From positions 1,488,001 through 1,552,000 of the forward strand of contig NZ_JACHJW010000001.1 of the NCBI RefSeq assembly GCF_014203835.1: a DNA stretch of 64,000 nucleotides, written 5' to 3'. The position numbers and the translations under genes are program-made. Shown here in pieces: positions 1 to 64,000 of this stretch (positions are counted from its first letter, which is position 1; each line of letters starts with the position of its first letter). The notes beneath the pieces were generated by a model. That model had not been told where the DNA came from. It searched no databases and was given only the letters and a program-made list of their open reading frames with translations. The DNA comes from Micromonospora polyrhachis (lineage in GTDB: Bacteria > Actinomycetota > Actinomycetes > Mycobacteriales > Micromonosporaceae).

Positions 1-854
1 GATTGACTCCGGCCGCCACCCAGACGGCTGCCCGGTTCCGGCAACAGGATCTCGGTCGTCATCTCCGGCTTACCGTGCCGGCCCGGCTCACGCCGTTCGA
101 ACTGCTCGAACTGCTCGAACTGGCCATCCGGGCCGGGGCGCCCGTCGTAGCCGCCCGGGCCCCGGGAACGACCCGGGCCACCCTGCCCACGTGAGCCGTC
201 GAAGTCACCATGAGAACCCTCGTAGTCGCCGCCCCCAGACGAGCTGCTGGAGGGCTGGTCGTACCGACCGTACCGCTCCGGCGGGCCGGCCGGAGCCGGC
301 ATCTGTCGGGGGGGCATCGGCGGGGCAACCGGGGGGTGACCAACATCGTCGCGCATCGCCGGAGGACCCATCCGCTCTGGCGGACCCATCCGATCCGGCC
401 GATCCGGAGGACCCATCCGCTCTGGCGGACCCATCCGATCCGGGGGGCCCATCCGATCCGGCCGATCCGGAGGACCCATCCGATCCGGCGGACCCATCCG
501 ATCCGGCCGATCCGGCGGACCCATCCGATCCGGCCGATCCGGGGGGCCCATCCGATCCGGGGGGCCCGACCGGTCCGCCGGTCGGGAGTCGGCGGACCGC
601 TTCCTTCCGCCGCGCTCCTCCAACTCGGCCAACTGCCGCTCGACCCGGTCCAGATGCAGGTCGACCTGCCACTCGTCATAACCGTTGAAGCGGACGCGGA
701 AGACGACGTCGTGAACCTCCTGGGCAGTGATCGGTGCCCCGGACTGCTCGCCAGCGAGGATGGCCTCGACCCGGTCGAGAAAGTCATCCACCTCGTCGAC
801 CTTGTAGCCCCGGCGCAGCGCCTTACGCCGGAAACGCTGACCCTGTTCCGCCAC
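1..854 (-). CDS. DivIVA-domain protein with long repeat-rich tail (3' end outside window)
   Basis: The frame opens at a GTG at 854 preceded by AGGAG and stays open to the window edge (about 284 codons). Residues 1-70 read as a DivIVA-type N-terminus: FRRKALRRGYKVDEVDDFLDRV, then a segment containing DVVFRVRFNGYDEWQVDLHL and a short coiled coil. The rest is low complexity: about 80 residues of PDRMGPPDR-type repeats, then Ser/Gly-rich sequence and QFEQFEQFE. The domain suggests a peripheral protein binding curved membrane at poles or septa; the tail looks disordered. The DNA repeat leaves the other frames open too, but only this one gives a recognisable domain plus a ribosome-binding site. It lies 46 nt downstream of rlmN on the same strand. 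Confidence 0.8.
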   Translation of the reverse strand, partial: MAEQGQRFRRKALRRGYKVDEVDDFLDRVEAILAGEQSGAPITAQEVHDVVFRVRFNGYDEWQVDLHLDRVERQLAELEERGGRKRSADSRPADRSGPPDRMGPPDRPDRMGPPDRPDRMGPPDRMGPPDRPDRMGPPDRMGPPERMGPPDRPDRMGPPERMGPPAMRDDVGHPPVAPPMPPRQMPAPAGPPERYGRYDQPSSSSSGGGDYEGSHGDFDGSRGQGGPGRSRGPGGYDGRPGPDGQFEQFEQFERREPGRHGKPEMTTEILLPEPGSRLGGGRSQ

Positions 855-900
855 TATGTCTCCTGGTTCGCTTGGTCGTCACGTCGTCCACGACGCAGGC

Positions 901-2040
901 TCACGTCTCCCCCTCCGCAGCGGCCAACTGCCCACACGCACCGTCGATCTCCCGGCCCCGGGTGTCCCGGACCGTGGTGGAGACCCCGGCCGCTCGCAGT
1001 CGGCGTACGAACTCCCGCTCGACCGGCTTCGGGCTGGCGTCCCAACGGCTACCCGGAGTCGGGTTGAGCGGAATGAGATTCACGTGGGCCAACCGACCGG
1101 CCAGCAACCGACCAAGCAGGTCGGCCCGCCACGGCTGGTCGTTCACATCTCTGATCATCGCGTATTCGATCGACACTCGGCGGCCGGTACGGGCGGCATA
1201 ATCCCACGCCGCGTCCAGCACCTCGGTCACCTTCCACCGCTGGTTGACCGGGACCAGCTCGTCGCGCAGCTCGTCGTCGGGCGCGTGCAGGGAGAGCGCC
1301 AAGGTCACCGAAAGATCCTCGGCGGTCAGTCGACGCATCGCCGGTACCAGCCCCACCGTCGAGACTGTGATGTGCCGCTGGGAGAGACCGAGCCCCTCGG
1401 GGGCTGGCGCGCAGAGCCGCCGGATTGCCGCGATCACCCGGGAATAGTTGGCCAGCGGCTCGCCCATGCCCATGAAGACGACGTGCGACAACCGGGACGG
1501 AGACCCGGCCACCGCACCGGACGCGGCTACTCCGGCGAGGTAGACGGCCTGGTCCACGATCTCGGCGGTCGACAGGTTACGGGTCAACCCGGCCTGGCCG
1601 GTCGCACAGAACGGGCAGGCCATGCCACAGCCGGCCTGGCTGGAGATGCAGACGGTCACCCGGTCCGGGTAACCCATCAGCACGCTCTCGACCATCGAAC
1701 CGTCGTGCAGTCGCCACAGCGCCTTACGAGTGGCGCCGTCGTCGCAGACCAGCTCCCGTACCGGTCGGAGCAGGGTGGGCAGCAGCGCCCCGGCGAGCCG
1801 ATCCCGGGTCGCCGCCGGCAGATCGGTCATCTGTGCCGGATCGCGTACCAACCGGCCGAAGTAGTGGGTGGACATCTGCTTGGCACGGAACGCCGGCTCA
1901 CCCAACTCCTTGACCAGCGCCTGCCGCCCGGGCAGGTCGAGGTCGGCAAGGTGGCGGGGTGGCATCGACGCGCGGGGCGAAGCGATGGTGGCTCCGACGG
2001 GGGCGTCCGGACTGATCGGGATCACGGGCAGGCTTGTCAT
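901..2040 (-). CDS. rlmN: 23S rRNA (adenine2503-C2)-methyltransferase RlmN
   Basis: Radical-SAM enzyme that methylates C2 of A2503 in 23S rRNA (in some bacteria also A37 of certain tRNAs). At 379 aa it has normal family length. The CxxxCxxC iron-sulfur motif is visible as [15 protein letters not shown] in the middle of the protein, preceded by VCISSQAG. The C-terminal conserved cysteine is in [10 protein letters not shown]. The N-terminal accessory domain includes GEPAFRAKQ. It is the last clear housekeeping gene of the rpsB-tsf-pyrH-frr-cdsA-rlmN run, separated from cdsA by 116 nt that contain a hairpin. Confidence 0.95.
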
Positions 2041-2062
2041 GGCCTGTCCAGTCTCCCACGTT

Positions 2063-2080
2063 CCCGCACCAAGGTGCGGG
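2063..2080 (-). terminator. Hairpin between cdsA and rlmN
   Basis: CCCGCACC and GGTGCGGG pair perfectly (8 bp) around an AA loop, with ACG/CGT able to extend the stem after a 2-nt bulge on each side. There is no T run. It could end part of the cdsA transcript or sit in the rlmN leader; the sequence does not decide. Confidence 0.45.
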
Positions 2081-2156
2081 GCCGTGTGACCCGAAGCAGG
2101 TCAGTTCCTCGGGCCGATGTCCGGAAAGTGTGACTCCACACAGTCATCCTGCCGAG

Positions 2157-3407
2157 TCAGCCCGCCGGAGCGAAGATCGCCAGGAGCAGATAGGCGGTCG
2201 GTACCGCGAACAGCACCGAGTCCAGCCGATCCATCAGGCCACCGTGTCCCGGCAGCAGATTACTCATGTCCTTGACGCCAAGATCCCTCTTGATCATCGA
2301 CTCGCCCAGGTCACCGAGGACCGCCGCGCCGGAGACCGCCAGCCCGAACACCGCCCCCCACCAGGGTGCGACGTCGAGCAGAAGCCACAGCAGCAACGCG
2401 CTGCCCAGCGCGGTCGCGGTCACCGATCCGGCGAACCCCTCCCAGGACTTCTTCGGGCTCACCGTCGGTGCCATCGGGTGCTTGCCGTAGAGCACTCCGG
2501 CGACGTACCCGCCGGTGTCGGAGAGCACAACCGCGACGAGGGTGACCAACACTCGCAGGTCCCCATCCGCAGGCTCCGCCAGCAGCGCGGCGAAGCCTGC
2601 GAGGAACGGCACGTAGACCGCGATCAGTGCGCTCGCGGTCAGGTCCCGCTGGAAACCCGCTGGTCCGTCACCGAGCCGCCACACCAGTGCCGACAGCACC
2701 GTGACCAGGAGACCGAGGCTCAACGCGTCCGGCCCGGCCCACCAGGCCAACCCGACCATCAGCAGTCCGCCCCCGACCAGGGGCACCAATGGTGGATTGG
2801 CACCGCTGGTCCGGATCGCGCGAGCCATCTCCCAGATGCCGACGGCGACCGCGACGCCGATCACCGCGAGGAAGGCCGGCTTGTACAGGAAGAGCGGTGC
2901 CACGACGAGCGCACCGAGGGTGAGCCCCACGGCGATCGCCGCAGGCAGGTTACGGCCGGCCCGGCTGGCCCGGGTGGGCGGCCTGGAGCGGCTGGCCCGA
3001 CGTCGACCGGGGCCCCGTCGCGCCGGGGCGGCCTCTTCGGCTGGGTCCGGCATGGAGGCAATGACCGGGTCGGCCCCCGGGTACGGCTCGGCTACGTCGT
3101 GGTCGCCGCCAGCCTCGGCGTACGCGGAAGACGACTCCTCGGGTCGGCCGGACCACTCGCCCGGTCCGCCCGCGCCGGTCGGCCCACCCGTCTCGACGCG
3201 GAGCTGGACCAGGGTGGGCGGGTCCTCGTCCCAGGAGCGTTCACCCGAGTCGAAAGACGAGTCGGCGGCATAGGGATCGGGCGCGACACCGGCGTGCCGC
3301 GCCCGACGCGGAGGCTCGTCATCGCTGTCGTCCCAGTGCCGGACGGGGGTCTCCGGGGGCGGCCAGCCACGAGGCTCGGCCTTACCGTGGGGGTCGGGAT
3401 ATGACAT
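2157..3407 (-). CDS. cdsA: Phosphatidate cytidylyltransferase (CDP-diacylglycerol synthase)
   Basis: Makes CDP-diacylglycerol from CTP and phosphatidic acid, the precursor of phosphatidylinositol, cardiolipin and other phospholipids. The 416-aa protein begins with about 140 residues of charged, Pro/Gly-rich, probably disordered cytoplasmic sequence. The polytopic catalytic domain follows. The family signature is near the C-terminus: SDTGGYVAG, SPKKSWEGFAGS and GDLGESMIKRDLGVKD. The long N-terminal extension is typical of actinobacterial members. Its ATG overlaps the frr stop by one nucleotide (TGATG), suggesting translational coupling. Confidence 0.95.
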   Translation of the reverse strand: MSYPDPHGKAEPRGWPPPETPVRHWDDSDDEPPRRARHAGVAPDPYAADSSFDSGERSWDEDPPTLVQLRVETGGPTGAGGPGEWSGRPEESSSAYAEAGGDHDVAEPYPGADPVIASMPDPAEEAAPARRGPGRRRASRSRPPTRASRAGRNLPAAIAVGLTLGALVVAPLFLYKPAFLAVIGVAVAVGIWEMARAIRTSGANPPLVPLVGGGLLMVGLAWWAGPDALSLGLLVTVLSALVWRLGDGPAGFQRDLTASALIAVYVPFLAGFAALLAEPADGDLRVLVTLVAVVLSDTGGYVAGVLYGKHPMAPTVSPKKSWEGFAGSVTATALGSALLLWLLLDVAPWWGAVFGLAVSGAAVLGDLGESMIKRDLGVKDMSNLLPGHGGLMDRLDSVLFAVPTAYLLLAIFAPAG

Positions 3408-3964
3408 CAGACCTCGAGCAGCTCGGCTTCCTTGTGCTTCACCAGCTCGTCCACGTTGGTGACGTACCTGTGGGTGACGTCGTCCAACTCCTTCTCGGCG
3501 CGTCGTCCCTCGTCCTCGCCTGCCTCGCCGTCCTTGACGATCCGGTCGAGTTCCTCCTTGGCCTTCCGCCGGATGTTGCGGATCGCCACCTTTGCGTCCT
3601 CACCCTTGCCCCGGGCAATCTTGATCATGTCCCGCCGCCGCTCCTCGGTCATCTGCGGCAACAGGATACGGAGCTGGTTGCCCTCGTTGTTGGGGTTTAC
3701 CCCGAGGTCGGAATCGCGGATCGCCCGCTCCATCGCGCCCAGCTGCGACGCGTCGTACGGCTTGATGAGCGCCATCCGCGGCTCGGGAACACCAATCGAC
3801 GCCATCTGGGTCAACGGGGTGGGCGTGCCGTAGTAGTCGATTACGATCTTCGAGAACATCGCGGGGTGGGCACGGCCGGTGCGGATCGCCGCGAACTCTT
3901 CCTTGGCGTGCTCGATCGCCCGGTCCATCTTCTCCTCGGCTTCGAGGAGCGTATCGTCGATCAC
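3407..3964 (-). CDS. frr: Ribosome recycling factor
   Basis: Splits the post-termination ribosome together with EF-G. Starting at the GTG at 3964 gives [16 protein letters not shown] and 185 residues, exactly the family norm, with AAGGAGG upstream. An in-frame start 25 codons further up (4039) is open but runs into the 30-bp repeat array and adds residues foreign to the family, so it was not chosen. Conserved features include the segment [20 protein letters not shown], then SIGVPEPR, and [20 protein letters not shown]. It lies between pyrH and cdsA in the usual order. Confidence 0.94.
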
Positions 3965-4021
3965 CTTTTCCGTCGCCTCCTTCTTCTGTGCGCCGTCGTC
4001 GAAGGCACACAACTCACGTCC

Positions 4022-4230
4022 GACCCGGCTGGCGGTCACGGACTACACCGCTCCCGCCTGCCGGCCACGATCTACAACCGCTCCCGCCTGCCGGCCACGG
4101 ACTACACCGCTCCCGCCTGCCGGCCACGATCTACAACCGCTCCCGCCACCGGTCACGACTCACGCCGTGCTCCCGCCACCGGTCACGACTCACGCCGTGC
4201 TCCACCAACCGGTCACGACTCACGCCGTGA
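4022..4230. repeat. 30-bp tandem repeat array between frr and pyrH
   Basis: About seven units of 29-30 bp run head to tail. Three consecutive units at 4051-4139 are built on CTCCCGCCTGCCGGCCACG, a diverged one precedes them, and three at 4141-4230 share CCGGTCACGACTCACGCCG. The last unit contains the true pyrH stop (TCA at 4220-4222) and its last codons, so on the pyrH strand the gene's 3' end is followed by copies of itself. There are no unique spacers, so this is not a CRISPR array. Confidence 0.9.
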
Positions 4231-4987
4231 TCAACGTCCCGATCCGGTCGCCGCCGACGGCGCGGATGATGGTGTCGTCCCCCTCGGCACCGAAGACCAG
4301 CATCGGCAGGCCGTTCTCCATGCACAGGCTGAAGGCTGCCGCGTCGGCGACCCGTAGGCCCCGGCGCAGTGCCTCGGCGAAGGTGATCGTGTCCAGCTTG
4401 CTCGCGGTCGGGTCGGTCCGCGGATCGGCCGTGTAGACCGCGTCCACCCCGTTCTTGCTCATCAGTACCACGTCGGCGCGGATCTCCAGCGCCCGCTGGG
4501 CGGCGACCGTGTCGGTGGAGAAGTAGGGCATCCCCGCCCCCGCACCGAAGATCACTACGCGGCCCTTCTCCAGGTGCCGGATGGCTCGCAGTGGGATATA
4601 CGGCTCGGCGACCTGGGCCATCGTGATGGCACTCTGCACCCGCGTCTCGACGCCCTCCTTCTCCAGGAAGTCCTGGAGGGCCAGGCAGTTCATCACGGTA
4701 CCGAGCATGCCCATGTAGTCGGCCCGGGCCCGGTCCATGCCGCGCTTCTGCAGCTCGGCACCACGGAAGAAGTTGCCGCCACCGACAACGACGGAGACCT
4801 GGATGCCTCGACGTACGACTGTCGCGATCTGACGCGCGATGGCCTGGACCACGTCGGGGTCCACCCCGATGGCGCCACCGCCGAAGACCTCGCCGGACAG
4901 CTTGAGGACCACGCGTCGGGCCCGGCCGGGCGGGGGCGCGGTGGGGTCCTCTTCCGCCCGGGGCCGACCATCAACAACCTGCGTCAT
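4220..4987 (-). CDS. pyrH: UMP kinase
   Basis: Phosphorylates UMP to UDP with ATP in pyrimidine nucleotide synthesis; bacterial members are allosteric hexamers of the amino-acid-kinase fold. The nucleotide-binding start [13 protein letters not shown] is near residue 26. [28 protein letters not shown] and the C-terminal [12 protein letters not shown] follow. I use the ATG at 4987 (255 aa) because GGAGAGG lies upstream; a start at 5014 has no visible ribosome-binding site. The Pro-rich N-terminal 25 residues extend beyond the E. coli protein. The 3' end forms one unit of the adjacent tandem repeat. Confidence 0.94.
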
Positions 4988-5062
4988 CCGACCCGCCTCT
5001 CCTTCGCGGGGCATGCCCGCTGCACGATGTCACCCAACCTGCCGGTGATGACCCTATGGGAC

Positions 5063-5104
5063 GAGGAGGCCGCGGTGCCTGTCGCGTACACCAGCGGCCT
5101 CCTC
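5063..5104 (-). terminator. 11-bp inverted repeat between tsf and pyrH
   Basis: GAGGAGGCCGC (5063-5073) and GCGGCCTCCTC (5094-5104) pair perfectly around a 20-nt loop. It lies 58 nt past the tsf stop and 75 nt before the pyrH start. No U tract follows, so it may be a GC-type terminator, an attenuator or a processing site. Confidence 0.55.
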
Positions 5105-5161
5105 TACGATGTCGTCCCGGTCCAGGCGCAGTGGTCCCGCGCCCGGCTCATCGGATGCTGA

Positions 5162-5992
5162 TCAGGCCTGCCCGACCTCGAACCGCAGGAAGCGGGTCAC
5201 GTCGATGCCGGCCTCGGCCAGCACCTGCTTGACCGACTTCTTGTTGTCGGCCACGGACGCCTGCTCGATCAGAACGAAGTCCTTGAAGAAGGCGTTGACC
5301 CGGCCCTCGATGATCTTGGACATAGCCGCTTCCGGCTTGCCCTCCTCGCGGGCGGTCTGCTCGGCGATCCGCCGCTCGGACTCCACGATGTCGGCCGGAA
5401 CCTCGTCGCGGGTCACGTACTTCGGGCGCATCGCGGCGACCTGCATCGCGACGGCCCGCGCGTCGGCGTCGGCAGCCTCGTCGGACTTGCCGGTGTACGC
5501 CACCAGCACGCCCACCTGCGGGGGCAGGTCCTGGCTCTTCCGGTGCAGGTAGACCGCGACGGTGCCGTCGAGCACGCCGAACCGGTTCAACACCAGCTTC
5601 TCGCCGATCTTGGCGGACTGTTCCTGGAGGAGGTCGGCCACGGTGCGGCCGTCAGCCATCGTCGAGGCGAGCAGCGCCTCGGCGTCGGCGGCACCGATCT
5701 GCTCACCGTGCTCGACCAACTGCTGGGCCAGCGCGATGAACGCGTCGTTCTTGGCGACGAAGTCGGTCTCGCAGTTAAGTTCGAGCAGCGCCTTGCCGGA
5801 GTGGGCCACCAGGCCGTTGGCGGTGGTACGGCCGGCCCGCTTGCCGACGTCCTTGGCGCCCTTGACGCGCAGGATCTCTACGGCCTTGTCGAAGTCGCCC
5901 TCGGCGTCGGTGAGCGCCTTCTTGCAGTCCATCATTCCGGAACCGGTCAGGTCCCGGAGCTTCTTGACGTCCGCGGCGGTGAAGTTGGCCAT
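5162..5992 (-). CDS. tsf: Elongation factor Ts
   Basis: Guanine nucleotide exchange factor that recycles EF-Tu in the cytosol. The 276-aa length is normal. The N-terminal UBA-like helix pair and the EF-Tu-contacting TDF motif are present: [18 protein letters not shown] at the start, and [16 protein letters not shown] around residue 70-85. [18 protein letters not shown] and the C-terminal [13 protein letters not shown] complete the family pattern. It follows rpsB after 144 nt containing a strong hairpin. Confidence 0.96.
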
Positions 5993-6089
5993 GACTCTCT
6001 CTTCGTGTGTGACGCGGCTGGTTGGGTGGTCGGTGGGGTTACCCGGCAGCGCGGGGTTACCCGGTAGTACGACCGGACAGTCGTACCCA

Positions 6090-6128
6090 GTCGGTCCGCC
6101 GGCCGCGCGAGGCAGCCGGCGGACCGAC
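6090..6128 (-). terminator. 14-bp perfect hairpin after rpsB
   Basis: GTCGGTCCGCCGGC (6090-6103) pairs with GCCGGCGGACCGAC (6115-6128) around an 11-nt loop. It begins 8 nt after the rpsB stop on the transcribed strand and is 97 nt before tsf. No T run follows. A partial terminator setting the S2:EF-Ts ratio is likely. Between this hairpin and tsf a short direct repeat of GGGGTTACCCGG is also seen. Confidence 0.65.
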
Positions 6129-6136
6129 CAGCGAGA

Positions 6137-6964
6137 TCACTCGGCGGCGGCCACCGCGGGCTCGTCGGCCTTCTTCTCGGTGTCCTCGATCAGCTCCCGC
6201 TCCCACTCGGCGAGCGGCTCGTCGGCGGCGACGACACCCGGCTCGGGCTTCTCGTCGGCGCCACGGCGCTTGCCGGAGCGGGCGATCAGACCGTCACCGA
6301 CGGCTGCCGCGATGACCCTGGTCAGCAGCTCGGCGGAGCGGATCGCGTCGTCGTTGCCCGGGATCGGGAAGTCGACCTCGTCGGGGTCGCAGTTGGTGTC
6401 GAGCACCGCGATCACCGGGATGCCCAGCTTGCGGGCCTCGTCGACGGCGATGTGCTCCTTCTTGGTGTCGACCACCCAGATCGCCGACGGCAGCTTCTGC
6501 ATGTCCCGCAGACCACCCAGCGTACGGCTGAGCTTGATCTTCTCGCGGGAGAGCTGCAGGGTCTCCTTCTTGGTGTAGCCAGCCGCGGTGCCGGACAGGT
6601 CGCCCAGCGCCTCCAGCTCCTTCATCCGCTGCAGCCGCTTGTAGACCGTCTGGAAGTTGGTCAGCATGCCGCCCAGCCAGCGGTGGTTGACGAAGGGCTG
6701 GCCGACCCGGGTCGCCTGCTCGGCGATGGCCTCCTGGGCCTGCTTCTTCGTGCCGACGAAGAGGATACTGCCGCCCTCGGCGACGGTGTTGCGGACGAAC
6801 TCGTACGCCTTCTCGATGTAGTCGAGGGTCTGGCGCAGGTCGATGATGTAGATGCCGTTGCGCTCGGTGAAGATGAAGCGCTTCATCTTCGGGTTCCAGC
6901 GCCGGGTCTGGTGCCCGAAGTGGACGCCGCTCTCCAGCAGCTGACGCATGGTCACTACGGCCAT
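6137..6964 (-). CDS. rpsB: 30S ribosomal protein S2
   Basis: Small-subunit protein needed for S1 recruitment and initiation. At 275 aa it is longer than E. coli S2 (241) because of an acidic/Ala-rich C-terminal tail. The core starts [19 protein letters not shown], with the family motifs [35 protein letters not shown] and [21 protein letters not shown] ribosome-binding site lies 10 nt upstream of the ATG. It heads the rpsB-tsf operon and has a long leader with hairpins. Confidence 0.97.
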
Positions 6965-7425
6965 GGTGGGGTGCTCCTTCGAAGTCCCTGGTTGTCATGC
7001 CCGGCGGTGCCGGGCATCCTGGTGCCTGGTCGCCGACAGGGTGGACTCGATCAAGATCGAGACCAGGGAGTCGGCGCCCCACGAAGACCCGGAGAACGGG
7101 GACCCGTGGAGAGGGCACGCGAGGTCGACCGCGCGAGGCGGTCGCCAGTCGACCAGTGTACGCCCTCCGCCCGACCCACCCGCGCACAAACCCCTCTTGG
7201 CGGCTTCGTCCTGAAATGCGTGATTCATCGGCCCGCGCGACTCGCCTCCGGTATCCCCTCCGGTGACCGCTCCGCCGGCCCTGTGACCACCGCCTTCGAT
7301 CACCCGCTCGCCGCGTACTACCGATCCTCGGGCCGGGCGCCCACCCGCTGCACCTCGTCGAACTCGGCACCAGCACCGGCTGCTGCTGACCGGAGAACAC
7401 CGCCGTCACCGTCACCAGGAGAACT
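6965..7425 (-). promoter_or_regulatory. Long non-coding region upstream of rpsB with two perfect hairpins
   Basis: I see no gene here. Reading toward rpsB there is CTCGATC-AA-GATCGAG (7046-7061), then ATGCCCGGC-GGT-GCCGGGCAT (6997-7017), then the ribosome-binding site. Both stems are perfect. This is the expected place for the rpsB promoter and a leader, possibly one controlled by S2; the control is inference. Confidence 0.5.
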
Positions 7426-7588
7426 CCCACGCGTCCTGCCAGATCGCGTACAGCGGGGTCGGCGCGTTCGACAGCACGGTGGTCGCGTTCGCCGTGATCC
7501 TCGGGGCGTTCGCGATCCTCGCCCTGCCCCTCGTGCGGGCCAGCACCGCCCAGCACCTCACCGACACTCAGGAACCGGAGAACGCTCG
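7426..7588 (+). pseudogene. Possible MFS transporter C-terminal remnant
   Basis: A short frame without a start reads SCQIAYSGVGAFDSTVVAF, then VILGAFAILALPLVRA, then STAQHLTDTQEPENA. A hydrophobic helix ending in an arginine and a polar tail looks like the last membrane segment and C-terminus of a major-facilitator exporter. There is no upstream body of such a gene. Recognition is by pattern only. Confidence 0.3.
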
Positions 7589-7684
7589 ATGGCTCCCACC
7601 AAGACTTCCGCTGCACCGGGCTCGCCGCTGGTGATCGTCGCGCACCCCGATCTGGAACATTCGCCTGTCAACGCCGCCTGGGTT
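7589..7684 (+). pseudogene. N-terminal fragment of a flavodoxin-like NAD(P)H oxidoreductase
   Basis: A start preceded by GGAG gives about 31 residues ending in PLVIVAHPDLEHSPVNAAW. This matches the first beta strand and nucleotide loop of the KefF/MdaB-type quinone oxidoreductase fold (beta strand, then HPxxxxSxxN). The remaining 150 or so residues of the family are missing: downstream the frame turns into low-complexity HEFAR repeats and stops. It is best read as a truncated relic. Confidence 0.45.
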
Positions 7685-7689
7685 CCTGG

Positions 7690-8117
7690 CCGGCATGTTC
7701 CGCCACTTCGCCCACCACGAGTTCGCCCGCCACGAGTTCGCCCGCCACGAGTTCGCCGGCCACTCCAGCCGGTACGAGCTGCCGTCCGGGTTCTTCGCCG
7801 AGCGACCCGAGTTGGCCGCTCGCGCAGGCCGGGCCACCGGGTGCGCTCTCCGCCTGCCAACTCACCGTCGTCGCCTGGCGTGACCGTCGGGCCACCGTCG
7901 AGGTGCTGGCTCGGACCGGTCCGCACGGCCGGTGGCTGGAGTGGCTGCCCCAGCGCTACGATCCGGCACCCCACCCCCGATCACTGGTATGACACATACG
8001 GGATGCCAGCAACGCATTGCGTTACATCTATGAGCATCCATAGGCTTCCCACATCGTGAACTGGCGGGCCCGCTCGACACGCCGTCCAATCTCACGCCGC
8101 CGGGACTGGGGAGAACG
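7690..8117. other. Decayed or non-coding stretch
   Basis: A 15-bp tandem repeat (CACGAGTTCGCCCGC, about three copies near 7725-7770) is followed by a plus-strand frame without a start. That frame reads LSACQLTVVAWRDRRATVEV, then LARTGPHGRWLEWLPQRYDP, and stops near 7992. It looks like the end of a former gene I cannot identify. No complete gene is visible. Confidence 0.4.
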
Positions 8118-8627
8118 ATGGTTCGTTGGCGCGGACTCGCCGGTCTGGCTGCTACCGCGTTGACCGCGGTCACCGTAGGCAGCTCCACCCTCGCCGTACC
8201 GACATCCGCCACACCGGAAGGATGCGACCACTCCACTCGTCGTCGGCGGCACCCGAGCCGCCCAGGGCAAGTTCCCCTTCATGGCCCCGCTCTCCATGGG
8301 TCGCGGTGGCTCGCTCCACAGCTCCCACCTGGTGCTCACCGCCGCACACCGCGTCGGCGCGACCAAAACCAGCACCAACACCACCGCGTACGACAGCGGC
8401 ACCTTCACCATCGCCCGTTGGAGGGTCGCCCGGGAGGGTGGCACCCCACGGCGCTACCTGCTGAAGGCGAACGTCGGCGTTGGTCAGCAACGCCACCAAC
8501 ACCTGGATCCAGGTCGGTATCACAGCTGGGCAATGGCTGCGCCCGCCCCAACTACCCGGGCGTCTACACCCAGGTCAGCACCTTCGCCCCGGTGATCGCC
8601 TCAGCAGCCGCGAGCCTTGGCGGCTGA
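8118..8627 (+). pseudogene. Frameshifted and internally deleted trypsin-like secreted serine protease
   Basis: An ATG preceded by GGGGAG gives a signal peptide ([20 protein letters not shown]). The protein then loses frame. In another frame it continues as [38 protein letters not shown] and VGATKT. It ends, in the first frame again, as [19 protein letters not shown]. These are the activation site (VVGG), the catalytic-His segment (TAAH, followed by R where C is usual) and the C-terminal helix of chymotrypsin-family proteases. The catalytic Asp region and the GDSGGP serine loop are missing. At least two frameshifts and a large deletion make it non-functional. It has no link to the intact protease at 60.3 kb beyond shared fold. 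Confidence 0.8.
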
Positions 8628-8725
8628 GCGATCGGCCCGAGCGGCGGCCGAGCCGGGAACCCCCACCGGCCGGCCGCCGCTCCCCGCCAGCCATCCGACC
8701 GGCGTTCGCTGACCCCCACCCCCGG

Positions 8726-9613
8726 TCAGCGAACGGCCGGGGTGAACGCGGGCAGGTCGAGACCCGCCCCGAGCAGCCGAAGCGCCGCCTCCGACCCGGT
8801 ACCGGGTGCCGCGGTGTGCGTGATGATCCGCTGACCGGAACCGTCGGGCAGGTGCATGACCTCGAAGTCGACCTCAAGACGACCGACGACCGGATGCCGC
8901 AGCTGCTTGGTGCCCGACACGCAACTACGTACCGAGTGTTTCGCCCACAGGCCGGCGAACGCCGGGCTCTTCATACAGAGCTCACCGATCAACGCCGCCA
9001 GCGCCGGGTCGTCGGGAAACCGCCCGGCGACCAGCCGTAGCGCCGCGACTGCTCGGGCCGCCTCCTCGTCCCACCGGACATGGAGATCGCGGGTGTGCGG
9101 GTCGAGGAACAGCATCCGGGTCAGGTTCGGCCGATCAGCCGGCCGATCCGGTGCCGTGAAGTCCTGGTGACCGGCGAGCAGCAGATGTCCGAGCCGGTTC
9201 CACGCCAACACCTCGTTCCGAAGTCCCAGCACCACCGCCGGCACCTCGGTCATGGCGTTGACGAGTTGTCTCGTACCCGGTCGGACCACCTCTGGCCGGG
9301 GCGGTCGACTCCGGCGACCCGGCTGCGGTCGGGCCAGTTCGTGCAGGTGGGCCCGCTCGTCGTTGTCCAGCGCCAGGGCGCGGGCCAGCGCCTCGATGAC
9401 CGACTCGGAGGCGTTGGCGCTCTGCCCCTGCTCCAGCCGCGTGTAGTAGGTGGGGCTCACCCCGGCCAACTGGGCCAGTTCCTCGCGCCGCAGTCCGGGC
9501 ACTCGGCGAGCACCATAGGAGACCAGACCGACCGACTCCGGGGTGACCCGTGCTCGAAGGGTCCGTAGGAAGTCCCCGAGGGTGCCTGAATCAACGCTGC
9601 CTGCACTCCGCAT
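8726..9613 (-). CDS. HTH regulator with MmyB-like ligand-binding domain
   Basis: A 295-aa regulator. The N-terminal XRE-type helix-turn-helix (residues 10-80) includes GLRREELAQLAGVSPTYYTR and LEQGQSANASESVIEALARA. The C-terminal domain (VPAVVLGLRNEVLAWNRLGH) is the MmyB/PAS-like domain thought to bind a hydrophobic ligand. I chose the ATG at 9613, which has a GGGG-type ribosome-binding site, over 9709, which would place the operator inside the gene. It is divergent from an MFS exporter, so it probably represses that gene and itself through the inverted repeat at 9701-9734. Confidence 0.85.
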   Translation of the reverse strand: MRSAGSVDSGTLGDFLRTLRARVTPESVGLVSYGARRVPGLRREELAQLAGVSPTYYTRLEQGQSANASESVIEALARALALDNDERAHLHELARPQPGRRSRPPRPEVVRPGTRQLVNAMTEVPAVVLGLRNEVLAWNRLGHLLLAGHQDFTAPDRPADRPNLTRMLFLDPHTRDLHVRWDEEAARAVAALRLVAGRFPDDPALAALIGELCMKSPAFAGLWAKHSVRSCVSGTKQLRHPVVGRLEVDFEVMHLPDGSGQRIITHTAAPGTGSEAALRLLGAGLDLPAFTPAVR

Positions 9614-9700
9614 GTCCCCATCATCACCCGGTCGCCGAGACCGTTGCCTGCCCCTGTCAGTGCCAGGCAACGCCAGGCTAGGCAGATCGGGGACCTGGTT

Positions 9701-9734
9701 GCCGTACACCGCCCGGCCGAGGGTGGTGTACGGC
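9701..9734. promoter_or_regulatory. Perfect 10-bp inverted repeat: candidate operator
   Basis: GCCGTACACC (9701-9710) and GGTGTACGGC (9725-9734) are separated by 14 nt. They lie between the divergent HTH and MFS genes, about 40 nt before the MFS start. Arm length and position fit a dimeric repressor site; binding by the neighbouring regulator is inference. Confidence 0.6.
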
Positions 9735-9772
9735 CGAGAACGTCACCAGATCTCCGGAAGGCAAGACCGATC

Positions 9773-11335
9773 ATGACCAGCATCGCATCGGATGGGCGGG
9801 ACCAGCGGCCCCGTCACGACGCCCCGCCGCTGTCGCACGGCGGTACGCCCGCACCAGCCGAACGGCCCCGCACCCGGCTGAACCGGCGGGAGCGGCTCAT
9901 CCTCGTCGTACTCATGACCGCGAGCTTCACACTCGCCGTGGACTTCTCGATCCTCAACGTCGCGCTACCGGCGATCGGTGCCGACGTCGGCTTCTCGTTG
10001 GAGAACCTCCAGTGGATCGCCACCTCGTTCGCGCTCTTCGCGGCCGGCTTCACGCTCCTCTTCGGGCGGGTCGCCGATCTCTTCGGGCGTCGGCGGATCT
10101 TCCTGGCCGGTATCGCCCTGCTGGGTGTCTCCTCCCTGATCGGCGGCCTGGCCGAGACCCCCGAGGTGCTGCTGATCGCCCGGGTGGCACAGGGGCTGGC
10201 CACCGCTGCGGTGACTCCGGCCGCGTTGTCGTTGCTGACCACCTCCTTCCGCGAGGGGCCGCGGCGCGACCGGGTACTCGGGCTCAACGGCGCGCTGATG
10301 GCCGCCGGCTTCACCACCGGAGCCATCCTCGGCGGGATCCTCACCGACGGGTTGAGCTGGCGGTGGGCCTTCTTCATCAACGTGGTGGTCGCCGTCGGGG
10401 TGCTGGCCACCGCACCCGCCGTGCTGGCCGAGAGCCGACCGGCCGTGCGGCCCGCGCTCGACGTACCCGGAGCGGTCACCGTGACCCTCGGGCTGCTGGC
10501 GATCGTCTACGGCCTGACCACCGCAGGCGAGAAGTCCTGGACCCACCCCGGGGCGCTGCTCGCGCTGGCCGTCGGCGTGATCCTGCTGGGTGTGTTCTGG
10601 ATGGTCGAGAAGCGGGTCGACTCACCACTGGTCCCGGTCGCGATCCTCCGGCGGTCCAACATCGGCTGGGGCAACCTCGCCGGCCTGCTCGCCTTCGCCA
10701 CCGAGACCTCCCTGGTGTTCCTGCTCACCCTCTATCTCCAGCAGGTGCTCGGCTACTCGGCCCTGGCCGCCGGACTGTCGTTCGCGGTCCTCGGAGTGGG
10801 CACCGTCCTCGGTGGCATCCTCGGTCCGAAACTCATCGGACGAATCGGCAGCAAGAAGACGCTCGTCGTCGGCTTCCTCACCCAAGCCGTCGCCACGCTT
10901 CCGCTGGTGCTGCTCAGCCCCAACCCGACCTGGATCATCGGACTGCTGATCGCCACCTTCGCAGGTGGGGTGGCCAACCTGGTAGCGATCGTGGGCTTCA
11001 TGGTCACCGCCACCTCCGGCCTACCCGATGGGGAACAGGGGCTCGCCACCGGGCTGACCACGATGAGTCAGCAGGTCGGCATCACGCTGGGCACCCCGGT
11101 CATGTCCACCATCGCGACCGGCACCATGCACGCTCTCGGTACGCAGACCACCGAGACTGTCCTTACCGGTATCACCACCGCCATCGCCGCCAACGCCGGC
11201 CTCGCGTCGATCGCGGCGCTGCTGATCGGGATCTTCCTCCGCCAGCCTGGTCGTGGCCGGGTCCAGCAGGATGTCGTATCGAATGGGGTTCCGGCCGGAA
11301 CGGCGCGACCGGGGCCTAGCACATCGCCGGCATGA
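9773..11335 (+). CDS. MFS exporter, DHA2 (EmrB/QacA) type with 14 predicted helices
   Basis: A 520-aa membrane protein with a 40-residue charged N-terminus and about 14 hydrophobic segments. Motifs of the drug:H+ antiporter-2 group are visible: TLAVDFSILNVALPAIG in helix 1, and LLFGRVADLFGRRRIFLAG between helices 2 and 3. GFTTGAILGGILTDGLSWRWAFFIN (split as GFTTGAILGGIL and SWRWAFFIN) marks the antiporter region. The ATG at 9773 has GGAAGG about 12 nt upstream. It likely exports a drug or metabolite by proton exchange; the substrate cannot be told. Its stop codon overlaps the paired TCCACAG element that precedes yraN. Confidence 0.88.
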   Translation: MTSIASDGRDQRPRHDAPPLSHGGTPAPAERPRTRLNRRERLILVVLMTASFTLAVDFSILNVALPAIGADVGFSLENLQWIATSFALFAAGFTLLFGRVADLFGRRRIFLAGIALLGVSSLIGGLAETPEVLLIARVAQGLATAAVTPAALSLLTTSFREGPRRDRVLGLNGALMAAGFTTGAILGGILTDGLSWRWAFFINVVVAVGVLATAPAVLAESRPAVRPALDVPGAVTVTLGLLAIVYGLTTAGEKSWTHPGALLALAVGVILLGVFWMVEKRVDSPLVPVAILRRSNIGWGNLAGLLAFATETSLVFLLTLYLQQVLGYSALAAGLSFAVLGVGTVLGGILGPKLIGRIGSKKTLVVGFLTQAVATLPLVLLSPNPTWIIGLLIATFAGGVANLVAIVGFMVTATSGLPDGEQGLATGLTTMSQQVGITLGTPVMSTIATGTMHALGTQTTETVLTGITTAIAANAGLASIAALLIGIFLRQPGRGRVQQDVVSNGVPAGTARPGPSTSPA

Positions 11336-11372
11336 TCGTCCGGCCGTCCACAGAACGCCCGGTTGTCCACAG
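11331..11372 (+). promoter_or_regulatory. Paired TCCACAG / TTGTCCACAG element, copy 1 (before yraN)
   Basis: CATGATCGTC, then TCCACAG (11347-11353), 9 nt, and TTGTCCACAG (11363-11372). The same architecture recurs at 12344-12385 and, reversed, at 18586-18628. TTGTCCACA is the actinobacterial DnaA box. It ends 51 nt before the yraN start. Confidence 0.7.
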
Positions 11373-11423
11373 TCCCCACTGACGGGGTAGCTGGGCGACC
11401 GGGCACCGGGCATCCTCGCCGCC

Positions 11424-11783
11424 ATGACGACGGTCAGACAGGCGGTCGGCGCGTACGGCGAACGGTGCGCTGTACGGCACCTAATGGCGGCCGGCCTGCG
11501 AATCGTGGCCCGCAACTGGCGCAGTGACCAGGGCGAGGTCGACATCATCGCGTGGGACGACGACGTGCTGGTCTTCTGCGAGGTGAAGACGCGGCGCAAT
11601 GTCCGCTTCGGAACACCGGCCGAGGCGGTGGTGCCGGCCAAGGTGCGGCGACTACGTCGACTCGCCGCACAGTGGTTGAGTCAGCGGACGGCTCAGCCCC
11701 GCGAGGTGCGCTTCGACGTGGTCGAGGTGCTCCTGCCCGCACGGGGGCCGGCGCGAATCGACCACACCAGGGGCGTCATCTGA
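11424..11783 (+). CDS. YraN/UPF0102 family predicted nuclease
   Basis: A 119-aa protein of the restriction-endonuclease-like UPF0102 family, usually encoded beside comM and dprA. The catalytic pattern is clear: GEVDIIAWDDDVLVFCEVKTR carries the E-x-D...E-V-K residues of the PD-(D/E)XK fold. AYGERCAVRHLMAAGLRIVA is the conserved first helix. A role in processing DNA, such as incoming or damaged strands, is suggested by context but not established. It starts the plus-strand yraN-comM-dprA-xerC run and is separated from comM by an unusual 690-nt gap. Confidence 0.9.
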   Translation: MTTVRQAVGAYGERCAVRHLMAAGLRIVARNWRSDQGEVDIIAWDDDVLVFCEVKTRRNVRFGTPAEAVVPAKVRRLRRLAAQWLSQRTAQPREVRFDVVEVLLPARGPARIDHTRGVI

Positions 11784-12474
11784 GTCAACCCGCAGATTAT
11801 GCCGCCGTCGACTCCCCACCAACCCACAAACGGTAGGCAGGGCCTGTCCGCACCGGGCAAGTCCACCAGCCTGACCGGTTTGATCGTGCGGCGTCACGGG
11901 TCGCCGTAACCATGGCTGGCGGTCGCAGTCGGCCCCTGCCGAATCCATACCGCCCGATCACCCTGTCGCGGCCGCCCGGAAGCAGTGTCGACCTTGACGG
12001 TCACGACAGGGTTGAGACCGGTAGCGTGCCCGCGTTGTCTGCGGCATGGACGCGCACTGGCGCCTGCCACGGCTCGCCCGCACGGCCCAGGGGCGATCAA
12101 CTGTCGGCCAGGTCCAGCACTGCCGCGATAGATGAGTTCTCCTGCGATCACGTCGGGTCCGGATGTAGCGGCAATGCTATGCGCGACGGGGCGCGCGGCT
12201 TCCTCCCCGGCCGGGTCGGCGTAGAGCGGGTGATTGCGTCGCTGATGGCACCGTGTTCTTCCGCTGCTCGAATTTCTCCCACTGGTCGAGTGATGTGGCT
12301 GCCGACGGCCCCGCGTCCCAGACATCGCATAGCACACCACTTGCATGATCGTCCGACTGTCCACAGGGCACCCGGTTGTCCACAGATCACGATCGGCGGG
12401 TTTCGCAGTCACCGTCGTCACGGCACCGTCGATGCCATGCCCTCACCCCGCACGTCGACCGTCCGGTCGATCCG
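11784..12474. other. 690-nt gap without a convincing gene
   Basis: Frames of 175-188 codons exist on both strands but show no recognised domain, no ribosome-binding site and composition like non-coding GC-rich DNA. The only structured part is the second paired TCCACAG element near its right end. yraN and comM are normally close together, so this looks like inserted or decayed sequence. Confidence 0.5.
12344..12385 (+). promoter_or_regulatory. Paired TCCACAG / TTGTCCACAG element, copy 2 (before comM)
   Basis: CATGATCGTCCG, TCCACAG (12360-12366), 9 nt, TTGTCCACAG (12376-12385). It is nearly identical to the copy before yraN, including the CATGATCGTCCG flank and the CCCGG just before the second box. 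It ends 89 nt before the comM start. Confidence 0.7.
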
Positions 12475-13992
12475 ATGAGCTACGCAAAGGTGCTGTCCGT
12501 CGGCCTGATCGGAATGACCGGGCGCCTCGTGGAGGTCGAAGCCGACCTGGCCCCGGGGCTGCCCGCCGTCGTCCTGTCCGGGCTACCGGACACCACCCTC
12601 AACGAGGCCCGCGACCGCGTACGCGCCGCCATCGTCAACTCCGGGCAACGCTGGCCCAACCGGCGGATCACCGTCAACCTGCTCCCGGCACCGATGCCCA
12701 AGCACGGCTCGGCATTCGACCTGGCCATCGCGGTGGCCCTGCTCGGCGGCTCCGGCGAACTGCCACTCTTCCCCCTCGAACAGGTGGTGGTCCTCGGCGA
12801 GTTGGGGCTGGACGGGACGGTCCGACCGGTACGGGGCGTACTACCGATGGTGGCGGCAGCCGCCCAGGCCGGAATCGCCCAGGTCGTCGTACCGCTGGCC
12901 AACGCCGCCGAGGCCGGCGTCGTGCCCGGTGTACGCGTCAGCGCGGTCGACACCTTGCACCGGCTCGTCGCCTTCATCCGTGACGACGCACCCCTGCTCG
13001 CGCCACCGGCAGCTGTTCCCGATGGGCCGACGATCGGACCGGATCTGTCCGAGGTAGCCGGTCAGTGGCTGGGCCGGCGCGCCCTGGAGGTCGCTGCCGC
13101 CGGCGGTCACCACCTCGCCCTGCTGGGCCCACCGGGCACGGGCAAGACCATGCTCGCCGAGCGGCTGCCCTCCATCCTGCCCACGCTCGACGACGAGGCC
13201 GCGCTGGAGGTGACCGCCCTACACTCGATCGCCGGCCAGCTACCACCGAGCGGACGCTTGCTCCGCCGCCCGCCGTTCCAGGCACCCCATCACTCGGCCA
13301 CCGTCGCCGCCCTGGTCGGCGGCGGCACCGGCCTGGCCCGCCCCGGAGCGCTCTCCCTCGCCCACCGGGGCGTGCTCTTCTTGGACGAGGCCCCCGAGTT
13401 TGGCAAGAACGCCTTGGAGGCACTCCGCCAACCTCTGGAAAACGGACGGGTGCTGCTGAGCCGGAGCCGAGGCGGCACCGAATACCCCGCCCGGGTGCAA
13501 CTGGTGCTCGCTGCCAACCCGTGCCCCTGCGCGAAACCCGCGGGCGACACCTACTGCGAATGCACACCGCTGGCTCGGCGGCGCTATCTCGGGCGGCTCT
13601 CCGGGCCCCTGTTGGACCGCATCGACGTACGGGTAACCCTCGACCCGATCCGCGCCGCCGACCTGATGTCGACGGGCGCGGAACCCGAATCGTCCGCTGT
13701 CGTGGCAAAGCGGGTCGGCCAAGCACGAGACGCCGCAGCCACCCGCTGGGCCGCCTGGCGCTGGAGGGTCAATGCCGACGTCCCCGGGCCCTGGCTGCGA
13801 CGTCCGCCGTGGCGGCTGCCCGCGCACACCACCAGCGCCCTGCGGCAGCGGCTGGACAGCGGCTCGCTCTCCGCCCGTGGCTTCGACCGGGTCCTTCGCC
13901 TGGCCTGGACCATCGCCGACTTGGACGGTCGGGACCGGCCGGACCGGGACGACGTGGACGAGGCCTGCCAACTGCGTACCGGGGAGTCCTGA
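12475..13992 (+). CDS. comM: YifB/ComM family Mg-chelatase-like AAA+ ATPase
   Basis: A 505-aa AAA+ protein. ComM is a hexameric helicase promoting branch migration during natural transformation in Gammaproteobacteria; the actinobacterial role is unproven. The N-terminal ChlI-like domain starts MSYAKVLSVGLIG. Walker A is GPPGTGKTM near residue 218, Walker B GVLFLDEAPEF, and a zinc-type segment reads NPCPCAKPAGDTYCECT. The C-terminal Mg-chelatase domain has RGFDRVLRLAWTIADLDGR. I start at MSYAKV because upstream codons do not resemble the family. TGATG overlap with dprA indicates coupling. Confidence 0.92.
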   Translation: MSYAKVLSVGLIGMTGRLVEVEADLAPGLPAVVLSGLPDTTLNEARDRVRAAIVNSGQRWPNRRITVNLLPAPMPKHGSAFDLAIAVALLGGSGELPLFPLEQVVVLGELGLDGTVRPVRGVLPMVAAAAQAGIAQVVVPLANAAEAGVVPGVRVSAVDTLHRLVAFIRDDAPLLAPPAAVPDGPTIGPDLSEVAGQWLGRRALEVAAAGGHHLALLGPPGTGKTMLAERLPSILPTLDDEAALEVTALHSIAGQLPPSGRLLRRPPFQAPHHSATVAALVGGGTGLARPGALSLAHRGVLFLDEAPEFGKNALEALRQPLENGRVLLSRSRGGTEYPARVQLVLAANPCPCAKPAGDTYCECTPLARRRYLGRLSGPLLDRIDVRVTLDPIRAADLMSTGAEPESSAVVAKRVGQARDAAATRWAAWRWRVNADVPGPWLRRPPWRLPAHTTSALRQRLDSGSLSARGFDRVLRLAWTIADLDGRDRPDRDDVDEACQLRTGES

Positions 13993-15260
13993 TGACCGAA
14001 CAAGAAGTGCGCCAGCCCATCCCGATTCCCGTGCTCGACACCGCCCAACCACGGCTGGACGAGGTTCGGCTGGCCCGGATCGCGCTGACCTGGCTGGCCG
14101 AACCGGGCACCCGCTCGGTCCACCGACTGGCCAGCCGGGTCGGACCGGTCGAGGCGCTGCACCGGCTGATCCTCGGCGACGTACCCGACACGAAGCTACG
14201 CGCGGCCGTACGAGCCAGATTGGCCGCCGGTGACCCCCGCGAGATCGCCGAGCGCGCCGTCGAACACACCGAGCGCCTCGGCGCGAGGGTCGTGATCCCC
14301 GAGGACGACGAGTGGCCGAGCCGGGTGAAGGACCTGGTACGCCTGTCGCTGGCCGGTGCCGACCGCCGAGTCGACCAGGAGACGGCACCACCGCTGTGCA
14401 TCTGGGTACGCGGATCGTGGCCGCTGGGCGAGGCACTGGACCGGTCGGTAGCGGTGGTCGGCTCCCGGGCCGCCACGCCCTACGGCAGCCACGTCGCCAC
14501 GGAGATCGGCTACGGGCTGGCCGACCGGGGGTGGACCGTCGTCTCCGGAGGCGCGTACGGGATCGACGCCGCCGCACATCGGGGGGCACTCAACGCCGGC
14601 GGCCCGACCGTGGCCGTACTGGCCTGTGGCGTCGATCGTCCCTATCCGGTCGGCAACACCGCACTCTTCGACCGGATCGCCGACACCGGCCTCCTGGTCA
14701 GTGAGTGGATGCCCGGTGCAGATCCGCTGCGCCACCGGTTCCTGATTCGCAACCGGGTCATCGCGGCAGCCACGGTCGGCACTGTCCTGGTGGAGGCTGC
14801 CGCGCGCAGTGGTGCCACCCAGACCACCCACCGGGCCCTGGCGCTACACCGGCCGACGATGGTGGTGCCCGGCCCGGTCACCTCCGCCATGTCGATCGGG
14901 GCGCACGAGGTGCTCCGCGAGCATCCACAGGCCCGGCTGGTCAGCGGGGTGGCGCACATCCTGGAGGAGGTCGGTCGGATCGGGGCCGACCTGGCACCAG
15001 TGGCCCAGGGACCGCAGCGTCCCCGGGACCGGCTCGACGACGAGGCGGCGCTGATCCTGGAATCAGTGCCCCGGCGCGGGGTGCTGGGCGCGGACAGCCT
15101 GGCCGCCCGTGCCGGTGTGGACGTACGCACCACGCTGCGGAAGCTGTCCCTGCTGGAAGGGCTCGGTCTGCTGATCCGCCGGGACGGCGGCTACGCACTG
15201 CCACCGGCCAACTTGACACGGCGTGGTGCAGGCAGCACGGTCGGAGGTGATGAAAGGTAG
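13992..15260 (+). CDS. dprA: DNA-processing protein DprA
   Basis: Binds incoming single-stranded DNA and loads RecA in naturally transformable bacteria; found widely, so it may have a wider recombination role. The 422-aa protein has a SAM-like N-terminus, then the Rossmann core: VAVVGSRAATPYGSHVA, GWTVVSGGAYGIDAAAH and LLVSEWMPGADPLRHRFL. The C-terminal winged-helix domain (ADSLAARAGVDVRTTLRKLS) is intact. It overlaps comM by 1 nt and is followed at once by xerC. Confidence 0.94.
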   Translation: MTEQEVRQPIPIPVLDTAQPRLDEVRLARIALTWLAEPGTRSVHRLASRVGPVEALHRLILGDVPDTKLRAAVRARLAAGDPREIAERAVEHTERLGARVVIPEDDEWPSRVKDLVRLSLAGADRRVDQETAPPLCIWVRGSWPLGEALDRSVAVVGSRAATPYGSHVATEIGYGLADRGWTVVSGGAYGIDAAAHRGALNAGGPTVAVLACGVDRPYPVGNTALFDRIADTGLLVSEWMPGADPLRHRFLIRNRVIAAATVGTVLVEAAARSGATQTTHRALALHRPTMVVPGPVTSAMSIGAHEVLREHPQARLVSGVAHILEEVGRIGADLAPVAQGPQRPRDRLDDEAALILESVPRRGVLGADSLAARAGVDVRTTLRKLSLLEGLGLLIRRDGGYALPPANLTRRGAGSTVGGDER

Positions 15261-15297
15261 CCGTCGGAGCACCCGGGACCTCCACGAGGAGCTGCCC

Positions 15298-16251
15298 GTG
15301 CCGATGCGTGCCGCCGTGGACGACTTCGCACGCCACCTGGCGCGGGTCGACAACCGGTCCGAGCACACCGTCCGGGCCTATGTCGCCGACATCGTCTCTC
15401 TGCTCGACCACGCCGTCCGGATGGGTTGTGCCGGCCCCGGCGAGCTGGACCTCGCCGTGTTACGGAGTTGGCTGGCCAGACTCCGTACCCAGGGGGCCGC
15501 CCGTACCTCGCTGGCTCGGCGGGCCGCGTCGGCCCGCACGTTCAGCTCCTGGGCGCATCGCACCGGGCTGCTCGCCACCGACGTGGGTGCCCCGCTGGCC
15601 AGCCCCAAGGCCCACCGCGAGCTACCCACCGTGCTCCGCGCAGACCAGGCCACAGCGCTCGTCCTGGCCCCCGGCAACACGGCCCCGCGCACAACCCCTA
15701 CCGACCCGGCGGCCCTGGACAGTGCGGCCCCGCTCGGCGAGGCCGATCCGGTGCTGCTGCGTGACCGGGCCCTGCTCGAACTGCTCTACGGCACCGGGGT
15801 CCGGGTCAGCGAGCTGTGCGGCTTGGACACCGGCGACGTCGACCACGGTCGTCGGGTCGTCCGGGTGCTCGGTAAGGGCGGCAAGGAACGCTCCGTGCCA
15901 TACGGAGTGCCAGCACAGGAGGCGCTGGACGACTGGCTGCACCGTGGGCGTCCCGCCCTGGCCGGTCCGGGGTCCGGAGAGGCGTTACTGCTGGGGGCGC
16001 GGGGTGGACGGCTACAGACCACAATGGCCCGGCGCATCGTCGGCGGTCATGCCCGCGCCGCCGGCCTGCCTCGGACCAGCCCACACGGGTTACGCCACTC
16101 CGCCGCCACCCATCTGCTGGAGGGTGGTGCAGACCTGCGAGCGGTGCAGGAGTTACTCGGCCATTCGTCGTTGTCGAGCACGCAGATCTACACCCACGTC
16201 TCGGTGGACCGGCTACGCGCCGCCTACCGGCAGGCCCACCCCCGCGCCTGA
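15298..16251 (+). CDS. xerC: Tyrosine recombinase XerC
   Basis: Resolves chromosome dimers at dif together with XerD. Catalytic residues are visible: Arg in TGVRVSELCGL, HGLRHSAATHLLEGG (His-x-x-Arg), LGHSSLSSTQIYTHVS (His and the nucleophile Tyr). The N-terminal SAM-like domain reads FARHLARVDNRSEHTVRAY. The frame is open to 15223 inside dprA. I prefer the GTG at 15298 (317 aa) with GAGGAG 6 nt upstream, which matches family length; starts at 15223, 15250 or 15304 are possible. Confidence 0.92.
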   Translation: MPMRAAVDDFARHLARVDNRSEHTVRAYVADIVSLLDHAVRMGCAGPGELDLAVLRSWLARLRTQGAARTSLARRAASARTFSSWAHRTGLLATDVGAPLASPKAHRELPTVLRADQATALVLAPGNTAPRTTPTDPAALDSAAPLGEADPVLLRDRALLELLYGTGVRVSELCGLDTGDVDHGRRVVRVLGKGGKERSVPYGVPAQEALDDWLHRGRPALAGPGSGEALLLGARGGRLQTTMARRIVGGHARAAGLPRTSPHGLRHSAATHLLEGGADLRAVQELLGHSSLSSTQIYTHVSVDRLRAAYRQAHPRA

Positions 16252-16548
16252 GACCGCTGGCAGTCATCCTCAGCCGGCCGGCACCGGCATAATCCGTTTG
16301 GGGTAGCTCACTCATCGTGCCAACGGTGCTGACCAGCGGACCGGCTCGCAATCGGGTTGTCCGGTGTCGCCGAGCCGAAACCGCTGGTCGCGGAAACGTC
16401 GTGCAGAGAAGCTGATCCGAGGCGTGTCCCGATCTGGTCTGGAGGACGGCCAGCGGTTGCGCCGACCTGTGCCTGACTTGCGCTCCCACCCGGCACGCTG
16501 GTCTTCACCCGGCCACCACAGCCCAGCGTTGGGGATAGGATCAGCGGG

Positions 16549-17739
16549 GTGAGCACCGGACAACCGCAGCCACCCGATCCGCTCCCCGGTGCCCGGCTAC
16601 TCTTCTCTCTCGATCCGGCCGTCGCCCATCTCAACCACGGCTCGTACGGGTCGGTGCCGATCAGCGTACAGCGCGCCCAACAGCGGCTGCGCGACGAAAC
16701 CGAGGCCAACCCTCAGCGGTTCTTCACCCGGGGGCTGGTCGACCGGATCAGCCACAGCCGGCGACACTTGGCTACCTTCCTCGGTGCCGCCCCGGACAGC
16801 ACCGCCCTGATCGGGAACGCCACCACCGGCACCGCGATCGTGCTCCAGTCGCTCGGGCTGCAGCGGGGAGACGAGATCGTCTGCACCGACCAGGGCTACG
16901 GTGCGGTACGCCTCGCCGTGGAACGCGAGTGTGGTCGTACGGGGGCCGTCTCGCGTACCCTGCCGCTGCCGTTGCGCGCCACGGACACCGAGATCGTCGA
17001 GATCGTCCGAGCCGGGCTCCGACCCGGCCGGACCAAGCTGCTCATCGTCGACCAGATCACCTCGCCGACCGCTCGGCTGCTGCCAGTGACCGCGATCGCC
17101 GCCACCGCACGTGAGCACGGCGTGGCGGTGCTGGTCGACGCCGCCCACGCCCCTGGCATGTTGTCGATGCCGGTCGACGCGATCGGTGCCGACTTCTGGG
17201 TCGGCAACCTGCACAAGTGGGCGTATGCCCCGAGGGGCACCGCCGTGCTGGTGGTGGCGCCCGCGTGGGGGGAGCGGATCGAACCGCTGGTCGTGTCCTG
17301 GGAACAGGAGTCGGGCTTTCCGCTGAACGCGGAGTGGCAGGCGACATTGGACTACACGTCCTGGCTGGCCGCGCCGGTCGGGCTACACACGCTACGTACC
17401 CTCGGTGTCGACCGGGTACGCACACACAACGCCGCCCTGGCCGCGTACGGGCAACGGGTGGTGGGCGAGGCACTCGGCCTGTCACCGGCCGACCTGCCCG
17501 ACCCCGGCGGTCCGGAGGTCGCCATGCGGATCATTCCGCTGCCGGCGGGCCTGGCCACCACGGTCGCCGACGCGACGGCGCTGCGGCTACACATCGCCGA
17601 CGCCCTGGCCACAGAGGTCGCGGTCAACGCGTGGGGCGGCCGAGGGTGGCTACGACTGAGCGGGCAGGTCTACAACCGGGCCGACGAGTACGACCGCCTC
17701 GCCCACCGACTGCCGGCCCTGCTCGCCACGCTGACCTGA
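16549..17739 (+). CDS. PLP-dependent class V aminotransferase (isopenicillin-N-epimerase-like)
   Basis: A 396-aa fold-type I PLP enzyme of the class V group, which includes cysteine desulfurases and epimerases. HLNHGSYGSVP begins the domain, the PLP-phosphate region is GNATTGTAIVLQSL, Asp that contacts the pyridine is in LVDAAHAPGM, and the lysine Schiff-base site is NLHKWAYAPRG. The C-terminus has VNAWGGRGWLRLSGQVYNR. The substrate is unknown. Its last codons and stop lie in a 28-bp tandem duplication, and its end overlaps the convergent M23 gene by 70 nt. The 297 nt before it hold no gene I can see. Confidence 0.88.
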   Translation: MSTGQPQPPDPLPGARLLFSLDPAVAHLNHGSYGSVPISVQRAQQRLRDETEANPQRFFTRGLVDRISHSRRHLATFLGAAPDSTALIGNATTGTAIVLQSLGLQRGDEIVCTDQGYGAVRLAVERECGRTGAVSRTLPLPLRATDTEIVEIVRAGLRPGRTKLLIVDQITSPTARLLPVTAIAATAREHGVAVLVDAAHAPGMLSMPVDAIGADFWVGNLHKWAYAPRGTAVLVVAPAWGERIEPLVVSWEQESGFPLNAEWQATLDYTSWLAAPVGLHTLRTLGVDRVRTHNAALAAYGQRVVGEALGLSPADLPDPGGPEVAMRIIPLPAGLATTVADATALRLHIADALATEVAVNAWGGRGWLRLSGQVYNRADEYDRLAHRLPALLATLT

Positions 17740-18539
17740 CCGGCGGTATCCCGCCGTGCTGACCTGACCAGCGATGTCCGGTCGTTTGAGGGCCGTGTCC
17801 GGTCCGGCGACGGTGTCCTGCGCTGCGGCGATGGCCGGCGGATCGGCAATAGCCGCACCCGGGGGTGTCCGAGTAGGGCAAGCGGGTCCAGATAGTCGTC
17901 GCCCCGGCGTAGGCCCCAATGTAGGCAGGCCGCCCTCGGACAGCCCGGATGTCCAGACAGGAGGGTGCCGATCGGGTCACCCCGACCCAGCCTGTCCCCG
18001 GTTCGGACGGTCGGCTGTACGGGCTCGTAGGTGGTTCGCAGCCCGTTGGCGTGGAGCACGCTGACCACCGGTCGACCAGCGACCATGCCGGCGAAGAGGA
18101 CCACACCGGCACCGGCCGTGCGGACCACGACGCCGGGTTCATCGGCCAGGTCGACGCCTCGATGCCCGGGCAGCCAGGGCCTGGGCGGTGGATCGAACCG
18201 ACGTACCGGTTGGGGCACGCCATCCAGCGGCCATCGGAAGCTGCCCTGGGGGAGGGCGGTGACCGGGCGAGGCCCTGCCGCCGGTATGGCTGCCGCCACC
18301 AGACCCGAGTCTGCGGTCCGGCCCGGACCAGGAAGCGCAGCCCGGCCCCGACCAGGAAGCGCAGCCCGGGCCGGACCAGGAACCATAACCGAGGCTGTAC
18401 CAGGAGGAATCACGCCTGCGGCAACGACCACGACGGGGGCGGGAACGAATACCACCGAAACCCGGACCGCTGGCGTCGACCCGACCAGGGAGACGAGCGT
18501 CGTCAGCGCCGATATCAGCTGGGAGATCCGCATGAGCAC
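17670..18539 (-). CDS. M23-family (LytM-like) peptidase, secreted
   Basis: A 289-aa protein with an N-terminal hydrophobic signal and a Pro/Gly/Arg repeat (PGRGRAALPGPGRTA). The lysostaphin-type M23 fold follows: FRWPLDGVPQPVRRFDPPPR, HRGVDLADEPG (HxxxD), VVSVLHANGLRTTYEP and CLHWGLRRGDDYLDPLALL. Where active enzymes have HxH this has CLH, so peptidoglycan cleavage is uncertain. Family members usually end near YLDPLALL; here about 65 Arg/Ser-rich residues follow and run into the convergent aminotransferase, suggesting a lost stop. A close M23 gene usually precedes rpsB; here they are 10 kb apart. Confidence 0.85.
   Translation of the reverse strand: MLMRISQLISALTTLVSLVGSTPAVRVSVVFVPAPVVVVAAGVIPPGTASVMVPGPARAALPGRGRAALPGPGRTADSGLVAAAIPAAGPRPVTALPQGSFRWPLDGVPQPVRRFDPPPRPWLPGHRGVDLADEPGVVVRTAGAGVVLFAGMVAGRPVVSVLHANGLRTTYEPVQPTVRTGDRLGRGDPIGTLLSGHPGCPRAACLHWGLRRGDDYLDPLALLGHPRVRLLPIRRPSPQRRTPSPDRTRPSNDRTSLVRSARRDTAGQVSVASRAGSRWARRSYSSARL
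17724..17779. repeat. 28-bp tandem duplication spanning the aminotransferase stop
   Basis: Units at 17724-17751 and 17752-17779 share CTGACCTGACC and most other positions (22 of 28 by eye). The first unit carries the final codons and stop of the aminotransferase. On the other strand both are read as the C-terminal tail of the M23 protein. Confidence 0.75.
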
Positions 18540-18585
18540 GAAGCATGCTCGCCACCGACGTAGCTGGCAGCACCCCGCCGACTAT

Positions 18586-18628
18586 CTGTGGACAACCGGC
18601 CCGACTGTGGAAAACGCCCACGACCATG
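18586..18628 (-). promoter_or_regulatory. Paired TCCACAG / TTGTCCACAG element, copy 3 (before M23 gene)
   Basis: On the minus strand: CATGGTCGT, TCCACAG (18611-18605), 9 nt, TTGTCCACAG (18595-18586), 46 nt before the M23 start. The box order, 9-nt gap and CCGG before the second box match the copies at yraN and comM. Confidence 0.68.
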
Positions 18629-18685
18629 GTTGATCTGTTAAGGCGTGCGCTGGGCCACGATCAGCGGCCGATGCCGCCACCGGTT

Positions 18686-18735
18686 TGGAAAGAGGCCCTT
18701 CCTGTGCAGGAAGCGATGGGAAGGGGCCCTTCCTG
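18686..18735. repeat. Dispersed GGAAGGGGCCCTTCC-type palindrome, copy 1
   Basis: Two palindromic cores of the form AGAGGCCCTTCCT and GGAAGGGGCCCTTCCT flank GAAGCGAT. The same two-core layout, with GAAGCGAT in the same place, occurs at 37627-37680. It sits just past the DUF2469 stop. This looks like a REP- or MITE-type intergenic repeat that may also act as a terminator. Confidence 0.65.
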
Positions 18736-18740
18736 ACATC

Positions 18741-19064
18741 TCAGCTCCCGAAGCCGGAGTCCGCCGGTAGTGAGATATCGGGCTTCTCCAGCTCTTCGAC
18801 GTTTACATCCTTGAACGTCATGACCCTGACGTTCTTCACGAAACGCGCAGGGCGGTACATGTCCCACACCCAGGCGTCTTGCATCTCCACCTCGAAGTAG
18901 ACCTCACCGTCGGAGTTCCGCACGTGCAGATCCACCTGGTTGGCCAGATAGAACCGGCGCTCAGTCTCCACGACGTAGGAGAACTGGCGGACGATATCGC
19001 GGTACTCCCGGTAGAGCTGCAGCTCCATCTCGGTCTCGTACTTTTCGAGATCTTCCGCGCTCAT
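18741..19064 (-). CDS. DUF2469 family protein
   Basis: A 107-aa conserved actinobacterial protein of unknown function, almost always next to rnhB. It starts MSAEDLEKYETEMELQLYRE after GGAAGGCGGAG. Typical segments are YVVETERRFYLANQVDLHVR and FEVEMQDAWVWDMYRPARFV. It is acidic, soluble and without signal or membrane segments. The longer frame up to 19202 has no family match and no ribosome-binding site. A dispersed palindrome follows the stop. Confidence 0.93.
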   Translation of the reverse strand: MSAEDLEKYETEMELQLYREYRDIVRQFSYVVETERRFYLANQVDLHVRNSDGEVYFEVEMQDAWVWDMYRPARFVKNVRVMTFKDVNVEELEKPDISLPADSGFGS

Positions 19065-19229
19065 CGCACTCCGCCTTCCATGGCCACATCTTCCCCCACC
19101 GGCGCTGACGGCCGAGGCTGCTCGCCCAACGCCACGCCGACGGTACTCCCTATCGGGGCTGGTCGCCCCGTTGGCTCGAAGCCGATCGCCCCGCTCCGGC
19201 ACCCTTCATGCTCCGCACGGGCAATCCGG

Positions 19230-19952
19230 CTACTGGCTGTGATGACTCACTCTCCCGGGTTCCCCGATCTCCGCCGGCCGTCGGGCCCGAGGCGGGCTGC
19301 CGGCTCGGCCGGAGACCGCCGCCACATTGCCGTACGAGAAGCGGTGCTCCCGGCATGGCCCCTGCCGTTGCAGTGCCGCACTGTGCTCGGCCGTGATGTA
19401 GCCCTTGTGCTCACCGAACCCGTAGCCCGGGAACCGGGCGTCCAGATCCACCATGATCCGATCCCGGGTGACCTTGGCCAACACGCTCGCGGCGGCGACA
19501 CAGGCAGCCACCTGGTCGCCCTTCCAGACGGCCAGCCCTGGCACGCCCAGACCGTCCACCCCGAACCCGTCGGTGAGCACGTAGTCCGGCCGGGGCGACA
19601 GCGCCGCCAACGCCCGACGCATCGCCGCGAGGTTGCACACGTGCAGTCCACGCGTGTCCACCTCGTCAGCGGGAATGATCACCACGGCGTACGCCAGGAC
19701 GCGGGACAGGACCTCGTCGTAGATCCGTTCCCGCGCCGCCGGGGTCAGCAGCTTGGAATCGGTCAGCCCTTCGATCTCGCCACGGCGGCCGGGGGGCAGC
19801 ACGGCCGCAGCGGCGACCAGTGGGCCGGCACAGGCCCCTCGACCGGCCTCGTCGGCACCAGCCACGTGCTGAAAGCCGCGCCGCTGCAACGCGCGCTCCA
19901 GTGCGTAGAGGCCACCGTCGCGCCGGACCACGGTGCGGGGTGGGGTCAGCAT
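19230..19952 (-). CDS. rnhB: Ribonuclease HII
   Basis: Removes ribonucleotides from RNA:DNA hybrids and single rNMPs in DNA. The 240-aa protein has the catalytic start GADEAGRGACAGPLVAAA (Asp-Glu), LTDSKLLTPAARERIY, and the later aspartates in YVLTDGFG and TRDRIMVDLDARFPGY. EHKGYITAEHSAALQRQGPC is the RNase HII C-terminal pattern. The last 25 residues are a basic tail. It overlaps the upstream NUDIX gene by 7 nt. Confidence 0.95.
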   Translation of the reverse strand: MLTPPRTVVRRDGGLYALERALQRRGFQHVAGADEAGRGACAGPLVAAAAVLPPGRRGEIEGLTDSKLLTPAARERIYDEVLSRVLAYAVVIIPADEVDTRGLHVCNLAAMRRALAALSPRPDYVLTDGFGVDGLGVPGLAVWKGDQVAACVAAASVLAKVTRDRIMVDLDARFPGYGFGEHKGYITAEHSAALQRQGPCREHRFSYGNVAAVSGRAGSPPRARRPAEIGEPGRVSHHSQ

Positions 19953-20530
19953 CGCTCCTCCCCCTCCCGGGCCACCCGACCGTCACCGTCCACCGGCGCG
20001 GCAGTGTCCACCGCAGCCTCCGCGTCGACCCGGATACCAAGGCCCGCCGGGGGTACGACCGGGTCCGCCTCGGTGGCACCGTCCAGTGCCCCGCGCAGTA
20101 TGCCGGTCAGGTCCTCCGGATAGATCCGGTCGACAGTCCGGGCCAACTCCTCGACGGTCCACCATCGGTGGCCCTCGACACAGGCCCGCTCCACCTCCGT
20201 GAAGCCCGTCGTGTCCACCTCCCAGGTCGGCACCCGGACCAGAAAGAAGACCTGCTCCTGGCGGTACCACTGGCCGTCGAACGAGAACTCGATCGTCTGC
20301 TGCCAGACCGGCTCGCCCAACTCGTCGGGGGTCAGCCGCAAGCCGGTCTCCTCGGCCAACTCCCGGGCGGCACCCGTGGCTGGTGACTCGTCACCATCCA
20401 GACCACCGCCCGGGGTAAGCCAGTAGCGGTGCTCAGGTCGCGCCGGATCGAACTCTCGGAACAACAGCACCCGATCGGTGCCGTCGACGAGAAGCACACG
20501 GGCGGCGCGCCGAGGGGTGAACGTGGTCAC
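19946..20530 (-). CDS. NUDIX hydrolase
   Basis: A 194-aa hydrolase of nucleoside diphosphates linked to another moiety. The Nudix box is complete: GGGLDGDESPATGAARELAE followed by ETGLRL, with the GX5EX7REUXEEXGU spacing. The N-terminus reads ARVLLVDGTDRVLLFREFD. The substrate cannot be assigned; position beside rnhB could hint at house-cleaning of nucleotides. The C-terminal 40 residues are Pro/Ala/Asp-rich and probably disordered. Confidence 0.88.
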   Translation of the reverse strand: MTTFTPRRAARVLLVDGTDRVLLFREFDPARPEHRYWLTPGGGLDGDESPATGAARELAEETGLRLTPDELGEPVWQQTIEFSFDGQWYRQEQVFFLVRVPTWEVDTTGFTEVERACVEGHRWWTVEELARTVDRIYPEDLTGILRGALDGATEADPVVPPAGLGIRVDAEAAVDTAAPVDGDGRVAREGEERC

Positions 20531-20572
20531 CGGTCAAGCCTAGGAGACCGACCAGCCGGGGCTACCGGCTGG

Positions 20573-21214
20573 TCAGCTCTTCGGATCGGGCACCCCGCTG
20601 AAGGGGTCGGGCACGGACAGCAGGGTGGCCCGGTTGAATGGCCAGAAGATCGTGAAGGCTCGGCCCACCACCGACTTCTCCGGGATCGTCGCCAGATCGA
20701 TGTTCTGGGACCGTTGCCAGTGTTCGAGCGAGTCACCGGAGGCCGAGCGATGGTCCCCCATCACCCAGAGCCGGCCGGCAGGGACCGTGATGTCGAACTT
20801 CTCGTCGGCGACCGGATCGCGCACGCCGTCTTGGGAGAAGATGTACGGCTCGTCGAGCGAGTGACCGTTCACCATGAGCCGCTGCTGTTCGTCGCAGCAG
20901 ACCACCCGGTCACCAGCGACCCCGATGATCCGTTTGATGAAGTCCTCGTCCTCCCGACCACTCCACTCGACCGGTGCCCGGAACACGATGATCTCGCCCC
21001 GCTCGGGGGATCGGAAGTCGTAGACCAGCTTGTTGACGAGGACTCGATCGTTGAGGTCGAGGGTGTGTTCCATCGAACCGGACGGAATGTAGAAGGTCTG
21101 TACGACGAAGGCGCGTACCAGGACCGCGACGAGGATCGCCACACCCAGCAGAATGGGCAGTTCCCGCCAGAATGAGCTACGCGGTTTGGGCTTGTCGGTC
21201 TGCTCGTCAATCAC
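20573..21214 (-). CDS. lepB: Signal peptidase I (second copy)
   Basis: A 213-aa membrane serine protease that cleaves Sec and Tat signal peptides outside the membrane. One N-terminal helix (residues 18-38) precedes the catalytic Ser47 in IPSGSMEHTL. The general-base Lys is in FIKRIIGVAGDRVVCC, and the GDHR box is GDHRSASGDS. It overlaps its paralogue upstream by 4 nt (ATGA). Actinobacteria often carry several tandem type I signal peptidases with differing preferences. Confidence 0.94.
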   Translation of the reverse strand: MIDEQTDKPKPRSSFWRELPILLGVAILVAVLVRAFVVQTFYIPSGSMEHTLDLNDRVLVNKLVYDFRSPERGEIIVFRAPVEWSGREDEDFIKRIIGVAGDRVVCCDEQQRLMVNGHSLDEPYIFSQDGVRDPVADEKFDITVPAGRLWVMGDHRSASGDSLEHWQRSQNIDLATIPEKSVVGRAFTIFWPFNRATLLSVPDPFSGVPDPKS

Positions 21215-22134
21215 GAGTGGAGCCTACGGTGTCTGGCTCTGTGCGGCTGCCGCGAACGCGCGGCGATGAGCATCGAGCCCAGAATTGGCAGCACGACGGC
21301 GATGCCACCCGATGCGCCCCGGTCAACTGGGGATACCGGACCGCCAACGGGCACCTGCGGACCATCGGTCGACACCGCCGGACGGGCGGGTGCGGCCTCG
21401 ACCGTGGGCAGATCCTCGAAGAAAGGTGGCACGGACAACGAGGTCCATCGGTCGTACGGCCACACTACGGCGATCGCCCGCCCGATCACGTTGTCGATGG
21501 GTATCGGCCCCTGGCATCGGGCGTCCAGTGAGACGAGCCGATGATCGCCCATCACGAAGAGCTGCCCCGGTGGCACCACCACCTCTTCGAAGCGGCGGGA
21601 CCGGCATTCCTGGCTGTTCGGCGGAATCTCCAACGGGGAGTTCCGAGGGATGTACGTTTCGTCGAGCGGGACGTCGTTGACGGTCACCCGTCCCAGTTCG
21701 TCGCAGCAGGCCACCCGGTCACCGGGAACGCCGATGACCCGCTTGATGAAGTCCTTCTCCCCGGGACGGCCGAAGCCGACCAGGTCACCCAGGGTGCGTC
21801 CGAGCCGCTTGAAGAATCCGGTCTCCGGTTGGCTGGCCGCCTGCGGCACCCATCGGTCGGTGCCTCGGAAGACGACCACCTCGCCGCGTCGGGGGTCCCG
21901 TACGTCGTAGACGATCTTGTTGACCAGCACCCGGTCGCCGACGAGCAGCGTGTCCTCCATGGACCCGGAGGGGATGAAGAACGGCTGCAACAGGAAGGTG
22001 CGGATCAGTATCGCGATGCCGAAGGCCACGATGAGCAGGAGCGGCAGTTCCTGCCACAGGGGCAGTTGCCGGCGCGGACGGCGGGCCCGGCGACGTACCG
22101 GCTCGACATCGTCGGATTCGTCCACTTCACGCAC
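21211..22134 (-). CDS. lepB: Signal peptidase I (first copy, with C-terminal membrane anchor)
   Basis: A 307-aa paralogue of the downstream gene. An Arg-rich cytoplasmic N-terminus and one helix (residues 32-50) lead to the catalytic Ser58 in IPSGSMEDTL. The Lys is in KDFIKRVIGVPGDR, with GDHRLVSLDARCQ later. Unlike its neighbour it has an extra insert (residues 95-125) and a second hydrophobic segment near the C-terminus (GIAVVLPILGSMLIAA) followed by basic residues, so both ends are probably cytoplasmic. Confidence 0.94.
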   Translation of the reverse strand: MREVDESDDVEPVRRRARRPRRQLPLWQELPLLLIVAFGIAILIRTFLLQPFFIPSGSMEDTLLVGDRVLVNKIVYDVRDPRRGEVVVFRGTDRWVPQAASQPETGFFKRLGRTLGDLVGFGRPGEKDFIKRVIGVPGDRVACCDELGRVTVNDVPLDETYIPRNSPLEIPPNSQECRSRRFEEVVVPPGQLFVMGDHRLVSLDARCQGPIPIDNVIGRAIAVVWPYDRWTSLSVPPFFEDLPTVEAAPARPAVSTDGPQVPVGGPVSPVDRGASGGIAVVLPILGSMLIAARSRQPHRARHRRLHS

Positions 22135-22227
22135 TACACATCTCCCCGATCCCGGAATACAACGCTACCGCCCGGGGTGCCGGTATCGAGGCTCCCCGAG
22201 CGGTAGCGTAGATGTGTCTCGCTGCCA

Positions 22228-22260
22228 CGAATCGCGTCACGACCATCGCATCACGACCAT
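22228..22260. repeat. Short direct repeats upstream of lepB
   Basis: TCACGACCATCGC occurs twice in a row (GCGTCACGACCATCGCATCACGACCATCGCG), about 100 nt before the first signal peptidase gene. No function can be assigned. Confidence 0.5.
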
Positions 22261-22267
22261 CGCGTCC

Positions 22268-22301
22268 CGCGTCCAACCCGATGGACATCCGGGTCGACGC
22301 G
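22268..22301 (-). terminator. Imperfect hairpin after rplS
   Basis: CGCGTC...ACCCG pairs with CGGGT...GACGCG (6 + 5 bp with a bulge) around an 8-nt loop, 20 nt past the rplS stop. It may separate the rplS transcript from the lepB genes. Confidence 0.4.
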
Positions 22302-22320
22302 GAGTGGGAGTGGGCGAGGG

Positions 22321-22677
22321 TCAGCTCGGCTGCTTCTCGCGCTTCTCCTTGATCTTGGCCTTCTTGCCCCGCAGCTCACGCAGGTAGTAGAGCTTGGCCC
22401 GACGTACGTCACCCCGAGTGACCACTTCGATCCGGTCGATCACGGGGCTGTTGATCGGGTAGGTCCGCTCGACCCCGACGGTGAAGCTCATCTTCCGTAC
22501 GGAGAAGGTCTCCCGCAGGCCCGAGCCCTGGCGCCGGATGACGGTGCCCTGGAAGATCTGGACCCGGGAACGGTTACCCTCGACGACCCGCGCGTGCACC
22601 TTGACGGTGTCACCGGCACGGAAGTCAGGAAGGTCGGACCGGCGCGACTGGGCGTCAAGGGCGTCCAGGGTGTTCAT
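22321..22677 (-). CDS. rplS: 50S ribosomal protein L19
   Basis: Large-subunit protein at the 30S-50S interface. Starting at [15 protein letters not shown] gives 118 aa, the family norm; the longer frame to 22758 adds unrelated residues. Signatures include [39 protein letters not shown] and [20 protein letters not shown]. It ends the rpsP-khpA-rimM-trmD-rplS ribosome/tRNA-modification run, after a 204-nt gap from trmD that contains direct repeats. Confidence 0.96.
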
Positions 22678-22756
22678 CGCTGCATCCTCGTAAGGCTCGC
22701 GGCGTACCGGTCGTCGGTACGCGAATGGGTGATTCTGAACCCCAGCGGGCCAGCCC

Positions 22757-22806
22757 ACGACCAGCTAGCTCACGACCAACCATCTCGCGACCAGCTAGCT
22801 CACGAC
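22757..22806. repeat. Direct repeats in the rplS leader
   Basis: CGACCAGCTAGCTCACGACC appears twice, at about 22759-22778 and 22787-22806, upstream of rplS. Each copy contains the palindrome AGCTAGCT. Possible leader structure; no known L19-type leader is recognised. Confidence 0.5.
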
Positions 22807-22881
22807 CGTCCCGACGGGGATCCTCGCAGCCGCTCGCGGCGCGAACGAGCTGCGGCAACCGCAGACGACTGCGGCAACGTA

Positions 22882-23661
22882 CTACTTTGCCACATCCTCG
22901 ACCGGCACCTGAAATCCGGCCCCGGTGAGTGTCGCGACATCCCGCTTGTCGAGCGTTCCGGGCGGCAGCGCCGCCAGCATGTCCGGCCGCCGGTTGGCGG
23001 TACGCAACAGCGCCTCGTCCCGCCGCCAGCGGGCGATCCGACCGTGGTCGCCGGAACGCAGGATCGCCGGTACGTCGTGCCCCCGCCAGGCGGGCGGTTT
23101 GGTGTAGACCGGAGCCTCCAGCAGGCCGTGCGCGTGCGACTCCTCGTCCAGTGAGCCGGCGTTGCCCAGCACCCCGGGGAGCAGCCGGGTCACCGCCTCC
23201 AAGATCACGATCACGGCCACCTCGCCGCCGAAGAGCACGTAGTCACCGAGCGAGACCTCGGTCACCGGCATCCGGGTCGCCGCGTGGTCCAGGACCCGCT
23301 GGTCGATGCCCTCGTACCGGCCGCAGGCGAAGACCAGGTGTGGCTGCGCCGCCAACTCGTAGGCGAACGCCTGGGTGAACCGCCGCCCGACCGGGCTGGG
23401 CACCAGCAGGTGCGGCGGTGACCCGTCCGCCGGCACCGGGGCGACCGCGTCGAGCGCGGCCCCCCACGGCTCGGGCCGCATCACCATGCCGGGACCGCCG
23501 CCGTAGGGCGTGTCGTCCACCGTACGGTGCACGTCGTGGGTCCAGGTCCGCAGATCGTGTACGGCCAGGTCCAGCGTCCCGCTGGCCCGTGCCTTGCCGA
23601 TCAGCGACAGGTCCAGCGGGGCGAAATAGTCCGGAAAAATGGATATGACGTCAACGCGCAT
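22882..23661 (-). CDS. trmD: tRNA (guanine37-N1)-methyltransferase TrmD
   Basis: Places m1G at position 37 of tRNAs with G36, preventing +1 frameshifting. The 259-aa protein has the SPOUT trefoil-knot signatures [32 protein letters not shown] and [40 protein letters not shown] and the catalytic-region Asp are normal. Six nucleotides separate it from rimM upstream, so they are almost certainly co-transcribed. Confidence 0.96.
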
Positions 23662-23667
23662 GACGAC

Positions 23668-24231
23668 TCACAGGTCGAGCAACCCCTCCGGCGGGTCGAC
23701 CACGACCCGTCCCCCGGCTAGATCCACCTCGGGGACGATCGCCCGGACGAACGGGATCAGGGCGGTACGTCCCTCGGGACGGCGCAGCACCAGCAGGTCC
23801 GAGGCGGGCGCGTGGTCGATGCGGGCCACCTCGCCGAGCTGCTCCCCGGCCGGGTTGACCACAGCCAAGCCGACCAACTGGTGGTCGTGGAACTCGTCCG
23901 GGTCGCTGGGCGGGGCCACCTGGGCGCTGTCCACCCAGAGCAGGGTGCCGCGCAGCGCCTCGGCGACGTTGCGGTCGTAGACGCCGTCGAAGGCGACCAA
24001 CAGTCGTCCCTGATGCCAGCGGGCGGCCTCGACGGTCAGCTGCTCGGGCACCCGTACCAGCTCACCAAGGTCCGCGACGGCGGCGGGCGCTCCTTTGACC
24101 GGGGCCGCCGGTTCGGTGTGCAACACCGAACCGGCGGCGAAACGCGCTTCGGGCTCGTCGGTCCGCACTTCCACGGTGACCTCACCACGGATACCGTGCG
24201 GTTTTCCGATACGGCCAACGATCAGCTGCAT
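23668..24231 (-). CDS. rimM: 16S rRNA processing protein RimM
   Basis: Binds S19 in the 30S head and assists late assembly of 16S rRNA. At 187 aa it has the normal two domains: LIVGRIGKPHGIRGEVTVEV at the start, and a C-terminal PRC-barrel with QLVGLAVVNPAGEQLGEVAR and LIPFVRAIVPEVDLAGGRVV. The start overlaps the khpA stop by 1 nt, and trmD follows 6 nt downstream. Confidence 0.95.
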   Translation of the reverse strand: MQLIVGRIGKPHGIRGEVTVEVRTDEPEARFAAGSVLHTEPAAPVKGAPAAVADLGELVRVPEQLTVEAARWHQGRLLVAFDGVYDRNVAEALRGTLLWVDSAQVAPPSDPDEFHDHQLVGLAVVNPAGEQLGEVARIDHAPASDLLVLRRPEGRTALIPFVRAIVPEVDLAGGRVVVDPPEGLLDL

Positions 24232-24464
24232 CAGTACGAATCGACGATGTCGACGCGTACGCCACGGCCGCCGATCGACCCGACCACCTGGCGGAGCGCC
24301 TTGGCGGTGCGCCCGGAACGCCCGATGACCGTGCCCAGGTCCTCGGGGTGCACGCGCACCTCAAGCCGCTTACCCCGGCGCGAATCGATCATCCGGACAC
24401 GCACATCGTCTGGATGATCGACTATGCCCTTGACCAGGTGCTCCAGCGCTGGCCGGAGGGCCAC
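24231..24464 (-). CDS. khpA: KH-domain RNA-binding protein KhpA
   Basis: A 77-aa single-KH-domain protein; in Gram-positives KhpA acts with KhpB as an RNA chaperone affecting cell division. ALEHLVKGIVDHPDDVRV, VHPEDLGTVIGRSGRTAKAL and GSIGGRGVRVDIVD carry the GxxG loop (GRSG). I chose the GTG at 24464, one nucleotide after the rpsP stop, which fits family length; a GTG at 24479 inside rpsP would add five residues. Confidence 0.92.
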   Translation of the reverse strand: MALRPALEHLVKGIVDHPDDVRVRMIDSRRGKRLEVRVHPEDLGTVIGRSGRTAKALRQVVGSIGGRGVRVDIVDSY

Positions 24465-24465
24465 C

Positions 24466-24957
24466 TCAGCCCTGCTCACCGGAACCCGCCTCGGCCGGCT
24501 CGGCAGCCTTGGCCGGCTCTTCGGCCTTGGCCGGAGCCTCCGCCGCTGCCTCGGTCTTGGCCGGGGCCTCTGCCTTGGCGGACTTCTTCGCCGGCTTCGC
24601 GGTGGTCTCGGCCACGCCAGCCGCCGCCTTGGCCTCGGCCTCGTAGGCCGCCTTGCGGTCGGCCCGCTCGGGGGCCACCAGCAGCGGCGGCGGGGCCGGC
24701 AGGCCCTTGAACTTCTGCCAGTCGCCGGTCTTCTCCAGCAGACGCTGCACCGGCTCGCTCGGCTGGGCGCCGACGGAGAGCCAGTACTGGGCCCGCTCCG
24801 AGTCGATCTCGATCACCGAAGGGTGTTCCTTCGGCTGGTAGATGCCGATGAACTCGATCGCCCGGCCGTCGCGCTTGGTGCGCGAGTCGGCGACGACGAC
24901 GCGGTACTGCGGGTTGCGGATCTTGCCCATCCGCAGGAGCCGGATCTTAACGGCCAC
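24466..24957 (-). CDS. rpsP: 30S ribosomal protein S16
   Basis: Small-subunit assembly protein. The first 85 residues are the conserved fold: [40 protein letters not shown] and [20 protein letters not shown]. The remaining 75 residues are an Ala/Lys/Glu/Pro tail, giving 163 aa against 82 in E. coli; such tails are common in actinobacterial S16. It is first in the run to rplS. The 227 nt upstream hold its promoter but no gene. Confidence 0.96.
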
Positions 24958-25184
24958 GTGTGTTCGCTCCTGTTGCGATTCTCACCAGCCCAGTCGGGCG
25001 GTGCGCGGGTGAGAGCCGGCCAGCTCAGTGGGGTTTGAGCCGGAGACTACTCGGGTGGACTGGCAACGCGCCCGGGTTAGAGGGCGCCGCACGCGTGCCG
25101 GATACCAGCCAACCATTCTGCCAGATGTACGCGGCGACCGGTTCGCCCCCTGGCTGACGGCCGGAAACACCGCCCGGAAATCGC

Positions 25185-26291
25185 TCAGACCGCCCGCAGG
25201 TACTGGTCAGGCCAACCGGCGGCCACCCCCAGCTGGTGCGCGGCCTGCCGGGGCCAGTACGGGTTACGCAGCAACTCCCGTCCCAGCAGCACCGCGTGCG
25301 CCTGCCCCGACGCGACGATCGCCTCGGCCTGCTCCGGTTCGGTGATCAGGCCGACCGCTGCCACCGGCAGGTCGGTGTCCCGCGCCACCGCCTCGGCGTA
25401 CGACACCTGGTAGCCGGGACCGGTCGGCACCCGTACCCCCGCCGCGTTGCCCCCGGTGGAGACGTCCAGCAGGTCCACGCCGTGGGCGAGCAGTTCCTTG
25501 GCGAACCGTACGGTGTCCTCGCCGGTCCACCCGTCCCCGGCCGGCAGCCAGTCGGTGGCCGAGATCCGGAACAGCACGGGCAGGTCGGCGGGCCAGACCG
25601 CCCGGACCGCGTCGACCACCTCCAGGGCGAACCGGGTCCGGTTCTCGAACGAACCGCCGTACGCGTCGGTGCGGCGGTTGCTGTGCGGGGAGAGGAACTC
25701 GCCTATCAGGTAGCCGTGCGCGCCGTGCACCTCGACAACCTGGAAACCCGCGGCCAGCGCCCGCCGCGCAGCGGCGGCGAAGTCCGCCACCACCTGCGGG
25801 ATCTCCCCGACGGTCAACTCGTGCGGCACCGGGTACCGCTCGTCGTAGGCGACCGGGCTGGGGCCGACCGGCTGCCAGCCGCCGTGCTCCGGGGCGAGCG
25901 GCGCACCGCCGAGCCAGGGGGCAGCGGTGCCGGCCTTGCGTCCGGCGTGCGCGAGCTGGATACCGGGGACCGTACCGCTGCGCTTGAGGAAGTCGGTGAT
26001 CCGGACGAACGCCGTCTGTTGGCGGTCGTTCCAGAGCCCCAGGTCACCGGGGCTGATCCGCCCCTCGGGGGCAACCGCGGTGGCCTCGACCAGGATCAGA
26101 CCGGCACCTCCCACCGCCCGGCTGGCCAGGTGTACGAAGTGCCAGTCGGTCGGCACCCCGACGTCGGGCCCGTCGGCCGCAGCGCTGTACTGGCACATCG
26201 GGGCCATCCACACCCGGTTGGGCACGGTGACCGAGCGCAGGGTCATCGGCTGGAACAGGGCACTACCGGCAGTTGCGGTCGACTCGGTCAC
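25185..26291 (-). CDS. Old Yellow Enzyme family NADH:flavin oxidoreductase (YqjM-like)
   Basis: A 368-aa FMN TIM-barrel ene-reductase that reduces electron-poor alkenes and quinones with NAD(P)H. The redox-tuning Cys33 of the YqjM class is present (MAPMCQYSA), the substrate-binding His pair is in VEVHGAHGYLIGEFLSPHSN, and NRRTDAYGGSFENRTRF is the family signature. FMN-phosphate residues lie in the C-terminal GLITEPEQAEAIVASGQAHA. It is divergent from an ArsR-type regulator with operator-like repeats between them, as in the Corynebacterium cye1-cyeR pair. Confidence 0.92.
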   Translation of the reverse strand: MTESTATAGSALFQPMTLRSVTVPNRVWMAPMCQYSAAADGPDVGVPTDWHFVHLASRAVGGAGLILVEATAVAPEGRISPGDLGLWNDRQQTAFVRITDFLKRSGTVPGIQLAHAGRKAGTAAPWLGGAPLAPEHGGWQPVGPSPVAYDERYPVPHELTVGEIPQVVADFAAAARRALAAGFQVVEVHGAHGYLIGEFLSPHSNRRTDAYGGSFENRTRFALEVVDAVRAVWPADLPVLFRISATDWLPAGDGWTGEDTVRFAKELLAHGVDLLDVSTGGNAAGVRVPTGPGYQVSYAEAVARDTDLPVAAVGLITEPEQAEAIVASGQAHAVLLGRELLRNPYWPRQAAHQLGVAAGWPDQYLRAV

Positions 26292-26331
26292 GACGTACTC
26301 CTTGCGCGGAACGACAACGAAAGACCTCTTG

Positions 26332-26382
26332 GTACGACGAACATCGTAGTACGACGAACATGAAACTACGAGACCTGTCGTA
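26332..26382. promoter_or_regulatory. Operator-like repeats between OYE and ArsR genes
   Basis: GTACGACGAACAT occurs twice (26332-26344, 26349-26361); TCGTAGTACGA (26344-26354) is palindromic; and TACGA-N6-TCGTA (26367-26382) is a further inverted repeat. All share the TACGA/TCGTA half-site and sit between the divergent starts. Likely sites for the neighbouring ArsR protein. Confidence 0.65.
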
Positions 26383-26411
26383 CTATCAGACGGTCAGAAA
26401 CGAGGTGCGTC

Positions 26412-26786
26412 GTGCCACAGCAAGCCCCCACCCCCGATCCGTATGCCCCCGAAGCTAACGCCGGGCGCGTCCTGACCCATCCCACCCGCGACGAGATCCG
26501 GCTGGAGTCGGTGCTACACGCACTGGCCGACCCGACCCGGCTACACATCGCCCACACCCTCGCCCGCCTCGGTACGGAGGTGCCCTGCTCGGTCATCGAC
26601 CTCGCGGTGAGCAAGTCCACCACCACGCACCACTATCGGGTGCTACGGGAGGCGGGGGTGATCAGCCAGGTCTACCGGGGCACCGCGAAGTTGAACGGCC
26701 TGCGCCGCGCCGATCTCGACGCCCGCTTTCCCGGCCTGCTGGACAGCGTGCTCACCGCCGCCGGACGACAGGCCACTGAGGGTTGA
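26412..26786 (+). CDS. ArsR-family regulator, CyeR-like
   Basis: A 124-aa winged-helix regulator. The core reads RLESVLHALADPTRLHIAHT, with the recognition region AVSKSTTTHHYRVLREAGVI and a YRGTAKLNGLRRADL wing. It lacks the metal-binding ELCVCDL motif of ArsR proper; the only cysteine is Cys59 (EVPCSVIDL). In C. glutamicum the ArsR-type CyeR controls a divergent Old Yellow Enzyme gene and responds to oxidants through one cysteine. The same arrangement here suggests thiol-based sensing, which is inference. Its last codons form the first unit of a 28-bp tandem repeat. Confidence 0.85.
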   Translation: MPQQAPTPDPYAPEANAGRVLTHPTRDEIRLESVLHALADPTRLHIAHTLARLGTEVPCSVIDLAVSKSTTTHHYRVLREAGVISQVYRGTAKLNGLRRADLDARFPGLLDSVLTAAGRQATEG

Positions 26787-26873
26787 CGTCGGACGACAGG
26801 CCCCCAAGGGCTCACGTCGGACGACAGGCCAGCAAGGGCTCACGTCGGACGACAGGCCAGCAAGGGCTCACGT
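26762..26873. repeat. 28-bp tandem repeat, four units, starting in the ArsR 3' end
   Basis: Units at 26762, 26790, 26818 and 26846 begin CGGACGACAGGCC. Units 3 and 4 are identical, unit 2 differs at two positions, unit 1 (with the ArsR stop) differs more. A partial fifth unit follows. No spacers. Confidence 0.92.
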
Positions 26874-26921
26874 CGGACGACGGAGCCGGGCCACGCGACG
26901 GGGCCGGGCATAGCCCACCAG

Positions 26922-27569
26922 CTACGGACGGGCCGGCGGCCGGTCCCAGCCGACCGGTAGCGTCGGCACGGTCCAGGTGGGGTCCGGAACGAAGTCGCAC
27001 CAGGTGCCGTCGAACGGGAACTCCCCCGCCTCGGCCATCTTGATCACCCGCTCGCCCTCGGCCCGTACCGCTGCCTCGTCGGTCACCCAGTAGTGCTCGG
27101 GGAAGGCGAGCCGCTCAACGAACTCGTCCTCGTCCTTCCAGCACCAGCTCCGGTCCGGCTCGATCACGACATCGAGATCCTGGTCCACCACGTCGACCCC
27201 GGCCACGTCACCGTCGTCCCAGCGGACCCCCGGTTCTTCGAGGTTGACGTACCACCGAGCGAACCCACCGGCCTCGGCCTGGAACCACCAGACCGAGTAG
27301 GCACCCTCCGTCGGCAGGAACTTCAGCAGCGGCGGGCCGTTCCAGACGCCCACGGCCAACCGGTAGGACCTGGTGATCCACTCGGTGAACGGCATCATCC
27401 GCATGCCCCGACCGTCGTCGGCGACCTCGCTGGCCACCGGGGTACCTCGGGCGATCCAGAGCAGCAGCCCTCGCTCGTCGTCACTGACAACCCGGGCCGG
27501 GCGAACCCAGCCGATCCGTCCCCGTCGGACATTGCGGTGCAGGATCAACCGCCCCGGCTCGAAATGCAC
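26922..27569 (-). CDS. DUF402 family protein (FomD-like fold)
   Basis: A 215-aa soluble protein of the DUF402 family. Members with known activity, such as FomD, hydrolyse nucleotide-linked substrates with divalent metal. Family pattern: an N-terminal barrel (GRLILHRNVRRGRIGWVRPA), then YSVWWFQAEAGGFARWYVNL, DVVDQDLDVVIEPD and WKDEDEFVERLAF, with clustered Asp/Glu likely to hold metal. The substrate is unknown. No operon partner is evident; it converges on the ArsR gene. Confidence 0.82.
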   Translation of the reverse strand: MHFEPGRLILHRNVRRGRIGWVRPARVVSDDERGLLLWIARGTPVASEVADDGRGMRMMPFTEWITRSYRLAVGVWNGPPLLKFLPTEGAYSVWWFQAEAGGFARWYVNLEEPGVRWDDGDVAGVDVVDQDLDVVIEPDRSWCWKDEDEFVERLAFPEHYWVTDEAAVRAEGERVIKMAEAGEFPFDGTWCDFVPDPTWTVPTLPVGWDRPPARP

Positions 27570-27772
27570 GCCCCCATCCTACCGAGCAAGCCGTCCCCAG
27601 GCTGCCACCGAGGGGCGCGATCCACAGTCTCGAAGTACCCGTCGACCGGGACCGGGACCGGAGCACGGAGCACGGAGGGACCCCGGGCACCCGTCGTCCG
27701 CACCGCCGCCCGCCCACCAGAGCCGGATGGAGCGACATAGGTCACTTCCAGGTCGGGACCAAAGTCCTTCTT

Positions 27773-27789
27773 TACTACATGCGGTAGTA
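27773..27789. promoter_or_regulatory. Inverted repeat TACTAC-N5-GTAGTA before the oxidoreductase gene
   Basis: TACTAC (27773-27778) and GTAGTA (27784-27789) are 62 nt before the start codon, in an AT-rich patch. The spacing resembles operators of BlaI/MecI-type repressors, but no such regulator is nearby. Confidence 0.4.
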
Positions 27790-27850
27790 GTTAAAACAAA
27801 GACTGACCAGTGGCCACCCCCGATGCCTGATTGGTCCACAGGAGGACCCG

Positions 27851-29392
27851 ATGATCAGAAGTATCGCCCTGTCCGTCAGCCCAGAACTTGGCTTCCCCAG
27901 TTGGCTTCGCGTCACCCACCTCATCAATTTCCTGCTCATCGGACTGTTGATCCGAAGTGGGTGGGAAATAATCTCCAGCCACCCTCGGATGTACTGGCGC
28001 AACGACTGCGGCCCCGGCACGGAGTGGATTCGGTTCACCAGGAAGAAGGTGCCCGCCGAAGAGGGCGTCTACTTCGCGCGCGACGACGAGTGCAGCCTGT
28101 CCCCGTTGATCTCGTTGCCCGGCCGAAAGAACATCGGCATCGCCCGGCACTGGCACGCGATCGTGACCGCACTCTGGACGCTCAACGGGCTCGCATACGT
28201 CGGCCTGCTCTTCGGCACCGGCCAGTGGCGTCGGATCGTACCCACGTCATGGGACGTCTTCCCGCAGGCCTGGGAATCACTCAAGATCTACGCCGGCCTC
28301 GGCATTCCATCGATCGAGCACTTCCAACCGTACGACGCGTTGCAGCAGCTCATGTACTTCGTGGTCGTCTTCGTCGCCGCACCGTTGATGATCGCAACCG
28401 GCCCGGTCATGTCCCCGGCCGTGGTCGGCCGGTTCCCGTGGTACGCCCGACTCTTCGGCGGGCGTCAGGCCGCACGATCACTGCACTTCCTGGGCATGGC
28501 CTTCCTCGCAGTGTTCATCGTCATCCACGTGACGCTCGTGTTCGTCGTCCACCCGCGATACAACCTGACCCACATGATGCTCGGCGAGGGCGACCCGGCC
28601 CGGTTTGGTCAGGCACTGACCATGGCGATCGCCGGCATCGTCACGGTCGTGGCTCTCTGGCTGGCCGCCAGCTACTGGAGCCTGGCCGACCTACGTCGGG
28701 CCCAGGTCGTCCTCAACAACCTCGGCGAACCGCTGCGTCAGGCAACCGTCAACCACTTCTCCTCCCGGCAGCGCCGCAAGCAGGTGTGGGCCGAGAAGGA
28801 CATCTCGCCCTACCACTGGAGCAATGGCCGGCATCCCGTGGGTGACGAGTCACCCGAGTGGAACGCCCTGATGGCGAACGCCTGGAAGGACTACCGGCTG
28901 GAGATCGGCGGCCTCGTCGAGAAGCCGATCTCACTGAGCCTGGAGGATCTGCGGGCCATGCCACGGCAGGAACAGATCACCCTACACACCTGCATGCAGG
29001 GGTGGACCGGGATCGCCAAATGGGGCGGGGTGCGGTTGTCGGACGTGTTGGCCCTGGTGGAGAAGAAGCCCAACGCCAGGTACCTGAAGTTCACCTCCTT
29101 CGGCCTGGCGCAGAAGATGCACGGCGGCCGGCCGCTGGAGCCGTACTACAGCTGCTTCGGTGTGGACCTCATCTACCAGGACGAAACGATCCTGGCCTTC
29201 GACATGAACGACAAGCCACTGCCCCTCACCTTCGGCGCCCCGCTGCGGTTGCGGGTTGAGGAGATCCACGGCTACAAGATGGTCAAGTACCTACGCAAGA
29301 TCGAGTGGATCGAGGACTACCGCACCGAGGGCGACGGCCAGGGCGGCACCCGCGAGGACTCCAGCTACCAGGTCATCAACGCGCGGATCTGA
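27851..29392 (+). CDS. Cytochrome b561-like membrane domain fused to a sulfite-oxidase-family molybdopterin domain
   Basis: A 513-aa fusion. Residues 20-280 hold five hydrophobic segments (about 20-40, 100-122, 162-186, 208-233, 254-277) with candidate haem ligands His23, His100/102, His212 and His226. Residues 345-500 are a molybdopterin domain: SLSLEDLRAMPRQEQITLHT, then Cys381 as Mo ligand in TCMQGWTGIAKWGG, and VEEIHGYKMVKYLRKIEWI. In MsrPQ these functions are separate proteins, the Mo subunit being exported by Tat. Here there is no Tat signal, and Arg-rich loops after segments 1, 3 and 5 place the Mo domain in the cytoplasm. AGGAGG lies 6 nt before the ATG. Substrate unknown. Confidence 0.88.
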   Translation: MIRSIALSVSPELGFPSWLRVTHLINFLLIGLLIRSGWEIISSHPRMYWRNDCGPGTEWIRFTRKKVPAEEGVYFARDDECSLSPLISLPGRKNIGIARHWHAIVTALWTLNGLAYVGLLFGTGQWRRIVPTSWDVFPQAWESLKIYAGLGIPSIEHFQPYDALQQLMYFVVVFVAAPLMIATGPVMSPAVVGRFPWYARLFGGRQAARSLHFLGMAFLAVFIVIHVTLVFVVHPRYNLTHMMLGEGDPARFGQALTMAIAGIVTVVALWLAASYWSLADLRRAQVVLNNLGEPLRQATVNHFSSRQRRKQVWAEKDISPYHWSNGRHPVGDESPEWNALMANAWKDYRLEIGGLVEKPISLSLEDLRAMPRQEQITLHTCMQGWTGIAKWGGVRLSDVLALVEKKPNARYLKFTSFGLAQKMHGGRPLEPYYSCFGVDLIYQDETILAFDMNDKPLPLTFGAPLRLRVEEIHGYKMVKYLRKIEWIEDYRTEGDGQGGTREDSSYQVINARI

Positions 29393-29421
29393 CACAGCGT
29401 CTGGACTCCCCCACCGCCGGC

Positions 29422-29463
29422 GGCGCGGATTCCTGCTCAGTAGAACGATCAGGAACCCGCGCC
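29422..29463. terminator. Bidirectional hairpin between convergent genes
   Basis: GGCGCGGATTCCTG (29422-29435) and CAGGAACCCGCGCC (29450-29463) pair at 13 of 14 positions around a 14-nt loop, 29 nt past the oxidoreductase stop and upstream of the proS 3' end. A strong candidate terminator for both genes. Confidence 0.7.
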
Positions 29464-29465
29464 GC

Positions 29466-29525
29466 AGCCGTGGTCAAGCTGCCGTAGCCGTGGTCAAGCC
29501 GGCACAGCCGTGGTCAAACTGCCGT
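29466..29525. repeat. 20-bp tandem repeat, three units
   Basis: AGCCGTGGTCAA begins each unit at 29466, 29486 and 29506; the last eight positions vary slightly. It lies between the terminator and the proS stop and does not include a stop codon. Confidence 0.85.
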
Positions 29526-29550
29526 AGCTACGGGCCGTCGGCGCTGCCGA

Positions 29551-30957
29551 TCAGTAGGCGCGGGCCAGAATGGCCACCAGGTCAGGCTCGTCGGCCGAGT
29601 CCGGCACCGAGCCGTCGGCCCGGACCAGACAACGTACGGTGACACCCTTGCCGTTGGCGGTGAGTTCGCCCTGCTCGCCGACCGCCGACCACGGCACCCG
29701 GGCCCAGCCGGTGGCCGCCGCCTCGATCGCCTCGTCCAGGGTCGCCACCGTCGTGGTCCGCGACTCGCGCAGGGCCAGTGCCTCGTCGTACAGCGCCTGC
29801 TGGTCTGCCTCCAGGGCGGCGAGCACCGAGGCCACCACGTCGGCCACCGGCACCGGAGTCTTCGACCCATTGGTACGGCGAACCACCACCGCGTTACCGG
29901 CGGCGAGATCCCGGGGGCCGACCTCGACGCGTACCGGATAGCCCTTGAGCTCGGCATCGACGGCGCGGCGGCCGAACGGGGTGTCGGTCCGGTCGTCGAG
30001 CGCGACCCGGACCCCGGCGTCGCGCAGCGCGTCGCGCAGCTTCGCCGCCGCCTCGGTCACCCCGTCGCCGGCCTTCACCACCATGATGTGCGCCTGCACC
30101 GGGGCCAGCCGGGGCGGCACCCGCAGCCCGTTGTCGTCGCCGTGCACCATGATCATCCCGCCGATCATCCGGGTGGTGGTGCCCCAGGAGGTGGTCCAGG
30201 CGTGCTCGACGCTGCCGGCCGCCGAGGTGAAGGTCATCTCGAACGCCTTGGCGAAGTTCTGGCCCAGCTCGTGGCTGGTGCCCAGTTGCAGCGCCTTGCC
30301 GTCACCCATCATGCCTTCGAGGGTGTACGTACTGGTGGCGCCGGCGAACCGCTCCCGGTTGGTCTTGCGTCCCACCAGCACCGGAATGCCCAGCACGTTG
30401 ACCATGAAGTCCTCGTAGACCTCGTGCAGGATCCGACGGGCATAGGCTCGGGCGTCCGCCTCGTCGACGTGCGCGGTGTGCCCCTCCTGCCAGAGGAACT
30501 CACTGGTCCGCAGGAAGATCCGGGGCCGCAGCTCCCAGCGGACCACGTTCGCCCACTGGTTGAGCAGCAGTGGCAGGTCTCGGTAGGAGTCGATCCACTT
30601 GGCCATGAACTCGCCGATGACCGTCTCGCTGGTCGGTCGGACCACCACCGGCTCGGCGAGCTGCTTGCCCCCGCCGTGGGTGACCACCGCCAGCTCCGGC
30701 GAGAAGCCCTCGACGTGCTGGGCCTCCCGCTTCAGGTAGCTCTCCGGGATGAACAGCGGGAAGTACGCGTTCTCCGCCCCGGTCACCTTGATCCGGGCGT
30801 CCATCTCGGCCTGCATCCGCTCCCAGATGGCGTAGCCGGCCGGTCGGATGACCATGGTCCCCCGCACCGGCCCGTTGTCGGCGAGCTTCGCCTTGGCGAT
30901 CAGGTCCTGGAACCAGCGGGGAAAGTCCTCCGCCCGGGGAGTGAGCACGCGTGCCAT
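29551..30957 (-). CDS. proS: Prolyl-tRNA synthetase, archaeal/eukaryotic-like type
   Basis: Charges tRNA-Pro. The 468-aa length without the bacterial editing insert marks the short, archaeal-type ProRS seen in many actinobacteria. Class II motifs: motif 1 around YAIWERMQAEMDARIKVTGA, motif 2 VRWELRPRIFLRTSEFLWQE (with GHTAH after it), motif 3 GDDNGLRVPPRLAP. VVRPTSETVIGEFMAKWI is the proline pocket. Only this ProRS is seen in the window; whether a second, bacterial-type copy exists elsewhere cannot be told. Confidence 0.95.
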   Translation of the reverse strand: MARVLTPRAEDFPRWFQDLIAKAKLADNGPVRGTMVIRPAGYAIWERMQAEMDARIKVTGAENAYFPLFIPESYLKREAQHVEGFSPELAVVTHGGGKQLAEPVVVRPTSETVIGEFMAKWIDSYRDLPLLLNQWANVVRWELRPRIFLRTSEFLWQEGHTAHVDEADARAYARRILHEVYEDFMVNVLGIPVLVGRKTNRERFAGATSTYTLEGMMGDGKALQLGTSHELGQNFAKAFEMTFTSAAGSVEHAWTTSWGTTTRMIGGMIMVHGDDNGLRVPPRLAPVQAHIMVVKAGDGVTEAAAKLRDALRDAGVRVALDDRTDTPFGRRAVDAELKGYPVRVEVGPRDLAAGNAVVVRRTNGSKTPVPVADVVASVLAALEADQQALYDEALALRESRTTTVATLDEAIEAAATGWARVPWSAVGEQGELTANGKGVTVRCLVRADGSVPDSADEPDLVAILARAY

Positions 30958-30992
30958 AGCCGCACATCCTATTCGCCGACGTACGACCGGCG

Positions 30993-32024
30993 TTACCCGG
31001 CGTACGCCGTCTTGCCGCCGTCGAGCACCATCTGCGCTCCGGTCGCGTACGGGAAATCGCCGGAGGTGAGGGCGACGGCGAACGCAGCCACCTCCTCAGC
31101 GGTGGCCAACCGTCCCACCCCCGGCACGCTGGACTTGCCGAACTGGGCCGCCATGACGTCCCACGCCACGTCGGGCAGATCCGCCGCCCCGGCCAGTCGC
31201 CGGACGAAGTCGGTCTTGGTGGTGCCCGGCAGCAGGGCGTTGATCCGGATGTTCTCGGCGGCATAGTCGTGGGCGGCGCTCTGCACGAGGCCGACGAGAG
31301 CCCGCTTGGAGGCGGCGTAGGCGGCCTTCCCGCCACTGGTGGAGATGGCGTTCGAGGAGGAGGTGACCAGGACGGCACCGCCACCCCGCCGCCGCAGGTG
31401 CGGAATCTGGAACTTCAGTGCCAGGAAGACCCCACGCAGGTTGGTGGCGAGCACGTCGTCCCATTCGTTGGCCGTGTACTCGTGCAGTGGCTTCTGGACC
31501 GTGATGCCGGCGTTGTTGAAGCAGACGTCGAGGCCGCCGTACCGCTCGGCGACGGTGTCGACGAACTGCCGTACCTGCGACTCGTCGCGGACGTCGGCGC
31601 GTACGTAGGTGGCCTCCCCACCGGCCGCGCGGATCTGGCGTTCGACGTCCCGGCCCAGGTTCTCCCGGCGACCGCAGAAGCCGACCTGCCCGCCCTCGGC
31701 GGCGTACTGGAGGGCGGCGGCGCGGCCGATCCCGGAGGTGGCACCGGTGATCAGGACGACCTTGCCGGCGAAGCGCTGATTCGCACCCGGGTGGATCTCG
31801 GGGCTCGGCGCGGTACGGCCGAGGACCACACCGCCGACCAGACCGGCGACGGCTCCGGCGCCGACCCCGGCCACACCGGTGCCGATCAGCCTTCGGCGGC
31901 TGTACCCGGCACGGGCGGTGGCCGGGTCGACGGAGGTGGTCGACTCGCCGGGGGCAGTGGTCGACTCGCCGGGGGCAGTGGTCGACTCGGCGGCCGGTTC
32001 GACGTTTTCGTTCGGGGTTGCCAT
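30993..32024 (-). CDS. Short-chain dehydrogenase/reductase with a Tat-type signal
   Basis: A 343-aa SDR. The catalytic domain (from about residue 86) has the cofactor loop TGATSGIGRAAALQY, NNAG and the YAASK catalytic motif (GKAAYAASKRALVGL) with upstream Ser. A complete Tat signal precedes it: 40 polar residues with an ESTTAPG repeat, then SRRRLIGTGVAGVGAGAVAG and further hydrophobic residues. Export of an NAD(P)-dependent SDR is unusual, because the extracytoplasmic space lacks a nicotinamide supply unless the cofactor is carried along, which Tat permits. It could instead remain membrane-anchored. Substrate unknown. Confidence 0.88.
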   Translation of the reverse strand: MATPNENVEPAAESTTAPGESTTAPGESTTSVDPATARAGYSRRRLIGTGVAGVGAGAVAGLVGGVVLGRTAPSPEIHPGANQRFAGKVVLITGATSGIGRAAALQYAAEGGQVGFCGRRENLGRDVERQIRAAGGEATYVRADVRDESQVRQFVDTVAERYGGLDVCFNNAGITVQKPLHEYTANEWDDVLATNLRGVFLALKFQIPHLRRRGGGAVLVTSSSNAISTSGGKAAYAASKRALVGLVQSAAHDYAAENIRINALLPGTTKTDFVRRLAGAADLPDVAWDVMAAQFGKSSVPGVGRLATAEEVAAFAVALTSGDFPYATGAQMVLDGGKTAYAG

Positions 32025-32203
32025 GACGTCCCTTCATCGGCTGGCGGGCGACGTCCACCCGCCACATCCGAGTCTGGTGACGGATGCACGCCGTAACGTC
32101 GGCCCGCCGGTCGGTGTGTACGGCCACCGGGCCGGCCTCTCGTAGGAGGCGGCTCCTGCCCGGGGAGGACCATCGGCGCTCCTGCCCTGGCTACCTTTCA
32201 CGG

Positions 32204-33439
32204 ATGGCTCTCCCCCGGATCAGCGTGCTGTTCGAAACCCGGGCATGGCCGCTCCGGCTGGCCATCCTCGCGGCGTTGGCCATCGGGTACCTGCTGGCCC
32301 GTGGCCCTTCGGCGGAGCCGTCGATCGTCGACTGGCTGCTGTCCGCCGCCTCGGTGCTGGTGTACGCGGGCAGCGCACGCTGGCCACTGGCCAGTCCTCT
32401 GGTGCAGGCCGTCCTGCTGGCGGTGGCCCTGTGGGCGGGCGATGCCAGCCCGGTCATCGTGAAGGTCGGTGCCGGGGTCGCACTGTTCGAGCTGGCGATG
32501 CGCCGCTCCGGCTGGTACTGCGTTTACGGGACGGTCCCGCTGTTGCTGGTGTATCTGGTGGAGGGATCGTGGTCCACGCTGTACCGGGGTGCCGTGGTGA
32601 CGCTGGTCCCGGTGCTGCTCGGGGCGTACGTCCGATCGGTGCGGCTGCTCTCCGCGCAGGCGGAGCGGCGTGCGGAGGAGGAGCGGCTGCGGCGGCGCTC
32701 GGAGACGCGAGCGGCCCGGGCCGACGAACGTACGGCGATCGCCCGGGAACTCCACGATCTTGTCGCCCACCATGTCGCCTCGATGGTGTTACGGGTGGGG
32801 GTGGCCCGGCACGTGTTGGACGACGCCGACCCCAAGGTGCGCGAGGTGCTCGACGACGTGCACGCCAGCGGGGTGGCGACCCTGGCGGACCTGCGACGGT
32901 TGGTGACCGTACTGCGGGATCCGGCCGGCGGCGGCCAGGTGGGACTGGTGGAGCCCGGCGAGTTGCCGGCCGCGCTCTCCGAGGTGGTGGATCGGGCACA
33001 ACGCCTAGGCCTGTCGGTGTCCGCACAGATCGACCCCGGCATCGCCGGTCTGGACACGATGCGTGGCCTGGCGATACTCCGGTTGACCCAGGAGGGGCTC
33101 GCGAACGTCGCCCGGCACGCGGGTCCGCAGGCCAGGACGACGGTGTCGGTACGGTTGATCGAGGCCGGTATGGCACAGGTCGACATCGCCGACGACGGCG
33201 GCCGGGGCCACCCAGAACTGTCGTCAGGCACGAGGGGCAGTCTCGGCCACCCGGAACTGTCGTCTGGGCGGGCGGCGGGTTCGGCGGTCGCGGACGCGAC
33301 GGGCGGCCACGGGATCATCGGCATGCGGGAGCGGGTCGCGGTGCTGGGCGGATCACTGACGGTGGGCCGGGACGGGCCGGGTTGGCGGTTGTCGGCGCTA
33401 CTGCCGGCGGCGGGTGGCAGCGGAGGGGACAAGCGGTGA
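32204..33439 (+). CDS. Histidine kinase of the NarL/LuxR two-component type
   Basis: A 411-aa sensor. Residues 15-145 form about four or five membrane segments with almost no extracytoplasmic loop, so it may sense something in the membrane. The HisKA_3 phosphoacceptor is His184 in IARELHDLVAHHVASMVLRV. The HATPase domain has LRLTQEGLANVARHAG, DIADDGGRG and GIIGMRERVAVLGGSL. An insert in the ATP lid (residues 337-364) contains a duplicated GHPELSS segment. I start at MALPRIS; codons above it look non-coding. Four-nucleotide overlap (GTGA) with the response regulator. Confidence 0.92.
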   Translation: MALPRISVLFETRAWPLRLAILAALAIGYLLARGPSAEPSIVDWLLSAASVLVYAGSARWPLASPLVQAVLLAVALWAGDASPVIVKVGAGVALFELAMRRSGWYCVYGTVPLLLVYLVEGSWSTLYRGAVVTLVPVLLGAYVRSVRLLSAQAERRAEEERLRRRSETRAARADERTAIARELHDLVAHHVASMVLRVGVARHVLDDADPKVREVLDDVHASGVATLADLRRLVTVLRDPAGGGQVGLVEPGELPAALSEVVDRAQRLGLSVSAQIDPGIAGLDTMRGLAILRLTQEGLANVARHAGPQARTTVSVRLIEAGMAQVDIADDGGRGHPELSSGTRGSLGHPELSSGRAAGSAVADATGGHGIIGMRERVAVLGGSLTVGRDGPGWRLSALLPAAGGSGGDKR

Positions 33440-34086
33440 TCCGGGTGCTGTTGGTCGACGACCAGACCCTGGTACGGGCGGGACTACGGATGCTGTGCGA
33501 GGCGTCGCCCGACCTGGAGGTGGTCGGCGAGGCGCGCAACGGGCAGGAGGCGGTACAGCTCGCGGCCCGCACCGCACCGGATGTGATCTTGATGGATCTG
33601 CGGATGCCGGGAATGGACGGTACGCAGGCGACGGCGCGAATCGTCGAGGCTCGACCATCGGCACGGGTGCTGGTGCTGACCACCTTCGACGATGACGACC
33701 ATCTCTATCCGGCGATGGCAGCGGGCGCGTGTGGGTTCCTGGTGAAGGACGCGGCACCGGACGACCTGCTAGACGGCATCCGGCGGGCCGCCGCCGGGGA
33801 CAGCCCGTTCAGCCCGACGGTGCTGCGGCGGTTGGTGGCGGCAGCGGTGTCGGTGCACGCCGGTGCGGCGGAGGCGGACCCGCGCCCGTCGGATGTGCGG
33901 TTGACGCCCCGAGAGTCGGAGATCCTGGCCCTGGTCGGGGCGGGCCTGTCCAACGCGGAGATCGGTGAGCGGTTGCATCTGGGCGTGACCACGGTGAAGA
34001 CCCACGTCTCGGCGGCGATGACCAAGACCGGGGCGTCGAACCGGGTACGGCTGGCCGTGTTCGCCGTGCGGCACGGCCTGGCCTGA
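33436..34086 (+). CDS. NarL/LuxR-family response regulator
   Basis: A 216-aa cytosolic regulator, partner of the kinase just upstream. The receiver domain starts IRVLLVDDQTLVRAGLRML, with the phosphoacceptor Asp54 in VILMDLRMPG, Thr in VLVLTTFDDD and Lys in FLVKDAAPDDLL. The C-terminal HTH reads LTPRESEILALVGAGLSNAE followed by IGERLHLGVTTVKTHVSAAM. The GTG start overlaps the kinase stop. No target promoter can be identified; the next gene converges. The stop lies in a degenerate unit of the following 42-bp repeat. Confidence 0.93.
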   Translation: MIRVLLVDDQTLVRAGLRMLCEASPDLEVVGEARNGQEAVQLAARTAPDVILMDLRMPGMDGTQATARIVEARPSARVLVLTTFDDDDHLYPAMAAGACGFLVKDAAPDDLLDGIRRAAAGDSPFSPTVLRRLVAAAVSVHAGAAEADPRPSDVRLTPRESEILALVGAGLSNAEIGERLHLGVTTVKTHVSAAMTKTGASNRVRLAVFAVRHGLA

Positions 34087-34191
34087 CCGGAGACGCCCGG
34101 GAAACGGACGAACGGGCACTGGCCTGACCACCGGAAACCGGGTCAGCGGACGAACGGGCACTGGCCTGACCACCGGAAACCGGGTCAGCGG
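34070..34191. repeat. 42-bp tandem repeat spanning two convergent stop codons
   Basis: Units at 34108-34149 and 34150-34191 match almost perfectly and share CACTGGCCTGACCACCGG. A shorter diverged unit (34070-34107) contains the response-regulator stop. The second full unit contains the amidohydrolase stop (34185-34187). Confidence 0.88.
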
Positions 34192-35270
34192 ACGACCCGG
34201 CCGCGCAGGACGATCCGGCGCGGGTCGCGTACCACCCGCAGGTCGGCTCGGGGGTCGCTGTCGTAGACCACCAGGTCGGCCAGCCCGCCCTCGACCAGTC
34301 CGGGAAAGCCGAGCCAGTCCCGAGCCCCCCAGGACGCGGCGCGCAGCACGTCGACCGGGGACATGCCGGCCTGCTCGTGCAGCAGCAGCATCTCGGTGGC
34401 CGCCAGCCCGTGCGCGATACCCCCGCCCGCGTCGGTGCCCAGGTAGATCGGCACCCCGGCCTCGTACGCCGAGCGCACCACCTCGGGGAAGCCGTCGCGC
34501 AGGGCGAGCATGTGGGCGGCGTACCCGGGGAACTTCTCCGCTGCCCGCTCCGCGATGGACCCGAACGTCTGAATGTTGATCATCGTGGGCACCAGGGCGG
34601 TCCCCCGCCGGGCCATCTCGTCGATCAGATCGAGGCTCAGGCCGGTGCCGTGCTCGACCGAGTCCACCCCGGCCCGGACCATGATGTCGACGGCCGACTC
34701 GGAGAAGGTGTGCACCGCCATCCGGGCCCCGGCCGCGTGCGCGGTCTTCACCGCCTCGGCCATCGTGTCCGCGTCCCAGGCGGGGGCGAGGTCCCCGGCG
34801 TCGCGTTCGATCCAGTCCCCGACCAGCTTCACCCAGCCGCTGCCGGCCCGCGCCTGCTCGGCCACGGTGGCGGCGACCTCCGTCGCCGGGACCTCCACGC
34901 CGATGTCCCGCAGGTAGCGGCGGGGCGGCGCGACGTGCCGGCCGGCACGGGCCAGTCGCGGCAGTTCCGGCTCGTCCGCCAGTTCTGGGTACGGGTACGG
35001 CGAGCCCGCGTCCCGGATGGCCAGCACCCCGGCGTCCCGATCGATCGTCGCCAGCCGTCGCGCCTCGTCCAGGGAGCCGATCGGGGCTCCGCCCGGGGCG
35101 ATACCAATGTGGCAGTGCGCGTCGACCAGGCCGGGCAGGACGTACCCGCCGTCGGCGATGGTCTCCGCCCCGGGGACCGGGGTGTACGTCACCCGGTCGC
35201 CCACCAGCCACAGGTCACGTACCTCGTCGTCGGGCAGCACCACGCCACGCACATGCAGAGCCATGTGCAC
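34185..35270 (-). CDS. Metal-dependent amidohydrolase (imidazolonepropionase-like)
   Basis: A 361-aa member of the amidohydrolase TIM-barrel superfamily, cytosolic. Metal ligands: LPGLVDAHCHIGIAPGG (HxH), GWVKLVGDWIERD (Lys region), MAVHTFSESAVDIMVRAGVD with SVEHGTG, and YLGTDAGGGI (Asp). The N- and C-terminal strands (VLPDDEVRDLWLVGDRVTY, DPRADLRVVRDPRRIVLRGR) form the usual beta sandwich. Related proteins include prolidases and imidazolonepropionases; the substrate cannot be set. Confidence 0.88.
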   Translation of the reverse strand: MHMALHVRGVVLPDDEVRDLWLVGDRVTYTPVPGAETIADGGYVLPGLVDAHCHIGIAPGGAPIGSLDEARRLATIDRDAGVLAIRDAGSPYPYPELADEPELPRLARAGRHVAPPRRYLRDIGVEVPATEVAATVAEQARAGSGWVKLVGDWIERDAGDLAPAWDADTMAEAVKTAHAAGARMAVHTFSESAVDIMVRAGVDSVEHGTGLSLDLIDEMARRGTALVPTMINIQTFGSIAERAAEKFPGYAAHMLALRDGFPEVVRSAYEAGVPIYLGTDAGGGIAHGLAATEMLLLHEQAGMSPVDVLRAASWGARDWLGFPGLVEGGLADLVVYDSDPRADLRVVRDPRRIVLRGRVVR

Positions 35271-35282
35271 AGTCCTACCCGA

Positions 35283-35861
35283 TCACGCCTCGCCGCGCTC
35301 CCGCAGCCCCGTCCGACGGGCCGTGAGCGCCGGCAGGTCGACGGTCACCTTCCACGGCCGCTCGGTGACGAACACGTCGTCGGTGTGCGCGGCTGGTTCG
35401 TAATCGCCCTTCGGGCCGAGCACGAACTCGGTGAGCGTCATCCGCTCGTGGAGCGGATCGACCACCCAGTACGTCGGCACACCCGCGTGCGCATAGACCC
35501 GCGCCTTGTCGTACATGTCGCGGAAGGTGGACTCCGGGGAGATCACCTCGACCGCCAGGATGGCGTCCCGCACCGGCACCGGACTGCGGTCGACGTGGTC
35601 GGGTCGGATCGCGACCACGTCCGGGCGGGGCTCATTACGTCGATCGATCCGCATCGACAGGTCGATGCTCACCACGTACTCCGGCGGGCAGTTGACCTCA
35701 AGCGCGAGCAGAATTCGGACACACAGGTCCTGGTGCAGGTGGGTGGGGGACGGCACGATCAACCTTCCGTTGACCAACTCGTAAGGAAGGTCCTTCGGCA
35801 GGTCACCGAGGTCGTCGACCGTCCACTCCTGCCGTTCCGGCAGAATCGGCGCCGCAGTCAT
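35283..35861 (-). CDS. Uma2 family (DUF820) PD-(D/E)XK nuclease-like protein
   Basis: A 192-aa protein of the Uma2 family, common in cyanobacteria and actinobacteria, with a restriction-endonuclease fold but unknown biological role. The catalytic pattern is visible: RPDVVAI (Asp) and AILAVEVISPES (E-x-I/V), followed by RDMYDKARVYAHAGVPTYWV and VDP. YELVNGRLIVPSPTHLHQDL is the conserved start of the domain. It is 12 nt from the amidohydrolase on the same strand, but a functional link is not evident. Confidence 0.85.
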   Translation of the reverse strand: MTAAPILPERQEWTVDDLGDLPKDLPYELVNGRLIVPSPTHLHQDLCVRILLALEVNCPPEYVVSIDLSMRIDRRNEPRPDVVAIRPDHVDRSPVPVRDAILAVEVISPESTFRDMYDKARVYAHAGVPTYWVVDPLHERMTLTEFVLGPKGDYEPAAHTDDVFVTERPWKVTVDLPALTARRTGLRERGEA

Positions 35862-35934
35862 GGCCTACTCCTTCCAGGGGCCCTGTCACCCTAGGCGATG
35901 AGAACGTCGCTCACGGTTGACGACACGCCAAGGG

Positions 35935-37497
35935 TCAGCCCTTCGACTCGTCGTCCCGCTTGCCCAGCTTGCCGAAGTCGAGCTTGGGCAGCTTGAAGCC
36001 CGGCGGCAGGCCTTGGCCGCCGGCCAACGCGCTCGGGTCCAGCCCCGGCGGGAGCTGCGGCATCCCACCGGGCATTCCGCCGGGGAAGCCGCCACCACCC
36101 TGCGCGCCGCCGCGCGAACGCCCGCCGCCCTTCGTGCCCTTCCGCTTGTTCTTCGGCGACTTCGTCGCCTTGCGCCGACCGCCCGGCAGGCCCATCATCC
36201 CGCCCATCTGCTTCATCATCTTCTGCGCGTCGGCGAAGCGGTTGAGCAGCTGGTTGACGTCCATAACGGTGACCCCGGAGCCGGTGGCGATCCGAGCCCG
36301 ACGGGAACCGTTGATGATCTTCGGGTTGGTCCGCTCGCCCGGGGTCATCGACCGGATGATCGCGGTGATCTTGTCGAAGTGCTTGTCGTCGACCTCGGCC
36401 AACTGGTCCTTGACCTGCCCCATGCCGGGCATCATCGCCAGCACGTTGGCGATCGGCCCCATCCGGCGGACCGCGATGAGCTGGTCGAGGAAGTCCTCCA
36501 GGGTGAACTGCTCGCCGCCCATCAGCTTGGCGGTCATCTTCTCCTTCTGATCGGCGTCGAAGGCCTGCTCGGCCTGCTCGATCAGAGTGAGTACGTCCCC
36601 CATGCCCAGGATCCGGCTGGCCATCCGGTCCGGGTGGAAGAGGTCGAAGTCCTCCAGCTTCTCACCGGTGGAGGCGAAGAGGATCGGCTGGCCGGTGACC
36701 TCCCGTACGGAGAGCGCCGCACCGCCCCGGGCGTCGCCGTCGAGCTTGGAGAGCACCACACCGGTGATCCCGACCCCGTCGCGGAACGCCTCGGCGGTGC
36801 GGACCGCGTCCTGACCGACCATCGCGTCGATGACGAAAATGACCTCGTCGGGATTGACGGCAGCCCGAATGGCGGCAGCCTGCGCCATCATCTCCGCGTC
36901 GATGCCCAGCCGGCCGGCGGTGTCGACGATGACGATGTCGCGGGCGGCCCGCTTGGCGTGCTCGATCGACGCCTTGGCGACCTGCACCGGGTCACCGACG
37001 CCGTTGCCCGGCTCCGGGGCGTACACCTCGACCCCGGCCCGACCACCGAGCACCTGGAGCTGCCCGACGGCGTTGGGACGTTGCAGGTCGGCGGCGACCA
37101 GCAGCGGCTGGTGGCCCTGTCCCTTGAGCCAGCGGGCCAGCTTTCCGGCGAGGGTGGTCTTACCCGACCCCTGCAGACCGGCCAGCATGATCACGGTCGG
37201 CGGCTGCTTGGCGAACTGCAACCGGCGGTTCTCGCCGCCGAGGACGCCGACCAGCTCCTCGTGGACGATCTTGATGACCTGCTGAGCCGGGTTGAGCGCC
37301 TGGGAGACCTCGGCGCTGCGCGCCCGCTCCTTGATCCGGGCGATGAAACCCTTGACGACCGGCAGGGCTACGTCGGCCTCCAGCAACGCCAGCCGGATCT
37401 CCCGAGCGGTGGCGTCGATGTCGGCGTCGGTAAGCCGCCCCTTGCCGCGAAGCTTGGTAAAGATCCCGGAAAGGCGGTCACTCAAGGTGTCAAACAC
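35935..37497 (-). CDS. ffh: Signal recognition particle protein Ffh
   Basis: SRP54 GTPase that binds 4.5S RNA and signal anchors and docks with FtsY. The N domain starts MFDTLSDRLSGIFTKLRGKG. G1 is GLQGSGKTTLAGKLA, followed by VIVDTAGRLGIDAEM (G3) and LSKLDGDARGGA (G4). The Met-rich M domain has MGDVLTLIEQAEQAFD, PGERTNPKIINGSRRARIA and GSGVTVMDVNQLL. The last 100 residues are a Gly/Pro/Met-rich tail, giving 520 aa against 453 in E. coli, as is usual in actinobacteria. Confidence 0.97.
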   Translation of the reverse strand: MFDTLSDRLSGIFTKLRGKGRLTDADIDATAREIRLALLEADVALPVVKGFIARIKERARSAEVSQALNPAQQVIKIVHEELVGVLGGENRRLQFAKQPPTVIMLAGLQGSGKTTLAGKLARWLKGQGHQPLLVAADLQRPNAVGQLQVLGGRAGVEVYAPEPGNGVGDPVQVAKASIEHAKRAARDIVIVDTAGRLGIDAEMMAQAAAIRAAVNPDEVIFVIDAMVGQDAVRTAEAFRDGVGITGVVLSKLDGDARGGAALSVREVTGQPILFASTGEKLEDFDLFHPDRMASRILGMGDVLTLIEQAEQAFDADQKEKMTAKLMGGEQFTLEDFLDQLIAVRRMGPIANVLAMMPGMGQVKDQLAEVDDKHFDKITAIIRSMTPGERTNPKIINGSRRARIATGSGVTVMDVNQLLNRFADAQKMMKQMGGMMGLPGGRRKATKSPKNKRKGTKGGGRSRGGAQGGGGFPGGMPGGMPQLPPGLDPSALAGGQGLPPGFKLPKLDFGKLGKRDDESKG

Positions 37498-37626
37498 GAC
37501 TTAACATCCCGTTTGTCGAATTCCGGCGGACAGAGCGCAGCCGGCGCGGATAGCCGCCAGGCCACTGCAAGGGTAACCGCCCGTCAACCTCGGCGCGTGG
37601 GTGCCGGTCCCGCCCTCAGGCCACAC

Positions 37627-37677
37627 GTTAGGAAGGGCCCCTTCCTAACAGTAGAAGCGATAAGAAGGGGCCCGTCC

Positions 37678-37680
<3 letters not shown>
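37627..37680. repeat. Dispersed GGAAGGGGCCCTTCC-type palindrome, copy 2
   Basis: GTTAGGAAGGG-C-CCCTTCCTAAC (37627-37649), then AGTAGAAGCGATA, then AAGAAGGGGCCCGTCCTTA. Same two-core layout as at 18686-18735. It abuts the glnD stop, so it may serve as a terminator. Confidence 0.7.
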
Positions 37681-40345
<2,665 letters not shown>

Positions 40346-41758
40346 TTAACCAGCGACCTTCTCGCTGACTGGCTCGGCTGGCTCGACCGGTGCGGCTGGC
40401 TCCACTTCCTCGACTGGCTCCGCTTCCTCGACTGACGCGGTCGGCTTGCTGCTGGGCGTACCGATGCCGGCCAGGGCGAACGCACCACCGCCGCCACCAC
40501 CACCGGCCGGCGAGAGGTCGTACCCGCTCTCGGCGTGCTCGGCGATGTCGATGCCGTCGACCTCGGCCTCCTGCGTGACCCGGAAGCCGATGGTCTTCTC
40601 GATCGCGAAGCCCAGCGCGTAGGCGATGACGAAGGAGAGGACCGAGACGATCAGGGCGCTGAGCGCCTGGGCACCGAGTTGGGCCAGCCCGCCGCCGTAG
40701 AACAGGCCCTCGTTCGCCACCAGCGAGCTGATCTGGCTGGTACCGAAGAGCCCGATCCACAGGCAGCCGATCCAGCCGCCGACGAAGTGCACACCGACCA
40801 CGTCGAGCGAGTCGTCGAAGCCGAGCCGGTACTTCAGTCCGACGGCCAACGCGCAGACCGCACCGGCGACCAGACCGAGCAGGACCGCGGCCCAGGGGGC
40901 GACGAAGGCGCAGGCGGGCGTGATCGCCACCAGGCCAGCGACCGCCCCGGAGGAGGCACCGACCAGGGTCGGCTTGCCGTTACGCAGCCACTCCACGACG
41001 ATCCAGCCGAGGATGGCGGCGGCGGTGCAGACCTGGGTGTTGAGGAAGGCGATACCGGTGATCGCGTCGACGGTCAGTTCCGAGCCGGCGTTGAAGCCGA
41101 ACCAGCCGAACCAGAGCAGTCCGGTGCCCAGCGCCACCATCGGTACGTTGTGCGGCTTCATCCCCTCCCGAGGCCAGCCGACCCGCTTGCCGAGCACCAG
41201 GGCCAGGGCGAGCGCCGCCGCTCCGGCGTTGATGTGCACGGCGGTACCGCCGGCGAAGTCCAGCGCGCCGATGTCCGCGCCGATGAAGCCACCGCCCCAG
41301 ACCATGTGGGCGACCGGGAAGTAGACCAGCGTCGCCCACCCGAAGGCGAACAGCAGCCAGCCGGAGAACTTCGCCCGGTCCGAGATCGAGCCGCTGATCA
41401 GCGCGACCGTGATGATCGCGAACATCATCTGGAAGGCCATGAAGACGTAGAGCGGGATGCCGGTCTCACCCCACAGGTCGGTCTCGGCCAGGAACGTCTT
41501 GGTGCCGAGGTACTGGCCCAGGTTGCCCCAGACGCCGTTGACATCGTCACCGAAGGCGACGCTGAAGCCGTAGAAGAGCCAGAGAATCGAAATGAGCCCT
41601 ATCGAGGAGAAGCTCATCATCATCATGTTGAGGACGCCCTTGGACCGGTTCAGGCCGCCGTAGAACAGCGCCAGACCCGGTGTCATGAGCAGCACGAGGG
41701 CGCTCGACACCAGCAACCACGCGGTGTTGCCGGTGTCGATCGTCGGTGCTTCAGGCAC
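40346..41758 (-). CDS. amtB: Ammonium transporter AmtB
   Basis: A 470-aa membrane channel for NH4+/NH3 with 11 expected helices. Family hallmarks: DTGNTAWLLVSSALVLLMTPGL at the start (here split as DTGNTAWLLVSSALVLLM and TPGLALFYGGLNRSKG), LDFAGGTAVHINAGAAALAL, and DDSLDVVGVHFVGGWIGCLW, which carries the pore histidines (HINAG and HFVGG). The cytoplasmic tail is extended with Gly- and Glu/Pro-rich sequence (about 70 residues). First gene of the operon with glnB and glnD; a GlnR-like box lies 115 nt upstream. Confidence 0.95.
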   Translation of the reverse strand: MPEAPTIDTGNTAWLLVSSALVLLMTPGLALFYGGLNRSKGVLNMMMMSFSSIGLISILWLFYGFSVAFGDDVNGVWGNLGQYLGTKTFLAETDLWGETGIPLYVFMAFQMMFAIITVALISGSISDRAKFSGWLLFAFGWATLVYFPVAHMVWGGGFIGADIGALDFAGGTAVHINAGAAALALALVLGKRVGWPREGMKPHNVPMVALGTGLLWFGWFGFNAGSELTVDAITGIAFLNTQVCTAAAILGWIVVEWLRNGKPTLVGASSGAVAGLVAITPACAFVAPWAAVLLGLVAGAVCALAVGLKYRLGFDDSLDVVGVHFVGGWIGCLWIGLFGTSQISSLVANEGLFYGGGLAQLGAQALSALIVSVLSFVIAYALGFAIEKTIGFRVTQEAEVDGIDIAEHAESGYDLSPAGGGGGGGAFALAGIGTPSSKPTASVEEAEPVEEVEPAAPVEPAEPVSEKVAG

Positions 41759-41872
41759 GCTGGCCTCCTAGAGTCGCCGGTTCCCTCCTTCCGGCCCACT
41801 GCGGCAGCGCTGCCCGTACGCCGGTTGCGCGGAAGCTTCCTGCGCGCCTGTTTCACCAGGGGGCACGCACCG

Positions 41873-41909
41873 GTTTCCAACTGGTCACGACTTGTTTCTT
41901 ACGTGTGAC
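41873..41909 (-). promoter_or_regulatory. GlnR-like box upstream of amtB
   Basis: On the minus strand: GTCAC-N6-GAAAC-N5-GTGAC-N6-GAAAC (41909 to 41873). This is close to the GlnR consensus of GTnAC and GaAAC half-sites in actinobacteria; the central gap is 5 rather than 6 nt. It suggests induction of amtB-glnB-glnD at low nitrogen. Confidence 0.75.
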
Positions 41910-41911
41910 AA

Positions 41912-42523
41912 CTACCGATCTTCGACCGGTCCGGCGATGCCGCTGACGAGGTTGGCGACGATCGTCGTGACATAGCGCTCGGCGGAACCCGGGTCGCGCG
42001 GCTCGGTGAAGTGGCCGAGGAAGGCGTACTGGAGGCAGGCCCCGATCAGGAGCGACGCGGCCGCTTCGGGATCGGCGTCGGGCCGAATCCGGCCGCGGTC
42101 ACGCTCGGCGGCGAGATACGCGGCGACGGCCAGGGGAACGTTCTGCGGGCCGGCGCCGCGTTGGCGAAGGGCGTCGCGGTGGGCGGCCAGCAACTGTGGC
42201 TCGGAGAAGAGCGACGCGGCCATGGGGAAGCTGTAGGTATAGAAGTCGATCGCACCGTGGGCGACGCCGCGCAGCGTGGCGGCTACGTCGCCCGTACCGG
42301 CGCGACCGGCGAGTTGGGCGAGCAGCATCCCGAACTCGCCGGGCACGCGTTCGTTGAGGACCGCGACGAACAACTCCGTCTTGCTGCTGAAGTGCTTGTA
42401 GAGCGTGGCCTCCGAGAATCCGGCCGCAGCGGCGATCTGTTTGGTGGTGGCCCGCGCCAGCCCCTGTTCCCGCATGACCTTCCCGGCCGCATCGAGAATC
42501 CGATCTCTGGTGAGCACGGTCAT
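41912..42523 (-). CDS. TetR-family regulator
   Basis: A 203-aa repressor. The N-terminal HTH reads RDRILDAAGKVMREQG, ATTKQIAAAAGFSEATLYKH and FSSKTELFVAVLNE. The C-terminal ligand domain (residues 60-195) is all-helical and unlike any I can name. It is divergent from an NAD(P)-binding protein with a large palindrome between the starts, so it most likely represses both genes. The inducer is unknown. Confidence 0.9.
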   Translation of the reverse strand: MTVLTRDRILDAAGKVMREQGLARATTKQIAAAAGFSEATLYKHFSSKTELFVAVLNERVPGEFGMLLAQLAGRAGTGDVAATLRGVAHGAIDFYTYSFPMAASLFSEPQLLAAHRDALRQRGAGPQNVPLAVAAYLAAERDRGRIRPDADPEAAASLLIGACLQYAFLGHFTEPRDPGSAERYVTTIVANLVSGIAGPVEDR

Positions 42524-42544
42524 AGTACCTCCGGTTTGACATCA

Positions 42545-42587
42545 AGTGAGTGCTCACTAACCATAATAGTTAGTGAGCACTCACTAA
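42545..42587. promoter_or_regulatory. 17-bp inverted repeat: TetR operator
   Basis: AGTGAGTGCTCACTAAC (42545-42561) and GTTAGTGAGCACTCACT (42569-42585) pair perfectly around CATAATA. The right arm extends to TTAGTGAGCACTCACTAA, itself a near-perfect palindrome, so two dimers may bind. CATAAT on one strand and TATTAT on the other could be the -10 elements, covered by the repressor. Confidence 0.8.
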
Positions 42588-42602
42588 CCACAGGGGGCAC
42601 CC

Positions 42603-43238
42603 ATGCAACTAACGGTCTTCGGCGCGACCGGCGGCACCGGGCTACAGGTGGTCACCCAGGCCCTCCGGGCCGGTCATCAGGTACGGGCGGTGGTCCGCGA
42701 TCCCGCCGGGCTCACCATCGACGCCCACCCGAGACTCATCGTCCACCGCGCCGACGTCACCGACCCCGCCGCGATCGCACCGGCCCTGGCCGGCACGGAC
42801 GCTGCCATATCGGCGATCGGCAGCCGAACCAACCGCCAGCCGACGGCGGTGTGCGCCGACACCGCGGCCAGCATCACCCAGGCGATGCGGGACAGTTCGA
42901 TCCAACGGCTGGTCATCGTCAGCGCGAGCGGAATCTTCACTGACGGCGACGACCCATTCACCCGGGCGCTAGCAAAGCCGGTACTCAAGCGGATACTCCG
43001 ACACCCCTTCGCCGACATGCTCCAGATGGAACAGATCGTCCGCGAGACCGATCTGCACTGGACGATCATGCGGCCACCGATGCTCACCAACGGGCCGGCG
43101 ACCGGCGCGTACCGCACCGAGGTCGGCCGCAACGTCTTCGGCGGCATCCGCCTGTCCCGCGCCGACCTCGCCCACTGCATCCTGCGTGGCCTGGATGAGC
43201 CGGCCTGGACCCGAGCCACCGTCGCCGTGGCCCGATAG
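42603..43238 (+). CDS. NAD(P)-binding protein (NmrA/SDR-a5-like)
   Basis: A 211-aa atypical SDR. The Rossmann start is LTVFGATGGTGLQVVTQALR with AGHQVRAVVRDP, then a central segment VIVSASGIFTDGDDPFTRAL and TIMRPPMLTNGPATGAYRTE. It lacks the YxxxK catalytic pair, so it may be a flavin/NADPH reductase-like or a sensor protein. It is controlled by the divergent TetR protein by position. The start is 15 nt past the operator, preceded by AGGGGG. Confidence 0.85.
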   Translation: MQLTVFGATGGTGLQVVTQALRAGHQVRAVVRDPAGLTIDAHPRLIVHRADVTDPAAIAPALAGTDAAISAIGSRTNRQPTAVCADTAASITQAMRDSSIQRLVIVSASGIFTDGDDPFTRALAKPVLKRILRHPFADMLQMEQIVRETDLHWTIMRPPMLTNGPATGAYRTEVGRNVFGGIRLSRADLAHCILRGLDEPAWTRATVAVAR

Positions 43239-43293
43239 GGCGGCGACCAGGACGACCCGTCGGACCCACCACAACCCTCCACGAGGAGCAGAC

Positions 43294-44268
43294 GTGCCCA
43301 CCATCTCGACCGAATCAACCAGCACCAACCCTGCCGACCCCGCCGGCCCTACCGATCCCGCCGGCCCTACCGATCCCGCCGACCCTACCGATCCCGCCGG
43401 CCCTGCCGGCCCTACCGGCCGACCGGCTCGGCCCGCCGCCGGTACGCGCCGCCGCTGGATCAAGCCAGCGGTGACCGTACTCGCCGTATCGACGGTTACC
43501 CTGCTGGCCGGCGTTTCCACGCTCGCCTATCTGGCCTTCCTCCGATCGCCCAGCCACTCGCCCCAGGAGTTCCTCGACCGAGGTCGAGGCAGCGGCACGA
43601 ACCAGGTCGTCGTCGCAGCCGGTGCCAGCATGACCCAGGCCTCGCTCAGCGCCGACTGGGTGGGCGCGCTCCGGCACCGGTTCACCTCCGCCGGGTACGA
43701 ACTCGTCAACGCCGGCAACAACGGCGACACCACCGCCGACCTGTTGAAGCGTCTCGACGACGATGTGGTCGCCTGCGACCCGGACGTCGTCACGCTGCTG
43801 GTCGGCACCAACGACGTCCTCAACGGTGTGCCACTGGCCCAGTTCCAGGCCAATCTCACCTCGATCTTCGACCGCCTCGACGCCGGGACCCACGCCAGGG
43901 TCGCCATCCTCTCCCTTCCCCCGCTCGGCGAGGACCTGGACTCGGCCCGGAATCGGGAGCTTGCCCGGTACAACTCGATCATCGAGCAGACCGCAGCCGC
44001 CCGTGGCGCGACCTACCTGCCCCTCAACGAAACCCTCACCTCGCTCGTCAGGCAGCACGGCGGCAGTGCCCCGCCATACGACTTCAGCTTCGGTCTGACC
44101 TTCCGCATCGCCTTCCAGCGGTACGTCCTGCGAAGCGACTGGGACGACATCGCCCGAGGAAACGACCTGCGAGTCCTCACCGACCACGTCCACCTCAGCG
44201 ACCGGGGCGGTGCCGTCGTGACGGACCTCGTCGCGAACTGGCTGGACCATGGCGGCCAACAGCGGTGA
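43294..44268 (+). CDS. Membrane-anchored SGNH/GDSL hydrolase
   Basis: A 324-aa extracytoplasmic esterase. A 50-residue cytoplasmic N-terminus of PAGPTDP repeats precedes one membrane helix (about residues 55-80). The hydrolase domain has block I VVVAAGASMTQASLSADWVG (the GASM serine), block II GNNGDTTADLL, block III LLVGTNDVL and block V TDHVHLSDRGG (DxxH). The GTG at 43294 has GAGGAG 5 nt upstream. Substrate could be an acylated lipid or polysaccharide. The stop lies in a 22-bp duplication. Confidence 0.88.
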   Translation: MPTISTESTSTNPADPAGPTDPAGPTDPADPTDPAGPAGPTGRPARPAAGTRRRWIKPAVTVLAVSTVTLLAGVSTLAYLAFLRSPSHSPQEFLDRGRGSGTNQVVVAAGASMTQASLSADWVGALRHRFTSAGYELVNAGNNGDTTADLLKRLDDDVVACDPDVVTLLVGTNDVLNGVPLAQFQANLTSIFDRLDAGTHARVAILSLPPLGEDLDSARNRELARYNSIIEQTAAARGATYLPLNETLTSLVRQHGGSAPPYDFSFGLTFRIAFQRYVLRSDWDDIARGNDLRVLTDHVHLSDRGGAVVTDLVANWLDHGGQQR

Positions 44269-44293
44269 CACTGGCGGCCGACAGCGGTGTGCC
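44250..44293. repeat. 22-bp tandem duplication spanning the SGNH hydrolase stop
   Basis: Units at 44250-44271 and 44272-44293 share TGGCGGCC and ACAGCGGTG. The first carries the last five codons and the stop. Confidence 0.75.
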
Positions 44294-44340
44294 ACGGCCG
44301 GGCGACCGGACGCGGGACCGACCGTTGCCCGGCGGTGGGC

Positions 44341-45129
44341 CTAGCGCAGCGCGTACTCCAGGGTGTGTCGCTCGTAGTCGAGCAGCCGCAGGTCCCGCAT
44401 CGGCCGGCGCAGGTGGCCCTTGTGCACGATCCGGACGAAGGCCGGTTCACCCGCCGCCGCCATCCGGCGAATCCCTTCGATGTGGTCGACGATCCGCTTC
44501 CGGATGGTCCGGACCAGGCGGTGCCGGTCGCGCGGGATCAGCCCGTACGCGTCGGCGAACATCCGCAGCCGGCGCGGCCGGTTGGGCCGCTTCCAGCCCA
44601 GTGTGTAGGAGTCCCGGTCGGAGAAGAGCGGCACCCAGGTCCAGGCGGCGTAGGCCACGTCGTAGATCCGTGACCCCGGGGAGGCCAGGTCGAAGTCGAT
44701 CAGGGCGAGGGTGCCGTCCGGCCGCCAGATCACGTTGTGCGGGGCGGCGTCGTGGTGGCAGATCACCTCGGTGTCCGGGGGCGGCGGTCCGAACGAGCGC
44801 CACACCGCGTTGGGTGCCGGGGTGAAGCCGTACTGCGCGTCGTGGAACATACGCAGCATGGTCGCCACGGTGACCAGCGCCTCGTCGGTGACCCAGTGCG
44901 GGGCGAGCGGATATTCCCCGCACTCCCCCTCCAGGTACGACAGCACCTCGCGGTTGCGCTCGTCCATGCCCAGGGCGCGGGGCGAGCCGGTGAACCCGAC
45001 GTACTCCAGGTGGCGCAGCAGGGCGTGCACCGACGGGGTCCACGGGCCGACGTTGCGCCGGACCGTGTCGCCAACCCGTACGACGGTGCTGACGTTCCCG
45101 CCGTGCAGCGGGATCTCCTGTGCGGTCAC
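44341..45129 (-). CDS. Aminoglycoside-phosphotransferase-fold kinase (APH family)
   Basis: A 262-aa protein kinase-like fold enzyme. The catalytic loop is CHHDAAPHNVIWRPDG (HxD...N) and the metal Asp is in LALIDFDLASPGSRIYDVAY. The N-terminal lobe is short (VSTVVRVGDTVRRNVGPW). Families of this kind phosphorylate antibiotics, choline or other small molecules; nothing here fixes the substrate, and proof of resistance is lacking. I use the GTG at 45129 with GGGGGA upstream; 45153 would add eight residues. Confidence 0.82.
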   Translation of the reverse strand: MTAQEIPLHGGNVSTVVRVGDTVRRNVGPWTPSVHALLRHLEYVGFTGSPRALGMDERNREVLSYLEGECGEYPLAPHWVTDEALVTVATMLRMFHDAQYGFTPAPNAVWRSFGPPPPDTEVICHHDAAPHNVIWRPDGTLALIDFDLASPGSRIYDVAYAAWTWVPLFSDRDSYTLGWKRPNRPRRLRMFADAYGLIPRDRHRLVRTIRKRIVDHIEGIRRMAAAGEPAFVRIVHKGHLRRPMRDLRLLDYERHTLEYALR

Positions 45130-45176
45130 GTACGGTCCCCCGATCGGCGACACCGGCTCACGATGATCACTCCAGG

Positions 45177-46382
45177 CTACGCGTCAGAGCCAAGCGGTTC
45201 GGTGCCGAGCAACGCGTCGACGAACTGTGTCGGCTCGAACGGAGCCAGGTCGTCCGGCCCCTCGCCCAGCCCGACCAGCTTGACCGGAATACCCAGTTTG
45301 CGCTGTACGGCGATCACGATCCCCCCCTTGGCGGTGCCGTCCAGCTTGGTCAGCACGACACCGGTGACATCGACCACCTCGGTGAAGACCCGGGCCTGCT
45401 CCAAGCCGTTCTGCCCGGTGGTGGCGTCGAGCACCAGCAGCGTCTCGTCGACCGGACCGTGCTTCTCCACCACCCGCTTGACCTTGCCCAGCTCGTCCAT
45501 CAGGCCGATCTTGTTCTGCAACCGGCCGGCGGTGTCGATGAGTACCGTGTCCACGCCCAGATCGATACCCCGACGGACCGCGTCGAATGCCACGCTGGCC
45601 GGATCCGCCGCCTCCGGTCCCCGGACCACCTCGGCCCCGACCCGACTGGCCCAGGTAGCGAGCTGGTCGGCGGCGGCGGCCCGGAACGTGTCGGCGGCAC
45701 CGAGCACCACGCTGCGGCCGTCGGCGATCAGCACCCGGGCGACCTTGCCGCAGGTGGTGGTCTTGCCAGCGCCGTTGACGCCGACCACCAGCAGCACGGC
45801 CGGGGCCCCCTCGCGCGGGGCGGTCCGCAGCGACCGGTCCAAAGTCGGGTCGAGGGCGTTGACCAGCTCGGCGGCGAGCAGCGCGCGCAACTCGGTGGCG
45901 GTACGCGTGCCAAGCACCCGGGTCCGCTCCCGCAGCCGGTCGACGATCTCGCGGGTCGCGTCGATGCCGACGTCGGCGGTGATCAGGCTGTCCTCGATCT
46001 CCTCCCAGACGTCCTCGTCGAGCCGGTCCCGGGAGAGGAGACTGAGCAGGCCCTTGCCGAAGACGTTCTGCGAGCGGGACAGCCGGGTGCGCAGCCGGAT
46101 CAGTCGACCGGCGGTCGGTTCCGGTGTCTCCAGGACAGGTGCCGGCACCTCGACCTCGGTGGGCGGGGCCACCTCGACCTCGGGCTCGATCTCGACCGGC
46201 GGTACGACGACGTCGGTCGGGGGAGCCACCTCGGTCGGCGGCGGTTCCTCGACCACCACCGGGGGCCGGGTCTGCGCTGGCTCGGGCGGGGCCGGTCGGC
46301 GCCGGAGTCGGGGCACCATCAGGCCGATGGTGCCGAGCACCAGCACGCCCAGCAGGATCAGCGCGACGACGAGGTAGTCCAT
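45177..46382 (-). CDS. ftsY: Signal recognition particle receptor FtsY
   Basis: Membrane-associated SRP GTPase that receives ribosome-Ffh complexes. The 401-aa protein has one N-terminal helix (DYLVVALILLGVLVLGTIGL), an acidic Pro/Val/Glu-rich linker to about residue 90, then the NG domain: LLVVGVNGAGKTTTCGKVA (G1), DTFRAAAADQL, VLIDTAGRLQNK (G3) and LTKLDGTAKGGI (G4). An N-terminal membrane anchor is typical of actinobacterial FtsY. The frame above MDYLVV is open but unlike the family. Confidence 0.96.
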   Translation of the reverse strand: MDYLVVALILLGVLVLGTIGLMVPRLRRRPAPPEPAQTRPPVVVEEPPPTEVAPPTDVVVPPVEIEPEVEVAPPTEVEVPAPVLETPEPTAGRLIRLRTRLSRSQNVFGKGLLSLLSRDRLDEDVWEEIEDSLITADVGIDATREIVDRLRERTRVLGTRTATELRALLAAELVNALDPTLDRSLRTAPREGAPAVLLVVGVNGAGKTTTCGKVARVLIADGRSVVLGAADTFRAAAADQLATWASRVGAEVVRGPEAADPASVAFDAVRRGIDLGVDTVLIDTAGRLQNKIGLMDELGKVKRVVEKHGPVDETLLVLDATTGQNGLEQARVFTEVVDVTGVVLTKLDGTAKGGIVIAVQRKLGIPVKLVGLGEGPDDLAPFEPTQFVDALLGTEPLGSDA

Positions 46383-46521
46383 GCGGCAAATCCTGACAGA
46401 TGGCGGCTCGGGCGGCCCAGCCGGCGCACCCGCCCAGCCCAGTGAACTAGCCGATACCCTCGGCTGGCGTGGCCGCGGAGGGGGTAGGAAGGATGAACCC
46501 CCCACCTCTGGAGGTTCGGCC

Positions 46522-48342
46522 ATGTCCAGCACTCGACTTCTCATCGGTCCGCTGTTGCGTCGGGTCGTTGGCACCCGGGCCACCATCTGGGTGGAGACCA
46601 GCGCCCCCGCCGTGGTCCGGGTGGAGACCCGCTCCGGTGCCCGTGGCGAGGCACACACCTTCAGCGCGTACGACCATCACTACGCCCTGGTCGTGGTGGA
46701 CGGGCTGGAGCCGGCGAGCGCGACGTCGTACCAGGTCCACATCGACGACGAGCCGGTCTGGCCGCAGCCGGAGACCGACTTCCCGCCGAGCGTGATCCGG
46801 ACCCGGGCCGCCGATGACACCGACCAGCCGGTGCAGCTGCTGTTCGGCTCATGTCGGGAGACCACCCAGCACGCGACCGCTCGTCGGCTGCCTCCGGACG
46901 CGCTGGACGCGTACGCCCGGCGGCTGATGGCCGCCGACGATCCCGCCGCCAACCTGCCCGACCTGCTGGTCCTCCTCGGTGACCAGGTCTACGCCGACGA
47001 GACCTCGCCGACGGTGCGGCACCTGCTCAAGCGGCGGCGCCGCCGGCCCCGAGGGGCCCCGGCCGACCAGGTGGTCAGCTACGACGAGTACACCAAGCTC
47101 TACCTGGAGTCGTGGCGTGACCCGGAGATCCGCTGGCTGCTCTCCACCCTGCCCAGTGTCATGATCTTCGACGATCACGAGATCATCGACGACTGGAACA
47201 CCTCGGCCTCCTGGCGCTCGGACGCCCGGGACTACCCCTGGTGGCAGGAACGCATCACCGCCGGGCTGGCGTCGTACTGGGTCTATCAGCACCTGGGCAA
47301 CCTCAGCCCGGACGAGATCGCGACCGACCCGGTATACCGCGAGGTCACCACCGTCGAGGACGCCACCGAAATACTGACCGAGTTCGGCCGACGGGTCGAC
47401 ACCGAGTCGGACGTGGCGCACGACACGGAACGCTGGCGGGCCGCGCAGTACCAGTGGAGCTACGCCCTGGACCTCGGTCGCACCCGACTGGTGGTGCTGG
47501 ACAACCGGTGCAGCCGGGTCCTCGAACCGGGACAGCGGGCGATGCTGCCGCCCGGCGAATGGGCATGGTTCACCGACCAGGCGCACGGCCACTACGACCA
47601 CCTGGTGGTCGGGTCGTCGCTGCCCTGGTTGCTGCCGCCCGGCATCCACCACCTGGAGGCCTGGAACGAACGGCTGGCCGACTCGTCGCACCGGTGGGTG
47701 GCCTGGCTCTCCGAACGGGTAAGGCGTGGGCTGGACCTGGAACACTGGGCCGCCTTCCACCGGTCGTTCGAGGCGCTGGCGGCGCTCTTCGCCCGGATCG
47801 GAGCCGGCCATCGAGTCGAAGCCGGCGACCGGGTCGGGGTAGGCGACCAGGACGGAGCCGGCCATCGAGACGGAGCCGGCGACCGGGTCGGGGTAGGGCC
47901 GGCGTACGCCGCACCAGCATCGATCAGCGTGCTCTCCGGCGACGTGCACCACTCGTACGTGGCTCGGGCCCGGTTCACCGACCCGGTCGTCACTCCGGTA
48001 CACCAGTTGACCTGTTCCCCGATCCACAACCAGGTGCCCGCCGCGATGCGACCACTGATGCGCTGGGGCTGGTGGCGTGGCCCCACCGGAGCGACCCAGG
48101 CCCTGGCCCGCTCCGCTGGCCTGCGCCGCGAGACCGTACGCTGGCGCAAACTCGCCGGGCCCTACTTCGGCAACGCGGTGGGCACCCTGGTGCATCGGAA
48201 CCGCGCGGCCGAGGTACTCATCGAGGGCACCGACAAGGACGGCCGCCTGCGTCCCATCGCACAGCAGGCACTGACCGAACCATCGGATCCGACGGTGGAC
48301 CGGGACAACCTGCGTATGAGGGAGACTGCCGGTGGACGATGA
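46522..48342 (+). CDS. PhoD-family metallophosphatase
   Basis: A 606-aa PhoD-like phosphodiesterase/phosphatase. Metal-site motifs: LLFGSCRE, LLVLLGDQVYADETSP, SVMIFDDHEIIDDWNT, LDNRCSR and ISVLSGDVHHSYVARA. There is no signal peptide, unlike classic secreted PhoD, so it is probably cytosolic. An insert just before the last metal motif holds repeats of GDRVGVG/DGAGHR type (about residues 430-458). Start at MSSTRLLIG with GGAGG 8 nt upstream. It overlaps marR by 11 nt. Confidence 0.88.
   Translation: MSSTRLLIGPLLRRVVGTRATIWVETSAPAVVRVETRSGARGEAHTFSAYDHHYALVVVDGLEPASATSYQVHIDDEPVWPQPETDFPPSVIRTRAADDTDQPVQLLFGSCRETTQHATARRLPPDALDAYARRLMAADDPAANLPDLLVLLGDQVYADETSPTVRHLLKRRRRRPRGAPADQVVSYDEYTKLYLESWRDPEIRWLLSTLPSVMIFDDHEIIDDWNTSASWRSDARDYPWWQERITAGLASYWVYQHLGNLSPDEIATDPVYREVTTVEDATEILTEFGRRVDTESDVAHDTERWRAAQYQWSYALDLGRTRLVVLDNRCSRVLEPGQRAMLPPGEWAWFTDQAHGHYDHLVVGSSLPWLLPPGIHHLEAWNERLADSSHRWVAWLSERVRRGLDLEHWAAFHRSFEALAALFARIGAGHRVEAGDRVGVGDQDGAGHRDGAGDRVGVGPAYAAPASISVLSGDVHHSYVARARFTDPVVTPVHQLTCSPIHNQVPAAMRPLMRWGWWRGPTGATQALARSAGLRRETVRWRKLAGPYFGNAVGTLVHRNRAAEVLIEGTDKDGRLRPIAQQALTEPSDPTVDRDNLRMRETAGGR
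47806..47898 (+). repeat. In-frame repeats within the PhoD-like gene
   Basis: GCCGGCGACCGGGTCGGGGT and GGAGCCGGCCATCGAG recur twice each. They encode GAGHR/AGDRVGVG repeats in a loop between conserved motifs. Confidence 0.7.
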
Positions 48343-48763
48343 CAGCGTCTCGGCGGTGGAGCACGAGCTGGCCGTCCTGCTCCGCAGGGCGCGGGCCACG
48401 TCCGGGGAGATCGCCCGCGAGGTCCATCCGGCGTTGGAGCCGACCGCGTACGGGCTGCTGGTCTGGATTCGTCGCTGCGGTCCGGCCCGGCTCACCGACC
48501 TGGCCACCGAGATGCGGATGAGCAAGGGCAACCTGAGCCGTCAGATCTCCGCCCTGGAGACGATGGGGTTGCTCCAACGACAGGCCGATCCGGTGGACGG
48601 CCGGGCGTTCCGGCTGGACCTGACCGACGAGGGACACCGCCGGTTCAACAGGGCCCGCAAGGCCCGTACCGCACAGTTGCAGCAGATCCTGCGGGAGTGG
48701 TCGCCGACGGACCGGGCCGAGTTCGCTCGACTGCTACACCAGTTCAACGACGATGCCCGATAA
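48332..48763 (+). CDS. MarR-family regulator
   Basis: A 143-aa winged-helix regulator: LAVLLRRARATSGEIAREVH, the HTH PARLTDLATEMRMSKGNLSR, the wing LLQRQADPVDGRAFRLDLTD and a dimerising C-terminal helix. It begins 11 nt inside the PhoD-like gene, so the two are co-translated. Ligand and targets are unknown. Its stop codon is in the first unit of a 58-bp duplication. Confidence 0.9.
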   Translation: MDDDSVSAVEHELAVLLRRARATSGEIAREVHPALEPTAYGLLVWIRRCGPARLTDLATEMRMSKGNLSRQISALETMGLLQRQADPVDGRAFRLDLTDEGHRRFNRARKARTAQLQQILREWSPTDRAEFARLLHQFNDDAR

Positions 48764-48864
48764 CGCAGCACCGACCGCCTGGTAGCCAGGGTGGCACAGC
48801 ACCAACCACGATGCCCGCCAGCGTAACGCCGACCGCCTGGTGGCCGGGGTGGCACGGGACGACG
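48751..48864. repeat. 58-bp duplication spanning the MarR stop
   Basis: Units begin at 48751 and 48809 with CGATGCCCG and share CGACCGCCTGGT and GGGTGGCAC, with small indels. The first holds the last MarR codons and the TAA stop. It fills most of the space before the DinB gene. Confidence 0.8.
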
Positions 48865-48918
48865 CGACCGCCGAATATGCTGCTGCCCTGATCTGTCCCC
48901 CCCTGGCACGATGTCCCG

Positions 48919-49449
48919 ATGACATGGACCGCCCCGCAAGTGGACCGGGTCACCGAGCCCTATCTCGGTGACGAACGCATCATGCTGGAGGGTTGGCTCG
49001 ACTATCACCGGCAGACCCTGCTGCTCAAGTGCGCCGGCCTCACCGCCGAACAACTCAAGATCGCGAGCGTCGAGCCATCGGGGATGACCCTGCTCGGCCT
49101 GCTCCGCCACCTGACCGAGGTCGAACGGTGGTGGTTCCGGCAATGCTTCGCCGGCCAACAACTCGACGACGTCTACTGCTCGGAGACCAACGTGGATGGC
49201 GACTTCGACGATGTGGCCGAGGCCGACGCCGAAGCCAACTTCGTCGCCTTCCACACGGAGCTGGACGCGTGCCGGGCGGCGGTCGCGGGCCGCGGACTGG
49301 ACGAGACGTTCCTACGCCGACGCCCCGACGGCACCAGCAACGAGATGAGCCTGCGCTGGGTCTACATCCACATGATCGAGGAGTACGCCCGGCACAACGG
49401 CCACGCCGACCTGATCCGGGAACGGATCGACGGCGTCACCGGCGACTGA
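48919..49449 (+). CDS. DinB-family (DUF664) protein, mycothiol-dependent enzyme type
   Basis: A 176-aa four-helix bundle. The metal-binding histidines are expected in GLLRHLTEVERWWFRQ and in IHMIEEYARHNGHADLIRER (H...HxxxH). Actinobacterial DUF664 proteins of this kind include mycothiol-dependent transferases and detoxification enzymes; the activity here is not known. It stands between MarR and a convergent HAD gene and may be a MarR target. Confidence 0.86.
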   Translation: MTWTAPQVDRVTEPYLGDERIMLEGWLDYHRQTLLLKCAGLTAEQLKIASVEPSGMTLLGLLRHLTEVERWWFRQCFAGQQLDDVYCSETNVDGDFDDVAEADAEANFVAFHTELDACRAAVAGRGLDETFLRRRPDGTSNEMSLRWVYIHMIEEYARHNGHADLIRERIDGVTGD

Positions 49450-49473
49450 TCGGCCAGCACGCCGAGCGCGGCC

Positions 49474-49508
49474 GACCGGTCGGCACGTCACCTGACGACC
49501 GACCGGTC
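49474..49508. terminator. Nested palindrome between convergent DinB and HAD genes
   Basis: GACCGGTCGG (49474-49483) pairs with CCGACCGGTC (49499-49508). The 15-nt loop holds a second hairpin, CGTCA-CC-TGACG. A likely two-way terminator. Confidence 0.65.
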
Positions 49509-49525
49509 AGCCGGCCGGCAACACC

Positions 49526-50146
49526 TCAGGCGGCCAACGCCGCCCGCAGGTACGGCAGGCCCTCCGGGCCACTCCACCGGTACGCGGACAGCCCGGCGAC
49601 CCGGGCACCCCGTACCGCCCGATCGGAGTCGTCGACGAAGAGCACCTGCTGCGGCGGGGTTTCCACGGCCAGGCACGCCTGCTGGAAGTAGTCCTTGGTC
49701 GGCTTGTGTACGCCGAGTACCGAGGAGTTGACCACCACGTCGACCTCGCCGATCAGGCCCAGCGTGGCCAGGTCGGCGTCGAGGGCGTCGGTGGCGTTGG
49801 TGGCCAGCCCCACCCGGATGCCGTTGGCGCGTACCGCCCGGACGAAGGCCAGCACCTCGGCGTCCACCGCGCCCCGGTAGATCTCACACTCGTCCACCAC
49901 TGCCCGGGCCAGTTCTGGACTACCGACGGCCTCGGTCAGGGCGTCGGCCACACTGGCCATCCAGTCCGCGTGGCTCACCTGACCGGTGACCGCCGGTTGC
50001 AGCAGCGACCATCGCATGGCGGTGTCGAGGACCGTTCCGGGGGTCAGGCCGTACTTCCGCTCAACCGCAGCACGGACCTCCGGGTCCCACTGCCGAAGCA
50101 CCCCGTCCATGTCGATGAGCAGCGCGCTCGGGCGTTGCCTGACCAT
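49526..50146 (-). CDS. HAD-family hydrolase (subfamily IA)
   Basis: A 206-aa phosphatase-like protein. Motif I LLIDMDGVLRQWD (nucleophile Asp12, acid Asp14), motif II LATNATDAL, the Lys region VLGVHKPTKDYFQQA and motif IV VLFVDDSDRAVRGA are intact. The helical cap lies between residues 20 and 85. Substrate unknown. Its ATG overlaps the smc stop by 1 nt (TGATG), so translation is probably coupled. Confidence 0.9.
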   Translation of the reverse strand: MVRQRPSALLIDMDGVLRQWDPEVRAAVERKYGLTPGTVLDTAMRWSLLQPAVTGQVSHADWMASVADALTEAVGSPELARAVVDECEIYRGAVDAEVLAFVRAVRANGIRVGLATNATDALDADLATLGLIGEVDVVVNSSVLGVHKPTKDYFQQACLAVETPPQQVLFVDDSDRAVRGARVAGLSAYRWSGPEGLPYLRAALAA

Positions 50147-53100
50147 CAGTCCTCCTCCTCGCGGGACAGCCGCTGGCTGATCACCTCGGTGACGCCGCTG
50201 CGCATGGTCACGCCGTACAACGCGTCCGCCACCTCCATCGTGCGTTTCTGGTGAGTGATGATGATCAGCTGGCTCTTCTCGCGCAACTGGGCGAAAAGCG
50301 TGATCAGCCGGCCGAGGTTGACGTCGTCGAGCGCCGCCTCCACCTCGTCCATGATGTAGAACGGGCTGGGCCGGGCTCGGAAGATCGCCACCAGCATCGC
50401 CACCGCGGTCAGCGACCGCTCGCCGCCGGAGAGCAGCGACAGCCGTCTGATCTTCTTGCCCGGTGGTCGTGCCTCCACCTCGATCCCGGTGGTGAGCAGG
50501 TTCTCCGGGTCGGTCAGCACCAACCGGCCCTCGCCGCCGGGGAAAAGCACGGTGAAGACCTGCTCGAACTCTCGGGCGGTGTCGGCGAACGCGCTGGCGA
50601 AGACCTCCAAGATCCGGTCGTCCACGTCCTTGACCACGGTGAGCAGGTCACGCCGGGTGGCCTTCAGGTCCTCCAACTGCTCGGAGAGGAACTTGTATCG
50701 CTCCTCCAGGGCGGCGAACTCCTCCAGCGCCAGCGGGTTCACCTTGCCCAGCAGGGCCAGTTCCCGTTCCGCCTTGGCGGCCCGTTTCTCCTGCACCGGG
50801 CGCTCGAACGGCACCGGCTCCGGCACCGGTACGCCATCCCGCTCGGCGGCGGCGATATCCGCCTCCGTCGGCGGCACGAGCTGCTGTGGGCCGTACTCGG
50901 TGAGCAGCGTCTCCACGTCCAGGGCGAAGTCCTCGGCGGCCTTGACCTCCAGCTGCTCGATGCGCATCCGCTGCTCGGCGCGGGCCACCTCGTCCCGGTG
51001 TACGGCGCTGGTCAGCCGGTCCAGTTCCGCGCCGAGCCGCTTGGCCGCGCCGCGTACCTCCTGCAACTCGGCCTCACGGGCGGCTCGGGCCTGCGCCACC
51101 TCGTCGCGGACCTGCTCGGCGGTGGCAAGCGAGACCACCAGCCGGGTCAGCGCCTCTCTGGCCCCGGTCTCGACGGCGCGGGCGATGTTCGCCCCCCGGG
51201 CGCGGGCGGCCCGGCGGGCGGCGGCCCGTTCCCGGGCGGCCCGCTCGGCGTTGGCCTGCCGCAGCAGCGAGTCGGCCCGGCCGGCGATGGCGGCGACCCG
51301 CTCCTCGGCGGTGCGGACCGCGAGCCGGACCTCCATCTCGTTCTGCCGGGCCGCCGGCAGGTAAGCGGCCAGTTCGTCGCGCTCGGCGGTGGAGGGTTCC
51401 TCGTCGATCGGGGTGGCCTCGGCCAGCCGCAGCCGCTCCTCCAGCTCGGCCAGGCCGGCGAGGTCCCGGTCGCGGGCGGCTTCGGCGCGGGCCTGGGACT
51501 CGGCGAGCCGATCGGTCTCGCCCTTCGCCGAGCGGGCGGCGGCGCCCAGTTCGGCCAGCCGGCGGGCGGCGGCGTTGCGCTGCCCCTCGGCCTCCCGTTT
51601 CACTGCCGCGGCGGCGCTGACCGTGTCCTTGCGCGCAGCCACCTCGGCACGGGCGTCGGCGAGCTGTTCGCGCAGCTCGGCGATGGTTTCCTCGGCGGCG
51701 ATCCGGTTCGTCCGAGCCTCCTCGACCGCCGCCTGCACCTCGATGAAGCTGGGTGCCTTGGCCGAGCCGCCGGCCGCCGCGTAGGCCCCGACCACGTCCC
51801 CGTCGGGGGTGACCGCGCGCAGCTCCGGGTTGTCGGCGACCAGCCGGGTCGCCGCTTCAAGATCCTTGACGAGTACGACGTCACGCAGCGCCCGGTGCAC
51901 CGCCGGACGGATCTCGTCGGGGCAGCCGACCAGATCCGGTGCCCATCGCGCGTCGTCTGGTAGGGCGGGTCGCAGACTGTCAGCGGATCCTTCCATGCCC
52001 GGTCCGGCCGGGCCGCCGACCAGCAGGCTGGCCCGACCCGCGTCCTGGATCTTCAGCAGCCGCATCGCTTCGGCCGCTTCGTCGATCCCGCTGACCGCGA
52101 CCGCGTCCGCCAGTGTCCCGAGCGCGGCGGCCAGCGCCGCCTCGTGGCCGGGCGCGACGGTGAGCAGCCCGGCCAGGCCGCCGAGCAGGCCGGGCACCTG
52201 GTCCGCCCGAGCCAGCAGGGCACCCGCGCCGTCCTTGCGGCGCAGTCCCATGGCCAGGGCCTCCTCCCGGGCCTTCCACGTCGCGGCGTCCTTCTCCGCC
52301 GCGCGCTCGGCATCGGACAACGCCCGTACGGTCGCTGAGGCCGCCTCGTGCGCGGCGACCGCCTCGGCGTGCCGGGCGTCGAGGTCGGCGTTGTCCCGAT
52401 CCGCCTCGCTGGACTGCTCCGCGACCGCGTCCACCTCGGCCTGGGCCTTCTCGGCCCGGGCCAGGGCGTCGGCGTGCGCGGCGGCGAGCCGGGAGATCTC
52501 CTCGGCCGCCGAGCCGGTACGGGCCCGCGCCGAGTTGACCTGACCGGTCAGTTTCGCCAGCCCTTCCCGCCGGTCGGCGATCGCCTTCGCGGCGGTGACG
52601 AGTGCCCGTTCGGCCTCGGCGAGCTGCCGTTCGAGCTGCTGACGGCCCTCCACCGCCTCGGCCAGGCGTACCTGGTCGTCGGTGAGGGCGTCCCGCAGTT
52701 CCTCCTCCTGTTCCCGGATCTGCTCGGCCTCGGCCGCCAACTGGTCGGGGTCCCGCCCGGGGCGCTCGTCGTCCGGGGTGGCGCTGAGGTGACGCAGCCG
52801 TTCCCGGGCAAGCTGCTCGGTGGAGCGGAACCGCTCCTGGAGTGCGGAGAGCTTGTACCAGGTGTCCTGGGCCGAGGCCAGCAGGGGCGCGTCCTCGGCG
52901 AGCGCGGCCTCCAACTCGGCCAGCCGGTGCTGCACCTCGGTGTGTTCCTGCTCGATGATCCCTCGCCGCTCCCGCAGCGCGGTCTCGTCGGCGATCTCCT
53001 TGTCGAGGGTCGAACGCAGGGTGTGCAGGTCGTCGGCGAGCAGACGTAGCCGGGCGTCGCGCAGGTTGGCCTGGATGACGGCGGCCCGACGGGCCACCTC

Positions 53101-53727
53101 CGCCTGCCGGCCCAGTGGTTTGAGCTGGCGGCGCAGTTCCGCGGTCAGGTCGGTCAACCGGTTGAGGTTGGTCTGCATCGCGTCGAGCTTGCGCAGCGCC
53201 TTTTCCTTGCGCTTGCGATGCTTGAGTACGCCGGCCGCCTCCTCGACGAACGCCCGACGGTCCTCCGGTTTGGCGTGCAGTACGGCGTCAAGCTGTCCCT
53301 GGCCGACGATGACGTGCATTTCCCGGCCGATGCCGGAATCGGAGAGCAGTTCCTGGATGTCCAACAATCGGCAGGTGTTGCCGTTGATCTCGTATTCGCT
53401 CTCCCCGGAGCGGAACATCCGCCGGGTGATCGATACCTCGGTGTAGTCGATCGGCAACGCGCCGTCGGTGTTGTCGATGGTGAGGGTCACCTCGGCCCGG
53501 CCCAGCGGTGCCCGGCCGGCGGTGCCGGCGAAGATGACGTCCTCCATCTTGCCGCCCCGCAGGGCTTTGGCACTGTGCTCGCCGAGTACCCAGGCGATGG
53601 CGTCGACGACGTTCGACTTGCCGGAGCCGTTGGGGCCCACCACGCAGGTGATGCCCGGCTCCAGCTTCAGAGTCGTCGCGGAGGCGAAGGACTTGAAGCC
53701 TCGCACCGTCAGGGTCTTGAGATGCAC
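50146..53727 (-). CDS. smc: Chromosome segregation protein SMC
   Basis: Condensin-like ATPase that organises and segregates the chromosome with ScpA and ScpB. The 1193-aa length is normal. Walker A is VVGPNGSGKSNVVDAIAWVL at residues 30-50, then GIGREMHVIVGQGQLDAVLH. Two long coiled coils flank the hinge (about residues 510-670, with GHEAALAAALGTLADAVAV). The C-terminal head has KIRRLSLLSGGERSLTAVAM (signature) and FYIMDEVEAALDDVNLGRLI (Walker B). I use the GTG at 53727; the frame is open to 53904 but that part is not SMC. Confidence 0.96.
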   Translation of the reverse strand: MHLKTLTVRGFKSFASATTLKLEPGITCVVGPNGSGKSNVVDAIAWVLGEHSAKALRGGKMEDVIFAGTAGRAPLGRAEVTLTIDNTDGALPIDYTEVSITRRMFRSGESEYEINGNTCRLLDIQELLSDSGIGREMHVIVGQGQLDAVLHAKPEDRRAFVEEAAGVLKHRKRKEKALRKLDAMQTNLNRLTDLTAELRRQLKPLGRQAEVARRAAVIQANLRDARLRLLADDLHTLRSTLDKEIADETALRERRGIIEQEHTEVQHRLAELEAALAEDAPLLASAQDTWYKLSALQERFRSTEQLARERLRHLSATPDDERPGRDPDQLAAEAEQIREQEEELRDALTDDQVRLAEAVEGRQQLERQLAEAERALVTAAKAIADRREGLAKLTGQVNSARARTGSAAEEISRLAAAHADALARAEKAQAEVDAVAEQSSEADRDNADLDARHAEAVAAHEAASATVRALSDAERAAEKDAATWKAREEALAMGLRRKDGAGALLARADQVPGLLGGLAGLLTVAPGHEAALAAALGTLADAVAVSGIDEAAEAMRLLKIQDAGRASLLVGGPAGPGMEGSADSLRPALPDDARWAPDLVGCPDEIRPAVHRALRDVVLVKDLEAATRLVADNPELRAVTPDGDVVGAYAAAGGSAKAPSFIEVQAAVEEARTNRIAAEETIAELREQLADARAEVAARKDTVSAAAAVKREAEGQRNAAARRLAELGAAARSAKGETDRLAESQARAEAARDRDLAGLAELEERLRLAEATPIDEEPSTAERDELAAYLPAARQNEMEVRLAVRTAEERVAAIAGRADSLLRQANAERAARERAAARRAARARGANIARAVETGAREALTRLVVSLATAEQVRDEVAQARAAREAELQEVRGAAKRLGAELDRLTSAVHRDEVARAEQRMRIEQLEVKAAEDFALDVETLLTEYGPQQLVPPTEADIAAAERDGVPVPEPVPFERPVQEKRAAKAERELALLGKVNPLALEEFAALEERYKFLSEQLEDLKATRRDLLTVVKDVDDRILEVFASAFADTAREFEQVFTVLFPGGEGRLVLTDPENLLTTGIEVEARPPGKKIRRLSLLSGGERSLTAVAMLVAIFRARPSPFYIMDEVEAALDDVNLGRLITLFAQLREKSQLIIITHQKRTMEVADALYGVTMRSGVTEVISQRLSREEED

Positions 53728-53993
53728 GTTCCCGATCCTCGTCCGACGTGACCTCCGGCGGCGTCGGCAGCCGGTTGCGGGGCCGGACGCGGGCGGGCGG
53801 GTGCCCCAACCAGTGGTCCAACCGCAGGGTAGTCCCGGTCCCGCCGTCACCGGGCGGCGGCACGCGCGACCAGCGTATCCAATGATCTGTTCTGCCACGA
53901 TCACAGTCGGTGCCGACGGCGATCATGCAAATTGCCGTAACGGCGCGGACAGGACCGGTTACGGATCGCCCGACACAAGACCGACACCCCCGC

Positions 53994-54064
53994 GCGGATG
54001 CCCGGACGCAGATGCCCGGACGCAGATGCCCGGACGCAGATGCCCGGACGCGGATGCCCCGGAC
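53994..54064. repeat. 14-bp tandem repeat, five units
   Basis: GCRGATGCCCGGAC repeats at 53994, 54008, 54022, 54036 and 54050 (the last unit 15 bp). The three middle units are identical. It lies upstream of smc. Confidence 0.9.
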
Positions 54065-54072
54065 ATAAAACT

Positions 54073-54103
54073 GCGCGCCGCCACAGGGTCTGTGTCGGCG
54101 CGC
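54073..54103 (-). terminator. Strong terminator after the small coiled-coil gene
   Basis: GCGCGCCG-C-CACAG and CTGTG-T-CGGCGCGC form an 8 + 5 bp stem with one mismatch and a 3-nt loop. Read on the minus strand the stem is followed by AGTTTTATGT, a T-rich tail, as in an intrinsic terminator. Confidence 0.75.
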
Positions 54104-54163
54104 GATTCGTTTGGCGCGATCAGGTGTTCAGCTGGATCCGTCGCTCCACCAACGCCCTGAAGC

Positions 54164-54358
54164 TCAGGTCAGGGCGGGTTCGGCGAGACGTAGCAGGTCG
54201 TCCGCCTCAGCCGCCGCAGCCGCGAGCCGATCGTTCTCGGCGCGCAACCGGGTGATTTCGAACTCCAGTGCCTGAACCCTGGCACGCAGTCGGGTGACCT
54301 CGTCGAGCATGCGCCGATCGGGCGCCGCACCAACGTGGCCGTAGAGGGCCTTCGCCAT
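54164..54358 (-). CDS. Small coiled-coil protein conserved in actinobacteria
   Basis: A 64-aa protein starting MAKALYGHVGAAPDRRMLDE, with AAGGAG 5 nt before the ATG. Residues 20-58 form one heptad-type coiled coil (VTRLRARVQALEFEITRLRA). Similar small proteins beginning MAKALYGHVG are widespread in actinobacteria; I know of no assigned function. It has its own terminator, so it is probably a single-gene transcript. Confidence 0.82.
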   Translation of the reverse strand: MAKALYGHVGAAPDRRMLDEVTRLRARVQALEFEITRLRAENDRLAAAAAEADDLLRLAEPALT

Positions 54359-54736
54359 ATTGTCTCCTTGTAATGCGCTGCCGGAAAGGCCGGCCAACGC
54401 GCGCCCACTCGTTCGCGACTATCTTCCCGCAGGCAAACGCGGGCATGACTGGGCGCGACTGGCGACCCTTACATATTGGAGTTGCCCCCGGCCCAAGTCA
54501 AGTTAAGCGGGGCGCAGGTCACTCTCGCGGCACCTCCACCCCATTCAGGAGCCGTCACACCACACAAACAAAGATCATTGTTTCGGACACCGAACGTGGT
54601 AAGCCGGCAAACCTCCCAGACATCAACGATGATCTTCGGGGCCTTCCTTAGGTCTTTCTTAGCCGCGTTGCCGCAGGCCGGCTGCCCCCCGTAGCGTCAC
54701 AGCCGCCCACGAAGCCAACTCGACGGAGGCAACGGC
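54359..54736. other. Intergenic region between divergent genes
   Basis: No gene, repeat array or clear hairpin is seen. It must hold the promoters of the small coiled-coil gene (minus) and of the CAP-domain gene (plus). It is noticeably richer in A and T around 54540-54660 than its surroundings. Confidence 0.5.
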
Positions 54737-55570
54737 GTGTACGACAGGACCGACGGATTCGACCACACCAACAAGGTCGACTGGCCTTCGGCAGATCCGC
54801 ACGTCGTACCCACGTCCAGCCGGGGGCGGCACCGCATGCCCCGCCGGTTCCCCCACCGACTGGCGTTGGCCGCCGGCGGTACGGCACTGGTGGGCCTCGT
54901 CGGCCTCGGCGCGACCCTGTTGCCACCGAACGTCGCCGGCACCACCGCATCATCCACTCCCGCAGACGGCTCGACACTGCCCGGCGGTATGGGCGGCTCC
55001 GGACCGCTCGACGGCACCGCTCAGCCGACTGCCGCCTCCTCCGACAGCCCGACGGCGTCCCCATCGCAATCGACCGGCTCCCCCACGACCGCCGCCCCCA
55101 GCACCTCGCCCACCCGCAGGACGACACCGGCCACCACCGCTCCGCAGCGCACCCCCAGCCGGACCCCGGCGGCCGTCACCGCCGGGGACAGCCGGGAGGA
55201 ACAGGTGCTCGCGATCGTCAATCAGGAACGCAGCGCGAACGGGTGCGGCACGGTAAAGATCAACACAAAGCTGGCCACCTCGGCCCGGCAGCACAGCGCC
55301 GACCAGGCCGCCAACGACAAGATGTCGCACACCGGCAGTGACGGCAGTTCCTTCGTACAGCGGGCCCAGCGGGCCGGTTACCAGAACGCGATCGGCGAGA
55401 ACGTCGCCGCCGGCTACCGGACCCCGGCTGCGGTCATGGAGGGCTGGATGAACAGCCCCGGCCACCGCGCGAACATCCTCAACTGCCAGGCCAGGGCGAT
55501 CGGCATTGGCGTGGTCGCCGCCGCCGACGGCACCCTCTACTGGACCCAGGTCTTCGGTTCCGTCGCCTAG
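54737..55570 (+). CDS. Membrane-anchored or secreted CAP-domain protein
   Basis: A 277-aa protein with a hydrophobic segment at about 41-62 after an Arg-rich stretch, an 85-residue Ser/Thr/Pro linker (probably glycosylated or wall-spanning), and a C-terminal CAP/SCP domain. The domain has HSADQAANDKMSHTGSDGSS, GENVAAGYRTPAAVMEGWMN and SPGHRANILNCQARAIGIG, which carry the His-Glu-His cavity. Bacterial CAP proteins are of unclear function (proteolysis, lipid or wall binding are proposed). Confidence 0.88.
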   Translation: MYDRTDGFDHTNKVDWPSADPHVVPTSSRGRHRMPRRFPHRLALAAGGTALVGLVGLGATLLPPNVAGTTASSTPADGSTLPGGMGGSGPLDGTAQPTAASSDSPTASPSQSTGSPTTAAPSTSPTRRTTPATTAPQRTPSRTPAAVTAGDSREEQVLAIVNQERSANGCGTVKINTKLATSARQHSADQAANDKMSHTGSDGSSFVQRAQRAGYQNAIGENVAAGYRTPAAVMEGWMNSPGHRANILNCQARAIGIGVVAAADGTLYWTQVFGSVA

Positions 55571-55578
55571 CCAGCCAG

Positions 55579-55686
55579 CCGGTCGCCAAGACCGCGCGGA
55601 GCCGAGCCGGCTACCCGGTGGCCAGGACCTCGCGGAGCCGAGCCGGCTACCCGGTGGCCAGGACCTCGCGGAGCCTCGCGGCGAAC
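55579..55686. repeat. 36-bp tandem repeat at the 3' end of the alpha/beta hydrolase gene
   Basis: Units at 55579, 55615 and 55651 share GGCCAGGACCTCGCGGAGC or close variants. The stop (55647-55649) falls at the junction of the second and third units; the third unit is the gene's last codons (LREVLATG). The CAP gene ends 9 nt to the left. Confidence 0.88.
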
Positions 55687-56522
55687 TCCTCGGGCTTGCC
55701 CGCGTAACCGGACTCGCCACCGACGAAGCCGCCGTGATGGCTCGGGAACACCGTCGCCTGCTGGCCGAGCAGTGCTGCGGTGCCGTGCGCGGTACGCGCC
55801 GTGTACGTTGCCCCCGATTCCTCGCCGACCGCGATCACGATCCGGGTAGGTGCCGCAGTGAGTGCCCTCGCGTCGGGACGGTAGTCGGTGATTGCCCAGG
55901 AAGCCTTCGACAGCAGCGGGTCGTCGCGGGTGCCGTCGTCGTCGGTTGGCATGCCGAACATCGCCGGGTCGGGGGTGGGCTGGGCGAAGTAGTCATCGGT
56001 GAACTCGCCCTGCCAGGACGTCATCGCGACGAACGCGGCCATCCCCGCGCCAAAACCGTTCGTCTGGTACGCCTCGTGGAAGGCGGCCCGGGCCCGCTCG
56101 GCGGCTGCGGCATCGGGAAGCACGGCGTTGATCGGGGGCTCGTGCGCCACCAGCGTGGCGACGTCGGCCGGATGGGACGCGACCAGTTCGAGTGCCGTCA
56201 CCGCGCCACCACTACTCGCGAAGACCTCGACCGGACCGGCATCGAGCACCTCGATCAGTAGGTGCAGATCGGCTGCCTGCTGCTGCGGTGTGTGGTCTGA
56301 CCGGCCGTCGGCACGAACGCTGCGACCCAGGCCACGCGGGTCATAGGTGACGACCGTACGGTCCGGGAAGTTGTCGGCGAGGGCGGTGAAACCCTCCGCC
56401 GTCATCGGCTGACCAACCATGAGTAGCGCCGGCCGACCGCCGGCCGGCGGAAGCGGGCCGCGCACGTCGTAGACCAGCTCGACACCGGGTACGGCAAGCG
56501 TGTGTGTCTGGATCGTCGTCAT
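55647..56522 (-). CDS. Alpha/beta hydrolase
   Basis: A 291-aa cytosolic hydrolase. The nucleophile elbow is VFASSGGAVTALELVAS (residues about 95), near AGPVE. VTYDPRGLGRSVRADG is the oxyanion-side loop, the acid is expected near RIVIAVGEES, and the catalytic His is in VFPSHHGGFVGGESGYA. Substrate unknown. I start at MTTIQTHTLAVPGVEL; the frame runs much further up without family resemblance. Confidence 0.86.
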   Translation of the reverse strand: MTTIQTHTLAVPGVELVYDVRGPLPPAGGRPALLMVGQPMTAEGFTALADNFPDRTVVTYDPRGLGRSVRADGRSDHTPQQQAADLHLLIEVLDAGPVEVFASSGGAVTALELVASHPADVATLVAHEPPINAVLPDAAAAERARAAFHEAYQTNGFGAGMAAFVAMTSWQGEFTDDYFAQPTPDPAMFGMPTDDDGTRDDPLLSKASWAITDYRPDARALTAAPTRIVIAVGEESGATYTARTAHGTAALLGQQATVFPSHHGGFVGGESGYAGKPEEFAARLREVLATG

Positions 56523-56635
56523 GGTGGTGACCCTAGAGGCCAGCTCCGACATCCACGATCGGCCGGTTTGCGTCGGCGCGCACCCGAGGGTTCCCGTGCC
56601 GTCACCGGCCGCCGAATCGTTGTTCCGGCGAGGGG

Positions 56636-57517
56636 GTGTGCCCGTGCGGGGCGCAACGCACTGAGATGTCGGGCGGGAACGTCGGCCACCGGAACGGCCC
56701 GAGGACGGCGACGGCAATCGTCGGGCTGGCCGTACTGGCCCTGCTCGGGGCGCTCGCCGGGTGCCGGATCCCTGGTGGTCGCGCACCCGCGACCCCGTGG
56801 CCACACGGTCCTGTCTCCAGTTGGCAGTGGCAGCTCAGCGGTGAACTCGACCCGGAGGCCGAGGCTCGGGTGTTCGTCCTCGACCCGTTCACCACCCCGG
56901 CCGAGGACGTACGCCGGTTGGCCGGTCGCGACCGGCGACTCGTCTGCTACGTCGAGGTCGGGACCGCCCGGCCGGACCGTCCGGACGTCGCCCGGTTCCC
57001 CGCCCCGGTCCTCGGGGCAGCGACCGGGGTTCCTCCTACCGACGACGACCGGAACGGCGGACGCTGGCTGGACATCCGCCAGTGGTCGGTGATCGAGCCG
57101 ATCCTGGCCGACCGGTTCCGGCTCTGCCGGGGCAAGGGGTTCGAAGCGGTGATGCCCGCCCACATGGACGGGTACGCCCACCGGTCCGGATTCCCGCTCA
57201 CCTTCGACGACCAGCTCGTCTTCAACCGCCGGCTGGCCGGGCTGATCCGCTCGTTGCACCTCTCCCCCGGGCTGACCAACGACGTCGACCAGGTCATGGC
57301 ATTGCAGCCGGAGTTCGACTTCGTCGTCAACGAAGGGTGCTCCCGGCGGCGCGAATGCGCCCGGCTACTGCCATTCGTGGAGGCCGGCAAGCCGGTCCTC
57401 CATGTCGAGTACGACCAGCCGACCTCGACCTTCTGTGTAGAGACAGTCGGCTACGGCTTCGTCTCGATGCGCAAGAACCGCATCCTGGACGCCTGGCGTG
57501 ACCCCTGTCCCGACTGA
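56636..57517 (+). CDS. GH114-like (endo-alpha-1,4-polygalactosaminidase family) lipoprotein
   Basis: A 293-aa lipoprotein: the signal ends in LLGALAGC, the lipobox. The rest matches the GH114/DUF297 TIM-barrel family: PVSSWQWQLSGELD at the start, RRLVCYVEVGTARPDRPD, GGRWLDIRQWSVIEPILADR, KGFEAVMPAHMDGYAHRSGF and FVVNEGCSRRRECARLLPF. The paired Asp and Glu residues in those strands are the probable catalytic acids. It likely acts on amino-sugar polysaccharides at the cell surface. The start could be the GTG at 56636 or the ATG at 56666. Confidence 0.85.
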   Translation: MCPCGAQRTEMSGGNVGHRNGPRTATAIVGLAVLALLGALAGCRIPGGRAPATPWPHGPVSSWQWQLSGELDPEAEARVFVLDPFTTPAEDVRRLAGRDRRLVCYVEVGTARPDRPDVARFPAPVLGAATGVPPTDDDRNGGRWLDIRQWSVIEPILADRFRLCRGKGFEAVMPAHMDGYAHRSGFPLTFDDQLVFNRRLAGLIRSLHLSPGLTNDVDQVMALQPEFDFVVNEGCSRRRECARLLPFVEAGKPVLHVEYDQPTSTFCVETVGYGFVSMRKNRILDAWRDPCPD

Positions 57518-57555
57518 TCGGTTCGAGGCGGCCCGGGTCGTGCTCCATCCGGCTC

Positions 57556-57627
57556 CTCCGATCAGGTCGACCGCTCGAAGCAGGTCAACCGATCAGAACA
57601 GGTTGGCCGATCGGAACAGGTCAACCA
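57556..57627. repeat. Short tandem repeats before the SnoaL-like gene
   Basis: An 18-19 bp unit with the form AGGTCRACCGATCGAAAC varies over about three and a half copies (GGTCGACCGCTCGAAGC, GGTCAACCGATCAGAAC, GGTTGGCCGATCGGAAC, GGTCAACCACG). They sit directly upstream of the ribosome-binding site and could be direct-repeat operator sites. Confidence 0.65.
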
Positions 57628-57645
57628 CGAAGGAGGCAACGCAGC

Positions 57646-58011
57646 ATGTCGAGGAACACCGAGACCGTCGAGACCTACCTGGACGGCTTCCGCAAGGGCG
57701 ACCATGAGCAGATCCTGTCCTGCCTCACCGACGACATCGGATGGACCGTCTACGGCGCCTTCCAGTTGACCGGCAAGCAGGCGTACGACGAGGCCATCGA
57801 GGGCCCGGGTTTCATCGGGCCGCCCCAACTCGAAGTCGTACGCATGGTCGAGCAGGACGATGTCGTCATGGCGGAACTCACCGGCTCGGCGACGCGCGAC
57901 ACCGGCGAGGTGATACGCATGTCCATGGCCGAGGTCTTCGTCATGCGCGATGGCAAAATCGCCGAACGCCGGGCCTGGGTGATCGAGCTGAAGGAGAACG
58001 ACTACCGCTGA
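57646..58011 (+). CDS. SnoaL-like (NTF2-fold) protein
   Basis: A 121-aa protein with the NTF2/SnoaL cone: VETYLDGFRKGDHEQILSCL, TDDIGWTVYG, EVVRMVEQDDVVMAELTGSA and MSMAEVFVMRDGKIAERRAW. Proteins of this fold isomerise, hydrate or bind small ligands; no specific role can be read. GGAGG lies 9 nt before the ATG. Direct repeats upstream suggest control by a regulator not in sight. Confidence 0.85.
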   Translation: MSRNTETVETYLDGFRKGDHEQILSCLTDDIGWTVYGAFQLTGKQAYDEAIEGPGFIGPPQLEVVRMVEQDDVVMAELTGSATRDTGEVIRMSMAEVFVMRDGKIAERRAWVIELKENDYR

Positions 58012-58153
58012 GCCGCCCGCCAACGCTCCACGTCTCATGACCGGCCGCTGCTCGTCGATGCCGACGGTGACCCGGACCGGCTCGAGATAGCCGCGCGGCG
58101 AACCGGCTCGGGTGGGGTGCCTCCGACAGCGGCCGCGATCGCCCATGCTCGGC

Positions 58154-58196
58154 AGATCTTGGCGAAAAATGTCCCACGGCGGGCCAAATCTCACCA
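58154..58196. promoter_or_regulatory. Imperfect inverted repeat between convergent genes
   Basis: TCTTGGCGAAAAATGTCCC faces GGGCCAAATCTCACCAAGA across 5 nt; the outer TCTTGG/CCAAGA and inner CCC/GGG pair, the middle only partly. It may be a terminator or a dispersed repeat. Confidence 0.4.
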
Positions 58197-58219
58197 AGAT
58201 TCGCCGAGGCGCAAACCGA

Positions 58220-59350
58220 CTAGTGCGGCTGACCCACCTCGTACTCACCGTTCTGCTCGTTGAGGACCTTGATGGTCACCCGCTTCTCGGCTCCCTTGAT
58301 CTTTGCCGTGCAGGTGAAGGTGGCATCCTTCTCGACCTTCTGACCGGACGGGCACCGCACGTCGGTGACGTCGCCTTCGCCGAAGTCCTTCGTGATCACC
58401 CCGGCGATGCCCCGTTCCATCGCCTTACTGTCGAAGACCGGCGTGCTGAACAGGCGTACGAGCACCACGGCAGCCACGATCACGACCGCCACCGCACCGG
58501 TGGTGATCAGCAGCATCTTGCCGATCTTCCGCCGAGGTTTCGCCATGGGCGCTCCGGCCGTCGGTGCCGGCGGTGGGGTGGTCCACTGGGCTGAACCGGT
58601 GGCCTGCCCCTGCCGGGCCGCGCCCGGGGGCGGGGCAGGAGCGGAGTACGGGGTCGACTGCTGCCCGCCGGGCGGTCGCTGTCCCTGGGCGGGCTGCTGC
58701 GGGATCGCTGAAGCAGCCGGTAGTGGGGGCGGTGGAGGCAGCGAAGTCGGCCGAGCCGCGGGTGATGGGGGCGACGGTGGCAGCGGGGCAGCCGATGGTG
58801 GGAGCAGCGGGGCAGCCGGCGGCGGAGGCAGCGGAGTCGGCGACGGGGAAACAGGCGGGGCCGGCGGGTTTGCGTACCGCTGATCTGGCATGGCCGTCGG
58901 TGGCTGCCACCCGGTCGGCGGTCCTGGGTGTCCGGGTACCGGCGGTGGCCCTGGGGGCGATGCCCGGTGCGGTCCGGCGAACCCGGCCTGGCCCGGCAGG
59001 GGCGGGGCGGGCTGGTACGGGGCACGAGCCGGCTGGTGCGGAGCCGGCTGGCGCTGGTGGGGCTGCTGTTGCCAGCCAGTCGGCGGTTGCGCTGGCCACG
59101 GCTGACCAGGCTGAGGGTGGCCCTGCTGCTGACCAGGCTGAGGGTGACCGGGCTGAGGCTGACCAGGCTGAGGGTGACCGGGCTGAGGCTGACCAGGCTG
59201 GCCCTGGGGCTGGGGCTGGGGCTGACCAGGTTGCGGCTGACGTTGGCGCTGGCCCGGCGTGGGCCAACCCGGCGGGGGCGGTACGGGTGGCTGCTGCCCG
59301 GGATGCGGCGGTACGGGTGGGTGAGGGCCCTGGCCGGGTGGCTGGGTCAC
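58220..59350 (-). CDS. DUF4333 membrane protein with long Pro/Gln-rich N-terminus
   Basis: A 376-aa protein. The first 270 residues are almost only Pro, Gln, Gly, Ala and His, with PGQPQPGHPQ repeats near residues 40-75. One membrane helix (about 283-303, LLITTGAVAVVIVAAVVLVR) leads to an extracytoplasmic C-terminal DUF4333 domain: GIAGVITKDFGEGDVTDVRC and TFTCTAKIKGAEKRVTIKVL, whose two cysteines probably form a disulfide. Such proteins are frequent in actinobacteria and of unknown function. It follows two exported lipoproteins on the same strand, 27 nt after the first. Confidence 0.85.
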   Translation of the reverse strand: MTQPPGQGPHPPVPPHPGQQPPVPPPPGWPTPGQRQRQPQPGQPQPQPQGQPGQPQPGHPQPGQPQPGHPQPGQQQGHPQPGQPWPAQPPTGWQQQPHQRQPAPHQPARAPYQPAPPLPGQAGFAGPHRASPPGPPPVPGHPGPPTGWQPPTAMPDQRYANPPAPPVSPSPTPLPPPPAAPLLPPSAAPLPPSPPSPAARPTSLPPPPPLPAASAIPQQPAQGQRPPGGQQSTPYSAPAPPPGAARQGQATGSAQWTTPPPAPTAGAPMAKPRRKIGKMLLITTGAVAVVIVAAVVLVRLFSTPVFDSKAMERGIAGVITKDFGEGDVTDVRCPSGQKVEKDATFTCTAKIKGAEKRVTIKVLNEQNGEYEVGQPH

Positions 59351-59377
59351 GATGCTGCTCCTGTCCTACGTGGACAA

Positions 59378-60298
59378 TTATGCGATCTTGTTCTTGATGT
59401 CGCCGAGTTTGTCGTAGAACTCGCGCCTGGCCTTCTCGTCCAAATGGGTGACATCGAAACCAGACGGCAGCGGCGGAAAGTCGGCAGCCGTCGCGGTACC
59501 AGTGATGTCGTAGCCGACCTGAACCTCAAGGGGCGACGGCCCGCCCTCCACCACCCCGTTTATCTCGAACATGTCCAGACTGCCGTCGGGAGCGAACTTG
59601 ATCCGGACCGGCAGCATCTGCGTCATCATGTTGTCGGTCATCTTCTCGCGAAGCACATCCGGAAAGATCATCACCCGCGCTTCCAGGAACGCCTTCAGGG
59701 TCACCCCGGTGAGCAGTTCGACCCGCCCATCCGGGTGCTTGGTGTACTTCCGCAGCAACCCGTTGGGGTTCTCCTTCTGCGTCAACTCGATCGCCGTCAG
59801 CATCTTGCAGCCGGTCATGACCCCGGCCATGACGCAGATGTAGTAACCCGTCGCCGGGAAACTGGTCCGATGGGAAACCCACGGCGTGGGGGCAAGTGTG
59901 CGATACATGCTGCCGAGCAGCAGCAGGTCCTTGTCACTCCCCGCCGGATGATAGGTGTCGATGTTGTCGCCCTCGTGCCCGGAGCGCGACTTGGTCAGCA
60001 TCGCCGGCGGACTACCGAGCACGAAGGTGTCCATCTCGGATCTGGCCTTCTTTCCCTCGAAACTGCCGAACGAGAAGACCGTGCCCTTGATGTTCGTCGC
60101 CTCCCGGAAGTAGCTGACCAGCCCCTGGAGCGCCTCGGTGAACTTGGCGCTCTGGTACTCCCGGGCCTGTTCCTGGCTGGGCAGCGCCAGCCCGTCCTCG
60201 GTCGTGCCACAACCGACCAGCAGCGCACACCCCAGCAGCGCCCCCAGGATCCGACTCAGCCGACGGGTACAAAGCCGGCGGTGCGACGATGCCGTCAT
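59378..60298 (-). CDS. Lipoprotein of unknown function
   Basis: A 306-aa lipoprotein: an Arg-rich N-terminus, hydrophobic stretch and LLVGCGTTEDG lipobox near residue 30. The mature part is all soluble with segments such as IKGTVFSFGSFEGKKARSEM and LDMFEINGVVEGGPSPLEVQ. I do not recognise the family; it resembles in outline other exported actinobacterial proteins with a beta-rich fold. Its ATG overlaps the stop of the upstream trypsin-like gene (ATGA), so the two are probably made together and may act together. Confidence 0.8.
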   Translation of the reverse strand: MTASSHRRLCTRRLSRILGALLGCALLVGCGTTEDGLALPSQEQAREYQSAKFTEALQGLVSYFREATNIKGTVFSFGSFEGKKARSEMDTFVLGSPPAMLTKSRSGHEGDNIDTYHPAGSDKDLLLLGSMYRTLAPTPWVSHRTSFPATGYYICVMAGVMTGCKMLTAIELTQKENPNGLLRKYTKHPDGRVELLTGVTLKAFLEARVMIFPDVLREKMTDNMMTQMLPVRIKFAPDGSLDMFEINGVVEGGPSPLEVQVGYDITGTATAADFPPLPSGFDVTHLDEKARREFYDKLGDIKNKIA

Positions 60299-61374
60299 TT
60301 CTTGTCCACCTGGAGATAGAGGTCGTACGCCGTCTTGCCCATGGTGGATCCGTAGAGCATCCGGCCGTCACCGACGGAACTGGTCGACACCACGTAACCC
60401 GCCCCCTTGACCGGGTCGAACCGGGTCAGCCATGGCCCGCCGGAGCATCCCGGGGTCATCGAGCAGGCCAGCCCGTAGTCTCCGTAGACCTCCTGTGCCG
60501 TGCGCGCACTGGGCGTGGAGCAGTAGCGCATCCGGGTCCCGTCGAACGGTGGAGCGGTCGGATATCCCAGCACCATCAGGCCCTCCGGTGCCTCGCCGAA
60601 GGCGATTCCCTGCGCCCCCAACGCCTGCTGGATGGTCTTGCCCCCCTGTGGTCGCATCTTCAGGAACGCGGTGTCGAACTGCCAGCCGGATCCCCGGGTG
60701 CCCTTGTCGCTGGAGAAGGCGCCCTTCAGGAACTGCTGCGTGACATGCCCACTCGCAGCGGTCCACCGGCCAAACGGCGCCCGCCCCGCTTCGTCACCCG
60801 GCACGAAGAGCACGTTTCGGGCCCACTGCCGCTTCGGTCCGGTGTCGAACAGACAGTGCGCCGCCGTCGACACCACGCTGCCCGACGTCGAGTTGACCAC
60901 CGCTGCGCTACAGACGTAGTTCCGGCCGTCGAAGGTGAAGTAGAGCCGCCCCACGGTCCGCCGGCTCAGCCCCGCCATCGACCAGGCCTTACCGGCATCA
61001 CTTGTGCCGTTCGCATCCGGTGCCACCGTGCCCAGCGGACCGGTGGAGGGGTGGACGACCACCGAGATGGGCGGTTCGTTGGTGCCGCCGGTCGAGTCGC
61101 CGTCCGGGCGGGGCATGTTCGGCGGCCGGGCGTCCTTGACCCGGTCACTGGTCCAGTAGTCGTTGACCGACTGTGACGAGTCCGCGAAGTCCTTCCGCAT
61201 GTCGACCCCACGGACCCCCGCCAGCTCGTCCTCAAGGTTCGGCGTGTAGGCCCCGGCCCGAGGGATGCCGGTCTGGGTCGGCGCGCAGGCCGTCACCAGC
61301 ACCATGCAGAGAACGCCGCCCAAGCTCAGGGCAGCCTTTCGAGACCACCGACGCACGCTGTTCCTGCCCCCCAC
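60295..61374 (-). CDS. Trypsin-like serine protease, lipoprotein
   Basis: A 359-aa exported protease of the chymotrypsin fold. The signal ends at VLVTAC, a lipobox. The catalytic triad is complete: His in SVVSTAAHCLFDTG, Asp in WQFDTAFLKMRPQGG, and Ser in TPGCSGGPWLTRF (GxSGGP). About 100 residues between lipobox and domain are Pro/Asp-rich, probably a linker or propeptide. It is the intact counterpart in fold of the decayed protease at 8.1 kb, though not clearly its paralogue. Overlaps the downstream lipoprotein by 4 nt. Confidence 0.9.
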   Translation of the reverse strand: MGGRNSVRRWSRKAALSLGGVLCMVLVTACAPTQTGIPRAGAYTPNLEDELAGVRGVDMRKDFADSSQSVNDYWTSDRVKDARPPNMPRPDGDSTGGTNEPPISVVVHPSTGPLGTVAPDANGTSDAGKAWSMAGLSRRTVGRLYFTFDGRNYVCSAAVVNSTSGSVVSTAAHCLFDTGPKRQWARNVLFVPGDEAGRAPFGRWTAASGHVTQQFLKGAFSSDKGTRGSGWQFDTAFLKMRPQGGKTIQQALGAQGIAFGEAPEGLMVLGYPTAPPFDGTRMRYCSTPSARTAQEVYGDYGLACSMTPGCSGGPWLTRFDPVKGAGYVVSTSSVGDGRMLYGSTMGKTAYDLYLQVDKK

Positions 61375-61544
61375 TCACGAGAATCACGTTGTCGCCGGGA
61401 CAGCCGTCGCAGTGATGCACAAGGGACGGGGTTCGGCGGCATCGCAGCCTATCGAACGCGCACCAGCCACGACTGACAAGACCGACGGGCACAATGGGTC
61501 CGCCAGTGGTGGTGTGTCCCTCAGCGGCGAGCCGGGTCGGGCGG

Positions 61545-62405
61545 TCAGCTCCTACGGCCCAGCACCCGGGGGCGGGGCTGGCACCGTGGGCAACTGTGCG
61601 ACGAGCGGTTCATGAACGGCTCGCGTCGGATCGGCGTACCGCACCGGGTGCAGGGCAGGCCCTCCCGGCCGTACACGTTGAGGGCCCGGTCGAAGTAGCC
61701 ACTCTCCCCGTTCACGTTGACGTAGAGCGCGTCGAAACTCGTACCGCCGACCTTGATCGCCTCACCGAGGACGTCCCGGACGTGCCCGAGCAGTCGACCA
61801 ACCGCCGGCCCGGTGAGCGTGTCGGTCTGCCGCGCCCCGTGCAACCGGGCCCGCCACAGCGCCTCGTCCGCGTAGATGTTGCCCACCCCGGAGATCAGAG
61901 TCTGGTCGAGCAGCGCCCGCTTGACCTCGGTACGTCGGCGGCGCAGCCCGGCCAGGAAGTCGGCGTCGGAGAACTCGGGGTCCATCGGGTCCCGGGCGAT
62001 GTGTGCGATCTCGGCGGGCAGGGCGGCACCACCCTCGGATACCGCCAAGCCGCCAAAGGTGCGCTGGTCGACGAAGCGCAGCTGCGGCCCATCGTCGTCG
62101 AAGGTGAACCGCACCCGTAGGTGCGTCTCGTCCGGCGCCTCCGCCGGCTGCACGAGAAGTTGCCCGGACATGCCGAGGTGCCCGACGATCGCGTCACCGC
62201 TGTCCAGCGGCAGCCAGAGGTACTTGCCGCGCCGGCACGCGTCGAGCACGGTCCGCCCGACAAGTACGGTGGCGAAGTGCTCCGCGCCGGGCAGGTGCCG
62301 CCGGATGGCGCGCGGGTGGTGCACCTCGACGGTGGCGATCCGCCGGCCGGCCACCCATCTGGCCACCCCCTGCCGGACCGTCTCCACCTCGGGCAGCTCA
62401 GGCAC
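61545..62405 (-). CDS. mutM: Formamidopyrimidine-DNA glycosylase
   Basis: Base-excision repair enzyme removing 8-oxoguanine and ring-opened purines, with lyase activity. The start [16 protein letters not shown] carries the N-terminal catalytic Pro and Glu. [14 protein letters not shown] and [20 protein letters not shown] are conserved. The C-terminal zinc finger is present ([18 protein letters not shown], then CPRCQ). At 286 aa it is normal. It overlaps rnc by 8 nt in the usual plsX-rnc-mutM order. Confidence 0.96.
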
Positions 62406-63258
62406 CCGGCCCCCCGCGCTCCGGCGACGCCTCCTGCCTGGCCCGCGATCCCTGATCCGGCAGCGTCTCCGGCCCGGCCGGTGACCCCTGCTCCGGCGTC
62501 ACCAGCCCGGTCGACTCCACCGGCTCCACGGCCCCGGTCGGTTCGGCGGTCTGCTCGGAGAGTGTGCGCCAGGCCGTCTCCGCGGCGCGCTGTTCGGCCT
62601 CCTTCTTGCTGCGGCCCTCAGCCCCGCCGTACCGGTTGCCGGCCACCACCACCCAGGCGGTGAACGTCTTCAGGTGATCCGGCCCCGCCTCGTCGATACG
62701 GTATTCCGGGACACCGAGCCCCAGGGCGGCGGTCAGCTCCTGGAGGCTGGTCTTCCAGTCCAGCGCCGCGCCCCGACCGGCGGACTCTGCCATCAGCGGG
62801 TCGAACAGCCGGTGGATCACGGTCGAGGCGGTGTCCAGCCCGTACTGGAGGTAGATCGCGCCGAGTAGCGCCTCCAGGGTGTCCGCCAGGATGCTCGCCT
62901 TGTCCCGGCCGCCGGTGATCTCCTCGCCCCGCCCCAGCAGCAGGTACGACCCCAACCCCTCCGGCCCCAACCCCCGGGCTACGTCCGCCAGCGCCCGCAT
63001 GTTGACCACGCTCGCCCGGAGCTTGGCCAGTTGCCCTTCGGGCAGGTCGGGATGGTTGTTGAAGAGCGCCGCCGTGATCACCACGCCGAGCACCGAGTCG
63101 CCGAGGAACTCCAGCCGTTCGTTGGTGGGCAGCCCACCGTTCTCGTACGCGAACGACCGGTGGGTCAACGCGCGTTCCAGCAGTTCCGGGTCGAGCGAGA
63201 CGCCGAACGCCGCCTCCAGATGTCCGACGGGCGCTCGCCGCCGCTTGTCGTTGCTCAT
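62398..63258 (-). CDS. rnc: Ribonuclease III
   Basis: Cleaves double-stranded RNA in rRNA processing and mRNA turnover. The RNase III signature is [20 protein letters not shown], with the second acidic cluster in [15 protein letters not shown]. The dsRNA-binding domain follows ([40 protein letters not shown]). The last 55 residues are a Pro/Glu/Gly-rich tail. The ATG lies in one copy of a 26-bp duplication that also carries the plsX stop. Confidence 0.95.
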
Positions 63259-63293
63259 GCGGTTACCCGCTTGTCGTTGCTCATGCGGTTACC
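63242..63293. repeat. 26-bp perfect duplication at the plsX-rnc junction
   Basis: CGCTTGTCGTTGCTCATGCG followed by GTTACC occurs at 63242-63267 and 63268-63293 without mismatch. Each copy carries the end of plsX (VTA, stop) fused to the first codons of rnc. Confidence 0.95.
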
Positions 63294-64000
63294 TCGGTGT
63301 TGGTCGTGCGGATATCCCGGCCGGAATCGGCGAGCAGCGTGGAGATCGCCGCGGCGGCACCGCGACGATGCAGGTGGGCGGCGAGGGCGATGCCGGAGGC
63401 GACGTCGTCGCCGCGGGCCGCCCCGTGGCAGACGACGACAGAACCGGCGATGCCCAGCAGCGCGGCGGCCCGTGGGGCCCCACCGCTCGCCGGGGGGCCA
63501 CCGGCCATGGCGTACGCCCCTTCGATCGCCTTGAGTAGCACGTTTCCGGTGAATCCGTCGGTGACGACCACGTCGGCGCGCGCGCCGTGCCCCAGTTCGT
63601 ACCCCTCGACCAACCCGATGTAGCGCCCGCCGACAGGCAGCGGCTGGTCGGCGAGCACCGGGTCGGCCGCCCGTCGGGCCCGATCGCCCTTGCCTGCCTC
63701 GGTACCGACGGAGAGCAACCCGATCCGGGGTTCGACGACCGCGTGGGCGACCGATGCGTAGGCAGCACCGAGCACCGCGTGTCGGGACAGGGTGGCCGGG
63801 CTCGCCTCCAGCGACCCGCCCACGTCGAGCAGTACGACCGGGCCGGCGAGCGCGGGCAGGGTGGCGACCAGAGCGGGTCGGCGTACGCCGGGCCAGCGCC
63901 CGAGCAGGAGCGCTGCGGCGGTCACCGTGGCGCCGGTGGCCCCGGCCGAGACCACGGCGTCGGCGGCACCTTCAGCGACGCTGGCCACGGCAGCCCGTAC
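63281..64000 (-). CDS. plsX: Phosphate acyltransferase PlsX (5' end outside window)
   Basis: Makes acyl-phosphate from acyl-ACP for phospholipid synthesis. Only the C-terminal 239 residues are in the window. Visible family segments: [20 protein letters not shown] (usually SAGNTGA, here Ala for Asn), [35 protein letters not shown] and [20 protein letters not shown]. It ends TNTEVTA, with the stop in a 26-bp duplication overlapping a vestigial rnc start. A long Gly/Ala-rich segment ([20 protein letters not shown]) replaces part of the usual helices. Confidence 0.92.

Follow-up and report, generated by a model that had tools for sequence, protein, structure and literature searches.

A single-chain cytochrome b/molybdopterin oxidoreductase family with a membrane domain predicted to be inverted

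Introduction

Di-heme cytochromes b of the FdnI and HyaC type have four helices, keep their N terminus inside the cell, and bind their partner on the periplasmic face. NarGHI oxidizes quinol outside, has its Mo site inside, and is electrogenic; NarG belongs to the DMSO reductase family and is accompanied by Fe-S relay subunits. To our knowledge, a change in the direction of insertion of an entire membrane domain has been recognized in few protein families.

In MsrPQ (YedYZ), a membrane-bound b-type cytochrome feeds a Mo protein of the sulfite oxidase family; the two are separate subunits and MsrP is Tat exported and periplasmic, as described in PMC5449189. The Sco3746 family of Streptomyces coelicolor (eLife 2017, PMC5449189) holds both parts in one chain, with five transmembrane domains (TMDs), a C-terminal Mo domain and predicted b hemes. 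According to that report, a twin arginine precedes TMD5, cysteine labeling and reporters demonstrate five helices with the N terminus inside and Tat-dependent export of the C-terminal domain, and this export takes place although positive charges follow TMD5.

Here, we analyze a gene in a 64,000-nucleotide stretch of the Micromonospora polyrhachis genome (the window, to which all positions below refer). Sequence comparisons support its product, P0001, as a variant of the known cytochrome b/sulfite oxidase module that is probably inverted in the membrane. P0001 resembles MsrPQ in pairing a b-type cytochrome with a sulfite-oxidase-family Mo protein, but it is a single chain and has no twin arginine (RR) signal. 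It resembles Sco3746 in chain organization and helix number; we do not assign it to that family, since it lacks the conserved twin arginine directly before TMD5, and it matches the Sco3746-like proteins of its relatives in the Mo domain only. With FdnI and HyaC it shares the fold and the four heme-ligand histidines. It is predicted to work like NarGHI, with no homology indicated by any match in the present analysis. In the literature searched, whose coverage excluded most subscription journals, we found no account of the fused family or of its inversion.

Domain organization and conserved residues

The gene (27851-29392, + strand) is a single-frame ORF with an ATG start that encodes a single-chain cytochrome b/molybdopterin oxidoreductase of 513 amino acids, and a Shine-Dalgarno-like AGGAGG can be read 5 nt 5' of the ATG (27840..27845, +). 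The in-frame fusion proposed in the earlier note is confirmed by two Pfam matches above their cut-offs, PF01292 (di-heme cytochrome b, FdnI/HyaC fold; residues 15-243, 70.5 bits, cut-off 30.1) and PF00174 (sulfite-oxidase-family Mo domain; residues 344-489, 108.1 bits, cut-off 24). The same note had named a frame error merging two genes as a possible objection; this is excluded by single-frame fusions, of which 93 full-length members were aligned and 98 entered the charge count below. In its own genome of 7.15 Mb, P0001 is the sole PF01292 protein and the sole PF00174 protein found. Its top NCBIfam match is MsrP (NF003767), at 78.2 bits against a cut-off of 207, and its scores with the SorA, SoxC and SorT equivalog models (67, 40 and 34 bits) are all far below the cut-offs of 600, 420 and 570, so that it was assigned to none of these families. 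Where we checked, members of the fused family are annotated merely as "molybdopterin-dependent oxidoreductase."

An AlphaFold2 model of P0001 built from 58 aligned sequences (pLDDT 91.8, pTM 0.89) contains five long helices, in agreement with the five transmembrane regions seen by hydropathy and with the helix count of the earlier note, followed by a beta-rich C-terminal domain. AlphaFold2 models are blind to which side of the membrane is inside and hold no heme, Mo or quinone. The cytochrome core matches the folds of FdnI (1kqf_C; Z 12.2 and 3.4 A for 185 residues) and HyaC (6g94_A, Z 10.0), and the Mo domain reaches Z scores of up to 17.3 in matches to sulfite dehydrogenases, sulfite oxidases, YedY and yeast nitrate reductase.

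All features of the chain lie on the + strand. TM1 (residues 17-43, 27899..27979) carries the candidate heme ligand H23 and is predicted, from charge and an additional N-terminal helix in relatives, to run from outside to inside. It is followed by a Lys/Arg-rich loop 1 (residues 44-94, 27980..28132; mean of 7.6 Lys+Arg over residues 43-98 in 93 members), predicted to be cytoplasmic, and by TM2 (residues 95-123, 28133..28219) with H102. TM3 (residues 163-187, 28337..28411) starts beside a Y-N/D-x-x-Q motif, a candidate quinone site on the predicted outer face. TM4 (residues 205-232, 28463..28546) contributes H212 and H226. TM5 (residues 249-279, 28595..28687), placed by AlphaFold2, hydropathy and comparison with relatives, has no preceding twin arginine. 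A linker that is positively charged in the 93-member alignment (residues 280-343, 28688..28879) leads into the Mo domain (residues 344-489, 28880..29317), assigned by Pfam and fold match; both are predicted to be cytoplasmic.

These residues are strongly conserved in the alignment of 93 fused members, which omits identical rows (including L047), the window's own copies, and the fragments L057, L068, L123 and L126. H23, H102 and H226 are found in 93/93 members and H212 in 92/93, and all four align with the ligands of HyaC and FdnI. Cys381 (28991..28993), which the earlier note had singled out and which is the predicted Mo ligand, is invariant (93/93), as is Gln383 (28997..28999; 93/93), and the surrounding C-x-x-G-W is present in 91/93. 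In the Y-N/D-x-x-Q motif, which is common to FdnI, all 98 fused rows have N or D at the second position and Q at the last. Arg35, inside TM1, is likewise found in 98/98 fused rows; in the two-gene relatives described below, the commonest residues there are Gly, Ala and Met.

Upstream of the gene, a palindrome, TACTAC-N5-GTAGTA (27773-27789, 61 bases 5' of the gene), is unique in the window and was found in none of the shuffled sequences. We rejected it as a promoter element: it is absent upstream of 92/92 relatives, and the genome has 5 sites compared to 13 for the reversed control.

Membrane orientation

We counted the Lys and Arg residues lying no more than 12 residues from either end of each of the helices TM1 to TM4; the flanks of TM5 were left out because the charges after the last helix of Sco3746 are misleading. 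The fused family favors an outside N terminus in 98/98 rows (mean Lys+Arg 2.77 versus 7.48), the reverse of the cytoplasmic N terminus typical of the PF01292 type, from which the family therefore appears to depart. The cytochromes encoded by two-gene systems favor an inside N terminus in 28/28 rows (mean 9.64 versus 5.18), or 27/27 without L148, which is misaligned at TM1, and HyaC and FdnI show the same N-in pattern. The helices of the fused and two-gene proteins align cleanly and their heme ligands are identical.

Helix parity offers a second line of evidence. An extra N-terminal hydrophobic helix (TM0) that resembles a signal anchor is present in 44/93 fused members, in most of them preceded by a motif of the type VHYPPDRRFRIWIRP, and an AlphaFold2 model of one of them (L078, pLDDT 85.0) shows it as a separate 24-residue helix at residues 25-48. 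Lys and Arg are more numerous before TM0 than after it in 41 of these 44 proteins, with three ties, one of them L098, whose start codon is probably set too far in, and no reverse case. An N-in TM0 followed by five more helices would place the C terminus inside. The TM0 leads of three Bacteroidota members (L086, L098 and L113; DRRMF) resemble a Tat motif, which would leave the parity unaffected.

The Tat pathway was examined as well. P0001 has no RR at its N terminus or before TM5, its only RR pairs being at residues 127, 282 and 308, and RR near TM5 is sporadic across the 93 members. In the genomes of relatives, RR precedes the last helix in 18/18 other Mo fusions that have at least four transmembrane helices ahead of their Mo domain. 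The absence of a Tat signal claimed in the earlier note is thus borne out. Its placement of the Mo domain in the cytoplasm, drawn from the charges of a single protein, gains stronger support than such an inference allowed, since the reversed charges throughout the family, TM0 and the lack of a Tat signal all point to an inside C terminus.

Two-gene relatives and origin of the fusion

In the two-gene version of the module (e.g., L133-L136 and L139-L148), a stand-alone four-helix cytochrome b is followed by a separate Mo protein. These systems share with the fused family the cytochrome b core, the aligned heme ligands and a homologous Mo domain, and they differ in their N-in charge pattern, in the lack of TM5 and in their export signals. 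All 29 Mo partners have RR together with a Cys positioned as in a lipobox, which predicts their export; 24 of them match a strict RR-plus-lipobox pattern, and the remaining five (L150, L154, L160, L161 and L166) were recognized by eye. Their Mo ligand motif also differs, being C-V/I-E-G-W in 29/29 compared to C-x-Q-G-W in the fused family, so that Glu stands in place of Gln383.

When the cytochrome b core was used to build a tree, a single branch (SH-aLRT 95) separated the 51 fused rows from all others, with one change of state. The tree comprises 80 rows, including 51/98 fused and 27/28 two-gene rows, and its 148 columns are few and its two outgroup branches long, which makes the rooting weak. 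This pattern is consistent with one fusion-plus-inversion event. The module would exist in opposite orientations, each paired with Mo partners that are homologous but differ in export status, which makes charge, Tat dependence and cofactor location testable side by side.

Genomic neighborhoods

Neighboring genes were surveyed at 83 loci (L031-L113). A gene for a nitric oxide reductase of the qNOR type (PF22085 plus PF00115 in the representative) lies nearby at 7/83 loci, namely, in five Actinomyces, where it is divergently transcribed, in Aeromicrobium, and in one acidobacterium. RIC/YtfE is nearby at 4/83, giving 11/83 with either gene, and TM_HPP at 12/83, all in Acidobacteriota. The TM_HPP gene (PF04982) sits directly downstream of the family gene at L110:4429-5169 and at 11 further loci, probably in one operon. 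Nitrite is transported by an HPP protein (Maeda 2014, cited by PMC4137279 and PMC7438415), and YtfE has been reported to reduce nitrite to NO (PMC9052748). Among the ORFs listed around the window gene, there is no qNOR, RIC/YtfE or HPP neighbor.

At the genome level, qNOR is rare in the phylum (7/296 sampled genomes) and present in the window's own genome, where a qNOR-type nitric oxide reductase gene (L172:2227-4878) lies 3.8 Mb from the P0001 gene. Its co-occurrence with the family is weak (2/10 family genomes versus 5/286 others), with p 0.02 when the own genome is included and 0.17 when it is not. The NirK model TIGR02376 scores above its cut-off in 2/24 family genomes and matches at E <= 0.001 in 19/24, including the own genome, indicating many NirK-like proteins below the cut-off. 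The idea that P0001 replaces a missing NO-forming nitrite reductase is unsupported, as genomes with a family gene commonly encode NirK-like proteins. Overall, nitrogen oxides are the leading hint to the substrate class and not a finding.

A polytopic membrane protein recurs beside acidobacterial members (cluster of L079:108-1565; 7 loci, L072, L074, L078, L079, L085, L094 and L096). Its assignment as NnrS was dropped, since neither Pfam nor NCBIfam contains a model that matches it at 1e-5.

Proposed mechanism and alternatives

We consider it probable that P0001 is an inverted cytochrome b with a tethered cytoplasmic Mo enzyme, that is, an electrogenic quinol:acceptor oxidoreductase that works like NarGHI in one chain. 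The four-helix di-heme core, homologous to FdnI and HyaC, would be inserted upside down, with its N terminus outside; the Mo domain, which comes after TM5, would be inside. Because it follows TM5, the Mo domain is expected on the face of the H102/H212 heme, as in FdnI relatives; the partner of FdnI is on this same relative face of the cytochrome and is periplasmic. The H23/H226 heme and the candidate quinone site would then be on the opposite face, the outer one if the domain is inverted; the FdnI equivalent of Y-N/D-x-x-Q lies at the quinone site of that protein. Quinol would be oxidized at the outer face, where its protons would be released, and its electrons would pass by way of the two hemes to the Mo site. 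An oxo-substrate would be reduced there with uptake of cytoplasmic protons, so that charge would be moved across the membrane, as in NarGHI. We infer the reductase direction because it is the one that conserves energy. The link between the quinone pool and a cytoplasmic oxo-transfer substrate suggested in the earlier note would fit this scheme.

This reading draws its topology from sequence, and it calls for a rare whole-domain inversion, given that the closest relatives of known structure, FdnI and HyaC, have their N terminus inside. The fold and heme ligands shared with these two proteins would also suit a classical orientation, in which the N terminus is inside and the Mo domain is brought outside by Sec or by an unrecognized Tat signal at TM5, much as in a fused MsrPQ or a Sco3746-like protein. 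Under such an arrangement, the Mo domain would have to cross unfolded and obtain its cofactor outside, judging from what is generally known of Tat and the Mo cofactor; moreover, the charge bias is reversed in every fused row, TM0 members have six helices, and RR before TM5 is missing in P0001 and sporadic elsewhere. We therefore regard the classical orientation as improbable, even though the Sco3746 report shows a five-helix Mo fusion to be C-out and positive charges follow TM5 in both proteins.

With the inverted orientation retained, the chain might do other work. It could be a non-respiratory, quinol-fed enzyme of low flux that repairs sulfoxides or N-hydroxylated compounds in the cytoplasm, an alternative of some weight though still doubtful: MsrP is the best-scoring named Mo family, albeit below cut-off, and the gene is isolated in the window, where no denitrification gene was seen next to it, but no repair gene was noted among the annotated recurrent neighbors and the position of Glu in the exported sisters is taken by Gln. 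Alternatively, the Mo site could oxidize a cytoplasmic substrate such as sulfite while the cytochrome reduces quinone, in line with the many dehydrogenases in the sulfite oxidase family. Electrons would then run outward and reduce quinone at the outer face, at a cost in proton motive force, and no sulfur oxidation genes were seen among the part of the neighbor clusters that was annotated; this dehydrogenase role seems very improbable. The electrogenic quinol oxidoreductase that we favor can be specified further as a cytoplasmic, quinol-driven, proton-motive-force-generating nitrate/nitrite reductase, in which an inverted FdnI-type cytochrome b and a sulfite-oxidase-type enzyme form a one-chain counterpart of NarGHI from unrelated parts. 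We put this forward tentatively and consider it unlikely in so specific a form.

Distribution of the family

The search of other genomes for the domain pair, suggested in the earlier note, found it to be widespread across bacteria and archaea. A scan of genome contigs confirmed at least 558 relatives. The best 80 of these, a sample biased to close ones, represent eleven named phyla: Actinomycetota (30), Acidobacteriota (22), Chloroflexota (8), Planctomycetota (7), Bacteroidota and Verrucomicrobiota (3 each), Vulcanimicrobiota (2), and Myxococcota, Pseudomonadota, Gemmatimonadota and Nitrososphaerota (one each), with one relative lacking a phylum. If the proposed mechanism is true, genes in these eleven phyla would encode quinol-linked cytoplasmic Mo enzymes that possibly conserve energy. 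Within the own phylum, 10/296 sampled genomes carry a family gene at E <= 1e-60. No relative was found in the viral contigs searched, and plasmid records yielded 122 with at least 80% coverage, including haloarchaea, Rhodococcus and Bradyrhizobium.

Several individual loci deserve mention. At L123/L126 (G097 C18) and L068, the cytochrome part and the Mo part are encoded in separate, overlapping frames, representing either frameshifts or real splits. On a plasmid of Arthrobacter sp. FW306-05-C, a gene (L132:1055-1981) encodes TM0 to TM5 of the fused family with no Mo domain after TM5 and no adjoining Mo gene, suggestive of a truncated copy or of a cytochrome used alone. Isoptericola luteus has identical copies of the family protein on two contigs (L047 and L048) with a shared neighborhood. 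In Corynebacterium marinum, the family gene (L031:4705-6228) is carried on a mobilizable plasmid, where it adjoins a class I SAM methyltransferase gene and has a Crp/Fnr regulator and metal-handling genes nearby.
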